In this document: positions 1-34,800 of the stretch, piece after piece
How the letters are laid out: each line of letters begins with the position of its first letter
How positions within the stretch are numbered: position 1 is the stretch's first letter
Source of the DNA: an uncultured Planctomyces sp.
GTDB taxonomy: Bacteria > Planctomycetota > Planctomycetia > Planctomycetales > Planctomycetaceae
Direction: 5' to 3'
Length of the DNA stretch: 34,800 nucleotides
Assembly (NCBI GenBank): GCA_937904325.1
Contig: CALGTK010000208.1
Span: 1 to 34,800, forward strand
The notes under the pieces: model-generated
Seen by the model: only the letters and a program-made list of their open reading frames with translations
What the model was told of the DNA's origin: nothing
Databases searched by the model: none
Program-made: the position numbers and the translations under genes

Positions 1-1634
1 AGAAACTTGAAGACACTCGGTCGAAGGTGCGTCAAGCGTCGGAAGCGTTGGAAGAAGGAAAACTGTCTCAGGCGTTGAACGAAGGGACGAGAGCCGAGCG
101 CGAATTGGAAAAGCTTCGTGACGAAGTTCGTCAGAAGGCTGCCGGTCAATTTGGAGAGGCGATGAAAGACCTTCGGCAGCAGGCGCGGGAGATTGGCGAA
201 CGCCAGGATCAAATCGCTGACGCACTGAACACGAACGCTCCAAAGAAAAACGATCGCCCTTCACTTCGTTCCGAGCAGAAGCCGTCCGGAGAAAAAATTC
301 AGAACGAGTTGGACGACCAGAATGAACAACTCGACCGTGTGCTGGAGCAAATGCGTGAGGTTGTCGAAAAAGCTGAAACCGCAGAGCCGCTGCTCGCTCG
401 GCAACTCTATGAGACCGTGCGTAAGACTCGGGCGGATCGAGCAAGTGAAGCTTTGGACGAGACCCGTGAACTTAACCGCAGAGGTTTAACTAAAGATGCT
501 GCAGTCGCTGAGCGGCGAGCTCACGAGGGTCTTGACCGAATGCAAAAAGGGATTGAACGAGCGGCCGAAGCAGTGCTCGGCAACGAACTGGAAACTTTAA
601 AACGAGCGAGTCGAGAACTGGCAGACGCGGGCAAATCCGTTCAGCAGGAGCTGGCCGAAGAAGCTCCGGCAGAGTTGCAGAAAATGCGAAATGGTCGTGG
701 ACCGAAACCTTCGGGCAATGAGAAACGCCCGGAAGGCGGTGAGTCGAAAAATGGACAGGAGCAGCAAGCAAAGCCCGGAGCCGAGGACCGCGAGCCACAA
801 CCAGGTGAACAGAAATTACCAGGCAATTTTGCCGCCGAGGGTGAGTCTCAGAACGGGAATGAGAAGTCAGAACGATCAGCGAACGCAGACCAGGAGAAGT
901 CTGATTCCAAAGGTGAGAATGGCGATCAGCCGGAAGATGAGAAGCAACCTGGTGATCCGGAGTCGAAACAATCTGGTGGTGACGATCAACCAGGCGAATC
1001 TTCTGAGAAACGCGATCAGTCTGGTAAGGAAAGTCAACCAGGACAGCCGCCTGGGCAAAGTCCGAAAGGTACGGGTAAAACTCCAGGCGAGAAGGCTCAG
1101 CCGGGTGAAGGCAAACCAGAAGAGTCACCGGCTGGAAAGGGTGCAGGTCAGACTCCGTCTTCGGAGCAATCAGGGAACTCGCAACCGAGTCCTCGACAGA
1201 AGCCAGGACTCCGGCCATCGGCGACTCCGCAACAGCCATCGAGTCAGCAGCAATCTGCGACGGCTCAACAGGGCGGCGGTTCGACCGTGCCAGGCAATCC
1301 GATTACCGGGAGGGGATTTGTGCAATGGTCGGATCAGATTCGAAATGTCGAGGAGTTGATCGACGATCCGACGATGCGAGCAGAAGTCGCTCGAATTCGC
1401 GAGGCCGCTCGCAGCATGAGGGCCGACTTCAAACGACATTCAAAGGAGCCTCAGTGGGGGCTCGTGCGAATGCAGATTCTGGAACCGCTCTCGGAAATTC
1501 AGGAAAAACTGAAAGAAGAGATCGCTCGTCGAGAGTCGCCAGAATCGTTGGTGCCGATCGATCGTGATCCCGTACCGGACAAATATGCGGAACTTGTTCG
1601 CCGCTATTACGAACGCATCGGATCGGGAAAGTAG
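1..1634 (+). CDS. Coiled-coil / low-complexity protein, 5'-truncated by the window edge
   Basis: The frame is open from the first bases of the window to a TAG at 1632-1634, so the gene begins upstream; a GTG at 27 is only the first possible start inside the window. The visible part has three sections. About 215 residues are highly charged, Glu/Arg/Lys/Gln-rich and predicted coiled coil. About 210 residues form a disordered linker rich in Gly, Gln, Pro, Ser, Glu and Lys. The last ~105 residues look globular, starting near a GRGFVQWSDQ motif, with a conserved-looking tail around PDKYAELVRRYYERIG. No membrane segment is seen in this part. It sits 88 bp upstream of the vWA/GATase-like gene on the same strand. 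In planctomycetes a large membrane/coiled-coil protein of this kind often follows MoxR, DUF58 and BatA-like genes; that context is inferred, because those genes would lie outside the window. Function unknown. Confidence 0.8.
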   Translation, partial: KLEDTRSKVRQASEALEEGKLSQALNEGTRAERELEKLRDEVRQKAAGQFGEAMKDLRQQAREIGERQDQIADALNTNAPKKNDRPSLRSEQKPSGEKIQNELDDQNEQLDRVLEQMREVVEKAETAEPLLARQLYETVRKTRADRASEALDETRELNRRGLTKDAAVAERRAHEGLDRMQKGIERAAEAVLGNELETLKRASRELADAGKSVQQELAEEAPAELQKMRNGRGPKPSGNEKRPEGGESKNGQEQQAKPGAEDREPQPGEQKLPGNFAAEGESQNGNEKSERSANADQEKSDSKGENGDQPEDEKQPGDPESKQSGGDDQPGESSEKRDQSGKESQPGQPPGQSPKGTGKTPGEKAQPGEGKPEESPAGKGAGQTPSSEQSGNSQPSPRQKPGLRPSATPQQPSSQQQSATAQQGGGSTVPGNPITGRGFVQWSDQIRNVEELIDDPTMRAEVARIREAARSMRADFKRHSKEPQWGLVRMQILEPLSEIQEKLKEEIARRESPESLVPIDRDPVPDKYAELVRRYYERIGSGK

Positions 1635-1722
1635 CCTTTAATTTAAGTAGGGTGGTTGCTTGCAGCCATCGGCAGGAATTGGCGGTTGCAAGTAACGTCC
1701 TTACTGTTTCTAGAGAGTTGCG

Positions 1723-4173
1723 ATGATCTCAATCGGAAGTCCAGTCTGGCTGATCCCTGCCGTATTTGTCGCAGTCGTGGGTGTGTTGGTCGTCTGGAAC
1801 GCGGCTGGTAAAGGACGCGCTTCGGATCAGGTTCGTCGTCTGGCAGGAATGTTCAAGGTATTTGCGTTGTTTTTGTTGGCGGTTTGCCTGATTGAGCCTG
1901 TCTGGAGCGGTGTTCATCCGCGGCCGCATTCGAATTTATTTCTCGTTCTGACGGACACCAGTCAGAGTCATACTCGGTGGTCGAAAGAAGATTCTAACGA
2001 CGCAACGTTGGAAGCCGACTTTAAGCAAGCACTACAACCAACGCCTGAATCATGGCTGGATCGGTTGGGGCAGGATTTTGAAGTTCATCAGTTTGCGTTC
2101 GATCGTCGCGTGCGGACTGTTCGCGAATTTGACGACCTGACGTGGACGGGAGAGGCGTCTGCGCTGGGAGCGGCTTTGCAATCTGTGGGCAGCCGTTTCG
2201 AAGAACGCCATGTCGGTGGAATAGTCTTGCTGAGCGACGGAAACGCGACTGACCTTTCAGCTGACAACCTGAGTGAAACATTGGGCGAAAATGTCAAATT
2301 GCCACCGCTCTATCCCGTTCAGTTTGATGTGAAATCCTCGTTGCCGGATATCGCGATTGTGTCGGTTTCTGTAAGCGAAACACCGTTCGAAGACGCTCCA
2401 GTTTCTTTGCAGTGCGACGTGCGAATTCATGACTTGAGTATGCAGAAAGTCTCGTCTTCGGATCTGCTGGTCGAATGCTGCCTGGTCGATTCGGATGGGA
2501 AGACGGTCAAAACCGAACGGCAGGCAATCGGAGATCCGGATGCGACGCTGCCATTCCGCTTTCAGTTTCGACCGATCAAGACGGGTGTCGCCTTTTACCG
2601 GCTGCAAGTAACGCCGCTGGAGTTGGGCGGGGAAACTGACACTCCACTTCCAGAGAGCACGCTGGCCAACAACTCACGAATTGTGAAGGTGAATCGGGGT
2701 TCGGAAAAACATCGGATTCTTTATGTGTGTGGTCGGCCGAACTGGGAATTCAAATTCCTTCGACGTTCTGTTGAAGAGGATGACCAGATTGATCTCGTTG
2801 GGATGATTCGAGTTGCCAAGCGTGAAGCGAAATTCGATTTCCGGGGCAGAGACGGTCAGTCGAGCAATTCATTATTTCGAGGCTTCAAAGCTGAAACGGA
2901 CGAAGAAACGGAAAAGTATGACGAGCCGGTCATCGTTCGACTGAACACGAAAGATGCCGACGAATTGCGAGCGGGATTTCCGAAAGATCCGAAAGGGCTG
3001 TTCGGGTTTGACGCGTTGATCCTCGACGATGTTGAAGCGGAATTCTTTAACCGGGACCAGCTAACTCTGATCGAAAAGTTTGTCAGCGAACGCGGTGGCG
3101 GACTGTTGATGCTTGGCGGTGCTGAATGCTTCCATACGGGTGGCTATGAAAAAACTCCCGTTGCCGATGCGCTGCCCGTTTACCTGGACCGGGCGCAGTT
3201 TCCAGAATCGTCGGCGAGACTGACGCTTGATCTGACTCGTGAGGGCTGGTTGCAGCCGTGGGTTCGTCTTCGCCCAACAGAAGCCGATGAGCACGACCGG
3301 CTGAAAACAATGCCGGCGTTTCAAACTCTTAATCCAACTCAGGGAATCAAGCCTGGGGCGTCTGTGATGTCGACAGTTTCTGACGCAAACGGTGAAAGCT
3401 GGCCAGCACTGGTGACGCAGTCGTATGGCCGAGGGCGATCCGGAGCGATGCTTGTTGGTGACCTGTGGAGGTGGCAGGTCACCCGAAGCGAGGAGCAGCC
3501 GGAAGATCTTCCAAAAGCCTGGCGACAGACACTTCGGTGGCTGATCGCCGATGTTCAACAACGCGTCGGGGTTGAGATGACGACTGCCAGTGACGTTGCT
3601 CCTGAAGCAGTGCGAGTCAATGTGCGGGTTGTCAACGAGGAGTTTCTGCCGCTCGACAACGCTCAAGTTCAAATTCGAATGAGCGGCCCGGTCACTCTGA
3701 CAGAAACTGAAGCTCAGTTGGATGACAGCACCAGGTCCGAGCCTTCAGCAGAAACTGTGGCGTCTGACGGCATCGTCTTGAACGCCGAAGCGTCATTGGA
3801 GGAGCCAGGAGTGTACACCGCCGTCTTTGTGCCGAAGGAAGCGGGAGCCTGGACCGTCGAAGCGGAAGTGGCGACCGGTGAAGGAGAGAAACTGGCCGCA
3901 GACAAAGCCGGGTGGATTTACGAACCCCAGGTGGAAGAGTTTCAAAGACCGGGTATCAACGACGCACTCCTGACGAAACTTGCCGAGCAAACTGGGGGAG
4001 AGATGGTTGACGCTGAAGACCTCGATGATTTCGTCTCGAAACTGCAAAGCAAACCGATGCCTGTCGTCGAGGCGTGGACCATGCCTTTGTGGGATCAGCC
4101 GCTGGTGTTTCTGATCGTCCTTTGCAGTCTGGTCGGGGAGTGGGGGCTTCGTCGGGCAAACGGGTTACCGTAA
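1723..4173 (+). CDS. Membrane protein with vWA domain and class I glutamine amidotransferase-like domain
   Basis: 816 residues. Two N-terminal membrane helices (about residues 8-27 and 43-62) lead into a vWA-like domain. It has a MIDAS-type D-x-S-x-S at D78-S80-S82, a later TxxxxALGAAL stretch and an LLSDGNATD strand. The middle (about 325-500) resembles the GATase1-like domain of planctomycete vWA proteins: ILYVCGRPNWEF, then FDALILDDVEAEFF and LLMLGGAECFHTGGY, where the Cys may or may not be a nucleophile. A beta-rich Ig-like part follows. A C-terminal hydrophobic segment (PLWDQPLVFLIVLCSLVG) would anchor the tail. The ATG at 1723 has GAGAG just upstream. The order of domains is typical of the large subunits encoded with MoxR ATPases and BatA/BatB-like proteins. 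The likely role is an envelope-associated, metal-dependent scaffold or stress complex; no enzyme activity can be claimed. Confidence 0.85.
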   Translation: MISIGSPVWLIPAVFVAVVGVLVVWNAAGKGRASDQVRRLAGMFKVFALFLLAVCLIEPVWSGVHPRPHSNLFLVLTDTSQSHTRWSKEDSNDATLEADFKQALQPTPESWLDRLGQDFEVHQFAFDRRVRTVREFDDLTWTGEASALGAALQSVGSRFEERHVGGIVLLSDGNATDLSADNLSETLGENVKLPPLYPVQFDVKSSLPDIAIVSVSVSETPFEDAPVSLQCDVRIHDLSMQKVSSSDLLVECCLVDSDGKTVKTERQAIGDPDATLPFRFQFRPIKTGVAFYRLQVTPLELGGETDTPLPESTLANNSRIVKVNRGSEKHRILYVCGRPNWEFKFLRRSVEEDDQIDLVGMIRVAKREAKFDFRGRDGQSSNSLFRGFKAETDEETEKYDEPVIVRLNTKDADELRAGFPKDPKGLFGFDALILDDVEAEFFNRDQLTLIEKFVSERGGGLLMLGGAECFHTGGYEKTPVADALPVYLDRAQFPESSARLTLDLTREGWLQPWVRLRPTEADEHDRLKTMPAFQTLNPTQGIKPGASVMSTVSDANGESWPALVTQSYGRGRSGAMLVGDLWRWQVTRSEEQPEDLPKAWRQTLRWLIADVQQRVGVEMTTASDVAPEAVRVNVRVVNEEFLPLDNAQVQIRMSGPVTLTETEAQLDDSTRSEPSAETVASDGIVLNAEASLEEPGVYTAVFVPKEAGAWTVEAEVATGEGEKLAADKAGWIYEPQVEEFQRPGINDALLTKLAEQTGGEMVDAEDLDDFVSKLQSKPMPVVEAWTMPLWDQPLVFLIVLCSLVGEWGLRRANGLP

Positions 4174-4301
4174 AAGCGGACTGGATTCTCCTCGTGATTC
4201 AGGAACCACTAATTCACACGGACAATGTTACAGCACAGATTCGTGACCATTCGTGGTTCGGAAGCTTTGATCTGCTGTTTTATTATTGAGGTTGTAATTT
4301 G

Positions 4302-5396
4302 ATGATGAGGCTCGCACCAATGAAATATGCATTCACCAGTTGGGGATGCCTGACGGTCTTGCTGGTGCTGGCATGGTGTCCCGTGTGTCATGCCGTGGAA
4401 GATGATGAATCGGAGGTCAATCCTGATCAGTCAGAGCAACCTGTTGAGCGGCTCGTAGTGATCGTTCGAGGTGCGTCCGGCACAGATCAATATGGCGAGT
4501 TGTTTGATTCGTGGAGCGGTCGCTGGGTGAAGGCCGCTGCGGATGGCAATGTAAAGGTCTTGCGAATTGGCCCTCGGAATGACATGTTTCGACTTCCAGG
4601 AACTTCGGAAGCGGCGGATGCCGATCGCCAGTTGATCGAGATGGCACTTCGCGACGCCGCATCGCAGGCCCGGTCGAAGCGACTGACGGAGCTTTGGATT
4701 GTGTTAATCGGGCATGGAACTTTTGATGGACGGTCGGCACGGTTCAACCTGCGCGGTAATGACGTCAGCGCAGAAGAATTGAAGAAGTGGCTCGATCCGA
4801 TTGCTTGTCCGATTGCTATTGCCAATTGTTCGTCGGCCAGCGGACCGTTTCTGAAGACACTTGCTGGTCAGAATCGAGTTGTGATGACTGCGACAAAGAC
4901 TGGAGCGGAAATCAACTTCGCCAGATTCGGAGAGTTTCTTTCCGAGGCTGTCGGTGATTCGAAGTTTGACCTGGATAAGGACGGACAGACTTCTGTTTTC
5001 GAAGCGTTTCTGTCGGCGAGTCGTCGCACGCTGGCTTTCTACGATGACGAAGGCCGGTTGGCGACGGAGCACGCGCTACTCGACGACAATGCGGATGGGC
5101 TTGGAGTTCGAGCTGACTTTTTCCGCGGCGTACGACTCGTCAAGAAGGTACAAGGCAGTGCGACGGTCGACGGTCGGTTGGCTCACCAGTTCCATCTGGT
5201 TCGAAGCGATTCTGAACGACAGCTTTCGCCTGCATCTCGACGACTGCGAGACCACCTTGAGCAGGCAGTGATTCAACTTCGTGATCGCAAATCGTCGATT
5301 GAAGATGAGGACGCTTACTACACTCAGTTGGAAGCGTTGCTCGTTCAGCTTGCGAAAGCGTACGAGGCGGCCAAGCCGGTTTCGGATTTTCGATAG
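4302..5396 (+). CDS. Exported clan CD (caspase/legumain C13-like) cysteine peptidase with EF-hand-like loops
   Basis: About 364 residues. A signal peptide ends at a cleavable CHA-V site (after Ala31). The core shows the clan CD layout: a hydrophobic strand ending in LIGHGT, with candidate catalytic His138, then 38 residues later a second strand ending in IANCSSASG, with candidate Cys176. This is followed by VVMTATKTGAEIN, which resembles the post-Cys strand of C13/caspase enzymes. Two calcium-loop-like motifs follow: residues 223-234 (DLDKDGQTSVFE, a textbook EF-hand loop) and 261-272 (DDNADGLGVRAD). The C-terminal ~70 residues are helical and charged. The start is uncertain among TTG 4299, ATG 4302 and ATG 4305; GAGG at 4288-4291 fits 4299 or 4302. 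It is 128 bp after the vWA/GATase gene on the same strand, so likely the same operon. The substrate is unknown. Confidence 0.75.
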   Translation: MMRLAPMKYAFTSWGCLTVLLVLAWCPVCHAVEDDESEVNPDQSEQPVERLVVIVRGASGTDQYGELFDSWSGRWVKAAADGNVKVLRIGPRNDMFRLPGTSEAADADRQLIEMALRDAASQARSKRLTELWIVLIGHGTFDGRSARFNLRGNDVSAEELKKWLDPIACPIAIANCSSASGPFLKTLAGQNRVVMTATKTGAEINFARFGEFLSEAVGDSKFDLDKDGQTSVFEAFLSASRRTLAFYDDEGRLATEHALLDDNADGLGVRADFFRGVRLVKKVQGSATVDGRLAHQFHLVRSDSERQLSPASRRLRDHLEQAVIQLRDRKSSIEDEDAYYTQLEALLVQLAKAYEAAKPVSDFR

Positions 5397-5521
5397 AATA
5401 GATTCAGCCCCTGCCGTAGTCGAACCGGCAACTCTTTGGGGCCCGACCACTCTCTCGCGAGATCGGCCACACCGATCAACGACCAGCTTGCAATGTTCCT
5501 GACGACGGCTGTTCCACTGAA

Positions 5522-6415
5522 TTATTTCAGCAGTTGATAAAGTTGGAACAGGACCAGGCCAGCGGCGAAGAGTGACAGCCAGCCGATGCCGCTCCGCAGC
5601 GATCGACTTTGCAGTTTGTTACTAAGGTCGGATCCGATCCTTGCTCCTATTGTACCGCCGAACATCAGCGAAATTGTCAAAGCCAGGTCTACGTGCTCGT
5701 GCCAGGCATGAGAGATTGTGGCGAGGAACGACGTGATCCACACAACGATCAACGATGCCAGGATGGCTTTGCGAGATCGAATGTCGAGCAGATAAACGAG
5801 GCCGGGGATCAACAGCAGTGCGCCGCTGATTCCCAGCATTCCGGCGGTCACACCCGTGACGAACCCGAACAGCGCGAGGACGGGGATCGACAGCGTTCCG
5901 ACTCCGAGTTCTGAAAACGTGTCGACAGGTGGGATTACGATTTTTGCTAAAGCTCCCCGAGTGACAGGTCGGTTGGTGAGCTGACGACGCACTTCGTAAA
6001 GGCTGAATGACCCAATTCCGAGCAGCATGACCAGGTACGTGCTCAGGACGAGCAGTTCGCTGGCGTCGACGTTTCGATCGTTGATCTGAACGTCGCCAAT
6101 CTTACCGGCTTCGCTCAAGATGAGTGTGCCCAACAGCACTCCCATGATGATCCCGCCAGTGATGATCAAGGGGATGCGTAGCTGCATTCGGGTGACGCCA
6201 CGAGCAAGCAACGCGGCTGTCGACGGACCAAGAACCTGGCAGGCCGTCGATCCGACAGCGATCTCGATTGGAATGCCCAGCACGACGTGCAGGATGGGAA
6301 CCAGGAGAAAGCTGCCGCCGACTCCAAAAATTCCGGACAGGCCTCCAACAATGAACCCACAGCCGAGAACCAGCAGCAGTTCGTGTGGAAGCAGCAGCCC
6401 GAACACTGAAATCAT
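5522..6415 (-). CDS. TauE/SafE (TSUP) family membrane permease
   Basis: About 297 residues, almost wholly hydrophobic, with roughly eight membrane helices. The N-terminal repeat carries the family-typical GFIVGGLSGIFGVGGSFLLV stretch, and the C-terminal half repeats the pattern (GFVTGVTAGMLGISGALLLI, then IGARIGS). Members move sulfite, sulfonates or other small organic anions across the inner membrane; the substrate here cannot be read from sequence. The frame also has a TTG at 6448 that would add 11 residues. I prefer the ATG at 6415 because it starts just before the first helix, although its AAGG sits directly against the start codon. It follows a 56-residue membrane protein on the same strand with a short gap, so the two are probably cotranscribed. 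It converges with the clan CD peptidase gene. Confidence 0.88.
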   Translation of the reverse strand: MISVFGLLLPHELLLVLGCGFIVGGLSGIFGVGGSFLLVPILHVVLGIPIEIAVGSTACQVLGPSTAALLARGVTRMQLRIPLIITGGIIMGVLLGTLILSEAGKIGDVQINDRNVDASELLVLSTYLVMLLGIGSFSLYEVRRQLTNRPVTRGALAKIVIPPVDTFSELGVGTLSIPVLALFGFVTGVTAGMLGISGALLLIPGLVYLLDIRSRKAILASLIVVWITSFLATISHAWHEHVDLALTISLMFGGTIGARIGSDLSNKLQSRSLRSGIGWLSLFAAGLVLFQLYQLLK

Positions 6416-6461
6416 CCTTGGAAATTGTGTGGCAAACCGAACCGTCAAGAGCGACGACGGC

Positions 6462-6632
6462 TCAGATGTAATACTCGATTACCGGCTCGTCCTGCGATTC
6501 GTTCTCCGAGTTTTCCTCGGCCGGTGTCGTTTTCTTCAGGTGGTGAAACACCCAGTTGACAATGATTCCCCAGACGATTGGGACCGTCAAACAAGCAACG
6601 ACGAACAGAATTTTCTCGACGAATGGGGACAT
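6462..6632 (-). CDS. Small single-pass membrane protein, conserved-looking
   Basis: 56 residues from the ATG at 6632. A single strong membrane helix (about residues 6-29, VVACLTVPIVWGIIVNWVF) is followed by a short basic stretch HHLKK and an acidic Glu/Asp/Asn-rich tail ending EYYI. The frame extends further upstream, but the extra residues are basic and unlike the rest. The Met at 6632 lies right before the helix, so I chose it even though no clear Shine-Dalgarno is visible. The stop is 46 bp from the ATG of the TSUP permease (13 bp from its alternative TTG), which suggests a two-gene operon and perhaps a small accessory subunit. No named family is recognised. Confidence 0.6.
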   Translation of the reverse strand: MSPFVEKILFVVACLTVPIVWGIIVNWVFHHLKKTTPAEENSENESQDEPVIEYYI

Positions 6633-6826
6633 TTTAAAGCGACGAGTAAGTGTGAGTTGGTCAGTAAAACGGTGATGCTTCTTTCGAGACCCCACATTAG
6701 GGACCAGGGCACAACACCGTCAACGGGGCAAAGTTGGCGATTGTGCGACTGGACGAGGGCTGGTTGTCGAGTAAGACTCGGACGAATTAAATCTATTGCA
6801 GAATTGTCACGAAGGAGTAGCTGCAG

Positions 6827-7294
6827 ATGCCAATTTCTGTGGTTGATGCGGATCTTGACCGACCAGAGCATTGTACCGGACTGGTGGCAATTCTTGATGA
6901 GTACGCGAGGCTGCTGCATATTGCCGGGCGTGGGCTTCCGGCCGAGGTCATTGAAAATCTGACATCACGGCTTGTCAGCACTTCGAGCAAGCAGATTCTA
7001 CTGGCGGTCGACGGTGAGAAATTCATCGGTGTTGCCGTTTGCTTTGAAGCATTTTCGACGGTAGCCGGGCGACCTTTGCTCAACATTCACGACCTGGCTG
7101 TGACTGGCGCCTGCCGTGGGCAGGGAGTTAACGATGCTATTGGGAGCCGTCGCTCAGCGTGCCAGAGAACTCGGTTGTTGCCGAGTGACGCCGAGGTCGA
7201 CATGGACAATCCCGGCGCGAAGAAGCTCTATGAGCGGTCGGGCTTTGTGATGACTCAGGAGTTCTGGAAGAAAGAACTTCAGGCCGAACGCTGA
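6827..7294 (+). CDS. GNAT-family N-acetyltransferase with scrambled motif A (probably damaged)
   Basis: 155 residues; AAGGAG lies nine bases before the ATG. The N-terminal part (ILDEYARLL, helical) and the strand LLAVDGEKFIGVAVCF match the front of a GNAT fold, as does LLNIHDLAVTGACRGQGV, the start of the acetyl-CoA-binding motif A. The end, EVDMDNPGAKKLYERSGF, is a classic motif B. Between them residues ~103-122 read nonsense (DAIGSRRSACQR...). The +1 frame from 7134 to 7190 instead reads MLLGAVAQRARELGCCRVT, the expected helix and strand. The gene therefore appears to carry two indels that cancel each other. As translated, the acetyl-CoA pyrophosphate loop and following helix would be disrupted, so the enzyme is probably inactive unless the shifts are sequence errors. 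The substrate is unknown. It is divergent from the small membrane protein upstream. Confidence 0.75.
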   Translation: MPISVVDADLDRPEHCTGLVAILDEYARLLHIAGRGLPAEVIENLTSRLVSTSSKQILLAVDGEKFIGVAVCFEAFSTVAGRPLLNIHDLAVTGACRGQGVNDAIGSRRSACQRTRLLPSDAEVDMDNPGAKKLYERSGFVMTQEFWKKELQAER

Positions 7295-7431
7295 TTGTTG
7301 CCTCTTTCCGGATCGTCTTGCTTTGTTCAATGCATGTGCCAGTCGCAGAAAGTCATTCCCACCAAACCGCGAATCGTGGACACTCGAACTTCAGGAAACA
7401 GTTTTCGAAGGTCTTCATTGTGTAGATGAGA

Positions 7432-7692
7432 TCACTGTTCATTACCGAACTTGTGTTCTTCCCGGAAATCGGCTGATCTGTCGGCAACTAATCGATTTGC
7501 AGCGTCGTAAAGTTCCAAGCCTTTGGTAAACGTACTTTTGTATTGCCGAGCCGTGAATCCAGGACACTTTTTGCGAATGGCGCGTATGTCAGTCGATTCC
7601 TTTTGGCCATACGCATCGTACGCTCTGAATCGCCACGTCACATCGGCCGCAAAATTCAGCAACTGTCCTCGTGAAGCCGTCGGGTTAAGCAA
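7432..7692 (-). CDS. Small soluble hypothetical protein
   Basis: 86 residues if the TTG at 7692 is used; there is no in-frame ATG between it and the stop at 7774-7776, so the start is uncertain. Codon use looks like a real gene. The sequence is compact and well mixed, with aromatic and charged residues (VTWRFRAYDAYGQKES, then KKCPGFTARQYKSTFTKG and LELYDAANRLV), which suggests a small helical protein. It lies about 40 bp after the ExeA-like ATPase gene on the same strand and may be its third operon member. I do not recognise a named family. The alternative is a fragment of a longer, decayed gene, since the frame is open a little further upstream without a start. Confidence 0.45.
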   Translation of the reverse strand: MLNPTASRGQLLNFAADVTWRFRAYDAYGQKESTDIRAIRKKCPGFTARQYKSTFTKGLELYDAANRLVADRSADFREEHKFGNEQ

Positions 7693-7732
7693 TTCATGCC
7701 CTGTCGCAATCGAAAAGCCACAATCTGGTTCT

Positions 7733-8563
7733 TCATGCTTCGACGGAGAGGCCGATTTCGTCGGCGACTGATTCTACTTCGCGAGTTGTCAACGTGCTCA
7801 TGCCGTCTGCGAAGCCGACGAGGAGCGACAGGTCGGCGATTCGGTTAATGCGACGCGGAACTCCGCCTGAGAGTTCGTGGATTTCGTCGAGCGCCGATTC
7901 GTCGAACGGCGACTCAGCAACGCCGGCGACTTCAAGGCGGTGGCTGACGTACTCGGCCGTTTCTTCGCGGCTGAATGGTTGGATCAGAGACTTCACGCCA
8001 ATACGTTCGTCGAGTTCGGTCAGTCTGGATAAACGGCTTAGCACACTCGGCTGACCGACCAGCAGGAAGGTGAACGAGTAATCCGAGCGGTAATTAAGCA
8101 GGAGCTGAATCGTTCGGAAGATTTTCTGGTCCTCGATCAGGTGGGCTTCGTCGATGATGATGATGGGGTGACGATCGACTTCTTTGAAGTGGGCCAGACG
8201 TGCTTCCAGCAAACGAAGAGTCGTGTCGAAGCCGATGTCGGCGTTGCGGACGATGGCTTCTTCGGCACCGAGTTCTGCCGCGAGGAATCCAACCAGTTCG
8301 TTCGAAGTCAGATACGGATAGTTGAGCTGGACAAACGGGCCGAACCGTTCATCGCTGTCCTGTAACTCCTGCTTGAACATGCGCAGCAGGAAGGTCTTGC
8401 CGTTTCCCGTATTGCCACACAGAACGGCAGCGCCTTTGTTACTGTCGATAAGGTAGCGCAGTTTCAACAGCGCGGCCTGGTGGGTGCGACTGCGGAAGAA
8501 GAAAGCCGGATCCGAATCACATTCGAACGGCTTGCTGTCGAGGTTCCAGTACTGAGTGTACAT
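7733..8563 (-). CDS. ExeA/GspA-like AAA ATPase
   Basis: 276 residues. The N-terminus MYTQYWNLDSKPFE...DPAFFF is the signature opening of the ExeA/MshM family. Walker A is GNTGNGKT at G50-T57, Walker B is IIIIDEAH at I134-H141, and a sensor-like FLLVGQPSVLSRL stretch follows, then an arginine-rich lid with GGVPRRINRIADLSLL. Length fits a stand-alone ATPase domain; the peptidoglycan-binding C-terminus of Aeromonas ExeA is absent. ExeA-type proteins use ATP to help install type II secretion or pilus machinery through the cell wall, usually with a GspB-like membrane partner. The gene upstream on the same strand (8724-9278) has that kind of layout. The ATG at 8563 matches the conserved N-terminus. 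Role assigned by family; direct T2SS membership is inferred. Confidence 0.88.
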   Translation of the reverse strand: MYTQYWNLDSKPFECDSDPAFFFRSRTHQAALLKLRYLIDSNKGAAVLCGNTGNGKTFLLRMFKQELQDSDERFGPFVQLNYPYLTSNELVGFLAAELGAEEAIVRNADIGFDTTLRLLEARLAHFKEVDRHPIIIIDEAHLIEDQKIFRTIQLLLNYRSDYSFTFLLVGQPSVLSRLSRLTELDERIGVKSLIQPFSREETAEYVSHRLEVAGVAESPFDESALDEIHELSGGVPRRINRIADLSLLVGFADGMSTLTTREVESVADEIGLSVEA

Positions 8564-8723
8564 CGCCTGCCTGTTTCTTTGAGTCGACTGATGGTTTCAA
8601 ATTCGCCGCGATCTGCGACGTCGATGAATCAGATTTTTCAACGAAAGTAACGCGTGCCGTGCAAACACCGCTTGGATTGGCTTGCCAGGTTTCTTTGGTT
8701 GTGGCAAACCAGCCCTGCTGGGT

Positions 8724-9278
8724 TCAACGGGGCTCGATGCTACCGGTCAGCCATACGGCCTGGTTGGCGGTGACTCGAGCACCCACGACTTGCGACGGTG
8801 AATTTTCGAGCTGACTGAATCCGGCTGTTTGAATTGCCGGTTCTGAACGAGGGTCCTTGATAATGATCGGAGTTCCGAAGCTCGGGCTGTCGTTGTCGAA
8901 CGAAGGGTCAAAGTCAGGCGTTGATACGTTTGAGCGATTGAGGAAGCCCGCTTCGCCGCCATAGTTTGGTAACTCAGACGCGGACTCGTCATCGAAGTTG
9001 AAGTCCGGATTGACTCCGCCAGAGCCTGGGTTTGCCGAATCGCTGACGCCGAGTCCGTTGAGTGCGAGCAAGTCCGATTCCAGTTGCTCGTCGGTCAGGT
9101 CTGCATCGACGACCGAATCTGAGCCGGACTGAAATGCCACAACTGTCACAGCGGTGGCCACGCTGAGACAGCCGGCAACGATTAGATTACGACGTCGTCG
9201 TACGAATTCGAGCACGCTTTGTTTAGAGATAGAGGGCTTCTTGGATCTCTTCTTTCGGTTTTTGGGACGCGTGGGCAT
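8724..9278 (-). CDS. Single-pass membrane protein with basic N-terminus and acidic exported region (GspB-like layout)
   Basis: 184 residues; GGAGG four bases before the ATG at 9278. The first 31 residues are very basic (Arg/Lys clusters). One membrane helix follows (about 32-50, NLIVAGCLSVATAVTVVAF), then an acidic, Gly/Asn/Ser/Pro-rich outer region with little expected structure. A short C-terminal segment (VVGARVTANQAVWLTGSIEP) may form a beta hairpin. It lies 160 bp upstream of the ExeA-like ATPase on the same strand. The layout and position are those of GspB/ExeB, the partner of ExeA, but there is no sequence motif I can use to prove homology. It could equally be an unrelated planctomycete envelope protein. 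Confidence 0.6.
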   Translation of the reverse strand: MPTRPKNRKKRSKKPSISKQSVLEFVRRRRNLIVAGCLSVATAVTVVAFQSGSDSVVDADLTDEQLESDLLALNGLGVSDSANPGSGGVNPDFNFDDESASELPNYGGEAGFLNRSNVSTPDFDPSFDNDSPSFGTPIIIKDPRSEPAIQTAGFSQLENSPSQVVGARVTANQAVWLTGSIEPR

Positions 9279-9403
9279 AAAGCCTCCGAGGAAAGACGAT
9301 CAGGTCTCCCCCCAACATCGACAATCGAAGGTGTCGGCCTTGTGGATTTTTACAAATTTAACGACTGGGGGACATTTGCCGGCTGGAAACTCGGAGTATC
9401 GGT

Positions 9404-9455
9404 GAGTACCCGTCCTCGAGCGACGCTCGATTCGGTGGGTTAAGGACGAGTACTT
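9404..9455. promoter_or_regulatory. Long inverted repeat between divergent genes
   Basis: The arms at about 9405-9416 and 9443-9454 are complementary except for one mismatch, and they enclose a second perfect inverted repeat CGAGCG-A-CGCTCG at 9417-9429. It lies 80 bp upstream of the FabI-like gene and about 125 bp from the start of the GspB-like gene, which runs the other way. It could be an RNA structure in the leader of the reductase mRNA, a protein-binding site, or a terminator lacking a T-run. There is no T-tract on either side, so termination is the least likely. Confidence 0.45.
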
Positions 9456-9533
9456 CTCTACGATCCCGCTTGACCGCAAGGGTTATTGCCTCGTGGATAT
9501 TTCTCAATCAATTAATGGGGCTCGCATCCGCCG

Positions 9534-10352
9534 ATGGATTTTCTGCAGGTTTCTGGCCGGAACATTCTGGTCATGGGCGTCGCGAATCGCAAAAGCGTCG
9601 CGTATCACTCGGCGAAGGTCCTGGCCGCCGCCGGCGCGAACGTAATCTTCAGTGTTCGATCAGAACAGCGGCGCGAGGCCGTGCAAAAATTGTTTCCCGA
9701 CGCGCCGTGCTTTCTGTGCGATGTCGAGGATCAGGCCCAGATCGACCGGCTGCGGGACGAGGTGACCGAATTAATAGCTTCTTCGGATGATGACGATGGC
9801 GTTTTGCACGGAATCGTGCATTCGATCGCGTTTGCTGATTACTCGGCTGGGTGGCTGCCGTTTCACGAGACGCCTCGACCAGCGTTTCTGCAGGCGATCG
9901 ATCTGTCGTGTTATTCGCTGATCGCCGTTTCGAATGCATTTCGAGAATTGCTCGACAAAGAGCACGGTAGCGTTGTCACGATCTCGATCTCGACGACTCG
10001 CATGGCGGCGGAAAATTACGGGTACATGGCTCCGGTGAAGGCTGCACTTGATTCGTCGATCTGCTTCCTGGCGAAGGCGTTTTCGAAGTTTTCGACCATT
10101 CGGTTTAACGCCGTTTGTCCTGGACCGCTGAAGTCGTCGGCCTCGGCAGGGATTCCCGGATACGTCGACAGCTATCTCTACGCGGAAGAAGCGACGCTGC
10201 GAAAGAAAGCCGTGCAGACAGGTGAAGTCGCGGACACGGTCGCGTTTCTGCTCAGCCCGAGGTCATCCGGCATCAACTCTCAGGGCATCGTGATCGACGC
10301 GGGCATGTCCACTAACTTTTTCGACGCGGACCTTGTGAATCGCGGGAACTGA
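9534..10352 (+). CDS. fabI: Enoyl-ACP reductase, FabI-like (SDR family)
   Basis: 272 residues, near the usual 255-265 for FabI. The cofactor loop [10 protein letters not shown] (from G15) matches the FabI pattern G-x5-S-x-A, and the catalytic pair fits Y162-x6-K169 ([12 protein letters not shown]). The C-terminus ([27 protein letters not shown]) also fits. The enzyme would reduce trans-2-enoyl-ACP with NAD(P)H in the last step of each type II fatty acid elongation cycle. One oddity: the position matching E. coli Tyr146 (ten residues before the catalytic Tyr) is Ile, and the preceding strand reads ISISTTRM, so this is a divergent member. Another SDR activity remains possible. The ATG at 9534 has no strong ribosome site. 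The stop is four bases before the trmL start, so the two are cotranscribed. Confidence 0.8.
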
Positions 10353-10356
10353 ATTT

Positions 10357-10830
10357 GTGGCCGATCAACCGCTCTTAAACGTCGTGCTCTATCAACCGGA
10401 CATTCCGCAGAACACGGGAAACATTGGCCGCACGTGCGTGGCCGTCGGGGCGAAGCTGTGGCTGATTCGTCCACTCGGGTTTCGGCTGGATGAGAAGCAT
10501 CTTCGTCGGGCAGGGATGGACTACTGGCAGCATCTTGACTGGGAAGCGGTCGACTCGTGGGAAGATGTCCACAATCGGCTACCCGATGCCAACGTCTGGT
10601 GTCTGACCAAGTTTGCGACACGACTAGTGTGGGATGCGGACTTCCAGACGGGCGACATTCTGTTATTCGGCAGCGAGTCGCGAGGGCTTCCTGATCGGAT
10701 TCGGGAAGAGCAGTTGGGCCGGAATCTCAAGCTGCCAATGACAGAGCTCGTCCGGAGTCTCAATCTGGCCAGCACGGCGAATACGGTCGTTTACGAAGCC
10801 GTGCGGCAGTTTGGCGGCCTTCCGGGGTGA
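10357..10830 (+). CDS. trmL: tRNA (cytidine/uridine-34 2'-O)-methyltransferase TrmL
   Basis: 157 residues, the same length as E. coli TrmL. It shows the three SpoU/SPOUT motifs: motif 1 at the N-terminus ([18 protein letters not shown]), motif 2 [11 protein letters not shown], and motif 3 [15 protein letters not shown], where the trefoil knot binds S-adenosylmethionine. The W/Y-rich middle ([11 protein letters not shown]) is also typical. The enzyme methylates the ribose of the wobble base in tRNA-Leu isoacceptors. The start is a GTG at 10357, four bases after the stop of the FabI-like gene, so translation is probably coupled. No active-site residue appears to be missing. Confidence 0.93.
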
Positions 10831-10945
10831 TTGTACGTCGTCGTCTCTAAAAGACGTTTCCTTTCGATTCTGCCCGCATTTCGATAAAACGCGACGAATA
10901 AAATTTTGCAAGAACCAACGAAACTCCAGATAATTAAGAGCTGTC

Positions 10946-12871
10946 ATGAGTACTGAAACTGCTGCAACGTTCCCCATCGATTTGTCACAATTCGCGGCTC
11001 TGCCATTGGATCCGTCGAATCCGACGTTGACCGACGAGCAGCGAGCAACTCTGCAGGCCAACATTCAGTTGTGCCGCGATTCGATCATCTTCTTCACCGC
11101 TGTCGCTGACGCCAAAGGGCTGGGCGGTCATACCGGCGGCCCGTACGATACCGTTCCGGAAACCATGATTGCGTATAGCTTTATGCTGAACGCTCAGGCC
11201 GGCGGAATAGATTGCGTCCCTGTCTTCTTCGACGAAGCCGGGCATCGAGTCGCAACTCAGTACCTGATGGCTGCTCTGGAGGGGAACCTTCCTGTCGAGA
11301 AACTGTTGCACTATCGCGAGTACCTCAGCCATCTACCTGGACACCCGGAACGCGATCAGGAGCGAGGAATCAAGTTTTCGTCAGGTCGACTCGGCCATAT
11401 GTGGCCATTCGTTAACGGAGTCGCGATTGCCAACCCTGACAAAGTGACCTTCATGCTGGGTTCTGACGGTTCGCAGATGGAAGGTAACGATGCTGAAGCC
11501 GCTCGGCTGTGTGTCGCTCAGAATCTGAACGTGAAACTGATCATTGACGACAACGACGTCACAATCGCCGGATTCCCATCTGACTACATGCCAGGCTACA
11601 GTGTCGCCAAAACGCTGGAAGGACACGGTGTCACATGCGACATCGGAGACGGCGAAGACCTCGACGGTCTTTATGCTCGTATGTGCAAAGCCGTGACGAC
11701 TCCTGGGCCGTACGCTTTGATCAACCGTCGAAAAATGTGTCCTGGGATCGATGGCCTGGAAGGTTCCAACCACGGCCACGATGTCATCAAAATGGCGACC
11801 GCCATCGACTACCTCGAAAAACGCGGACGCGACAAAGCGGCTGCGTTCCTGAAGTCTGTCGAAAAAGGACCGGGCGGACCGTCGTATCAAGGCTCGACGG
11901 GAGCGGGTAAGAATCGATCGGCGTTCGGAAAGATCGTCAACGCAATTCTGGGTGGAATGTCGGAAGAGGACCGCGTTCGCAAAGTCCGCGTCTTCGACAG
12001 CGACCTGGAAGGCTCATGCGGCCTGGACAGTATCCGTAAGGAGCACCCGGAAGTCGTCGTCCGCGGCGGGATCATGGAACGCGGCAATTTCTCAGCAGCT
12101 GCTGGGTTCGGATTCGAAGAAGGCCGACAGGGCATCTTCGGAACGTTCTCAGCGTTCCTGGAAATGATCGTTTCTGAAGTCACAATGGCTCGGCTGAACA
12201 ATGCCAACGTGCTTAGCCACTTCTCGCACGCCGGTTGCGACGACATGGCTGACAACACGTGCCACTTCGGTCTGAATAACATGTTTGCCGCGAATGGGCT
12301 GCCGGACGAAGGTAAGGATTCGACACGGCTTTATTTTCCGATCGACCAGCACCAGTTCAAAGCGTGTCTGGAGCGAATCTTCGACGATCCGGGTCTCCGG
12401 TTCATTTTCTCGACTCGTTCGGCCGTGCCGGACATCCTCGACGAAAACGACAAGCCGTTTTACGGAGAAGGTTACGAGTTCGTTCCGGGCAAAGACGACA
12501 TTATCCGCGAAGGTACCGCCGGCTACATCGTCTCGTTCGGCGAAACTCTGTACCGAGCCCTCGACGCGGTCATCCAGCTTAAAGAAGATGGTCTCGACGT
12601 CGGCCTGATCGGCAAAGCCACGCTGAACGTCTACGACGAAGAAGTGATGCAGAAACTGGCTGCCGCTCCGCGAGTGCTGGTTGCTGAGTCGTTCAATGTT
12701 TCAACCGGCTTGGGGTCGCGATTTGGCAGCGAGTTGCTGAAACGAGGATTCAAAGGCTCTTTCTCACACATCGGCACGAACAAAGAAGGGTCCGGCGGAT
12801 TGTGGCAGCAGATGGGCTACCAAGGGCTCGATTCAGCCGGGATTCAGGCTGCTGTAACGGAACTCGCTTGA
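10946..12871 (+). CDS. Transketolase-like thiamine-diphosphate enzyme (divergent)
   Basis: 641 residues with the three-part transketolase layout. The N-terminal domain has GGHTGGPYDTVPE in place of the usual GHPGxPLG loop. The ThDP/metal motif starts with GSDGS (172-176) and ends in IIDDND, fitting GDG-x(n)-NDN loosely. The pyrimidine domain has GIMERGNFSAAAGFG with Glu378 as the expected catalytic Glu. The C-terminal domain (GYIVSFGETLYRALDA; VLVAESFNVSTGLGSRFGSELL) is the transketolase C-domain. It probably transfers two-carbon ketol units between sugar phosphates, but the altered substrate loops mean the donor and acceptor are uncertain; a specialised paralog beside a canonical transketolase elsewhere is plausible. 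It is monocistronic as far as can be seen, 115 bp after trmL. Confidence 0.85.
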   Translation: MSTETAATFPIDLSQFAALPLDPSNPTLTDEQRATLQANIQLCRDSIIFFTAVADAKGLGGHTGGPYDTVPETMIAYSFMLNAQAGGIDCVPVFFDEAGHRVATQYLMAALEGNLPVEKLLHYREYLSHLPGHPERDQERGIKFSSGRLGHMWPFVNGVAIANPDKVTFMLGSDGSQMEGNDAEAARLCVAQNLNVKLIIDDNDVTIAGFPSDYMPGYSVAKTLEGHGVTCDIGDGEDLDGLYARMCKAVTTPGPYALINRRKMCPGIDGLEGSNHGHDVIKMATAIDYLEKRGRDKAAAFLKSVEKGPGGPSYQGSTGAGKNRSAFGKIVNAILGGMSEEDRVRKVRVFDSDLEGSCGLDSIRKEHPEVVVRGGIMERGNFSAAAGFGFEEGRQGIFGTFSAFLEMIVSEVTMARLNNANVLSHFSHAGCDDMADNTCHFGLNNMFAANGLPDEGKDSTRLYFPIDQHQFKACLERIFDDPGLRFIFSTRSAVPDILDENDKPFYGEGYEFVPGKDDIIREGTAGYIVSFGETLYRALDAVIQLKEDGLDVGLIGKATLNVYDEEVMQKLAAAPRVLVAESFNVSTGLGSRFGSELLKRGFKGSFSHIGTNKEGSGGLWQQMGYQGLDSAGIQAAVTELA

Positions 12872-12986
12872 TGCTCCGTCGGCGAGACGCACCCTGCGGA
12901 ATATGACAATCAAAAACGCCCGGCCTGGTAATTCTCCACCGGATGTTTTTGTTTGCTGTCAAACCCCCAGCAAACCGAGCGTCGTC

Positions 12987-13256
12987 TTAGATTGGGGCCT
13001 GGAAGCCCATGACCTGGAATCTGGCGAGTTCCATCGGTGTCGGAAGGCGCACGGCGCATATTTGATCGTAAGAAAGAATAACTTTTCGCGTTCCGAACTG
13101 ATCTGGCTTATCCCGTTCCAGCAGCAGCAGTCCGCCCGAAATCATGAACGCCTGAAACGGGATTGCTTCGCCGAACGCAGTGACGACCATGCCTTTTCGC
13201 TCGATCGCGTCGGGCCATCCTTCAAACATGGATTTCCAGGCGGCTGATGTTTCCAT
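12987..13256 (-). CDS. Small conserved hypothetical protein
   Basis: 89 residues; AGGAG a few bases before the ATG at 13256 supports the start. It opens METSAAWKSMFEGWP and continues with alternating hydrophobic strands (GMVVTAFGEAIPFQAFMIS, GLLLLERDKPDQFGTRKVIL, then YDQICAVRLPTPMELARF). That suggests a small beta-rich fold of the SRPBCC or Sm-like size class, although no family is recognised. No signal peptide or membrane helix is present. It ends 115 bp from the transketolase stop (convergent), and the tRNA-Glu terminator separates it from the tRNA, so it needs its own promoter. Function unknown. Confidence 0.7.
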   Translation of the reverse strand: METSAAWKSMFEGWPDAIERKGMVVTAFGEAIPFQAFMISGGLLLLERDKPDQFGTRKVILSYDQICAVRLPTPMELARFQVMGFQAPI

Positions 13257-13303
13257 TTTGCTGCTCCTGATTTTTGAAGTCGCCTGCGTAGAGAATCAGC
13301 ACA

Positions 13304-13340
13304 CAAAAAATGCCCGAGCGTTTTGGTAAGCTCGAGCATT
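13304..13340 (-). terminator. Intrinsic terminator of tRNA-Glu
   Basis: On the minus strand, directly after the tRNA, ATGCTCGAGC pairs with GCTCGGGCAT over ten base pairs (one G-U) around a ten-base loop and is followed by six Ts. This is a textbook Rho-independent terminator for the tRNA transcript. Confidence 0.9.
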
Positions 13341-13346
13341 TCGAGA

Positions 13347-13419
13347 TGACCCCAACGGGATTTGAACCCGTGTTGCTGGCGTGAAAAGCCAGAGTCCTAG
13401 GCCACTAGACGATGGGGCC
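13347..13419 (-). tRNA. tRNA-Glu (anticodon UUC)
   Basis: 73 bases without an encoded CCA. The acceptor stem GGCCCCA pairs with TGGGGTC (one G-U). The anticodon arm is CTGGC-TTTTCAC-GCCAG, placing TTC at positions 34-36. The T arm has CGGGT-TCAAATC-CCGTT, and the D arm contains the usual GTGGCCTAGGAC of tRNA-Glu. It decodes GAA and GAG; charged tRNA-Glu also feeds tetrapyrrole synthesis. It has its own promoter upstream and an intrinsic terminator downstream. Confidence 0.95.
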
Positions 13420-13435
13420 GGCCAGTAGGATGCGT

Positions 13436-13463
13436 ACATTACTTTTCGACGAAGAGGTGTCAA
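13436..13463 (-). promoter_or_regulatory. Sigma-70-type promoter of tRNA-Glu
   Basis: On the minus strand a perfect TTGACA (13463-13458) is separated by 16 bases from TAATGT (13441-13436), which ends 16 bases before the tRNA. The predicted start of transcription leaves a leader of about ten bases. The -10 is weak, the -35 ideal. Confidence 0.6.
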
Positions 13464-13518
13464 CGCTCCAGCGAAACTCTGAGTGAAAAACAAGACTCAC
13501 CCGATTCGGAGGGGCCGG

Positions 13519-13716
13519 TCATTCCGACCGTTCTGGAGTTTCCTGTTGGGTCAGAGTTTGCTCGATAGCCTCATGGATTTCGTGACGGTGGATAGGGATG
13601 TCGCGAGGTGCGTCAATTCCGATCCGCACTCGGTCACCACGGACGTCCACGATCGTGACGACGATCGAGTCGTTGATGACAATCTTTTCGTTCTTTTTTC
13701 GTGACAGAACCAACAT
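13519..13716 (-). CDS. csrA: Carbon storage regulator CsrA
   Basis: 65 residues, opening with the diagnostic [18 protein letters not shown]. The RNA-binding surface is present: the N-terminal LVLSRK strand and [16 protein letters not shown], with the conserved Arg after the His. The last ~12 residues are a polar tail. CsrA dimers bind GGA motifs in mRNA leaders and block or alter translation and decay; in many bacteria they govern carbon storage, motility and biofilm, and the flagellar protein FliW often antagonises them. AGGAG lies five bases before the ATG. A promoter is visible about 85 bases upstream, and the leader contains GGA motifs, one of them within the ribosome-binding site, which fits autoregulation. 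Confidence 0.96.
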
Positions 13717-13801
13717 GGCTGTCTCCTGAAGGCAACTCGCGTATCTTTCAGCCTGTCAGAGGCTTCCGAAAGGATGTTCGCTGCCAGCGAATTTCGTGCC
13801 T

Positions 13802-13830
13802 AAATTACCCCCGCTTTTTCAAAACGTCAA
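13802..13830 (-). promoter_or_regulatory. csrA: Sigma-70-type promoter of csrA
   Basis: Minus strand TTGACG (13830-13825), a 17-base spacer, then TAATTT (13807-13802). It points at csrA and gives a leader of roughly 80 bases. The leader holds a small hairpin CTT-TCGG-AAG at 13772-13763 with a GGA, and a second GGA in the AGGAG ribosome site at 13727-13722; both are possible CsrA targets. Confidence 0.6.
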
Positions 13831-13956
13831 GCGCCGGTTTGAAAAGAGCACATTTCACTACGAATTACACACTCTGATAGCTTGAAGAGTTCGCGTGTTC
13901 GACGTCTTTTCACTATTTCGCATCAGACACGAAGATCTTAGACCGGTCAGTTTCCC

Positions 13957-14592
13957 ATGAAGAAACTTAGACGAGCAGTGCTGAGCCGAATTTGTGACGA
14001 TGCGGTGCTCAGCTGTCAGAATTGGACAGAAAACGCGGGATGGAAACGGCGATTTCTGGCGGTGTTACCGATCGATACTCAGCGAGTCTCACGAATGCTG
14101 ATGACTCTCGGAGCAATCCGAAGCATCCTGATCCTTCCTCTGGCTGTCGGAGTCGCGTTAGCCATCACCTGGAGACATAGCGGGAAAATCGAGGTGATTG
14201 ATCCGGTGATTTTCGGAGCAAAGGCTGTCTTCGTTCTGTTGCTACTCCACCAGTGGCGGTTTCTGATTATGCAATCGTACGCTCACTGCAAGTCGGTCAC
14301 ACGGACAATTCTTGACGTCCGGTTGGCCATCGGAGCGATGATTACCGGAATCTGTTTGATGCTGATATCCGGCCGCGACGAGATTTGGTCGACCATAGCG
14401 GCTGGACTTGCCTTTGGCGGAGGCTTGATCGCTCAGACTGTGCAGCGCAGACGTGTACTGAATTCACCAACTGATTTCGTCGTTCAGATGCAGACTCAAA
14501 AGACGACCGCCCAGTGTCAGCAGAACAATCAGCCGTGCCGAGTACGAACTTTCTGGCCCAAACCGGTTGAGCATCCGGAGCCGTTATCGTGA
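13957..14592 (+). CDS. Membrane protein of unknown function, overlapping tilS
   Basis: 211 residues. The first ~48 are soluble, with basic and Cys residues. They are followed by about four membrane helices: IRSILILPLAVGVALAIT, VIFGAKAVFVLLLLHQW, LAIGAMITGICLMLIS, and IAAGLAFGGGLIA. A polar, Gln-rich 45-residue tail closes the protein. No motif links it to a known transporter or enzyme. The stop overlaps the GTG start of tilS by four bases, so the two are translated from one mRNA. Length and hydrophobic pattern would fit a small integral membrane protein with both ends in the cytoplasm. Function not recognised. Confidence 0.65.
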   Translation: MKKLRRAVLSRICDDAVLSCQNWTENAGWKRRFLAVLPIDTQRVSRMLMTLGAIRSILILPLAVGVALAITWRHSGKIEVIDPVIFGAKAVFVLLLLHQWRFLIMQSYAHCKSVTRTILDVRLAIGAMITGICLMLISGRDEIWSTIAAGLAFGGGLIAQTVQRRRVLNSPTDFVVQMQTQKTTAQCQQNNQPCRVRTFWPKPVEHPEPLS

Positions 14593-15638
14593 CTTCGCGT
14601 AACCGATCAACGATTTTTCTGGATGACCTGCGGGCTGGCCTGCGGAAATGCGGCTTTGTTGGCGGTCAGATTCTCGTCGGAGTTTCCGGAGGTGCCGACA
14701 GCGTCGCACTTCTTCGCGGGCTGGCATTCGCGTCAGAGGCCGCCGCAGTTTCGAAGTCAAACCCAAACGATGGTTTTGAGCTGATCGCTGCCCACATCGA
14801 TCACCAGATCCGAGATGACTCGGCGGACGACGCGAACTGGGTTCGTGAATTGACTGAAGGGCTCGGCCGGCGCTGCCGAGTGGAAACTGCAGACATTATC
14901 GCCCGCGTTGCTGAGACTCAGGAATCGATTGAGGAAGCGGCTCGGAAAGCTCGGTACCAAACGCTGGTTCGGATTGCGCAGGAAGAGGGTTGCTCGGCCA
15001 TCGCGGTGGCTCATACGGCTGATGATCAAGCCGAAACTGTACTCCACCACCTGGTCCGCGGAACAAGCGTCACTGGTCTGCGAGGAATGCAATGGGCTCG
15101 TCCGGTTGCCATGCAAACACTCGGAGACAGCGTTCAGCTCATCCGACCGATGCTTGAGATTCGACGATCGGAACTTGAAGAATGGCTGCGTTTGATCGAG
15201 CAGGGCTATCGGACTGACCCAACGAACGTGGACGCTGCCTTGACTCGCAACCGTATCAGGCACGAACTGCTACCGAGTCTCGAACGCAACTTTAATCCAC
15301 AGATTCGCAAGGTACTCGGAACGCTGGCCGGTCACGCTTCAGAAGTCAGCGGCTTACTACGCAGTCTGTCTGCAGAACTGGTCGAACAATCGCTGGTCCA
15401 GCTCTCCGACGATTCGATCCGTATCGACTGCAAACCACTTGCACACCAGCCGCCGCTGTTGATTCGCGAAACGTTGCTGGCTGTCTGGCAACAGGGCGGA
15501 TGGCCGCTCAAACGAATGGGTCATCGCGAGTGGCACAAGTTGTCTCAACTTGTCACGCAGGACAACGGTGGTGCCGTCTCACTTCCTGAATGGATCGAGG
15601 CTCGGCGCCGAGGTCAGTTGCTGGTTCTGACGCGTTAG
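14589..15638 (+). CDS. tilS: tRNA(Ile)-lysidine synthase TilS
   Basis: 349 residues. The ATP-pyrophosphatase loop SGGADS (33-38) follows the strand QILVGV; AAHIDHQIRDDSADDANW and AVAHTADDQAETVLHHLVRG are the other N-type PP-loop motifs, and RPMLEIRRSELEEWL with DPTNVD and RNRIRHELLPSLE complete the family pattern. The enzyme attaches lysine to C34 of tRNA-Ile(CAU), changing its decoding from AUG to AUA and its charging from Met to Ile, and is essential. The C-terminal part is shorter than in E. coli TilS (432 residues), as in many compact TilS proteins. The start is a GTG overlapping the upstream stop. Confidence 0.94.
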   Translation: MTSRNRSTIFLDDLRAGLRKCGFVGGQILVGVSGGADSVALLRGLAFASEAAAVSKSNPNDGFELIAAHIDHQIRDDSADDANWVRELTEGLGRRCRVETADIIARVAETQESIEEAARKARYQTLVRIAQEEGCSAIAVAHTADDQAETVLHHLVRGTSVTGLRGMQWARPVAMQTLGDSVQLIRPMLEIRRSELEEWLRLIEQGYRTDPTNVDAALTRNRIRHELLPSLERNFNPQIRKVLGTLAGHASEVSGLLRSLSAELVEQSLVQLSDDSIRIDCKPLAHQPPLLIRETLLAVWQQGGWPLKRMGHREWHKLSQLVTQDNGGAVSLPEWIEARRRGQLLVLTR

Positions 15639-15748
15639 CAAGAGACGCAATGGCAACGTCAAGCCCGCTGCTCCGTTCCTCTTTCTGAGTTGGAAACCGA
15701 CTAACGCTGTCGCTCTTCGTCGTAAACCTGCACAAAGGATCGGCCAAA

Positions 15749-16084
15749 ATGCATACCGACGGAAATCTGTTTGCGGCGTTACCGAAGAACCTGCCAGATG
15801 AGTTGGTCGAAAATCTCGTCGAAGAGCCCGGACTTCGACTGGAGCGAATTGTCTCAACCGGTCACGTCACTCCCGACGACGAGTGGTACGATCAGGAATC
15901 CGACGAATGGGTCGTTCTACTGACCGGAGCTGCGAACTTGCGATTTCAGGCTCCAGAAGAAGTGCTTGCGATGAGGCCGGGAGACTTTGTAAAGATTTCA
16001 GCTCAAAGAAAACACCGCGTTGACTGGACGGATCCGAACGAACCCACGGTCTGGTTGGCTCTGCATTTCCGCATCCCGTATTGA
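15749..16084 (+). CDS. Small cupin-domain protein
   Basis: 111 residues. A single cupin barrel can be read: WYDQESDEWVVLLTGAANLRF is the first motif region (usual metal ligands mostly replaced by acidic residues), and MRPGDFVKISAQRKHRVDWT is the second, with the conserved PGD turn and a His. Proteins of this size often bind a metal and a small ligand or work as simple isomerases; the reaction cannot be told. AAAGGA about ten bases before the ATG supports the start. It lies 110 bp after tilS and 261 bp before the exopolysaccharide genes, and is probably not part of that operon. Confidence 0.8.
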   Translation: MHTDGNLFAALPKNLPDELVENLVEEPGLRLERIVSTGHVTPDDEWYDQESDEWVVLLTGAANLRFQAPEEVLAMRPGDFVKISAQRKHRVDWTDPNEPTVWLALHFRIPY

Positions 16085-16345
16085 CGCAGATTTTTCGATC
16101 CCATATTGGTTCCGCCCCTTCCTGCTGGAATTGCAGGCTCAGAGTTCGTTTGCCACAACACTTCCCCGGCAAAAGAACATCACTTCCCTTCTTAAATCTG
16201 AGCGTTGCGGCTTCGGCAATCCAACTCCTTCACACCTCTTTCGAATTTCTCACGCATCTTTCAACTTTGCTGGATTGCTTCGGCATTCGTGTGGCTGAGT
16301 CTTTGCGCGACGTCGAAAGACGGCTCAACGGATTTCTCGCATTTC

Positions 16346-17533
16346 ATGGACGAACACCGACAAAGGACGCCGGGACTCGTAGCGTCTGAACGGTCTCGCT
16401 CTTCGCGCGATTCTCGTTCGCCGGCGGCCAGACTCCAGTTCAGCGTACGCTTCGTATATTGGGCAATTTGCGCAGCGATACCGCTGTTGAGTCCTGGCTG
16501 CGCGTCGCTGAACGACAATCACTACTATGCTGGTCAAATTCCAGGCGGATACGACGCACCGCCAAATGCCAATCCGCTGACGATCGATTTCGCTCAGCTC
16601 AGCGGCACGGCGACGGATAGCGATGTCATCGCCAAAGGTGATGTTGTCAACGTCGAAATCGCCGCCAGCGTCAGCGCCAAAGACATCTTCAGCTACTCCG
16701 TGCGTGTTCGTGATGACGGGCAGGCCGATCTGCCGTTGATCGGGCCGGTCCCCATGGCCGGAATCAGTCTGGCCGACGCCGATGCGACGCTGACTCAATA
16801 CTGTGTCGCACGGAACATTTTCCGAGCCCCCAAGGTGAACGTCACGATCCGCCGGCGAAAGACAAATCGCATCCTCGTCGTTGGAGCCGTCAAAGAACCC
16901 GGCGTCAAAGAAATTCCGGTCGCGGAAAGTGATCTGCTTTCGATCCTGTTTCACGCCGGAGGCCTGGCTGATGATGCAGGAGCCAACATTGAGATTCGAA
17001 ACGTCCTGACGCGGGATGAAACGATGAACGAAGCCATCGCTGCGGATGGAAGCCGTGGCGGTATCAAGCAGACGGGGTATTCGTCATCAAACTTTGCACC
17101 TCGATCCGTGAAGATTGACCTGGTCTCCGCAGCTCAGTCAGGCTCGAACGATTACTTCGTCGGCGACCGAGGCGTCGTCGTCGTCGAGAAAACTGAGCCG
17201 AAAGCGGTCACTGTAACTGGCCTTGTCCGTAAACCTGGCCGAGTGGAATTTCGCAAAGGTGAAGATCTGCGACTGGTCGACGCGATTTCGCAGTCAGGCT
17301 ACACGTCATCACAGGTTGCCAACAAAGTCTACGTGATTCGCCAGCCGACTCCCGAATCCAGGTCGATCGTGATCCAAGCGAGCCTTTCAAAAGCGAGCCA
17401 CGATCCCGCCCACAATATTCGACTGGCTCCAGGTGACATTGTGAAGGTTGAACACACTCCAGCGACGATTCTTCTGGAAGCTGCACAGTTCATCCGAGTC
17501 GGCGTCTCCAGCAGCTTGAATCCACTGTTCTGA
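16346..17533 (+). CDS. Polysaccharide export lipoprotein (OPX, Wza-like)
   Basis: 395 residues from the ATG at 16346. A basic ~33-residue leader and hydrophobic helix end in the lipobox LSPGC (Cys52), so it should be a lipoprotein. The Poly_export domain follows (VIAKGDVVNVEIA; RVRDDGQADLPLIGPVPMAG; ADADATL; NVTIRRRK) and then two SLBB-like beta-grasp domains (RILVVGAVKEPGVKEIP; AVTVTGLVRKPGRVEFRKGEDLRLVDAISQSGY). The OPX family forms the outer-membrane channel for capsule or exopolysaccharide export, opened by its inner-membrane Wzc partner. The frame is open up to a TTG at 16205, but that would put two hydrophobic segments before the lipobox, so the shorter form is preferred. The Wzc-like kinase gene starts 57 bp downstream. 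Confidence 0.88.
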   Translation: MDEHRQRTPGLVASERSRSSRDSRSPAARLQFSVRFVYWAICAAIPLLSPGCASLNDNHYYAGQIPGGYDAPPNANPLTIDFAQLSGTATDSDVIAKGDVVNVEIAASVSAKDIFSYSVRVRDDGQADLPLIGPVPMAGISLADADATLTQYCVARNIFRAPKVNVTIRRRKTNRILVVGAVKEPGVKEIPVAESDLLSILFHAGGLADDAGANIEIRNVLTRDETMNEAIAADGSRGGIKQTGYSSSNFAPRSVKIDLVSAAQSGSNDYFVGDRGVVVVEKTEPKAVTVTGLVRKPGRVEFRKGEDLRLVDAISQSGYTSSQVANKVYVIRQPTPESRSIVIQASLSKASHDPAHNIRLAPGDIVKVEHTPATILLEAAQFIRVGVSSSLNPLF

Positions 17534-17589
17534 TCTTTGAGTAAACAAGATTTTCGCGTGGCCTGTATCCACCAGAAGAGACACGACAC

Positions 17590-19965
17590 ATGAGCCTGGA
17601 AAGTGCACATCCAGAACACGCAGCCGTTGATGTGGTTTCATCCGCGCCGACGACCAGTCAGGTTAACGTCTTCGCGACGATCCTGCGATTCGTGCATCTA
17701 GTACGGCTTCGCAAGTTCACACTACTCTCGTGGCTGGCTGTTTCGATCATCGGCGGAGCAATCTTCTACGCAGTCGCTCCGCGTCGCTACGACTCGAATG
17801 CGACGATATATGTGATCCGCGCCGAAGGGTCCGCCAAGTCAAACACCTCGATGGGTGACGAACAGGTCGACGTTCAAAAGATCATTGCGAACCACGTTCG
17901 AATTATTTCCAGCCCTGTCGTGCTCTCTGCAGCGTTACAGAAGATCGCTCCGGAAGATCGCATCGACCTGAATGGTGTGCGTGAGCAAAGCTGGCCCGCA
18001 GCGTTGGCGCAAAACCTCGTCGTGAACTTCGAACGCAACTCCAGCATGATCGACCTGCGGTATCGCTCGCTTGATCCGAAGGCGGCCAAAGCGATCGTGA
18101 CTGCGATTGTCGATGCTTATTTAGTCTTTGTGAACAAGACGACAAAAGAGGGTGCAGACAAAGATCTGACTAAACTTCTAGCTGATCGAGCCGAACTTTC
18201 GCAGCAGATAAAGAAGAACAGCCAGAATCTGTTCATGCTGCGTGAAGATTATGGAAACATTATCACCACGGATTCGAACTCATCGGTCGACATTGGGGCT
18301 CAGAGAATCCTTGATCTGAATCAGGAACTGACGGTTGCTGAGAAAAAACGTCGTGAGGCAGAAGCATTTCAGTTTGCGATTAATCGTGCGGTTACCAACA
18401 ACGAAGACCTTTCGCAGTTTGCGGTACAGTCTTTAGATGGAATTGGCGCCGATTTGATGAGGCAGGAATTCAGTCCGTCTCAGCAGGACGCACTCTTGAC
18501 CAACCGAATTATGGAGAAGTTGATTAAGGACGAAGCTGAACTGCGGGCTCTGGGTCAGATCTACCTGTACAACCATCCTGAAATTCAGAATCTGAACAGT
18601 CAGATTGAAATTGCTCGAGCATGGCTCGGAAATTATGAGAACCAGAGGATGATTAAACTTAAGGAACTAAAGGATTCGCGACTGGCGACAACACTGGCCG
18701 AGCTGGCAAATCAAAGAGTGCAACACACGCGTGAAAACGAACAGAGTATTCAGTCACAGTTGAGTTCCGCTCGAAACTCGTTCGAGGAACATCGTGAAAC
18801 GCGAATTCAGATCCAGCAACTGGAAACTGAAATCGTAACGCTGACCAGTTTTCAACAATCTACAGAAGAAGCAATCCAGGAATCTCAAAGGATGGGCAAC
18901 AGCGGTCTGGAGACAACGCCGATTCGTTTCCCGCTGGTGGCCCGCATGGCCGCGACTCCGAAGTTGACGCTGGTGGTTGTTGCGTCACTGTTTACTGGAT
19001 TGTTCTTTGGCCTCGCGACGATCTACATCAGCGATGTTCTCGATGATCGCTTCCGTTCTCCAGAAGAACTCCAGATGCAGATCGGAGTTCCCGTTCTAGC
19101 CATGGTCCGGCAGATGGACCCAACTGATGGAACTGGCGTTGATGCCATTCATACTCACGTGAAACCGAACGCCGTCGAAACCGAAGCGTTCCGATCATTG
19201 CGAACATCAATCGCATTCTCCGATGGCGAAACCAGACGCCTGATGGTCACGAGTTCTGAGCCGAGCGACGGTAAAACGACTGTGATGGCGAATCTCGCTG
19301 TAGCCTTTGCACAAAGTGGAAAGCGAACGTTGCTCATCGACGCCGACATGCGCCGCCCTGGTATGTCGACGATACTTGAAAAACGCGGACGAGAAGGGCT
19401 TTCGCAGGTGCTGCGTGATAACTCGCCGCTTGAAGAAAGTGTCGCGGAAAACATCGTTAACGGCGTCGTCAACGGGCTTGACTTCATTCCGTCGGGTACG
19501 CGACCAATCAACCCAGCCGAGTTACTGAGTAGTGATCGTTTCTCCGAGTTACTCGCTTGGGCAGAAACGATTTACGATCAGATCCTCGTCGATGCTCCGC
19601 CAATTCTCGCCGTATCGGACCCATCCATCATCGGCCGTATGGTTGACGGCGTTGTGCTCGTGATTCGCCCAGACCAGAACCGTCGCAAGATGGTGATTCG
19701 CGCTGCGGATTCGCTGAATGGTGCTGATATTAACCTGCTCGGGATTGCTGTTAACCGAGTTTCCGGCAAGGACGGTGGAGACTACTACGGTTACGGTTAC
19801 GGTTACGGTTACGGTTACGGGTATGGCTATGGGTACGGCAAGGAAGGCTACGGTAACGAGAAGGGCGATCTGGCTCCACTTGAAGAAGCCGAAACACTGG
19901 CGATGCCTGTGAACGCGTCATACAACGATGATGACGAATCTCAGCTGGAAAGAATTGCGGCATGA
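17590..19965 (+). CDS. Wzc-like chain-length regulator and bacterial tyrosine kinase (BY-kinase)
   Basis: 791 residues. The Wzz-type part is flanked by two membrane helices (about 43-61 and 455-480) with a long coiled-coil periplasmic stretch between them. The cytoplasmic kinase has Walker A SDGKTT with Lys562, Walker A' LLIDADMRRP with Asp584/Asp586, and Walker B LVDAPP with Asp668. The C-terminal tail has eleven tyrosines from 732 to 754, most in Gly-Tyr dipeptides, followed by an acidic end. BY-kinases phosphorylate their own tyrosine cluster; cycling of this state controls polymer length and export with the OPX partner. The Gly-Tyr run is encoded by a hexanucleotide repeat. The stop overlaps the start of the polymerase gene by four bases. 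Confidence 0.93.
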   Translation: MSLESAHPEHAAVDVVSSAPTTSQVNVFATILRFVHLVRLRKFTLLSWLAVSIIGGAIFYAVAPRRYDSNATIYVIRAEGSAKSNTSMGDEQVDVQKIIANHVRIISSPVVLSAALQKIAPEDRIDLNGVREQSWPAALAQNLVVNFERNSSMIDLRYRSLDPKAAKAIVTAIVDAYLVFVNKTTKEGADKDLTKLLADRAELSQQIKKNSQNLFMLREDYGNIITTDSNSSVDIGAQRILDLNQELTVAEKKRREAEAFQFAINRAVTNNEDLSQFAVQSLDGIGADLMRQEFSPSQQDALLTNRIMEKLIKDEAELRALGQIYLYNHPEIQNLNSQIEIARAWLGNYENQRMIKLKELKDSRLATTLAELANQRVQHTRENEQSIQSQLSSARNSFEEHRETRIQIQQLETEIVTLTSFQQSTEEAIQESQRMGNSGLETTPIRFPLVARMAATPKLTLVVVASLFTGLFFGLATIYISDVLDDRFRSPEELQMQIGVPVLAMVRQMDPTDGTGVDAIHTHVKPNAVETEAFRSLRTSIAFSDGETRRLMVTSSEPSDGKTTVMANLAVAFAQSGKRTLLIDADMRRPGMSTILEKRGREGLSQVLRDNSPLEESVAENIVNGVVNGLDFIPSGTRPINPAELLSSDRFSELLAWAETIYDQILVDAPPILAVSDPSIIGRMVDGVVLVIRPDQNRRKMVIRAADSLNGADINLLGIAVNRVSGKDGGDYYGYGYGYGYGYGYGYGYGKEGYGNEKGDLAPLEEAETLAMPVNASYNDDDESQLERIAA
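19789..19836 (+). repeat. GGTTAC hexanucleotide tandem repeat within the BY-kinase gene
   Basis: Five exact GGTTAC units (19789-19818) are followed by three third-base variants (GGGTAT, GGCTAT, GGGTAC). Each unit encodes one Gly-Tyr pair. Because the unit is two codons, gain or loss by slippage keeps the frame and changes only the number of tyrosines. Confidence 0.95.
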
Positions 19966-22610
19966 CCGGCAGACGATCGCTTTTGATCATCGACGCTGGA
20001 TTGCTGCTGGGAGCGTTTGCCGTCCCATTCGCTTTCGGTGGACGACATTCGATTGGTGAGTTTCTACTTGTTTGCTCAGCCGTGGTTTCCGCCGGCGGCT
20101 GGATTCTTCATCAAATGACAAGCGAAGAATCAGACTGGGTGAGGACTCGTGTCGAACCGTTGTTGCTGGCCGTTCTGGCCTTAGGGCTGCTTCAGATCGT
20201 GCCATTGCCGCACTCGATCGTCAGCATTCTCTCTCCAGCGATGGACGACGTTTTGCCGCTGCGGTCATCTTCAGCAGTAGAAGATGGTGTTTTCCACACT
20301 CCCTGGTCGCACCTTTCGATGAGCGTCAGCGAATCGGCCCCGGGACTGGCAATCGGTGTGGCTTATGTGCTGATTTTCCTCGTTACGGTGCAACGAATTC
20401 GAGCCGTCGACGATGCGTCGCGAGTGCTGAAGTTTGTCGCGTTGTCGGGCATCGCGATGACATTCTTCGCGTTCGTACAATTACTATTTTCAAACGGTCT
20501 CTACTTCTGGTTTATCGATCTGCCTCAAGGTGTTGCAGACGATCGACTGAAAGGAGCGTTCCTCAATAAGAATCATTTTGCTCAGTTTGCGGCACTATCG
20601 GTGGGCCCGCTGGTCTGGTGGTTGGGGATTCACACAGCGCCTGGCAAGCGACAAAGTTTCGAGCGGTCTCGCCGAAAACATTCACAGTGTTCGTCGCGTT
20701 TGTTTTCGACCGTTCTGTTAGCTGCGGCGTTGGGGACGGTGGTGACTGCTGTCGTAATCTCACGAGCACGCGGTGCGTTCGTCGCGCTGTTGATTGCCTT
20801 GGCCGTGCTGGTCGTGATGCTCTTTTTAAAGTCACTGATCAATCGCAAACAGGTTGCCGCGTTGGGCGCCGCGGCAGCGGTGGTCGTTCTTCTTTTCGGA
20901 ATCGTCGGGCACCGGGAACTCGCACGGGTGGCCGAGCGGCTTCATGATTGGGACAGCAACGGGCGCGTCGACGTATGGCAAGCAAATCTTGATGTCTTCA
21001 GCGAATTTCCTCTGGCCGGCACCGGCGTCGGAAGCCACGTTTACATTCATCAGAGGCATCTCGATCAGCCTTACAGCGTTGCCCGGTACACGCACGCAGA
21101 AAGCAGCTATCTGCAGATTGGTTCCGAAACCGGCGTGCTGGGTCTCATTCTGATGACGGGCTGCCTGGCGGTTGCCTTCTTCTGGTGCATCCGCGGAGTT
21201 CGGATCAGCCAGAACCGAACGGTGACGTTGGCGTTGTGCGGCGTCACGTGCTCGTTGCTGATTTCGTGCGTTCAGTCGGTCGCCGACTTTGTGTGGTACA
21301 TCCCAGGCTGCATGGTTCCACTGATTCTTCAACTGGCCTGCGCGTGCCGGCTTTATCAGTTTGAAGCAGACAACCAGGCGACCTTCGAAACCAAACGAAT
21401 CTGGCATCTACCGCGATCCAGCGTTGCAATAGCTACGCTGGTGTTACTGCCGCTGGCTGGTTGGATGGTTTCTGAATGGATGCCGCGGTTGCTCGCTGAA
21501 CCGTCGTGGTCGAACTATCGAAAAGTCGTTCTGGCTGATTACACCGGGAAAGACATTGCAGACAACGTCACCGGCAATGCTGAATCGAAAACCGCGACGC
21601 TGCAACAAATCATGCGAGACCTTCGCCACGCGGCGTTCAAGAATCCTAACGACGCTCGGATTCAGACGCGGTTAGCGGTTCAGTACGGACGAGTCTTTCA
21701 TTTGTTGCAGGCCGAGTCCGACAACGCCTTACCCCTCAGCCAGATTCGCGATGCGGCTGAAACCGGAGGGTTCCAGACTCACGAAGAAATGCTGGAATGG
21801 CTGACCCGAGCGTTCGGTGACAACATAAAGTACGCCTTCGCTGCGCAGAAGCACGCGCGGCGAGCCATCGAATTAAACCCGCTGGACGGCCGAGTGTGGC
21901 TGGCTTACGCCGAGCTGGCATTTCTGGATGACGCACCTGCTGGCTACGATCGCAAGTGTATCGACCAGAGTTTACGACTATTGCCGAACGATGCCTCGGT
22001 ACTCTATGTCGCCGGCCGTGAAGCACGTTTTGATGGCGACGTTGAAAAATGGGTGGAGCATTGGAAGAAGGCGTTTCATCGCGACGAATCTGTCCAGAAA
22101 CAGATCATTCGCCAGATGGCCGAATCGACCGAACTGCCTGTTGAAATCATCGTCAAAGCCTTTGAGCCAGATGTCGACGCACTGGATCGGACGATTGAGA
22201 TTCTTGGCGGTCTCGGGCAGGAACAGAACCAACGAAAGGCTCTTGAAGTTCTGGCCGCACGACTTATCAAGCGAGCTGAAACGTCTGGTAACGCTGACCG
22301 AGCAACTGACTGGCGCAAGGCGGCAGTCGCATTTTACCGATTAGACAACGTGGTGCAGGTGGAGTCCTGTTTTGAGAAAGCCGCCGAAGCAGCCCCGACC
22401 AATTTTCGAGTCCATCTTGACTACGGATCATGGCTATTGGCGCAAGGCCGTCCGGCCGCCGCGACGGAGCACCTGCAATGGTGTCAGAGAATGGTCCCGC
22501 ACGATGCCCAGGTTCAAAAGGCCATGAATGCTCTGAAGCGAGCCGTCCGCGACAGCGGCATGATTCGACAGGCAGCGGCCACCTCGTCGAACGATACGGC
22601 GATCCAGTAG
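19962..22610 (+). CDS. O-antigen ligase/polymerase (Wzy/WaaL type) fused to a TPR region
   Basis: 882 residues. The first ~510 hold about ten to twelve membrane helices. The large outer loop has the Wzy/WaaL signature: Arg in GRVDVWQANLDVF, then PLAGTGVGS, and THAESSYLQIGSETGVLG with His378. The remaining ~340 residues are helical repeats in TPR style (KHARRAIELNPLDGRVWLAYAEL; NFRVHLDYGSWLLAQGRPAAATEHL). Enzymes of this class join lipid-linked sugar repeat units in the periplasm (polymerase) or transfer them to an acceptor (ligase). The TPR tail suggests a protein partner, as in other fused polymerases of environmental bacteria. It overlaps the kinase gene by four bases, so the three exopolysaccharide genes form an operon. 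No glycosyltransferase, flippase or regulator gene is present in this cluster. Confidence 0.87.
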   Translation: MTGRRSLLIIDAGLLLGAFAVPFAFGGRHSIGEFLLVCSAVVSAGGWILHQMTSEESDWVRTRVEPLLLAVLALGLLQIVPLPHSIVSILSPAMDDVLPLRSSSAVEDGVFHTPWSHLSMSVSESAPGLAIGVAYVLIFLVTVQRIRAVDDASRVLKFVALSGIAMTFFAFVQLLFSNGLYFWFIDLPQGVADDRLKGAFLNKNHFAQFAALSVGPLVWWLGIHTAPGKRQSFERSRRKHSQCSSRLFSTVLLAAALGTVVTAVVISRARGAFVALLIALAVLVVMLFLKSLINRKQVAALGAAAAVVVLLFGIVGHRELARVAERLHDWDSNGRVDVWQANLDVFSEFPLAGTGVGSHVYIHQRHLDQPYSVARYTHAESSYLQIGSETGVLGLILMTGCLAVAFFWCIRGVRISQNRTVTLALCGVTCSLLISCVQSVADFVWYIPGCMVPLILQLACACRLYQFEADNQATFETKRIWHLPRSSVAIATLVLLPLAGWMVSEWMPRLLAEPSWSNYRKVVLADYTGKDIADNVTGNAESKTATLQQIMRDLRHAAFKNPNDARIQTRLAVQYGRVFHLLQAESDNALPLSQIRDAAETGGFQTHEEMLEWLTRAFGDNIKYAFAAQKHARRAIELNPLDGRVWLAYAELAFLDDAPAGYDRKCIDQSLRLLPNDASVLYVAGREARFDGDVEKWVEHWKKAFHRDESVQKQIIRQMAESTELPVEIIVKAFEPDVDALDRTIEILGGLGQEQNQRKALEVLAARLIKRAETSGNADRATDWRKAAVAFYRLDNVVQVESCFEKAAEAAPTNFRVHLDYGSWLLAQGRPAAATEHLQWCQRMVPHDAQVQKAMNALKRAVRDSGMIRQAAATSSNDTAIQ

Positions 22611-23412
22611 CGGAACTTAAGTTCGTGCCGATCAAGGAATTGCCCTTCCAGGCGAGCCGCTGGCACCATTTCGGATTTAGAACGAGTTTAGTTAAACGCG
22701 GTCGATTACCTCGAGATGCAGCGTGTTGTCGAATCCTCGCTCGCGGTGCTGCCATTTCAGGTCGATCAGGTTGCCGCAAAGTCAGCAGTTAAGCGACAAG
22801 ATAGCGGCTGTCGCGGCGGGAGAGAGCTTTTATTATCTTCGGCATGGTGGGTTTTTCTGCTCGATGGCCTCGTCGATGTCGGCGTTCGTTCAGCATGATC
22901 TCTTTGCCCTGGGCGTTCGCCAGAAAGGTGACTTTGTCATCTTTCCGCGATGCCACGCCACCGATCACTTTTTCTGAATCAAGTATCAGAGTTTGCGATC
23001 GGTACTTGGGTTCGATGTCCGCGATCGGGGCGATGATTGATCGCAGCAGATACTTCGCGTCTCGTGTCAGAGCGATGCTTTCCAGATTCGGCCCTGCGGT
23101 ACTTCCGGTCTTTTCCACCTTGTGGCAGCGGATGCACTGCACCGTGATGTGCATCATGAAAATATTCTTTCCAATAGTCGCTTGACGCCCAGTCGAAAGA
23201 TCGCCGTTGGTCCGAAATTGATTCCGACCAACGGGACTCCTCGATCGATGTCGTGCTCTTTGATCATCTCGAACGATTCGCGGTTCTCCGTCGCCTTGAA
23301 TGCGCGCTGTTAGCATCCGGGAGTTCGGGTCAGGCCGTACATGTCGTGCCCGCCGCAGGCTATATGAGGCCCGAATCTACTCTTGACTCACGCGTTGTAC
23401 GTCGGCAAGTCG
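22611..23412. other. Decayed, gene-free interval
   Basis: About 800 bases between the polymerase stop and the HhH gene hold no intact gene. The visible content is the cytochrome remnant described above and one or two other open stretches without starts. I see no tRNA, terminal repeats or array. A 25-codon stretch near 23330-23400 on the minus strand reads HIACGGHDMYGLTRTPGC in one frame and may belong to the same decayed neighbourhood. Confidence 0.6.
22752..23316 (-). pseudogene. Broken planctomycete-type heme-binding (cytochrome c) domain
   Basis: On the minus strand the reading frame contains the heme motif CIRCH (bases 23136-23122) followed by KVEKTGSTAGPNLESIA, YLLRSIIAP and a variable segment matching the C-terminal cytochrome domain of planctomycete PVC-type dehydrogenase/heme-binding proteins. 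At 22883-22854 the reading frame is wrong for thirty bases: another frame gives the expected ADIDEAIEQK, and then KPTMPKII resumes in the first frame. The next expected residues LVAYLLTL are interrupted by TAA at 22791-22789, where a Tyr codon would sit. There is no usable start or upstream domain. A second open stretch in another frame (23309-23154, FKATENRESFEMIKEH...) ends where this one begins and may be debris of a further gene. Confidence 0.75.
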
Positions 23413-24258
23413 TTAGCCCATATCGAACAGCAACTTCTGTTGCAGTCTCGATGGTTGTTCGAAGTCTTCCGCCGCGAGGACGTTCTGAGGATGCTGCCGG
23501 TAGAAGACGAGGCATGCTTCTTCGCGACCCCGCACGAACCGGTGGTTTTTCAACTCGCCGAATTTCGACGTGATCACTGTCCAATGACCAGAGTGTCCAG
23601 CGGTGTCCCGGTGAATGACCACCCAGTCGTCCGTCATGCCGGCCTCGTGTGCGTGTGCCGTGTTTGAAAATGCCGCTGTGTAGTGCCACTCGTTTCGCCG
23701 TGCATGAAGAATTGGCAGCCACTCTGCTCCAGTTGGATTGAATTTGCCAGGAGCAATTCGGACCAGTTTGTCGTTGGCCGCTTTCTCGCGGTACTCGGCG
23801 TCAATGCTGAGCAGTTGGCCGATCGACGGCAGCGAAGGATTGCCTGATACGGATGGTAGCGTCGTTGTTCTTTGCACGGTGACGGGATGTCGAGCCTGCA
23901 TTACGCGCCGTCGGCGCGGACTTTTTGGCGTGCGCATGAATCGCGTAGGGAGGCCGTTGCCACGCAGAAGCTCAAGCGTGGGCATGAGCCCTGTCTGTAG
24001 AAACTTTTCGACGGACAAAGCGAGCGAGCGGCCAAGGCCGGGGATTCCTTCCAGGCCTTCGCGACCGGAGTCATCAAAGATGGCATCGACCGGGGAAAGC
24101 AGTTCGCGGACGACGATTGCCCCTCGTCGATAGGCGGCGATGCGGAAGTCGGTCGTGGAACGATTTTTCAGCAGATCGGCGATTTCGTCAAAGTATCTGG
24201 CGACGACATCATTGATACCGGAGACCACTTCTTCGGGGGACTTACCTGGCTTCATCAT
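23413..24258 (-). CDS. Helix-hairpin-helix protein related to the PolX N-terminal domain
   Basis: 281 residues; AAGGAG seven bases before the first of two ATGs at 24258. The N-terminal ~95 residues resemble the 8-kDa/HhH domain of family X DNA polymerases: an NDVVARYFDEIADLL helix, FRIAAYRRGA, and the hairpin LEGIPGLGRSLALSVEKF. The polymerase and PHP domains that normally follow are absent. Instead comes an Arg/Pro-rich linker and a compact C-terminal domain (WLPILHARRNEWHYTAAFSN; DDWVVIHRD; HWTVITSKFGELKNHRFVRGRE). That C-terminal domain resembles what I have seen in planctomycete and proteobacterial HhH proteins, but no catalytic motif is evident. It probably binds DNA; the function is unknown. 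It is monocistronic. Confidence 0.75.
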   Translation of the reverse strand: MMKPGKSPEEVVSGINDVVARYFDEIADLLKNRSTTDFRIAAYRRGAIVVRELLSPVDAIFDDSGREGLEGIPGLGRSLALSVEKFLQTGLMPTLELLRGNGLPTRFMRTPKSPRRRRVMQARHPVTVQRTTTLPSVSGNPSLPSIGQLLSIDAEYREKAANDKLVRIAPGKFNPTGAEWLPILHARRNEWHYTAAFSNTAHAHEAGMTDDWVVIHRDTAGHSGHWTVITSKFGELKNHRFVRGREEACLVFYRQHPQNVLAAEDFEQPSRLQQKLLFDMG

Positions 24259-24476
24259 GGCTGCTCCTTTTCCTTGACCAGCTTTCGGTCGACAGATCAG
24301 CGACAGCAGAAAACGCCACGATTACATGTACGTAATTTTATTCGTAGAACGAGTGAAGCAAAGATGAAGAATTACAATTATTTAGAAATTCGAAAATCGA
24401 TGTGCCGGATGATTGACGTTGCTTTCCAGCTGTTTATTTATCGTGCAGGCGTAACGGCATGAAAAAGTTTGTGGTC

Positions 24477-24521
24477 AAAAAACACCGAAAGCCGACTTCG
24501 ACGATCGAAGCCGGCTTTCGG
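24477..24521 (-). terminator. Intrinsic terminator of the YTV-repeat gene
   Basis: Bases 24485-24521 form a long inverted repeat, CCGAAAGCCG and CTTCGA pairing with their complements around a CGA loop, with a single A/C internal mismatch. On the minus strand it is followed by a run of six Ts. It lies 55 bases after the stop of the YTV gene. Confidence 0.88.
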
Positions 24522-24575
24522 ATGACGATTGGATTAGACGTTGACTCAGCGAACTTGCTGTGTTTGTGAGTTGCG

Positions 24576-25922
24576 CTAGTTACCACACGATCCCGTAGTG
24601 CATGATGGCTGCGGGCAGCAGTTTGTCACAGGAACCTGACGACAAACAACACGCGGTACGCAGACAGTTTCCGTGTAAGGAACCTGCCTGGGCACTCGGC
24701 GAGTGTTGTTGACGTAGCGGGTTTCGCAAACCTGACGGCACACTGTATAAGGAACCTTGCGAGTCTTTGTTTCAGAAACGTAGGAGCAGGTCGTGTAAGG
24801 AACCTTCGTGCAGACAGTGTTCTTCTCGAACGAAGTCACAGTGTAAGGCACCTGACGGTTCCGGGTTTCGCAACGCCATGAGCAAACTGTGTAAGGAATG
24901 CGACGTGTGCGAGTTTCGGTCTTCGTCGAGCAGACCGTGTAGGGAACCTTCTTCTGCCGAGTTTCTTTGTGCATGCAGCAGGTGGTGTAAGGAACTCGGC
25001 GAGTCTTCTGCACAGGAACCATGCGGCAGACCGAGTAAGGAACTCGGCAACGCTTGACCTGACGTTCCATTCGAGTGCACATGACCGTTTTCTTTTCGGT
25101 CCGTGGCACCCAGACCTGTCGACATGTCGTCGAGCCAGGCTGGAAGAAACGCTCAGTGCGGTTACAGCCGGGCTGGTAAACCTGACGGCAACTGTTGCAG
25201 TCGTAGTTCCAGCTTCCGGGAGACTGCACGCACTTGCTGCACGAGTTGTCAGGGCACTGTTCAACGACGGTCTTGTACGAGCCGCCGCAGACGTCGATCT
25301 GCTTGCACTCAACGACCGGCTTGCAAACAGTGTAGCAGACTTCGCGGTAACGAGTTTCGGTACACGGCTTGTGTGCCGTGTAGCACTCTTCGCGGTAGCA
25401 GGTCTTGTAAACCGGCTTGCAGACGTCGTAACAGACGGTCTTGTAGCAGGTTTTGTAGCAAGGCTTGCAGACCGTGTAGCACTCGTTGCGGTAGCATGTT
25501 TGAGTGTGCGGCACTCGGACTGTGTACTGCTCGTTACGGTAGCAGGTCTTCTGGACCGGTTTGCAAACGGTGTGCGGCACGATTCGATGGCAGACCTGAT
25601 AGACCGGCTTCTGAACCGTGTAGCACTCGTCGCGAAACTTCGTCTCGTAGACGTTCTTAGTGCAGGTGATCGGCTGTTGTTCGCAGACCGTGTCATAAAC
25701 CGTTCGGTACTTCGTCACCTGACACTTGTCGTAGACGACGTCCTGCACGGTCTTGTAACACGTTGAGCACGAGCTTGCGGCACAATAGTTTCCGCATGGC
25801 GAACAAGCCGAAGTGGGACAGCAACTGTAGCTGGCAGCTCCACAGTAGCCGGCCAGCGCTGATTGACCAATTCCTGCGCCAAGCAGACCGGCCACAACAG
25901 CGAGTTTCATAGCGAGTCTCAT
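24576..25922 (-). CDS. Cysteine-rich YTV-repeat cell-wall protein
   Basis: 448 residues from the ATG at 25922. AAGGAG lies eight bases upstream; a GTG at 25931 in the same frame overlaps that site and is less likely. A signal peptide (LAVVAGLLGAGIG...SALA) leads to a mature protein with a very high Cys content. At least thirteen copies of YT(V/T/A) or YSV motifs are seen in two groups: five or so near (E)CYTVCKP in the first half, and about eight near (R/K)VPYTVC in the second. The YTV family is known from the Rhodopirellula baltica proteinaceous cell wall, where Cys residues are thought to make a disulfide-linked sheet. Dense tyrosine may also support cross-linking. A strong terminator follows, consistent with a highly expressed structural gene. 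Confidence 0.92.
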   Translation of the reverse strand: MRLAMKLAVVAGLLGAGIGQSALAGYCGAASYSCCPTSACSPCGNYCAASSCSTCYKTVQDVVYDKCQVTKYRTVYDTVCEQQPITCTKNVYETKFRDECYTVQKPVYQVCHRIVPHTVCKPVQKTCYRNEQYTVRVPHTQTCYRNECYTVCKPCYKTCYKTVCYDVCKPVYKTCYREECYTAHKPCTETRYREVCYTVCKPVVECKQIDVCGGSYKTVVEQCPDNSCSKCVQSPGSWNYDCNSCRQVYQPGCNRTERFFQPGSTTCRQVWVPRTEKKTVMCTRMERQVKRCRVPYSVCRMVPVQKTRRVPYTTCCMHKETRQKKVPYTVCSTKTETRTRRIPYTVCSWRCETRNRQVPYTVTSFEKNTVCTKVPYTTCSYVSETKTRKVPYTVCRQVCETRYVNNTRRVPRQVPYTETVCVPRVVCRQVPVTNCCPQPSCTTGSCGN

Positions 25923-25931
25923 CTGAGTCAC

Positions 25932-26274
25932 TCCTTCCGTAATCCAAGCGAATCCAATCCAAGGGAGTTCACCGTTCAGAAGGCCGACTGGTTGCCAAGA
26001 TCACAGACTTCGATATCGCGAAGGCAAAAACCTCCGAGAAAAGAGTCAAATGAAAAATGGTGCGTCGACCTTTGAACGGAGAGATCTCCGTATGTATCTG
26101 GTCGACAGAACACCTTCCCTGCTTGAAGCAACTGACACAGTCATACGACTCACCGCCAACGGGGAGCCACCGCCGCCTACTCAGTCGTGAAAACTGATAC
26201 AGGGTGCCCGCTTTAGCCCGGTCAGGTTGGGCTGACTTTACGGGTTACGGCAGGGTTGCGGATTGACCGAGGCT
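25932..26274. other. Intergenic leader region of the YTV gene
   Basis: No gene is supported in these 343 bases. They must contain the promoter of the YTV gene, but no convincing -35/-10 pair could be placed; a TTGACT at about 26048 on the minus strand has no good -10. The only clear structure is a palindrome at 26076-26091. A weak inverted repeat AGCCC...GGGCT at 26214-26232 may be part of the end of the DUF1501 transcript's upstream region, but has no T-run. Confidence 0.5.
26076..26091. promoter_or_regulatory. Palindrome upstream of the YTV gene, possible operator
   Basis: ACGGAGA-GA-TCTCCGT, a perfect inverted repeat with seven-base arms and a two-base centre, about 150 bp upstream of the YTV start. 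The size fits a dimeric regulator site. No known consensus is matched. Confidence 0.35.
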
Positions 26275-27738
26275 TCAGGTGAAGACTTTTTCAACGATGT
26301 GCCCACCGACGTCGGTCAGTCGGTAGTCGCGGCCCTGGAAGCGGAACGTCAGTTTGAGATGGTCCAGACCAAGCAGGTGTAGCAGTGTGGCCTGCAAATC
26401 GTGGACGTGGACGACGTCTTCGACCGAGTTGTAGCCGAGTTCGTCGGTTGCTCCGATCGACTGCCCGCCCTTCACGCCGCCTCCCGCCAGCCACATGGAG
26501 AAGCCATCGATGTGATGGTCTCTGCCGATCAGGTCTCGCGGTTCGCCTTGAGGAGTGCGGCCGAATTCGCCGCCCCAGACGACGACCGTGTCTTCGAGCA
26601 GGCCTCGTTGTTTGAGGTCTCTCAGTAGTGCCGCTGACGGCTGGTCGGTTTCTCCGCAGCGAGCTTCCAGAGCCTTTCCAAGGTCAGTACCAGGATTTCC
26701 GTGATGGTCCCAGTCTGTGTGGTAAAGCTGGACGAATCGACTGCCTCGTTCAACGAGCCGCCGAGCCAGCAGACAGTTTCGCGCGAAGCTCGGTTTAGCC
26801 ACGTTCTTGATGCCGTAGTCGGCGAGCGTTTCTTTCGTCTCGCCAGACAGGTCCATCAACTCGGGAGCGCTGCTCTGCATGCGGTACGCCATTTCGTACG
26901 CGGCAATCCGCGTGGCGATTTCCGGATCGCCGATCTGGTCGAGCCGTGCCTGATTGAGATCTTTGACGGTGTCGACGAATTCGCCTTGTCGCTGCTGGTC
27001 GAAACCCTTTGGTGATGAGAGATTCAGGATGGGGTCAGCACCATTCAGCAGAGGCACGCCCTGGTAGGTTGTTGGAAGAAATCCACTCGACCAAAGAGGT
27101 GTTCCGCCGCGAGGACCTCGCGGGCCGGAATTCAACACCAGGAAGCCGGGCAGATCGTCGGCTTCGCTGCCGATTCCGTAAGTCACCCACGAACCCATGC
27201 TCGGTCGACCCATAAAACGCTCGAAGCCGGTATTCATGTAAAGCTTCGCCGGACCATGGTTGAAGACTTCCGTCTTCATACTTCGGATCAGGCAGATGTC
27301 GTCGGCCATCGATCCGATATGCGGAAGCAGTTCAGAAAGTTCTAGACCGCTTTCGCCATGTAGCTTGAACTTTCGTTTCGTCCCGAGCAGTTTGGCGTTC
27401 TTCTTAATAAACGCGAACCGTTTGCCTTCGACGTACGACTCCGGGATGACTTGCCCAGTCAGTTCTTGAAGCTTCGGTTTGTTATCGAACAGTTCCAGAT
27501 GGCTCGGACCTCCTGCCATGAAGAGGTAGATCACATTTTTTGCACGCGGTGAATGATGACCATCCTGCGGCGCAAGCGGGTTTGTGAGCCGCGGATTCTT
27601 CGCATCTGCGGTCTTCGCTGCGAAGATCTTTGGACCTGACATCAACGACGCCAGGCCGATACTCCCCAGCGAAAGCCCGGCGTTGCCGAAAAAATGCCTG
27701 CGAGTTTGTTCGATGATTGGATTGGCAGAAAAATTCAT
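26275..27738 (-). CDS. DUF1501 family protein with Tat signal
   Basis: 487 residues. The N-terminus has a twin-arginine signal (TRRHFFGNAGLSLGSIGLAS) and the body follows the planctomycete DUF1501 pattern: NVIYLFMAGGPSHLELFDNKP, LPHIGSMADDICLIRSM, NHGPAKLYMNTG, RPSMGSWVTYGIG, QLYHTDWDHHGNPG, VVWGGEFGRTP, and GRDHHIDGFSMWLAGGGVKGG. The fold is alkaline-phosphatase/sulfatase-like. The formylglycine-type Cys of true sulfatases is not seen; metal-binding Asp/His residues in VVWGGEFGRTP and GRDHH may still be present. The function in the family is unproven. Usually it is paired with a DUF1549/DUF1553 cytochrome gene; here it stands alone between an intergenic palindrome and the YTV region. Confidence 0.93.
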   Translation of the reverse strand: MNFSANPIIEQTRRHFFGNAGLSLGSIGLASLMSGPKIFAAKTADAKNPRLTNPLAPQDGHHSPRAKNVIYLFMAGGPSHLELFDNKPKLQELTGQVIPESYVEGKRFAFIKKNAKLLGTKRKFKLHGESGLELSELLPHIGSMADDICLIRSMKTEVFNHGPAKLYMNTGFERFMGRPSMGSWVTYGIGSEADDLPGFLVLNSGPRGPRGGTPLWSSGFLPTTYQGVPLLNGADPILNLSSPKGFDQQRQGEFVDTVKDLNQARLDQIGDPEIATRIAAYEMAYRMQSSAPELMDLSGETKETLADYGIKNVAKPSFARNCLLARRLVERGSRFVQLYHTDWDHHGNPGTDLGKALEARCGETDQPSAALLRDLKQRGLLEDTVVVWGGEFGRTPQGEPRDLIGRDHHIDGFSMWLAGGGVKGGQSIGATDELGYNSVEDVVHVHDLQATLLHLLGLDHLKLTFRFQGRDYRLTDVGGHIVEKVFT

Positions 27739-27760
27739 CGTGTTCGTCCGCTGAAAAAGT

Positions 27761-27819
27761 AGGCTGGGTCTCGACCCGGCTTTGTGTGATTCCGTAATTG
27801 CCGGGGCATGACCCAGCCT
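27761..27819. repeat. REP-like double palindrome upstream of DUF1501
   Basis: Outer arms AGGCTGGGTC (27761-27770) and GACCCAGCCT (27810-27819) are perfectly complementary over ten bases; inner arms CCCGGC (27775-27780) and GCCGGG (27800-27805) are also complementary. The centre is AT-rich. It sits in the 117-base gap between the GspF-like gene and the DUF1501 start. This shape is that of a dispersed REP/MITE-type element or a structured leader. The terminator reading is weak, since no T-run follows on the minus strand. Confidence 0.75.
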
Positions 27820-27855
27820 GCTGCGCTTCTCACATTGAACCTGAACTGTTAGACG

Positions 27856-28887
27856 TCATGGCAACAGGTCATTGAGCATCGCTATGTAGGTCAGCGCGAC
27901 TTTGAATACGAAGAAGATGATGAACCCCGCGACGAACAGCCAGACCACAACGCTGATCGCACTGGTCAGAATTTTCAATGCTCGGCGGGCATCTTCTTCG
28001 AAATGAGGGCTCAGTCGATGAAGCGCTTCCGGAACGGTGCCGGATTCTTCCGCGACAGAAACCATTTCGAGGAACTCTATCGGGAAGAGTCGGCTTTGCT
28101 TGAGGCTTTCTGTCAGGCTGGAGCCTTCCATTACGGCTGAAGTAATAAATGGCGTCTGACTGACGAATGCTCCGTTGCCGGTTGCTTTGAGACTTCCCTG
28201 CAGACTTCGATTAACCGGCATTCCGGTCTGCTGAGTCAAGTAGTACGACCAGGAGAATCTAGCGATCGCGAACGATCTCATGCAGCGCCCCAGAACCGGA
28301 ACCATCAGTAGCATTGGATCGACGATCGCCTTGGCCTGAGCCGCTTTCTGAATCATTAGCCAGACGGCGAACATGGCAGCGAATGTGCCCAACGTTCCCG
28401 TCAGCCAGATCATGGCATCGGTCGGGCCTTTCAGGCCGAACACAATATTCGAGATGTCGTCGTCACCACCGATGAGTCCGAGGACCAGAATCAGGATGGC
28501 AATGACAAAGATCGCGGCGACCAACTGAAACACCGGCCAGATCAACGATCCAATTAACTCTTTCTTCATTCGGATGTTGGCTTCGTAGTGCTCGGCCAGG
28601 TGCCTGAGAACTTCGGGAAGCGAGCCGGTCTCTTCGGCCATCGTGACCATCTCAATGAACAGCGTCGGAAAGAAGTTTCCATGTTCCCTTAGCGCCTGCG
28701 AGATGTCTGAGCCTCCCTGGATCGCGTCGGAGATTTCTCGCAGCACCTTCTTCGTCGGAGCGTGCATGGCCTTCTTTGAGGCGATGCCGATTGCTTTTCG
28801 GATTTGAATCCCGGACTCGAGCATGGTCGCCAGCGACCTCGAAACAATCGCCAGTGTCCCGGGCGGGACTCGAGACGCGAAGATCAT
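27856..28887 (-). CDS. Type II secretion / type IV pilus inner-membrane protein (GspF/PilC family)
   Basis: 343 residues from the ATG at 28887 (the frame extends to a TTG at 28920, but GGAAAG about ten bases before the ATG favours the shorter form). Two copies of the GspF domain are seen: residues ~10-115 (LATMLESGIQIRKAI; FIEMVTMAEETGSLPEVLRHLAEHYE) and ~205-310 (YLTQQTGMPVNRSL; FLEMVSVAEESGTVPEALHRLSPHFE). Membrane helices lie between and after them (PVFQLVAAIFVIAILILVLG; WLTGTLGTFAAMFAVWLM; VVVWLFVAGFIIFFVF). The family forms the inner-membrane core that contacts the secretion ATPase. It follows the PDZ gene by 58 bp on the same strand. No GspE, GspG or GspD gene is in the window, so the rest of the system would be elsewhere. 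Confidence 0.9.
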   Translation of the reverse strand: MIFASRVPPGTLAIVSRSLATMLESGIQIRKAIGIASKKAMHAPTKKVLREISDAIQGGSDISQALREHGNFFPTLFIEMVTMAEETGSLPEVLRHLAEHYEANIRMKKELIGSLIWPVFQLVAAIFVIAILILVLGLIGGDDDISNIVFGLKGPTDAMIWLTGTLGTFAAMFAVWLMIQKAAQAKAIVDPMLLMVPVLGRCMRSFAIARFSWSYYLTQQTGMPVNRSLQGSLKATGNGAFVSQTPFITSAVMEGSSLTESLKQSRLFPIEFLEMVSVAEESGTVPEALHRLSPHFEEDARRALKILTSAISVVVWLFVAGFIIFFVFKVALTYIAMLNDLLP

Positions 28888-28945
28888 GACGGTGTCTTTC
28901 CGAGGCGGTAGCGAAATCAAATTCCGAAGGCGGACGGCTCAGGAA

Positions 28946-29983
28946 TCAGCCGTCGATGCTCCATTCGCCAAGCGAGACTGTGAACTTTGTTCGCATCTGG
29001 TTGATGATGGCGATGGCCAGGATCGGTGAAAACTGTTCCGGTTGGTGCAGCATCTCGATCAGTCCGTACTTAAGGATTGGATCACCACGCAGCACGATGA
29101 TTTCGAGTTGCTGATTTTCGCGATGTCCGCCGACGATATCGATCAGATCCTGAGGCTGCTTCACCGATTTTCCAGCAATCTCGACGACGATATCACCGAC
29201 CTGAATTCCGGCATTACCGGCTGCACCATCCGGACTAACCTTACTGATCGCACATCCGAGGGGCCCGGCCAACCCCATGCCGACTCCGAGCATGGCCGGT
29301 CCCCGAGGTTCAAATTCAGTATCAGGCATCTCCAGTCTAAGATCTTCGATAGCTTCGTCCGGAACGGGCTGGCCGCTTACCAGATAGATTTTAAGCAGCG
29401 ACTTAAGACGCGCCAGATGTCTCAGCCCATCAACGCCGCCCGTCCAGTGTCGGTCGATGGCCGCCGCCTGAGCCCATCCCTGTTCAGGACGAATATGCTC
29501 TCCGTTGACGAGTACCGGAAAGTCTCGCTGCATCTGAATCTGGCCGCCGAGTCGACGGACTTCGGCGATGGCTCGTCGCTGAGTTACCGTAAAGCGATTG
29601 GCTTCGAGCGTCTGAGCAGCTTTCTGCGCGACGGCCGGAAGTCTGGATCGGGAAATCAACTGATTCAGACTGGCCTCCGCCTGGTCAAACGCGACGGCAT
29701 CTTCTGACAGGTACAACGTTTCGAGAATCGCGACGGCTCGCAGCCCGGCTTCAAGATTGTCCTGCAGTGCGATCTCGGTCACCGGAGCGATGACTGACGG
29801 GCCGAGCGTGGGTAACTTTCGAGTGGCAGAATCTCGAACGGCGAAGTCCTGATGCTTGAGATCAAGGGCCAGTTTTTGTGTCTGATCTGTTGACGTGCTG
29901 ACTTCGTCGGCAGTCAGTACCGAACCCGCGGCCACCATAAAGAGTAGCGTGCCGAGCAATCGACTATTTTGAACTATTGTCAT
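28946..29983 (-). CDS. Exported PDZ-domain protein with repeat-type helical N-terminus
   Basis: 345 residues from the ATG at 29983, which has AGGA six bases upstream; an upstream TTG/ATG-less extension is rejected. A signal peptide (LLGTLLFMVAAGSVLTA) is followed by an Armadillo/HEAT-like helical part (LALDLKHQDFAVRDSATRKLPTLG; GLRAVAILETLYL; AVAQKAAQTLEA). A leucine-rich region then leads to a PDZ domain near residues 250-320 (LAGPLGCAISKVSPDGAAGNAGIQVGDIVVEIAGKSV). No Ser-protease domain is present, so it is not DegP-like. It lies directly upstream of the GspF-like gene, and a PDZ exported protein beside GspF recalls GspC, although the helical domain is unlike GspC. A role in recognising exported proteins is a guess. 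Confidence 0.75.
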   Translation of the reverse strand: MTIVQNSRLLGTLLFMVAAGSVLTADEVSTSTDQTQKLALDLKHQDFAVRDSATRKLPTLGPSVIAPVTEIALQDNLEAGLRAVAILETLYLSEDAVAFDQAEASLNQLISRSRLPAVAQKAAQTLEANRFTVTQRRAIAEVRRLGGQIQMQRDFPVLVNGEHIRPEQGWAQAAAIDRHWTGGVDGLRHLARLKSLLKIYLVSGQPVPDEAIEDLRLEMPDTEFEPRGPAMLGVGMGLAGPLGCAISKVSPDGAAGNAGIQVGDIVVEIAGKSVKQPQDLIDIVGGHRENQQLEIIVLRGDPILKYGLIEMLHQPEQFSPILAIAIINQMRTKFTVSLGEWSIDG

Positions 29984-30178
29984 GCGATTCCTGCTTTTCC
30001 ATGCTTTGCCGTCTGACCAGATGGTGCGTGAACCGATCATCGTGCCACAATCAGCACGCAGTGGCCAGAGCGCCTTACCCGAAACGAATCGGTACAGCGA
30101 CTGTGGCGGCCGCGGTAATCTCGTGCAATCATCTATTGAGCCGTCGAGCGGTTCAGACAGAGAGACCCCGGAAAAATC

Positions 30179-30457
30179 ATGTCACAAGAAAATCTCCCGC
30201 CGAATCATCTTTTTAAACTGGTTGTCGTCGTCAGCGCCGCGTTCGTGCTGACGATTTTGTTGATGATCGTGACAGCCTTTTCATCGATCGAGAATCCCCT
30301 GGCGATATTTTTCAACGAGTATGGCCTGAAGCTGATTGGCGCCGAGGTCGCATTGATTCTTGTGCTGGCTTTCGGGGCGATGTGGCTGGACGGAAAACAG
30401 ACGGTCGCAGCGCAGCAGGATGTCCCCACCGGGAACGATGCCGCTTCTAAAGAATAG
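30179..30457 (+). CDS. Small two-pass membrane protein
   Basis: 92 residues from the ATG at 30179. Two membrane helices are plain: about residues 12-35 (LFKLVVVVSAAFVLTILLMIV) and 49-70 (LKLIGAEVALILVLAFGAMW). The C-terminus is a polar tail. GGAAAAA before the ATG is a weak ribosome site. It is 196 bp from the PDZ gene, which runs the other way, so the two share a divergent region. It is followed on the same strand by the next small gene after a 163 bp gap. No family is recognised. Confidence 0.65.
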   Translation: MSQENLPPNHLFKLVVVVSAAFVLTILLMIVTAFSSIENPLAIFFNEYGLKLIGAEVALILVLAFGAMWLDGKQTVAAQQDVPTGNDAASKE

Positions 30458-30620
30458 CAGTAATTGGATCGTCGGCGTGTCAAATGCCGACCGCAGGGTC
30501 AACTTAAACAGATCGCTCGGCCTCGCGAAAAATATCAAAAGTTATGGTGCGGATTTGCGGCTTGTGTCGAAGTGTCGACTGCCATTGAATGTGCCGGTTC
30601 GTCGGGCCGATAGACCGGTC

Positions 30621-31103
30621 ATGAGTGATCTCGAACTGGAACTTGTTTCTGAAAATCCATCGTGGATCGCGGTTCTGAAGGCTTATCAAAAGGCTCAGGA
30701 AGAACTCGCCGAACGGCAGGCCGCAGAGGCCGCTAATTCTGCGCAGGCGGAAAAGTCTGCCACAGAGCCCGCCGCCAGAATAGGATCAGAGGCCACTGTT
30801 GAGGGGGCTGGGGCTGTGGCAGCACGGTCTGACGAACCAGATATGACAGGCGAAGTCGCGAATCTGACCGCAGATCCAAAGAAGCGTGCCAGCCGCTGGG
30901 TGCAGAGAATCACACATATAGCTACGATTGAACGGGCCGAGCTGTCAAAGATTCACGGCCGACTCATTGCCTACGGCTTGCTGAAGTGCGATCTCGCCGG
31001 CCGCTCCGACGGGATGGTTTACCAGTTGACGTCGAGTGGTAAGACGATTCTCAATCGGTTCGACGATGGGGCTTCTGTAATCGAAGGCCGGTCCGCCGCA
31101 TAG
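30621..31103 (+). CDS. Small protein with winged-helix-like C-terminus
   Basis: 160 residues from the ATG at 30621; the frame is open upstream to 30360 but those residues overlap the previous gene and look non-coding. The N-terminal ~30 residues (LELELVSENPSWIAVLKAYQKA) are helical, followed by an Ala/Glu-rich linker of about 65 residues. The last ~60 residues (RWVQRITHIATIERAELSKIHGRLIAYGLLKCDLAGRSDGMVYQLTSSGKTIL) have the helix-helix-beta-beta pattern of a winged helix. This points to a possible DNA-binding or protein-docking domain. There is no signal peptide or membrane helix. Function unknown. Confidence 0.6.
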   Translation: MSDLELELVSENPSWIAVLKAYQKAQEELAERQAAEAANSAQAEKSATEPAARIGSEATVEGAGAVAARSDEPDMTGEVANLTADPKKRASRWVQRITHIATIERAELSKIHGRLIAYGLLKCDLAGRSDGMVYQLTSSGKTILNRFDDGASVIEGRSAA

Positions 31104-31359
31104 GTGGTCTCTTCTCAGCAGTTTATCAGACGAGAACGGCCTATTCGCGGATACTGCAACTCTGCCAGCGAACGTCGATTGAAGGGACGCGGCGTGGTGC
31201 ATAACATGCTCGCACGCTGATGTGTTCATCAGTTTGTCAGAATGCGGAGCAGGAATGACCTGCCGGCGTGATCTCATGAGGAGAACTCACGATCCCGTCA
31301 GGCATGCAGTTCCGCAGTGAGATTTTCGTTCCTTACCCTCACACGAGCTGCACAGAGTC

Positions 31360-32715
31360 ATGCCAAACGATACGGACGTCAGAATCCTTGACGCGGTCTG
31401 TTCCTTCGAGCCCGTTTCATTCAGGGCTCCACTGAAATTCGGCGGCCGAATCGTCGACAAGACGTTCCTGATGAATGTCGAAGTCACCGTCGAGACTCAC
31501 AGCGGCAATCACGCGACCGGCTTCGGAAGCATGCCGGTGGGCAACATCTGGGCGTGGCCAACGTCGGAGCTGACTGGCGACCAGACTGAGCTTGCCATGA
31601 AGGATTTCGCCGAACGCATCGTCAACATCGCATCACAGGTTCCTCATTACGGGCACCCGATGGAGTTGATGTTCGATTTAACTGAAGAGTATGCACATAC
31701 CGCTAAGACGATCGTTGCCGGCCATAACTTCGATGGCGAATTTCCAAAGCTCGCGCAACTGGTCGCTGCCAGCCCGCTCGACGCGGCGGTCCATGATGCT
31801 TACGGTCGGGTTCACGACATTAACTCGTACGATGCCCTGTCCAGCGACTTTATGAACGATGATCTGTCGGACTATCTCGACGATCAGTTTGCGGGTGAGT
31901 ATCTCGATCAGTACACGCTGCGAACGCCCAAAGACCGGATGCCGCTTTACCATCTGGTCGGAGCGCTGGATCCGCTGACTGATGCTGACGTCACCGATCG
32001 GCCGAACGACAGACTGCCTGTCACGCTCGGCGAGTGGATTAACGCCGACGGCCTGACGCACTTGAAGATCAAACTGTCCGGTGACAACTTCGATTGGGAT
32101 GTTGACCGTGTCGTCGCCATCGAGAAACTGGCTGCGGGAGCACAAGCTGCGCGTGGCTGCTCGGAATGGTTCTACTCGCTCGATTTCAACGAGAAGTGCG
32201 AGAACGTCGAGTACGTGCTGGAGTTTCTCAAAAAGGTACAGGAGCAATCGCCAGCAGCCTACGACCGGACTCAGTACATCGAGCAACCTACCAGTCGGGA
32301 TCTGAAAGCACATCCGGAAATCAAGCTGCACGAAGCTGCCAAGCTGAAACCCGTCGTCGTTGACGAAGCACTGGTCGATTACGAAGCGTTGCTGCTGGCT
32401 CGCGATCAGGGTTACACCGGCATAGCGTTGAAAGCGTGCAAGGGACACTCGGAATCATTGTGTCTGGGAGCGGCCGCTCAGAAGTTCGGAATGTTCCTGT
32501 GCGTTCAGGATCTGACGTGCCCCGGCTTCTCGTTCCTGCATTCAGCCAGTTTGGCAGCCCGCATCCCAACCGTAACGGCCATCGAAGGCAACGGCCGGCA
32601 ATACTGCCCCGAGCCCAATCGCCCTTACGCCAGAGCAATGCCGTCGATGTTCGACATCACCGACGGAACGGTAGGAACAAGCTGCCTCAACGACATCGGT
32701 TTAGGCTTCGGTTAA
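31360..32715 (+). CDS. Enolase-superfamily enzyme (muconate lactonizing / mandelate racemase type)
   Basis: 451 residues, longer than most (~360-400). The barrel has the catalytic pieces in order: K236-x-K238 on strand 2 (LTHLKIKLSG), metal ligands D275 (YSLDFNE), E308 (QYIEQPT) and D335 (VVDEAL), and K358 at the end of strand 6 (IALKACKG). The KxK plus Lys pair is that of the muconate lactonizing / dipeptide epimerase subgroup, which abstracts a proton next to a carboxylate. The N-terminal capping domain (SFRAPLKFGGRIVDKTFLMNVEVTVET) is usual. The substrate cannot be told; an extra ~60-residue insert (about 150-210) is unlike standard members. The ATG at 31360 has no strong ribosome site. 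The gene stands alone. Confidence 0.88.
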   Translation: MPNDTDVRILDAVCSFEPVSFRAPLKFGGRIVDKTFLMNVEVTVETHSGNHATGFGSMPVGNIWAWPTSELTGDQTELAMKDFAERIVNIASQVPHYGHPMELMFDLTEEYAHTAKTIVAGHNFDGEFPKLAQLVAASPLDAAVHDAYGRVHDINSYDALSSDFMNDDLSDYLDDQFAGEYLDQYTLRTPKDRMPLYHLVGALDPLTDADVTDRPNDRLPVTLGEWINADGLTHLKIKLSGDNFDWDVDRVVAIEKLAAGAQAARGCSEWFYSLDFNEKCENVEYVLEFLKKVQEQSPAAYDRTQYIEQPTSRDLKAHPEIKLHEAAKLKPVVVDEALVDYEALLLARDQGYTGIALKACKGHSESLCLGAAAQKFGMFLCVQDLTCPGFSFLHSASLAARIPTVTAIEGNGRQYCPEPNRPYARAMPSMFDITDGTVGTSCLNDIGLGFG

Positions 32716-33271
32716 CTGGGGAGAGGCTTCTGGGGCGATTCGATTCTCTGCCAATCTGATCGTCAATCAAAAGTATGCAGATGCCTGACGCAACGAGCAG
32801 GATGACTATTTTTCTTTCGTTCGTATTCGTCAGGCACTTGAGCAGTTTTACCTTCCACTGGTGCTTCACGGAACGCTCACGCAAGGCTGCCTCGACGGAG
32901 TTGAGTGCTACTGAAATTCGAATTCTGGAAATATTCAAGAGCTCTGGCTGCGGCTTGATTTCTGACGTGGAACTCCGCCACAAAGGCGCAGCATGAAGAC
33001 CAGTCCGCAAGGAATACGACAGTCCTTTCATCCCATTGAGCATTTGCGAATGTTCGGCACCGAGCTGGGGTGTCTGCGAGCGATCTCGCTCCAGACCGTT
33101 TAACCCATTACGCATTTCATAATTTTGAGAAGCATATTGGGAAGTGCCCTTTGACTGCTCGACTTCATGCCTTTAACACCGAACAGGATGCGAGCAAATG
33201 CCTCGTGCCGTCATTGTCGAATCGATCTCTCGCCCGGCAAATTTTTCCACCGATCTCACCATAACTGTCGT
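32716..33271. other. Gap without a supported gene
   Basis: About 555 bases between the enolase-type gene and the propeller gene. Two weak candidates exist: a 142-codon minus ORF at 32687-33115 and a 73-codon plus ORF at 32775-32996. Neither has a ribosome site or a recognisable pattern, and they overlap each other, so both are doubtful. The sequence is richer in A and T than its neighbours. No inverted repeats long enough to mark a mobile element were seen. Confidence 0.45.
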
Positions 33272-34207
33272 CTACTTCAACACAGGTCCAGACAGCTTCT
33301 TGCCGTTCGTCGTGATGATTTGAAAGTGATGGATTCCGACAGTCTGGCCGTCAGAGTACTTCCAGACGACTTTCTTATCAGGAGTCACTTCGAACAGCTT
33401 TGGAGAGTGGCGGTCTGTACGTCCGGCGGCGTAGCTGGTGATGACGACGTTGCCATTGGAGAGAACCTGGCCGCCGCATGGGTCCTGCAGCCAGTTGCCG
33501 GGGAGGTCGTTGTTGGTCAGCGTCCAGACGATCTTGCCATTGGCGTCGAAGTCGACTACGCGGTTTCCGTGAGTGCAGCAGACAAGCGTGTGTCCGTCTC
33601 CGTGTCGGATCGCGGTGAATGGCCAACTGTGTATCTTGTGTTCGGTATCGCCAGGTGTGGTTGTGTCCAGATTGCCCAGAACCTTGCCGTCGCGGGCATA
33701 GTGGAAGACGGCGAAGTTGAGCAGGTGTGGTGCCAGGTACGTTCCGTCGGAGAGCTTGCGGGCCATCCGGGTCTGCATGTGATGGTTCTGCGTCTGGCAG
33801 GCGAGCGGGAACTCGATCATCACTTCGCCGGCAGCGCTGACTTCAAGCAGTCGTGGATTATTGCCTGCTTCCGTGATGACGAACGTACCGTCGGCTGTGG
33901 ACTGAGCACTGTTAACCTCGCTTTGAGTGCCTTTCCAGATCAGTGTTTCCTTGCCGTCGGGAGCGACGCTGACGACGGCTCCTCCACGGAAACGTTTCGA
34001 TTTGCTCAGCGTCAGAATGACCGTACCGTCATCCAGCACGTAGCCGTCCCGGGTGGCGGCCGGATGCGTCCAGCTCGGTTTTCCGTCGGCTCCCATGATG
34101 TAGGTATTTTGGCCGCAAGCAAGAAAGCTGTGCTTGGTCCCCTGCGCACCCACGACGTTGCCGATGATGCACAGGAAGAGTGTTGTCAGTAACAGGAAAA
34201 TTTGCAT
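33272..34207 (-). CDS. Exported beta-propeller protein (arylsulfotransferase/PQQ-like repeats)
   Basis: 311 residues. A signal peptide (MQIFLLLTTLFLCIIGNVVG-AQ) is followed by repeated four-strand units with a recurrent GxxVWxxxxxD-like turn: DGTVILTLSKSKRFRGGAVV, DGTFVITEAGNNPRLLEVS, DGTYLAPHLLNFAVFHYARD, DGHTLVCCTHGNRVVDFDANGKIVWTL, NGNVVITSYAAGRTDRHSPKLFEVTPDKKVVWKYSDG. This suggests a six- or seven-bladed propeller that starts at the N-terminus of the mature protein. Such planctomycete proteins are often annotated as PQQ-like or arylsulfotransferase domain; no catalytic residue is visible. It probably sits in the periplasm or is released. The region after the gene is the short gap to the enolase-type gene. 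The ORF on the opposite strand here is a shadow. Confidence 0.8.
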   Translation of the reverse strand: MQIFLLLTTLFLCIIGNVVGAQGTKHSFLACGQNTYIMGADGKPSWTHPAATRDGYVLDDGTVILTLSKSKRFRGGAVVSVAPDGKETLIWKGTQSEVNSAQSTADGTFVITEAGNNPRLLEVSAAGEVMIEFPLACQTQNHHMQTRMARKLSDGTYLAPHLLNFAVFHYARDGKVLGNLDTTTPGDTEHKIHSWPFTAIRHGDGHTLVCCTHGNRVVDFDANGKIVWTLTNNDLPGNWLQDPCGGQVLSNGNVVITSYAAGRTDRHSPKLFEVTPDKKVVWKYSDGQTVGIHHFQIITTNGKKLSGPVLK

Positions 34208-34316
34208 TTGAAGTCTTTTCCGCTTAGGGAGCCGAATCGATGGATGTGACCCGGTCGAACGAAGTCAGTTTCAATGATTATATTTCGACAGCGGTTCTGG
34301 GTTCTTAACGACAGAG

Positions 34317-34495
34317 GTGGGCCTGCTGTTATCTTCATTTCTGCTCCAGCCATGGCACATTTTGCTTGCAGTATTCTGTGGTTTCGTCAATCAACGCCAG
34401 CAACAGATCAGTGAATTCCAGAACACCCAGATCGAAGCCTTGTTCAAGGAACTCGTCCGGAAACGTGTGTTGCTCGATGACGATCAACGTCCTTT
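34317..34495 (+). mobile_element. 5' remnant of an integrase-type transposase
   Basis: Starting at a GTG at 34317, the first ~58 residues (LLLSSFLLQPWHILLAVFCG, then FVNQRQQQISEFQNTQIEAL and KRVLLDDDQR) match the N-terminus of the integrase-core transposase common in planctomycetes, where a hydrophobic start is followed by a Q-rich helix and the LTDDQR motif. After DDDQR the similarity stops and an unrelated 46-residue stretch (to the stop at 34631) follows. No DDE residues, partner ORF or terminal repeats are present. It is a truncated copy, and the boundary near 34495 marks a deletion or insertion. Confidence 0.6.
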
Positions 34496-34800
34496 CCGAC
34501 ATGGACTCGAAAAAGGTGTGAAGTCATCACGAGATTTGACGGTTCCTGAAACAGGCGGCGCAGAATTCAGCGAAGTTGGGTTCCAGGACTCCCTGTCTGA
34601 TAATGCTCTTGCCTTGATCATCGACGCTTGACCAATACTTCCTGTGGACGTGAAGACGCCACTTGTCGAACTGGTTGAGAAATCGAGATGTTCCCCTGGA
34701 ACTCGCTGAAAAAATGAAAAAAGGGTGCTGCCATCCGTGAATGATGGAACTCTCCTGGAGTGTCCCTCGTCGTCTTTGGCTCGATATGCGACCAATGATG
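34496..34800. other. Right-edge interval of uncertain content
   Basis: Beyond the transposase remnant, a short plus-strand frame runs on to 34631 and a 103-codon minus frame covers 34484-34795. Neither carries a motif or ribosome site that I can support. The window ends inside this stretch, so a gene starting beyond 34800 cannot be excluded. Confidence 0.4.

Follow-up and report, generated by a model that had tools for sequence, protein, structure and literature searches.

Bacterial caspase homologues are usually discussed as stress or cell-death proteases. The locus described here raises the question of whether this holds for a caspase-like protein that is encoded directly behind a membrane protein with vWA and GATase-like domains. 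The original prediction had named it a clan CD peptidase and possibly a calcium-gated effector of an envelope complex. The gene lies in a stretch of 34,800 nucleotides from an uncultured Planctomyces sp., and this whole stretch is called the window. The features needed below, in window positions, are the following.

3..1634, + strand: DUF4175-like coiled-coil gene, C-terminal part, cut by the contig end
1723..4173, + strand: vWA/GATase membrane protein, 816 aa (PF07090), with TM helices, vWA (~65-200), GATase1-like (~328-612), an Ig-like region and a C-terminal TM
4302..5396, + strand: caspase/legumain-fold protein gene, coding for 364 aa from the ATG at 4302 to a stop codon whose last base is 5396
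4302..4394, + strand: putative Sec signal peptide, residues 1-31
4440..5225, + strand: caspase-fold (clan CD) domain, residues 47-308
4713..4715, + strand: His138 of GHGT, the dyad histidine
4827..4829, + strand: Cys176, the would-be nucleophile
4968..5003, + strand: EF-hand-type loop 1, D223-E234, DLDKDGQTSVFE
5064..5117, + strand: acidic loop 2, T255-D272, TEHALLDDNADGLGVRAD
5229..5372, + strand: C-terminal helical hairpin, residues 310-357

The open reading frame was confirmed, as were His138 in an LIGHGT and Cys176 in an ANCSSASG context. The gene is present in a single copy in its own genome, and orthologues are spread across Planctomycetota and Verrucomicrobiota; all counts were drawn from sampled genomes, many of which are metagenome assemblies. 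The predicted signal peptide is plausible as a Sec signal, judged from an N-terminal hydrophobic stretch (LTVLLVLAWC) in a region that ends in PVCHA ahead of VE. In the structural model this region has low pLDDT and contains a single helix (16-24). As read from the sequence, the protein is apparently exported.

The fold was analyzed with an AlphaFold model, for which an alignment of 34 relatives served as input (mean pLDDT 87, pTM 0.83; mostly >90 within the caspase-fold domain). Comparison with PDB chains by VIA-align gave legumain as the top match (4nol_A, Z 18.7, rmsd 2.9 over 199 residues), followed by plant metacaspases at Z ~17 (metacaspase 4, Z 17.5) and GPI8 at Z 16.2. Caspases matched at Z ~15.7 (a chain of a caspase-8 zymogen complex). 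His138 and Cys176 sit just past strands 128-136 and 171-175 of the model. A helical hairpin follows the domain (model helices 310-328 and 336-357); in the alignment of relatives it is found in orthologues and is missing from the aligned paralogues and distant homologues. Thus structure prediction and structural comparison returned clan CD proteins, as had been proposed.

Profile searches recognized the protein poorly. No Pfam model matched it at E 1, including C13 (PF01650) and C14 (PF00656), and there was no significant NCBIfam match. Neither PF01650 nor PF00656 matched anything in its own genome, and PF01650 also missed the family when run against 59 related genomes. A profile of the 34 relatives found no PDB sequence, and the sole matches of a single-sequence PDB search were weak ones to calmodulin over the calcium-loop region (E 0.2-0.7). 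Some distant homologues, however, give a PF01650 score in the part of the sequence that bears His and Cys, and one of them (L077) passes the cut-off. Because the structural matches and these scores agree, the predicted clan-CD fold is well supported. By the Pfam model the protein does not belong to family C13. It shares with that family (legumain, GPI8/PIG-K) the fold and the order and context of His and Cys, but differs in its EF-hand-type loop, in a Cys that is not conserved and in its link to a MoxR/vWA operon. The bacterial metacaspases or orthocaspases (C14) and the pseudo-orthocaspases also have the caspase fold, and loss of the dyad is known among them. The dyad is conserved in 64% of planctomycete metacaspases (PMC3501461), and cyanobacterial pseudo-orthocaspases carry Tyr-Ser variants of it (PMC6426788). 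In contrast to these proteins, the protein of the window lacks a PF00656 match, and its family loses only the Cys while always keeping the His and has one fixed operon partner.

The window starts at a contig end, and the operon is therefore cut. Another contig of this genome, C464, ends with the part of the DUF4175-like gene that codes for the N-terminal 807 aa; full-length relatives of the DUF4175-like protein match PF13779 weakly. Taken together, C464 and the window give the order TPR protein, DUF4159, MoxR, DUF58, BatA-like vWA, DUF4175-like, vWA/GATase, caspase-like, and the order from MoxR to the caspase-like gene is identical in a Phycisphaerales chromosome. Hence the linkage of the proposed three-gene operon held, but its extent was too small, with further genes of its upstream half on C464. 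The suggested MoxR/vWA context was likewise borne out, with MoxR, DUF58 and BatA in order with the caspase-like gene. At 64 loci with at least 9.5 kb of upstream sequence, the vWA/GATase gene was present at 60, the DUF4175-like gene at 55, BatA at 51, DUF58 at 46 and MoxR at 37, a fall that stems partly from distance to the locus edge. The Bat (aerotolerance) operon has the same adjacent genes, MoxR-DUF58-BatA, in the same order; the operon described here adds DUF4159, the DUF4175-like and vWA/GATase genes and the caspase-fold gene. To our knowledge no Bat operon with a caspase-like subunit has been described, and a search of the open-access literature, with most subscription papers outside its reach, found no paper on the present operon with such a subunit.

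Linkage to the vWA gene had been predicted to be conserved; it proved to be very strong, and co-occurrence was almost complete. Among 124 orthologues the vWA/GATase gene lies directly upstream in 109 (of 118 with flanking DNA) and nearby in 2; 7 had none in the flanking sequence covered and 6 had no upstream sequence. In 59 related genomes, a vWA/GATase orthologue (E <1e-50) was found in 35 of the 36 genomes with the caspase-like gene and in none of the 23 without it. A sample of 392 genomes of the phylum contained 33 with strong matches to both genes, none with the vWA gene alone and one with the caspase-like gene alone, the last being a 62% complete assembly. Both genes are kept even where they are unlinked, ~95 kb apart in one genome (G006) and on different contigs in another (G036). 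Distant caspase-like homologues (~25-30% identity) likewise lie behind a vWA/GATase gene. The link between the two genes is real and deep, and in two phyla it makes the MoxR/vWA partner of a caspase fold nearly obligate.

The domains predicted for this neighbour were confirmed by its AlphaFold model (pLDDT 80.5). Structural matches were the GATase-like proteins STM1381, STM3548 and 3rht (Z ~23) and vWA proteins including BatB (3ibs). D78, S80 and D172 of the vWA domain are invariant in orthologues. Beta-galactosidases ranked high in Foldseek, but with an rmsd of >25 A; these matches were dismissed as a multi-domain artefact because re-alignment with VIA gave GATase-like and vWA matches instead. 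An analogy to GPI transamidase or oligosaccharyltransferase assemblies was rejected as well, since the OST48-type match (12 A rmsd) was too weak. In the GATase1-like domain (window 2704-3558) the Cys of LGGAECF is mostly Ser in orthologues, so that glutaminase activity appears unlikely.

Two calcium-loop-like motifs had been placed after the catalytic core. The loops are real, but the placement was wrong: the structural match over residues 47-308 takes them in, and both are therefore parts of the caspase-fold domain. Side-chain ligands of an EF-hand loop occupy positions 1, 3, 5, 9 and 12. Loop 1 follows this canonical pattern with D223, D225, D227, S231 and E234, which are identical in 124/124 orthologues. 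Only 19 of 310 alignment columns are invariant, and random placement would put all five ligands among them at p ~5e-7. Since the five positions are invariant in homologues, the calcium-type loop is not a chance resemblance. With Glu at position 12 and modelled helices on either side (209-216 and 232-250), loop 1 has the features of an EF-hand and is a putative calcium site. Loop 2 is acidic and conserved, but is no canonical EF-hand; E256, D262 and D265 are invariant, D261 is kept in 122/124 and position 272 is D or E in 114/124. No Pfam EF-hand model matched the protein at E 1; up to 5 of 34 relatives match one. Among 17 planctomycete caspase-type proteins checked, four have an EF-like loop 52-70 residues past the Cys; the calcium-type element is therefore not unique to this family.

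The nucleophile behaved differently. Of the 124 non-identical orthologues, 94 have Cys at position 176; the remaining 30 (24%) carry Thr (23), Ala (4) or Ser (3) there instead, and by conservation the position ranks 111th of 310 columns. The calcium loop is thus better conserved than the nucleophile. His138 was found in every orthologue, although its invariance at the 80 loci from a pattern scan of genome contigs is partly by construction, as the scan required GHG and TEH..DD; the loop-1 residues and Cys176 lie outside these patterns. A set collected without motif filter gave Cys in 45/51 and His in 51/51. No orthologue lacks both residues, but Cys176 is not conserved in the family, and the dyad as a whole is not kept in the way expected of a family of enzymes. 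By parsimony the nucleophile state changes 15 times, at least four of these changes being forced by starred branches; the tree was built without the Cys column by a quick method, has many weak forks, and the count cannot separate gain from loss. Orthologues without Cys belong mostly to Phycisphaerae-type Planctomycetota and to Verrucomicrobiota, with isolated cases in the window's own family, while Cys176 is present throughout the window's genus.

The Cys-less members keep their place in the operon, as 26 of the 30 (26/27 with upstream sequence) lie directly behind the vWA gene. They are not decaying, because their mean pairwise identity is 0.52, compared with 0.46 for members with Cys, and because both sets share 19 invariant columns, among them those of His138 and of the loop-1 ligands. 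Distant or paralogous copies are often without Cys too. Distant homologues from other planctomycete lineages (L074-L082) lie mostly behind vWA/GATase genes, and only some of them have the Cys. A Cys-less paralogue clade adjoins other MoxR and DUF58 genes (L068:6047-7006 and L072:6067-7002), which suggests that the pairing of caspase fold and MoxR extends beyond a single operon.

Based on these observations, we favour the view, at a probability of roughly 0.55, that the protein serves a Bat-type envelope complex as a peptide-binding caspase-fold subunit stabilised by calcium, and is catalytic in some lineages only. The exported subunit would join the MoxR AAA+ ATPase, DUF58, and the BatA-like vWA, DUF4175-like and vWA/GATase membrane proteins. 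Calcium bound in loop 1, and perhaps in loop 2 as well, would stabilise the segment that joins strands 5 and 6, the counterpart of the caspase inter-domain linker. The clan-CD cleft with invariant His138 and S180 would bind a peptide or a partner protein, and the MIDAS vWA/GATase neighbour would hold the subunit at the membrane. Cleavage by Cys176 would be optional, a property that roughly three in four orthologues have retained, the window's protein among them, with binding or scaffolding common to all. What the computations show is the fold, conservation of the calcium-loop residues, the operon, co-occurrence with vWA/GATase and a nucleophile position that has changed repeatedly; that the protein binds calcium, is exported and forms a complex we infer. 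The GATase1-like domain may be a second enzyme fold in the complex that is also non-catalytic.

The alternative closest to the original prediction is a calcium-gated cysteine peptidase, in which filling of the loops with calcium would let Cys176 and His138 cut an envelope substrate, the Cys-less members being lineage-specific, derived pseudoenzymes. The legumain/metacaspase fold is consistent with it, as is the dyad, which is intact in 94/124 orthologues and in the protein of the window, and calcium-dependent metacaspases are known (PMC6426788). However, Cys is missing in several lineages of both phyla where the operon and the other invariant residues are kept, and the nucleophile is under weaker constraint than the calcium loop. 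A calcium-gated effector is viable for Cys-bearing members such as that of the window, but because 30/124 orthologues retain operon, His138 and calcium loop without the Cys, it is unlikely as the common function, and as an account of the family we consider it rather improbable. If Thr or Ser at position 176 stood in for Cys and His138 served as the base, every member except the four with Ala would be an enzyme. That Thr is the main replacement (23/30, with Ser in 3) and that His138 is never lost would fit such an interchangeable nucleophile; the Ala members would not, and no clan-CD peptidase is known to us that uses Thr as its nucleophile, which makes this proposal quite doubtful.

Still less probable is a role as conflict or cell-death effector. 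It has a precedent in ternary systems, where MoxR and vWA genes occur with caspase-like domains and ~70% of effector-position caspases are inactive (PMC7159879). In those systems the caspase domains are variable and fused to vWA or third-component proteins, whereas here the protein is separate, apparently exported and has a constant partner. The present genes are of Bat type (DUF58, BatA, DUF4159) in a constant arrangement with no effector swapping. PADLOC matched neither the caspase-like protein nor its vWA neighbour and gave only a weak match for MoxR. None of the C464 genes was recognised as a third component (VMAP, iSTAND or FtsH pair), albeit without profiles for those domains.

The family can do without the nucleophile but not without the loop, His138 or S180, and calcium-stabilised binding is therefore a likelier shared function than cleavage. 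Against the favoured view stands that Cys176 is kept in 76%, including all of the window's genus. In addition, a purely structural role explains poorly that His138 is invariant even without Cys, and Thr or Ser might act as nucleophile in some lineages. Peptidase activity of the window's own dyad-bearing protein is possible from its sequence. The stronger claim, that an envelope machine of two phyla uses the caspase fold as a calcium-dependent, non-proteolytic peptide-binding subunit with the Cys nucleophile as a dispensable extra, is put forward tentatively, at somewhat less than even odds. If this is true, the caspase fold does something other than cut proteins in this family. The nearest published idea concerns MoxR-vWA ternary systems, whose inactive caspase domains were proposed as peptide-binding or dominant-negative modules (PMC7159879). 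In the present family evolution guards a calcium-type loop more than the nucleophile, and natural Cys, Thr, Ala and Ser versions in one operon slot offer a defined case of a caspase fold in which cutting is optional. Bat-type operons, which are poorly understood, gain a further subunit with this family.

Downstream, a TauE/SafE permease gene (window 5522-6448, − strand) is convergent with the caspase-like gene. It was ruled out as a partner, being on the opposite strand and a conserved neighbour in the genus only. Further along, window 16205-22610 (+ strand) carries an exopolysaccharide-type cluster with a Poly_export/SLBB protein, a Wzz with AAA_31 ATPase and a Wzy_C ligase with TPR repeats.
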